DNA of 6,909 nucleotides from Bacteroidota bacterium (GTDB taxonomy: Bacteria > Bacteroidota > Bacteroidia > Bacteroidales > UBA1556), in NCBI GenBank assembly GCA_003648395.1, contig QMPB01000236.1, positions 1 to 6,909 of the forward strand. The letters are read 5' to 3'. The notes beneath the pieces are model-generated. The model was given only the letters and a program-made list of their open reading frames with translations. It had not been told where the DNA came from and did not search any database. Numbering within the stretch: the first letter of the stretch is position 1; every line of letters begins with the position of its first letter. Below, one piece after another: positions 1 to 6,909 of this stretch. The position numbers and the translations under genes are program-made.

Positions 1-534
1 TAATACTTGAAATCCAAATGAATGATTTTTATTGGCATTATAGTGAACTTCAGCACCTGTAAGAAAGTTGTCTGCCATCTCTATAATATCAGAATACTCG
101 TAGATGTCTATTGGATTTAAGTCAAATTCATATCCACCCCAGTCGGCATAAGTTTTACCAAAAGTAAATTGCCATTTCTCTGATAAATCAAAGCGGAGGT
201 ATGCAAAATCAACACCTTTAATAATCTTGTCGATAGATTGTGGTTCAAAATCACTAGTATATCGATGACGAAAGCGGAAGAATACTTTCTCGTGTACATA
301 GCCTTTGAATTCAAGTCTAAATTGCTCAAACTTAAATTTAGTTCCTAAGTATTCTCCATCTTGAAAGTCGTTTCTTAAGCCTGTTTGCATATTCATGATA
401 AGATCAACATTCTTTAAGAGCTCTTGTTTTTCGTTAGGAATTAGATTTCTATATGTAGTTGTGTCACCTTGTCGTTGCGAGTATCCAATATTAAAAATTA
501 GAGTTGCAAAAAATATAGTTAATAGAATTTTCAT
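1..534 (-). CDS. Outer-membrane porin, Porin_O_P (phosphate-selective porin-like) family, N-terminal part
   Basis: The reading frame is open from an ATG at 534-532 to the window edge, giving 178 residues; the C-terminal part is missing, since family members are usually about 350-450 residues. Residues 1-20 form a Sec signal peptide (MKILLTIFF..., ending GYSQ). The mature part alternates short polar and aromatic strands, as in a beta-barrel: KFEQFRLEFKGYV near 77, VFFRFRHRYT near 94, VDFAYLRFDL near 120 and WQFTFGKTYADWGGYEF near 134. The 'structure of the input, then FGK..., then GGYEF and a DNFLTGAEV segment' pattern is that of Bacteroidota porins annotated as OprP/OprO-like. The substrate cannot be read from sequence; many Bacteroidota members are not phosphate-specific. 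It lies in the same orientation as aspA-ansB, separated from ansB by 103 bp that hold a terminator-like hairpin. No Shine-Dalgarno is visible, which is normal for the phylum. The inferred role is diffusion of small anionic or polar solutes, perhaps asparagine or aspartate, to the periplasmic enzymes encoded upstream. Confidence 0.8.
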   Translation of the reverse strand, partial: MKILLTIFFATLIFNIGYSQRQGDTTTYRNLIPNEKQELLKNVDLIMNMQTGLRNDFQDGEYLGTKFKFEQFRLEFKGYVHEKVFFRFRHRYTSDFEPQSIDKIIKGVDFAYLRFDLSEKWQFTFGKTYADWGGYEFDLNPIDIYEYSDIIEMADNFLTGAEVHYNANKNHSFGFQVL

Positions 535-556
535 ATGTTAATTATTTGAGATTTAT

Positions 557-626
557 AAAAAAAACAATACCAATTTGAAACCTGATAGACTTTTATATTG
601 ATTTATCGATGATTCCAAATTGGTAT
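557..626 (-). terminator. Intrinsic terminator-like hairpin between ansB and the porin gene
   Basis: Read on the minus strand, an 11-bp perfect inverted repeat (ATACCAATTTG at 626-616 is the complement partner of 577-567) is followed two bases later by eight consecutive T residues (564-557). This is the layout of a rho-independent terminator, though the 38-nt loop is long and the stem is AT-rich. It starts 12 bases after the ansB stop. Only 22 bases separate the T-run from the porin ATG, so there is no room for a separate porin promoter after the hairpin. It could be a leaky terminator or attenuator lowering porin expression relative to the enzymes, or a processing/stabilising hairpin. Confidence 0.6.
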
Positions 627-637
627 AAATATTTATT

Positions 638-1717
638 TTAATACTTAATAAAAAGTTCTTGCAATTTTTCTCTGCTCATATCTTTATCTTTATGTAGGGC
701 TAGCATTAACAGTATTCTAGCTTTTTGAGGGTTTAGCTCATCTGAGGAAACAGTTCCATAATCAGTATCAACTACTTCGCCATGAATTAAAACTGCACCA
801 ACAGGAACACGAGTAGCTCGTACAACAGGAATTCCTGCAGCGGTAGCTTTTTTAGCAGCCTCTAATGTTCCTTTATTCATATTACCATCACCTACACCGG
901 CAATAATAATTCCCTTTGCTCCTGCCTTAATCATAATATCAATTAGGTCTGTTGACATATCAGCACAACCATAAACAATATCAACACGAGGTAACTCCTT
1001 TACTCCTTTTATTGAGAATTCACTATTTACAGTATGAATACCATGTGGTTGATGAAAAAACTCAACAAGTCCAAAATTAACTGTTCCCATTTGACCATGT
1101 TCAGGAGCCATAAATGCCTGAACAGGAGTGGTAAGCATTTTTTTAACTGAATGGGCTGAAAGTATTGCATCATTTATTACTACCAAAACACCTTTGCCTT
1201 TGGCAGCATCACTGATTGCAACGGCAACGCCATTATATAGATTTAATGGTCCATCAGCACTTAATGCTGTGGAAGGACGCATAGATGAAACCAATATAAC
1301 AGGTTTATCACTTTTTACTGTAAGATTTAGAAAAAAGGCTGTTTCCTCCTGTGTATCTGTACCATGGGTAATTACAATCCCATCTACTGTATCAGTAGCT
1401 AGTAGCTCATTAATTCGATTGGCGAGAATCAACCATACTTCAACACTCATATCCTGTGAACCTACATTTGCTGTTTGTTCACCTGTTAAATTAGCCAGCT
1501 TTCGGATATTTGGTACTGCATCTATCATTTCACCTATTCGAACCTGACCAGCAGTATAACTTGATCCAGTAGAGCTTGATCCAGTTCCGGCGATAGTACC
1601 ACCAGTTGCTAACACTATAATATTTTTAAGTTCTTTGTCTTGCGAATAACCACTAACAGTCATTACTGCAGTTAATAGAACTACTAAAAAGCTTTTTAAG
1701 AATAATCTTGTTTTCAT
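638..1717 (-). CDS. ansB: Type II L-asparaginase, exported (periplasmic)
   Basis: This 359-residue enzyme should hydrolyse L-asparagine to L-aspartate and ammonia. Residues 1-26 form a Sec signal peptide (KTR, then a hydrophobic stretch, then SGYSQ before DKEL), so it should act in the periplasm. All catalytic residues known from E. coli AnsB have counterparts: nucleophile Thr41 in TGGTIAG, Tyr54, Ser87-Gln88 in GSQD, Thr120-Asp121 in HGTDTQEET, Lys193, and Glu314 in the C-terminal domain, with the NPQKAR motif near 329. Mature length matches the family (about 330). The E. coli disulfide (Cys77-Cys105) is absent: the second position is Ser136 and the only cysteine is Cys251. The ATG is preceded by an A/T-rich leader without Shine-Dalgarno. 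The gene follows aspA by 30 bp, so the two are almost certainly co-transcribed, and AnsB makes the substrate of that enzyme. Some glutaminase activity is possible and cannot be excluded from sequence. Confidence 0.95.
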   Translation of the reverse strand: MKTRLFLKSFLVVLLTAVMTVSGYSQDKELKNIIVLATGGTIAGTGSSSTGSSYTAGQVRIGEMIDAVPNIRKLANLTGEQTANVGSQDMSVEVWLILANRINELLATDTVDGIVITHGTDTQEETAFFLNLTVKSDKPVILVSSMRPSTALSADGPLNLYNGVAVAISDAAKGKGVLVVINDAILSAHSVKKMLTTPVQAFMAPEHGQMGTVNFGLVEFFHQPHGIHTVNSEFSIKGVKELPRVDIVYGCADMSTDLIDIMIKAGAKGIIIAGVGDGNMNKGTLEAAKKATAAGIPVVRATRVPVGAVLIHGEVVDTDYGTVSSDELNPQKARILLMLALHKDKDMSREKLQELFIKY

Positions 1718-1747
1718 AATAATTTAGTTTGTTTAATATTGAATTAT

Positions 1748-3235
1748 TTATTTATTTTTGTATTTAGATTTATCAAGACCAGTCATATTTTCTGGTGATA
1801 ATATTTCTTGAATTTGTTCTTCTGTTAATAAATTCTTTTCACGAACAAGCTCAAGAATTCCTTTTCCCGTTTCCATTGATTCTTTTGCTAATTCATCACC
1901 AACATGATGCCCTAATACAGGGTTTAAAGCAGTTACAATTCCAATGGTTGTTTCCATATTCCTTTTATGTACCTCTTCATTTATTGTAATACCACTCACA
2001 CATTGTTCGCGGAAGGTTTTCATGGTATTAGTCAATAATTTTTGCGACTCAAAAATTGTTAGTCCAACAACTGGCTCGTAAGCATTTAATTGCAAATCAC
2101 CATCAGAAGCTGCAATATTTACTGTTACATCATTACCTATAACTCGGTAGCTAACCAATGCCATTAATTCTGGTATTACAGGATTTACTTTACCAGGCAT
2201 TATTGAAGAGCCAGGTTGGCGTGGAGGTAAGTTTATTTCAAATATGCCATTTCTTGGGCCTGACGATAGAATAATTAGGTCGTTGGAAATTTTAGATAAT
2301 GTAGTTGCCATGGTTTTTAATGCCGATGAGTAAACTACAAATGAATGCAGACTAGAAGTAGCAGCAATCATATCGTCAGCATTTACAAACTCAAATCCTG
2401 ATGCTTTGTTTAAATGCTTTATTACATAAGTATCATATCCTTTTGGAGCGTTTAATCCTGTTCCAATAGCAGTGCCACCCATATTTAAGGTTAATAATGC
2501 ACTGCTGGCAAATTTTAGATTTGCTATATCCCATTCAAGCATAGATGCATAAGAATGAAACTCTTGCCCAACGGTCATAGGTACTGCATCCTGCAACTCA
2601 GTTCTTCCCATTTTTACCACTTCAAGATATTTATTGCCTAATACCCTAAATTCTTTAGCTAGTAAGCTAAGCTGTTCAGTTAGTCTAGTATTATGCAGAA
2701 GCATGGTAAGTTTTAATGATGTTGGATATGTATCATTTGTTGATTGAGACATATTTATTTCATCATTTGGAGAAATTTTATCATATTCTCCAATTTTAAA
2801 TCCTGCCTTTTCAAGAGCAATATTTGCAATTACTTCATTTGCATTCATATTGGTAGAAGTTCCAGCTCCTCCTTGGTATAAATCAATTCTGAATTGATTA
2901 ATATAGTTTCCATTTATTAATTCCATACAGCCAGGCTCAATTAGTTTAAGCATTTCTGGCTTCATTTTACCAGCTTCTGTATTCGCTTGTGCTGCTGCTA
3001 ACTTAATCATTCCCCAAGCTTTCATAAAATCAGGATAATCATTGATATACTGTCCTGAAACTTGAAAGTTTTCCATAGCTCGCGCAGCTTGTGCTCCATA
3101 ATAGGCATCAGTTGGAACTTTTACGTCTCCAAGCAAATCTTTTTCTATACGGTACTCTTGAGCCCAAGCTGTTGAAATTGTGCTTCCTAATGTTAGAAAG
3201 GTTAATAGTACTATTAGTAGTGTTTTTCTGTTCAT
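1748..3235 (-). CDS. aspA: Aspartate ammonia-lyase (aspartase) with a Sec signal peptide
   Basis: This 495-residue protein belongs to the fumarase/aspartase superfamily and should catalyse L-aspartate to fumarate plus ammonia. Family motifs are intact: YQGGAGTSTNMN (120-131), QSTND (164-168), GRTELQDAVPM (210-220) and the signature GSSIMPGKVNP (342-352), with catalytic Ser343, Lys349 and Asn351. The valine in QDAVP favours aspartase over fumarase (usually QDATP). These positions match Bacillus AspB numbering with a constant offset of 25, so a full-length enzyme follows an added N-terminus. That addition is a textbook Sec signal: NRK, a hydrophobic core (LLIVLLTFLTLG), then AWA before QEYRIEKDLLG. 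Only two cysteines remain (103, 412), far fewer than in E. coli AspA, which fits an exported protein. The substrate-contacting residue that is His188 in AspB and Gln in E. coli is Glu213 here. I chose the ATG at 3235; a TTG three codons earlier would add only MII and leave the signal intact. The gene is first in an operon with ansB. Confidence 0.92.
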   Translation of the reverse strand: MNRKTLLIVLLTFLTLGSTISTAWAQEYRIEKDLLGDVKVPTDAYYGAQAARAMENFQVSGQYINDYPDFMKAWGMIKLAAAQANTEAGKMKPEMLKLIEPGCMELINGNYINQFRIDLYQGGAGTSTNMNANEVIANIALEKAGFKIGEYDKISPNDEINMSQSTNDTYPTSLKLTMLLHNTRLTEQLSLLAKEFRVLGNKYLEVVKMGRTELQDAVPMTVGQEFHSYASMLEWDIANLKFASSALLTLNMGGTAIGTGLNAPKGYDTYVIKHLNKASGFEFVNADDMIAATSSLHSFVVYSSALKTMATTLSKISNDLIILSSGPRNGIFEINLPPRQPGSSIMPGKVNPVIPELMALVSYRVIGNDVTVNIAASDGDLQLNAYEPVVGLTIFESQKLLTNTMKTFREQCVSGITINEEVHKRNMETTIGIVTALNPVLGHHVGDELAKESMETGKGILELVREKNLLTEEQIQEILSPENMTGLDKSKYKNK

Positions 3236-3277
3236 AATAATCAAATTAATTGTCTGTAAATATTGGTTTGTAAAATA

Positions 3278-3287
3278 GGCTTAAGCC
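3278..3287. promoter_or_regulatory. 10-bp perfect palindrome GGCTTAAGCC upstream of aspA
   Basis: GGCTTAAGCC is a perfect palindrome 42 bases before the aspA ATG. It is a local GC-rich island in a very AT-rich leader. It could be a binding site for a dimeric regulator or a small feature of the leader. No known motif was recognised, and a palindrome of this length can occur by chance. Confidence 0.25.
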
Positions 3288-3397
3288 ATATATGATATTT
3301 CCTGTAATTAGAGATTAGTTTTACTATTAAACTATTCTGTAAATTATTTATATGGATGATATTTTCTTGAAACAATAGGTATTTTAATGGCTGTAGA

Positions 3398-3435
3398 GGT
3401 ATATATATAGTGTGTAAATACAATAAATATATACC
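3398..3435. repeat. 9-bp inverted repeat (GGTATATAT / ATATATACC) in the aspA upstream region
   Basis: GGTATATAT at 3398-3406 is the exact reverse complement of ATATATACC at 3427-3435, with a 20-base spacer. On the minus strand no T-run follows, so it is not a convincing terminator for the regulator gene. It may be an operator, a weak hairpin in a long leader, or a by-product of the alternating AT composition. Confidence 0.3.
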
Positions 3436-3547
3436 CAAGAATTAATAAGATAAGCAAAGTAGTATACATCATATATTTTGAATTAAGCATTAGAATACTT
3501 AAAAGCAAAAGTAGAACTTATTAGGTTATTCTTTAGTGTATATTAGT

Positions 3548-3566
3548 GGACAAAAGGCGGACAAAA
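3548..3566. promoter_or_regulatory. Direct repeat GGACAAAA x2, 11-bp period (possible operator)
   Basis: GGACAAAA occurs at 3548-3555 and again at 3559-3566, separated by GGC, so the period is 11 bp, about one helical turn. On the minus strand it reads TTTTGTCC-GCC-TTTTGTCC. It lies about 55 bases after the regulator stop and 310 bases before aspA. Tandem half-sites on one face of the helix suit HTH regulators bound as direct-repeat dimers. Which protein binds it, if any, is unknown. Confidence 0.35.
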
Positions 3567-3619
3567 AATATTAGCACTATTTTTATTATAATTCATGTGA
3601 ATAGGGAGCATTCTTAAGC

Positions 3620-4981
3620 TTAGAATTGTGCAATATAGTCTTCGAGCGAATCTATAGATTCTAGTTCCAATTTCTTCCGGATTCTATATCGGCTCTTTTT
3701 AATGCCTTCATTGGTGATATTCAATACTGAAGATATTTGATGTGAGGAAAGATGTATTCGCAAATAAGCACAAAATTTAAGCTCTGATTTTGATAAAGTA
3801 GGATGTGTTTCTTTAAGATTTATGAAAAAATTCTTATGTACTTTGGTAAAGCGTAATCTAAAAATCTCCCAATTATCTTGCTCTGTACTTTGAGTTTTTA
3901 ATTTATTTTGTATACCAACAAGTTCGTTATATAAATCTGTACCTATGTGCTTTACTAGGAGTTTGTCGATATTTTTTAATGCCGCTTCTATTACCTTAGA
4001 TGTCTTGCTTCTTTCGAGTGCAGTAGTAATTAATTCTCTCTCGTTTGATTCAAGCAATTCTGTAGACTTGAGCTTTTCTTGCTCTTGTAGTTTCTGCTTT
4101 TTCTCCAGCAAAATTTGATATGATAAATCCATTCCAATGCCCATAAAATAGGTTTTACCATTATCTTCTAATAGATACCCATCAAATAAATACGGAATAG
4201 GTCTCCCGTCTTTAGTGTTAAAAATTGCTGTTACTTGTGCACTACCAGTAGTGAAGATCTGTTGTATTGCCTTTTCAACCTTGGCATATTCTTTTTGATT
4301 GGTGAAGGTTTGATAAGGCTGCATATTTAGAAGCTCATTTTTTGAATAACCTAGTTTAGTTTCAAAATTATTATTCCATCTTTTAATATAGAATTTATTG
4401 TCAACCTTTTCGCATAAATAAAATATGCCTGGCAGATTATTAATAAGTATATTATTGAATTCTTTAGAGTTAATAAAGTGATTTTCTTGCAGTTCTATTT
4501 TAGCTTGATTCAGTCGTTCAATTTTATTAAAATAATCTTGCAATTGACTTTTTAGCAAGTTCATTTTAGTTATACGACCTTTTAACTCATTCTTATCATT
4601 ATGTATTTCATTAATATTGATTAAAATACCAGCCATATACTCTACACCAGCAACAATCACTACCGAGCGCATTGCAAGGCAAGGAATTATTCGCCCATAT
4701 TTTGTCTGTATACAATATTCTATAACTCTTTCTTTGTCATCTCCATCAACAATAAGTTCAATAAATTTATTGGCAACCCTGTCTTTATCATCTTTACAAA
4801 TTAGCTCAGTAACAAATTTGTTTTTTAATTCTTTTGCAGAATATTCCAAAAGAATTTCAATATTCTTATTCCAAGTCAAAAGTTTACCTTCTTTAGAAAA
4901 GATATAAGCATGCTCAGGCATGCCTTTTATTATCATTTCTAAAGAGAAAGGCACTCCATTAAGGGTATCTTGTTGACTCAT
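3620..4981 (-). CDS. PAS-PAS one-component transcriptional regulator with C-terminal LuxR-like HTH
   Basis: This 453-residue protein has no signal peptide or membrane segment and should be cytoplasmic. The first PAS-like domain spans about 15-123 (AYIFSKEGKLLTWNKN, then a K.G..IPC core). A helical, probably coiled-coil linker covers about 125-168. A second PAS-like domain spans about 176-288 (GIFYL, RWNNNFETKLGYS, TKDGRPIPYLFDG, then a GIGMDLS end). A long charged helix (290-365) connects to the C-terminal DNA-binding domain at about 385-450, with NFFINLKETHPTLSKSELKFCAYLR followed by the recognition part SSHQISSVLNITNEGIKKSRYRIRKKL. That last pattern is typical of Bacteroidota LuxR-like regulators. 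No histidine kinase or receiver domain is present, so it is a one-component sensor; its ligand is unknown. It lies in the same orientation directly upstream of the aspA control region, which makes aspA-ansB a plausible target, not a proven one. The ATG at 4981 starts just before the first PAS domain; no Shine-Dalgarno is visible. Confidence 0.85.
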   Translation of the reverse strand: MSQQDTLNGVPFSLEMIIKGMPEHAYIFSKEGKLLTWNKNIEILLEYSAKELKNKFVTELICKDDKDRVANKFIELIVDGDDKERVIEYCIQTKYGRIIPCLAMRSVVIVAGVEYMAGILININEIHNDKNELKGRITKMNLLKSQLQDYFNKIERLNQAKIELQENHFINSKEFNNILINNLPGIFYLCEKVDNKFYIKRWNNNFETKLGYSKNELLNMQPYQTFTNQKEYAKVEKAIQQIFTTGSAQVTAIFNTKDGRPIPYLFDGYLLEDNGKTYFMGIGMDLSYQILLEKKQKLQEQEKLKSTELLESNERELITTALERSKTSKVIEAALKNIDKLLVKHIGTDLYNELVGIQNKLKTQSTEQDNWEIFRLRFTKVHKNFFINLKETHPTLSKSELKFCAYLRIHLSSHQISSVLNITNEGIKKSRYRIRKKLELESIDSLEDYIAQF

Positions 4982-5006
4982 ATAAGTTCTTGTATTATTA
5001 ATTGAA

Positions 5007-5032
5007 AAGTAGTTTCTTTTTTTGAACTACTT
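5007..5032 (-). other. 8-bp stem hairpin at the predicted 5' end of the regulator mRNA
   Basis: AAGTAGTT at 5007-5014 is the exact reverse complement of AACTACTT at 5025-5032, enclosing a 10-base loop that is a polypurine run in the message. It begins about six bases after the predicted -7 box, so the stem would sit at or very near the 5' end of the transcript and about 25 bases before the start codon. A role in mRNA stability or as an operator is inferred only. Confidence 0.4.
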
Positions 5033-5037
5033 AATTG

Positions 5038-5045
5038 CAAAGTTA
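5038..5045 (-). promoter_or_regulatory. Bacteroidota-type -7 promoter box for the PAS/HTH regulator
   Basis: On the minus strand 5045-5038 reads TAACTTTG, a perfect match to the TAnnTTTG -7 element of Bacteroidota primary sigma factor promoters. It lies 56 bases before the regulator ATG in the 126-bp gap after the GH92 gene. The matching -33 TTTG is not present at the expected 17-23 base spacing, so the promoter may be weak or activator-dependent. Confidence 0.55.
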
Positions 5046-5050
5046 GTCGT

Positions 5051-5086
5051 TTTTCTTATAATCGATATTTATTATATCGAAGAAAA
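5051..5086. repeat. Imperfect inverted repeat after the GH92 gene
   Basis: CGATAT at 5063-5068 pairs with ATATCG at 5074-5079 around a 5-base loop, and outside it TTTTCTT at 5051-5057 pairs with AAGAAAA at 5080-5086, leaving a bulge of ATAAT on one side. It lies 22 bases after the GH92 stop. On the minus strand it is followed by an A-run, not a T-run, so it is not a standard terminator. It may protect the 3' end of the GH92 message or, because it covers the -33 region of the next promoter, act as an operator. Confidence 0.35.
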
Positions 5087-5107
5087 GAAACTTAAAACTA
5101 AACCAAT

Positions 5108-6909
5108 CTATTTATATTCCACTTCATCCATAAAAATATAGCCTTTGCCTCCAGCACCAAGATGGTTTTCGGGACAAATATTATGATTCTTAGCATAAAA
5201 ACGAATATATCTTAATTCACGTTTTGTAAATTCTACAGAAAAGGTTTTTATGATTACACTCAATTCATCTTTAGAAATATTATTGTCTATTCGGCCAAGT
5301 TTATTATACTCATTACCATCCAATGAGCCGTAAAATTCTACATATTCCGGCATAAATATCCATGAGCGATTATCTTGTATAAAGTTTGTTCTTAGGGTAG
5401 TAACCCATTGTGTGCTGCCCAAATCAATTATTCCATCCACATCTTCCCAATAATACCCTTGCCACGAGCCATTACGGAAATTAGAGCCGCCAATAATTCC
5501 ATCAATTAGAGCCATCTCGCCTCCCGCAGCATATTGGTCCTGCCATTTATTTTTCATACTTACACTCATTTCTGAGGGTACTTTATATAGATTTGAAGTT
5601 ACTTTTTTACTTTTTATAGAGCCCTTTTCTGCCCACATTATTATGCTTGTAGTATTATAAATATAGAAAGGGGCTTTATACTCAACTTTATTTTTTGCAT
5701 CTATTTCCATAAATACAGTTGAGCCATCTTCCGTTGAAATAGTAATAAGCGTACTATCTCTAAATGAACGTAATGCTCCTGATATTGATGGTGATGAAAG
5801 AATAATATTATCATTAATGATAGAACTTGGCAACCCATCTTCATCGAAAATTATAGCGTCGCCATCTTTCATTATAAACTCGAGTGTACCACCACTCATA
5901 ATATCCTCATAATCGATATATGCTTTTGTATAAGCTTTATCATTTAACTTAATTGCATATACGTATGCCGTTGCTCCCTTATCACCAGATTTTATTATCT
6001 CAAATGTATTACCATTTTCTAAATTCAGTTTTACATTATCAAAAACAGGCTTTCCAAAAACAAATTCGCCATTGGCGGGATTTACAGGATAAAATCCCAT
6101 TGATGATAATACATACCATGCCGACATTTGTCCGCAATCTTCATTGCCACTGTATCCATCGGGCTGATTAGAGTACATCTCATCATAAATTTGTTGTAGG
6201 TAATCTTGAGTTTTTGCAGATTTATTTACATAATTATATAAATATGCCATATGATGGCTAGGCTCATTGCCATGTGCATATTGCCCAATAAGGCCTGTAA
6301 TATCTGATTGTTTACGACCTGTAGTTTCGGTAGAAGCTGTAAATAAATTATCGAGTTGTTTCTCAAATTTATCCTTGTCTCCAATAAGCTTTTGCATAGT
6401 GTATATATCTTGCGGAACATAAAAACTGTATTGCCACGAATTGGCTTCGGTAAAATTAAAATCCACCTCCGAAGGGTCAAAAGGGGTTTTCCATATTTGC
6501 GCCAATTTAGGACGCATAAAACCACTCTCTCCATCAAAAATATTCTTATACGACTGAGCCCTTATGGTAAATGAGGTATAAACTTCTTCATTTCCTAATT
6601 GCTTTGCTAATTGAGCAATACACCAATCATCGTATGCATATTCAAGTGTTTTGGAAATACTCTCAGCATCATCAGAAATGGAGATATATCCATTATCACG
6701 ATAGGCCTCTAAACCAAGATGATTGGCATTGGCACTTTTCAACATCATTCTCAATAATGTATCTCCATTAATATCGCTTAAGCCTTTCATATAAGCATCT
6801 ACTATTACTGGAATTGAATGATAGCCAATCATGCAGCCAGTGTAATTTCCTGCTAGCTCCCAAATTGGAAGCATTCCGCCATCATCATATTGGTTTTTAA
6901 AAGTATTGA
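5108..6909 (-). CDS. GH92 family glycosidase (alpha-mannosidase-like), C-terminal part, with two accessory modules
   Basis: The frame is open to the window edge (599 residues seen); the N-terminal beta-sandwich, part of the catalytic barrel and any signal peptide lie outside. An internal Met at 6874 is not the start, because the frame reads through it with family sequence (YDDGGMLPIWE). Numbered from that Met, the catalytic domain runs to about 350: MLPIWELAGN, GYHSIPVIVDAY, EANSWQYSFYVPQD (143-156), GNEPSHHMAYLYNY (202-215) and GYSGNEDCGQMSAWYVLSSMGF (240-261). The last two are hallmark GH92 motifs holding acidic active-site and calcium-binding residues. Known family members are calcium-dependent, inverting exo-alpha-mannosidases, mostly alpha-1,2, that trim mannans and N-glycans. 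A chitobiase/hexosaminidase C-terminal-like module follows (about 358-432, FRDSTLITIS...). Then comes an F5/8 type C, discoidin-like module (about 440-588, LIDGIIGGSNFRNGSWQGYYW, ending YIRFYAKN and FMDEVEYK), likely for carbohydrate binding. Full length is probably 900-1000 residues. The exact linkage is not deducible. No SusC/SusD genes are visible here. Confidence 0.93.
   Translation of the reverse strand, partial: NTFKNQYDDGGMLPIWELAGNYTGCMIGYHSIPVIVDAYMKGLSDINGDTLLRMMLKSANANHLGLEAYRDNGYISISDDAESISKTLEYAYDDWCIAQLAKQLGNEEVYTSFTIRAQSYKNIFDGESGFMRPKLAQIWKTPFDPSEVDFNFTEANSWQYSFYVPQDIYTMQKLIGDKDKFEKQLDNLFTASTETTGRKQSDITGLIGQYAHGNEPSHHMAYLYNYVNKSAKTQDYLQQIYDEMYSNQPDGYSGNEDCGQMSAWYVLSSMGFYPVNPANGEFVFGKPVFDNVKLNLENGNTFEIIKSGDKGATAYVYAIKLNDKAYTKAYIDYEDIMSGGTLEFIMKDGDAIIFDEDGLPSSIINDNIILSSPSISGALRSFRDSTLITISTEDGSTVFMEIDAKNKVEYKAPFYIYNTTSIIMWAEKGSIKSKKVTSNLYKVPSEMSVSMKNKWQDQYAAGGEMALIDGIIGGSNFRNGSWQGYYWEDVDGIIDLGSTQWVTTLRTNFIQDNRSWIFMPEYVEFYGSLDGNEYNKLGRIDNNISKDELSVIIKTFSVEFTKRELRYIRFYAKNHNICPENHLGAGGKGYIFMDEVEYK

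What the first reader, a model, noticed from the sequence alone, without database searches (positions are those of the whole stretch)
638..3235. Two-step asparagine-to-fumarate pathway predicted to lie entirely in the periplasm
aspA and ansB are 30 bp apart, in one apparent operon, and both encode complete enzymes preceded by clear Sec signal peptides. Type II asparaginases are known to be periplasmic; aspartase is normally cytoplasmic. Co-export would let asparagine be deaminated twice before crossing the inner membrane, producing fumarate outside. Inference: the fumarate is then taken up by a Dcu-type antiporter in exchange for succinate and used as electron acceptor, so amino acid uptake is replaced by fumarate uptake and ammonia release.
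Basis: partly seen in the sequence, partly recalled or inferred. Interest (0 to 1): 0.75.

Follow-up and report, generated by a model that had tools for sequence, protein, structure and literature searches.

The report
Exported aspartase beside exported asparaginase
A group of bacteria appears to break down asparagine all the way to fumarate outside the inner membrane, because a normally internal enzyme, aspartase, has gained an export signal and travels with the asparaginase that feeds it.

Summary
AspA (1748-3235, minus strand) and AnsB (638-1717, minus strand) are intact, 30 bp apart, each with a 25-residue Sec leader ending in a small residue before Gln (Bacteroidetes 'Q-rule').

It is not a local oddity. 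Of 65 full-length Bacteroidota AspAs, 27 have Glu where the other 38 and E. coli have Gln (Q191; Bacillus AspB H188, a substrate contact). The 26 of those 27 with readable N-termini all have a 20-25 residue leader before Gln; 0 of the 38 pass the leader rule. The 26 form one 100/100 clade. ansB lies within two genes in 26 of 30 loci; the other four contigs end too early.

A Dcu C4-dicarboxylate antiporter is next to aspA, or one gene away, in 13 of 30 loci, supporting the fumarate-uptake idea for the family. It is not shown for the window: the nearest genome has no detectable Dcu. Nothing was assayed, and the three exported AspAs tested fall below the curated aspA equivalog cutoff, so aspartate specificity is inferred. 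Five paper searches showed no exported aspartase in their capped listings. Verdict: a new variant of the known module (periplasmic AnsB, cytoplasmic AspA, DcuA) with AspA moved outside.

The parts
1748..3235 (-). aspA: exported aspartate ammonia-lyase, 495 aa including leader
   Evidence: NF008909 640.9 bits (cutoff 510); best solved relative 6wng, aligned over residues 26-485
3161..3235 (-). Sec signal peptide of AspA (25 aa), predicted SPI cleavage before Gln26
   Evidence: leader + Gln in 26 of 26 readable loci; Gln26 invariant in the 36 homologues aligned
2597..2599 (-). codon of Glu213 (aligns with E. coli AspA Gln191 and AspB His188), hallmark of the exported clade
   Evidence: Glu in 27 of 65 full-length Bacteroidota AspAs, Gln in the other 38 and E. 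coli; GRTE in all 360 database relatives listed
2732..2743 (-). STND motif (residues 165-168), substrate-binding in aspartases
   Evidence: Ser165, Thr166, Asn167 invariant in 36 aligned homologues; align with AspB 140-142
2180..2218 (-). SS loop QPGSSIMPGKVNP (residues 340-352) with the predicted catalytic Ser343 (AspB Ser318, role recalled)
638..1717 (-). ansB: type II (periplasmic) L-asparaginase, 359 aa
   Evidence: TIGR00520 410.2 bits (cutoff 314.3); best solved relative Wolinella 1wsa
1643..1717 (-). Sec signal peptide of AnsB (25 aa), predicted cleavage before Gln
1..534 (-). Porin_O_P outer-membrane porin, N-terminal 178 aa (gene runs off the window), N-terminus leader-like by eye
   Evidence: directly follows ansB in many relatives
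3620..4981 (-). PAS-PAS regulator with LuxR-like C-terminus, upstream of aspA; possible regulator (association weak)
   Evidence: PAS; GerE below its cutoff; same place in L001; a C-terminal fragment similar by eye precedes ansB in L117

Best explanation
Shown by sequence: aspA and ansB both carry cleavable-looking Sec signal peptides of the Bacteroidetes Q-rule type, and the exported AspA belongs to a distinct Bacteroidota clade that travels with ansB, a porin and often an inner-membrane dicarboxylate or glutamate carrier. Inferred: the porin admits Asn/Asp; AnsB deamidates Asn to Asp in the periplasm; exported AspA deaminates Asp to fumarate, so both ammonium ions are released outside the inner membrane. 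Fumarate then enters through a C4-dicarboxylate carrier (Dcu antiport with succinate where dcu is in the cluster, perhaps SLC13 or SDF carriers elsewhere). Inside, it is reduced to succinate in anaerobic members or used as carbon in aerobic ones. The likely gain is that ammonium never enters the cell: its loss pulls the near-equilibrium aspartase reaction (recalled) towards fumarate and allows an electroneutral fumarate/succinate exchange.
For: Leader plus Gln in 26 of 26 readable Glu-type AspAs, and 0 of 38 Gln-type AspAs passing the leader rule. Gln26 and Glu213 invariant in the 36 homologues aligned. A small residue|Gln junction before the mature start in 356 of the 357 listed database relatives where the anchor was found, 360 listed. 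One clade at 100/100. ansB within two genes in 26 of 30 loci, the other 4 contigs ending inside or within 0.5 kb of aspA; 0 of 38 for Gln-type AspAs, but 33 of those loci have flanks of at most about 1.5 kb. Dcu next to aspA in 12 and one gene away in 1 of 30 loci. A second aspartase without leader in 11 of 19 genomes. The other AspB substrate-contact residues are conserved. Sdh/Frd flavoprotein matched in 29 of 29 genomes, 27 over cutoff; flavocytochrome-c-type fumarate reductase over cutoff in 0 of 29, so reduction in the periplasm by that family is unlikely.
Against: No activity or localisation data. The three exported AspAs tested score below the curated aspA equivalog cutoff (579-620 against 681 bits), whereas four other Bacteroidota AspAs tested pass it at 716-759. 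Glu213 sits at a substrate-contacting position and could alter specificity. Dcu is undetected in 9 of 19 genomes, including the window's nearest relative; assemblies are of unknown completeness. TIGR01811 does not separate Frd from Sdh. Leaderless AspA can keep the same company: in Ancylomarina a leaderless aspA follows dcu-ansB-porin (L098). In passages on Ancylomarina euxinus strain M2P (not the genome strain) it is called a fermenter growing on pyruvate, glucose and casein; aspartate is in the list of substrates tested, but no result for it was in the passages I saw. The predicted model of AspA is only moderate (mean pLDDT 70.7).
Confidence: 0.7

Rival explanations
1. The exported protein is a lyase of the aspartase family with a changed substrate. 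The Gln/His to Glu change near the amine and carboxylate contacts adapts it to another amine or dicarboxylate, and its neighbour AnsB supplies or removes a related compound.
For: Glu213 throughout the clade at AspB His188, described as part of the carboxylate pocket and contacting the amine (PMC11744663, one passage); eight further clade-specific positions, e.g. E269A, D273S, R299I in E. coli numbering; three members below the equivalog cutoff.
Against: The other AspB substrate-contact residues examined are kept; the NF008909 aspartase subfamily cutoff is met by the three tested; the neighbour is asparaginase, whose product is aspartate; E. coli has Gln and Bacillus His there, so the position varies among aspartases.
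Confidence: 0.15
2. Both enzymes are exported, but the purpose is to release ammonium (nitrogen supply or acid neutralisation), and the fumarate is incidental.
For: Two ammonium per asparagine follow from the chemistry; in several loci the only carrier seen in the cluster is GltS, not Dcu (L004, L007, L008, L011, L016).
Against: Dcu stands next to aspA or one gene away in 13 of 30 loci, and these Dcu are of different groups (68-96% identical to L013 Dcu, 61% in L089, 44-46% in L088, L096, L097). A citrate/SLC13-type carrier follows the porin in L095 and L096. A DcaP-type porin precedes the genes in L090 and L091.
Confidence: 0.12
3. The leader is real but AspA has a non-metabolic surface role, as proposed for plasminogen-binding aspartase of Haemophilus (recalled, not looked up).
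For: Predicted exported location.
Against: Catalytic residues are conserved and the neighbours are metabolic; the organisms named are mostly marine MAG-type records or, mostly environmental genera (habitats recalled).
Confidence: 0.03

Closest known systems
Actinobacillus succinogenes Asuc_0140-0142 (periplasmic AnsB, cytoplasmic AspA, DcuA), PMC10634366
   Same: Same three functions in one cluster; asparagine and aspartate proposed to feed fumarate respiration (passages read).
   Different: There AspA is placed in the cytoplasm and DcuA imports aspartate; here AspA carries a signal peptide, so fumarate rather than aspartate would cross the inner membrane.
E. coli aspA-dcuA
   Same: AspA homologue (alignment) beside a Dcu carrier (annotated region).
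   Different: E. coli AspA has no leader and has Gln191; Dcu of the exported loci is 35-43% identical to E. coli DcuA or DcuB.
Leaderless dcu-ansB-porin-aspA cluster in the same Ancylomarina euxinus genome (L098)
   Same: Same gene set in one neighbourhood.
   Different: AspA is leaderless with Gln at the key position; its Dcu is 51% identical to L013 Dcu.
Bacteroidetes Q-rule exported proteins (PMC5837995)
   Same: Small residue|Gln cleavage junction, described as typical of SPI substrates in the phylum (passages read).
   Different: An aspartase as substrate was not mentioned in the passages I read; the whole text and supplements were not searched for one.

Membership tests
Aspartate ammonia-lyase (AspA) | Curated NF008909 subfamily score (cutoff 510) | tested here: met
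   640.9 bits; 662.3 and 648.5 for two second-group members
Aspartate ammonia-lyase (AspA) | Curated TIGR00839 aspA equivalog score (cutoff 681.2) | tested here: not met
   578.7, 620.4 and 603.3; four other Bacteroidota AspAs score 716-759
Aspartate ammonia-lyase (AspA) | Active-site set of AspB: T101, S140, T141, N142, T187, H188, S318, K324, N326 (set recalled) | tested here: inconclusive
   All matched except H188, which is Glu213 (E. coli has Gln191)
Aspartate ammonia-lyase (AspA) | Catalyses L-Asp to fumarate + NH4+ | not testable with these tools
   no assay
Class II fumarase (FumC) | TIGR00979 equivalog score (cutoff 664.75) | tested here: not met
   444.8 bits
Type II L-asparaginase | TIGR00520 subfamily score (cutoff 314.3) and Sec leader | tested here: met
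   410.2 bits; leader
Type II L-asparaginase | NF008304 L-asparaginase 2 equivalog score (cutoff 506) | tested here: not met
   414.1 bits
Bacteroidetes Q-rule SPI substrate | Sec leader with Gln at +1 | tested here: met
   by my own rule and not SignalP; pyroglutamate itself not testable here
AnsB-AspA-Dcu fumarate respiration module | Cytoplasmic AspA | tested here: not met
   predicted leader on AspA
AnsB-AspA-Dcu fumarate respiration module | Dcu carrier in the same cluster | tested here: inconclusive
   13 of 30 loci; not in the window, and not detected in its nearest genome
AnsB-AspA-Dcu fumarate respiration module | Fumarate reductase present | tested here: inconclusive
   TIGR01811 matched in 29 of 29 genomes, 27 over cutoff; G001 and G007 only in pieces below it; the model does not separate Frd from Sdh

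The most novel reading that the evidence does not exclude
A widespread, perhaps once-evolved subfamily of aspartases across Bacteroidota has been moved into the periplasm with an active-site Gln-to-Glu change, so that the periplasm becomes the compartment where asparagine is fully deaminated. The cell imports fumarate and leaves nitrogen outside, a route opposite to the aspartate-import nitrogen shuttle of enterobacteria (recalled); the Glu may be an adaptation of the chemistry to that compartment.
Probability: 0.5. Interest if true: 0.75.

Novelty: new variant of a known kind. Interest (0 to 1): 0.6.

Why it matters
Aspartase is generally treated as a cytoplasmic enzyme, and the described asparagine-fed fumarate respiration (PMC10634366) has aspartate as the species imported. 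If a Bacteroidota group does the second deamination outside, metabolic models that place every annotated aspartate ammonia-lyase inside would be wrong for them in transport cost, charge and nitrogen balance and ammonium release, which may matter for organic-nitrogen turnover in the waters and sediments where they live. Some database entries whose annotated start lies inside the leader hide the signal. The two AspA operons in a cultured organism (Ancylomarina euxinus) make the compartment question directly testable, and Glu213 offers a one-residue hypothesis about aspartase chemistry.

Tried and rejected
Considered and rejected: chance leader or wrong start (leader and Gln in 26 of 26 readable loci); lipoprotein anchoring (the script's lipobox pattern flagged no exported AspA; it flagged one AnsB, L086); fumarase misannotation (FumC equivalog cutoff not met); reduction in the periplasm by flavocytochrome-c-type fumarate reductase (0 of 29 over cutoff; matches below cutoff in 25 of 29 were not examined).

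Led nowhere: Bacteroidetes -33/-7 promoter pattern (recalled; 2 matches, at least 2 in 17 of 200 shuffles, neither upstream of aspA); sigma-70 and terminator scan of 1-3700 (17 found against 18.9 expected; 0 terminators against 1.7); no solved structure by sequence for Dcu or GltS; AlphaFold model moderate (mean pLDDT 70.7) with segment 210-218 under 50, so it was not used to judge Glu213; its fold search returned aspartases and fumarases with rmsd of 10-12 A; the Black Sea paper gave no aspartate or asparagine growth result for Ancylomarina in the passages seen.

Not tested: exported aspartases outside Bacteroidota. In the phylum sample 26 of 56 matched genomes had no fetched locus and were judged by identity and alignment start only; G185 (45%, aligned from residue 8) was not read. 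Rows dropped before the 65-AspA count: fragments under 440 aa (such as L017, L018, L019, L042, L047) and duplicates; L016 was dropped from the leader count, the tree and the residue comparison. The Glu type and the Gln type were defined by that residue, and the leader was then tested on each.
Full report
OBSERVATION. The window holds, on the minus strand and in order of transcription, a GH92 fragment, a PAS-PAS regulator with a LuxR-like C-terminus (4981-3620; GerE match below its cutoff), aspA (3235-1748), ansB (1717-638) and the first 178 residues of a Porin_O_P porin (534-1). AspA and AnsB are complete and 30 bp apart. AspA aligns over residues 26-485 or nearly so with solved aspartases from Elizabethkingia (6wng), E. 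coli (1jsw) and Bacillus (1j3u). AnsB aligns from residue 33 with the Wolinella asparaginase (1wsa, organism recalled). The residues left over at both N-termini are the leaders.

LEADERS. SignalP was not on hand. I compared 65 full-length, non-redundant Bacteroidota AspAs (440 aa or more; fragments and duplicates dropped), split by one active-site residue into 27 with Glu and 38 with Gln. A rule of my own (positive n-region, a 10-residue hydrophobic core of mean Kyte-Doolittle 2.0 or more, small residues at -3 and -1, every candidate Met tried) accepted 25 of 27 of the Glu type, 25 of 25 AnsB and 17 of 17 porins (positive controls), and 0 of 38 of the Gln type, 0 of 14 Dcu and 0 of 7 GltS. In 4 of the 25 AnsB (L017, L056, L058, L059) the rule picked an internal Met and a doubtful site. 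The two AspA misses are L016, whose N-terminus holds masked bases, and L058, core 1.95. In the 26 readable Glu-type AspAs the last small-residue|Gln junction before the mature start leaves a leader of 20-25 residues in all 26; one, L011, has the less usual Thr before the Gln. Gln26 is invariant in the 36 homologues I aligned out of 120 listed. Gln after the cleavage site is the Bacteroidetes Q-rule (PMC5837995, passages read; PMC10653852, listing abstract only). Three protein searches each listed the best 120 of 8000 scored. In these 360, a small residue|Gln junction precedes the mature start in 356 of the 357 where the anchor was found; a leader of 15 or more residues with hydrophobic core was counted in 317 of 360. 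The 35 of the 43 others that were printed are mostly entries whose start lies inside the leader, or cores just under the limit.

A DISTINCT CLADE. Exported AspAs are found in 19 loci by one genome scan (three of them partial), in at least 7 of 395 genomes sampled across the phylum (26 of the 56 matched genomes were not read) and in 8 of 393 sampled in the order at E <= 1e-158, four of them already known from the first scan. A tree of 26 exported and 38 other Bacteroidota AspAs plus E. coli AspA puts the exported ones on one side of a 100/100 branch; the tree is unrooted, and the tool warns that long branches meet at that split. 11 of 19 related genomes also hold a second aspartase without leader at 47-53% identity: 5 plain, 5 long forms with an N-terminal extension, 1 fragment. 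In the other 8 only fumarase-like matches (36-39%, 7 genomes) or none (1 genome) were seen. Named carriers among listed database relatives include Flavobacterium anhuiense, F. ginsenosidimutans, Solitalea lacus, Flavihumibacter solisilvae, Chryseolinea serpens and Mariniradius saccharolyticus.

ACTIVE SITE. T126, S165, T166, N167, T212, S343, S344, K349 and N351, which align with AspB T101, S140, T141, N142, T187, S318, S319, K324 and N326, are invariant in the 36 aligned homologues. Among all 360 listed, 359 hold QGGAGT, 354 hold [SG]QSTND and 357 hold GSSIMPGKVNP; the exceptions were not examined. One position differs: Glu213 aligns with AspB His188 and E. coli Gln191. The 27 Glu-type and 38 Gln-type AspAs coincide with exported and not exported, and GRTE occurs in all 360 listed relatives. 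Eight further positions separate 26 exported from 39 others. [quoted passage not shown] The change may tune or alter specificity; this was not tested. Consistent with divergence, the three exported members scanned score 579-620 bits on the aspA equivalog model (cutoff 681), while four other Bacteroidota AspAs score 716-759.

NEIGHBOURS. Of 30 loci (window, L001-L019, L088-L097), ansB lies within two genes of exported aspA in 26. The other four (L005, L010, L018, L019) end inside or within 0.5 kb of aspA, and a further contig of the L018 genome continues aspA-ansB-porin-gltS. Around 38 Gln-type AspAs, ansB was seen in 0, but 33 of those loci have flanks of at most about 1.5 kb, so this control is narrow; and in the Ancylomarina genome a leaderless aspA lies downstream of dcu-ansB-porin (L098), so leaderless AspA can have the same company. 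Dcu is next to exported aspA in 12 loci (L005, L006, L009, L012-L015, L017, L019, L089, L096, L097) and one gene away in L088, 13 of 30 in all. The family was checked by Pfam on L013 and NCBIfam on L013 and L009, and by a PF03605 search of the 19 genomes, which found Dcu in 10, in 9 of them beside the exported aspA; the tenth, G003, has it on another short contig. GltS lies in the cluster in 8 of the first 19 loci (Pfam and NCBIfam on L013). Citrate/SLC13-type carriers follow the porin in L095 and L096, and DcaP-type porins precede the genes in L090 and L091; L092 and L093 have a similar ORF, not scanned. DcaP-family porins are reported as required for carboxylic acid catabolism in Acinetobacter (PMC12338516, title and listing abstract only).

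FATE OF FUMARATE. A TIGR01811 flavoprotein (Sdh/Frd) is matched in 29 of 29 genomes, 27 over cutoff; G001 and G007 show only pieces below it. A flavocytochrome-c-type reductase passes its cutoff in 0 of 29, with matches below cutoff in 25. Uptake and reduction inside is therefore more likely than reduction in the periplasm, by inference. In the window's nearest genome, G001, Dcu and GltS were not found, but two SLC13 and one SDF carrier were; its completeness is unknown. So the Dcu step is supported for part of the family and open for this organism.

COMPARISON. The nearest described system is the A. succinogenes cluster of periplasmic AnsB, cytoplasmic AspA and DcuA (PMC10634366, passages). 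The present system would work like it with AspA moved outside. Ten paper searches were made. Five of them (9, 20, 44, 64, 68) could have shown a non-cytoplasmic aspartase; their listings (30 of 44, 20 of 31, 7 of 7, 12 of 64 and 12 of 112 papers) show none by title and start of abstract. One paper, on Candida, holds the words 'secreted aspartase' and was not opened. The library lacks most subscription papers, so absence from print is not shown. That aspartase runs near equilibrium, and the enterobacterial nitrogen shuttle, are recalled.

SCORES (judgement). Export of AspA: about 0.93. Aspartate as substrate: about 0.8. Whole pathway with fumarate uptake: about 0.7. Interest 0.6.

Noticed in passing
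L100:7906-9765 and 20 similar loci (L038, L040, L043-L045, L064, L067, L070-L082): A third Bacteroidota AspA type of about 620 aa; the one scanned with Pfam (L100) has an N-terminal cyclic-nucleotide-binding domain fused to aspartase, suggesting a ligand-regulated aspartase. The others were judged by length and N-terminal likeness only.
   Followed up: partly
L009 and L098 (Ancylomarina euxinus): One genome carries both an exported dcu-aspA-ansB-porin operon and a leaderless dcu-ansB-porin-aspA cluster, a natural pair for comparison.
   Followed up: partly
window residues 291, 295, 321 of AspA (E. coli E269, D273, R299): Charged residues kept in 39 of 39 other AspAs are Ala, Ser and Ile in 25, 25 and 26 of 26 exported ones, together with Glu213; they may mark a lost salt-bridge or effector site.
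   Followed up: no
P0020, P0034, P0053, P0054, P0093 and others: Database entries of this clade start at a Met inside the signal peptide, so the export signal is invisible in the annotation.
   Followed up: partly
L002:7486-9681 and L008:1815-3932: A 705-731 aa protein with a leader-like N-terminus sits next to the exported aspA in two loci; the L002 copy matches no Pfam family.
   Followed up: no
L089:12539-16106: Malic enzyme and an Asp-Al_Ex family carrier lie near the exported genes, a possible onward route for the fumarate.
   Followed up: no
window 3620-4981; L117:2-334: A PAS/LuxR-like regulator lies upstream of the operon in the window and L001, and a C-terminal fragment similar by eye precedes ansB in L117.
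   Followed up: partly
P0243: Listed as Oscillatoria amoena but 93% identical to an AspA from a Cyclobacteriaceae MAG; possibly a contaminant of a cyanobacterial culture.
   Followed up: no
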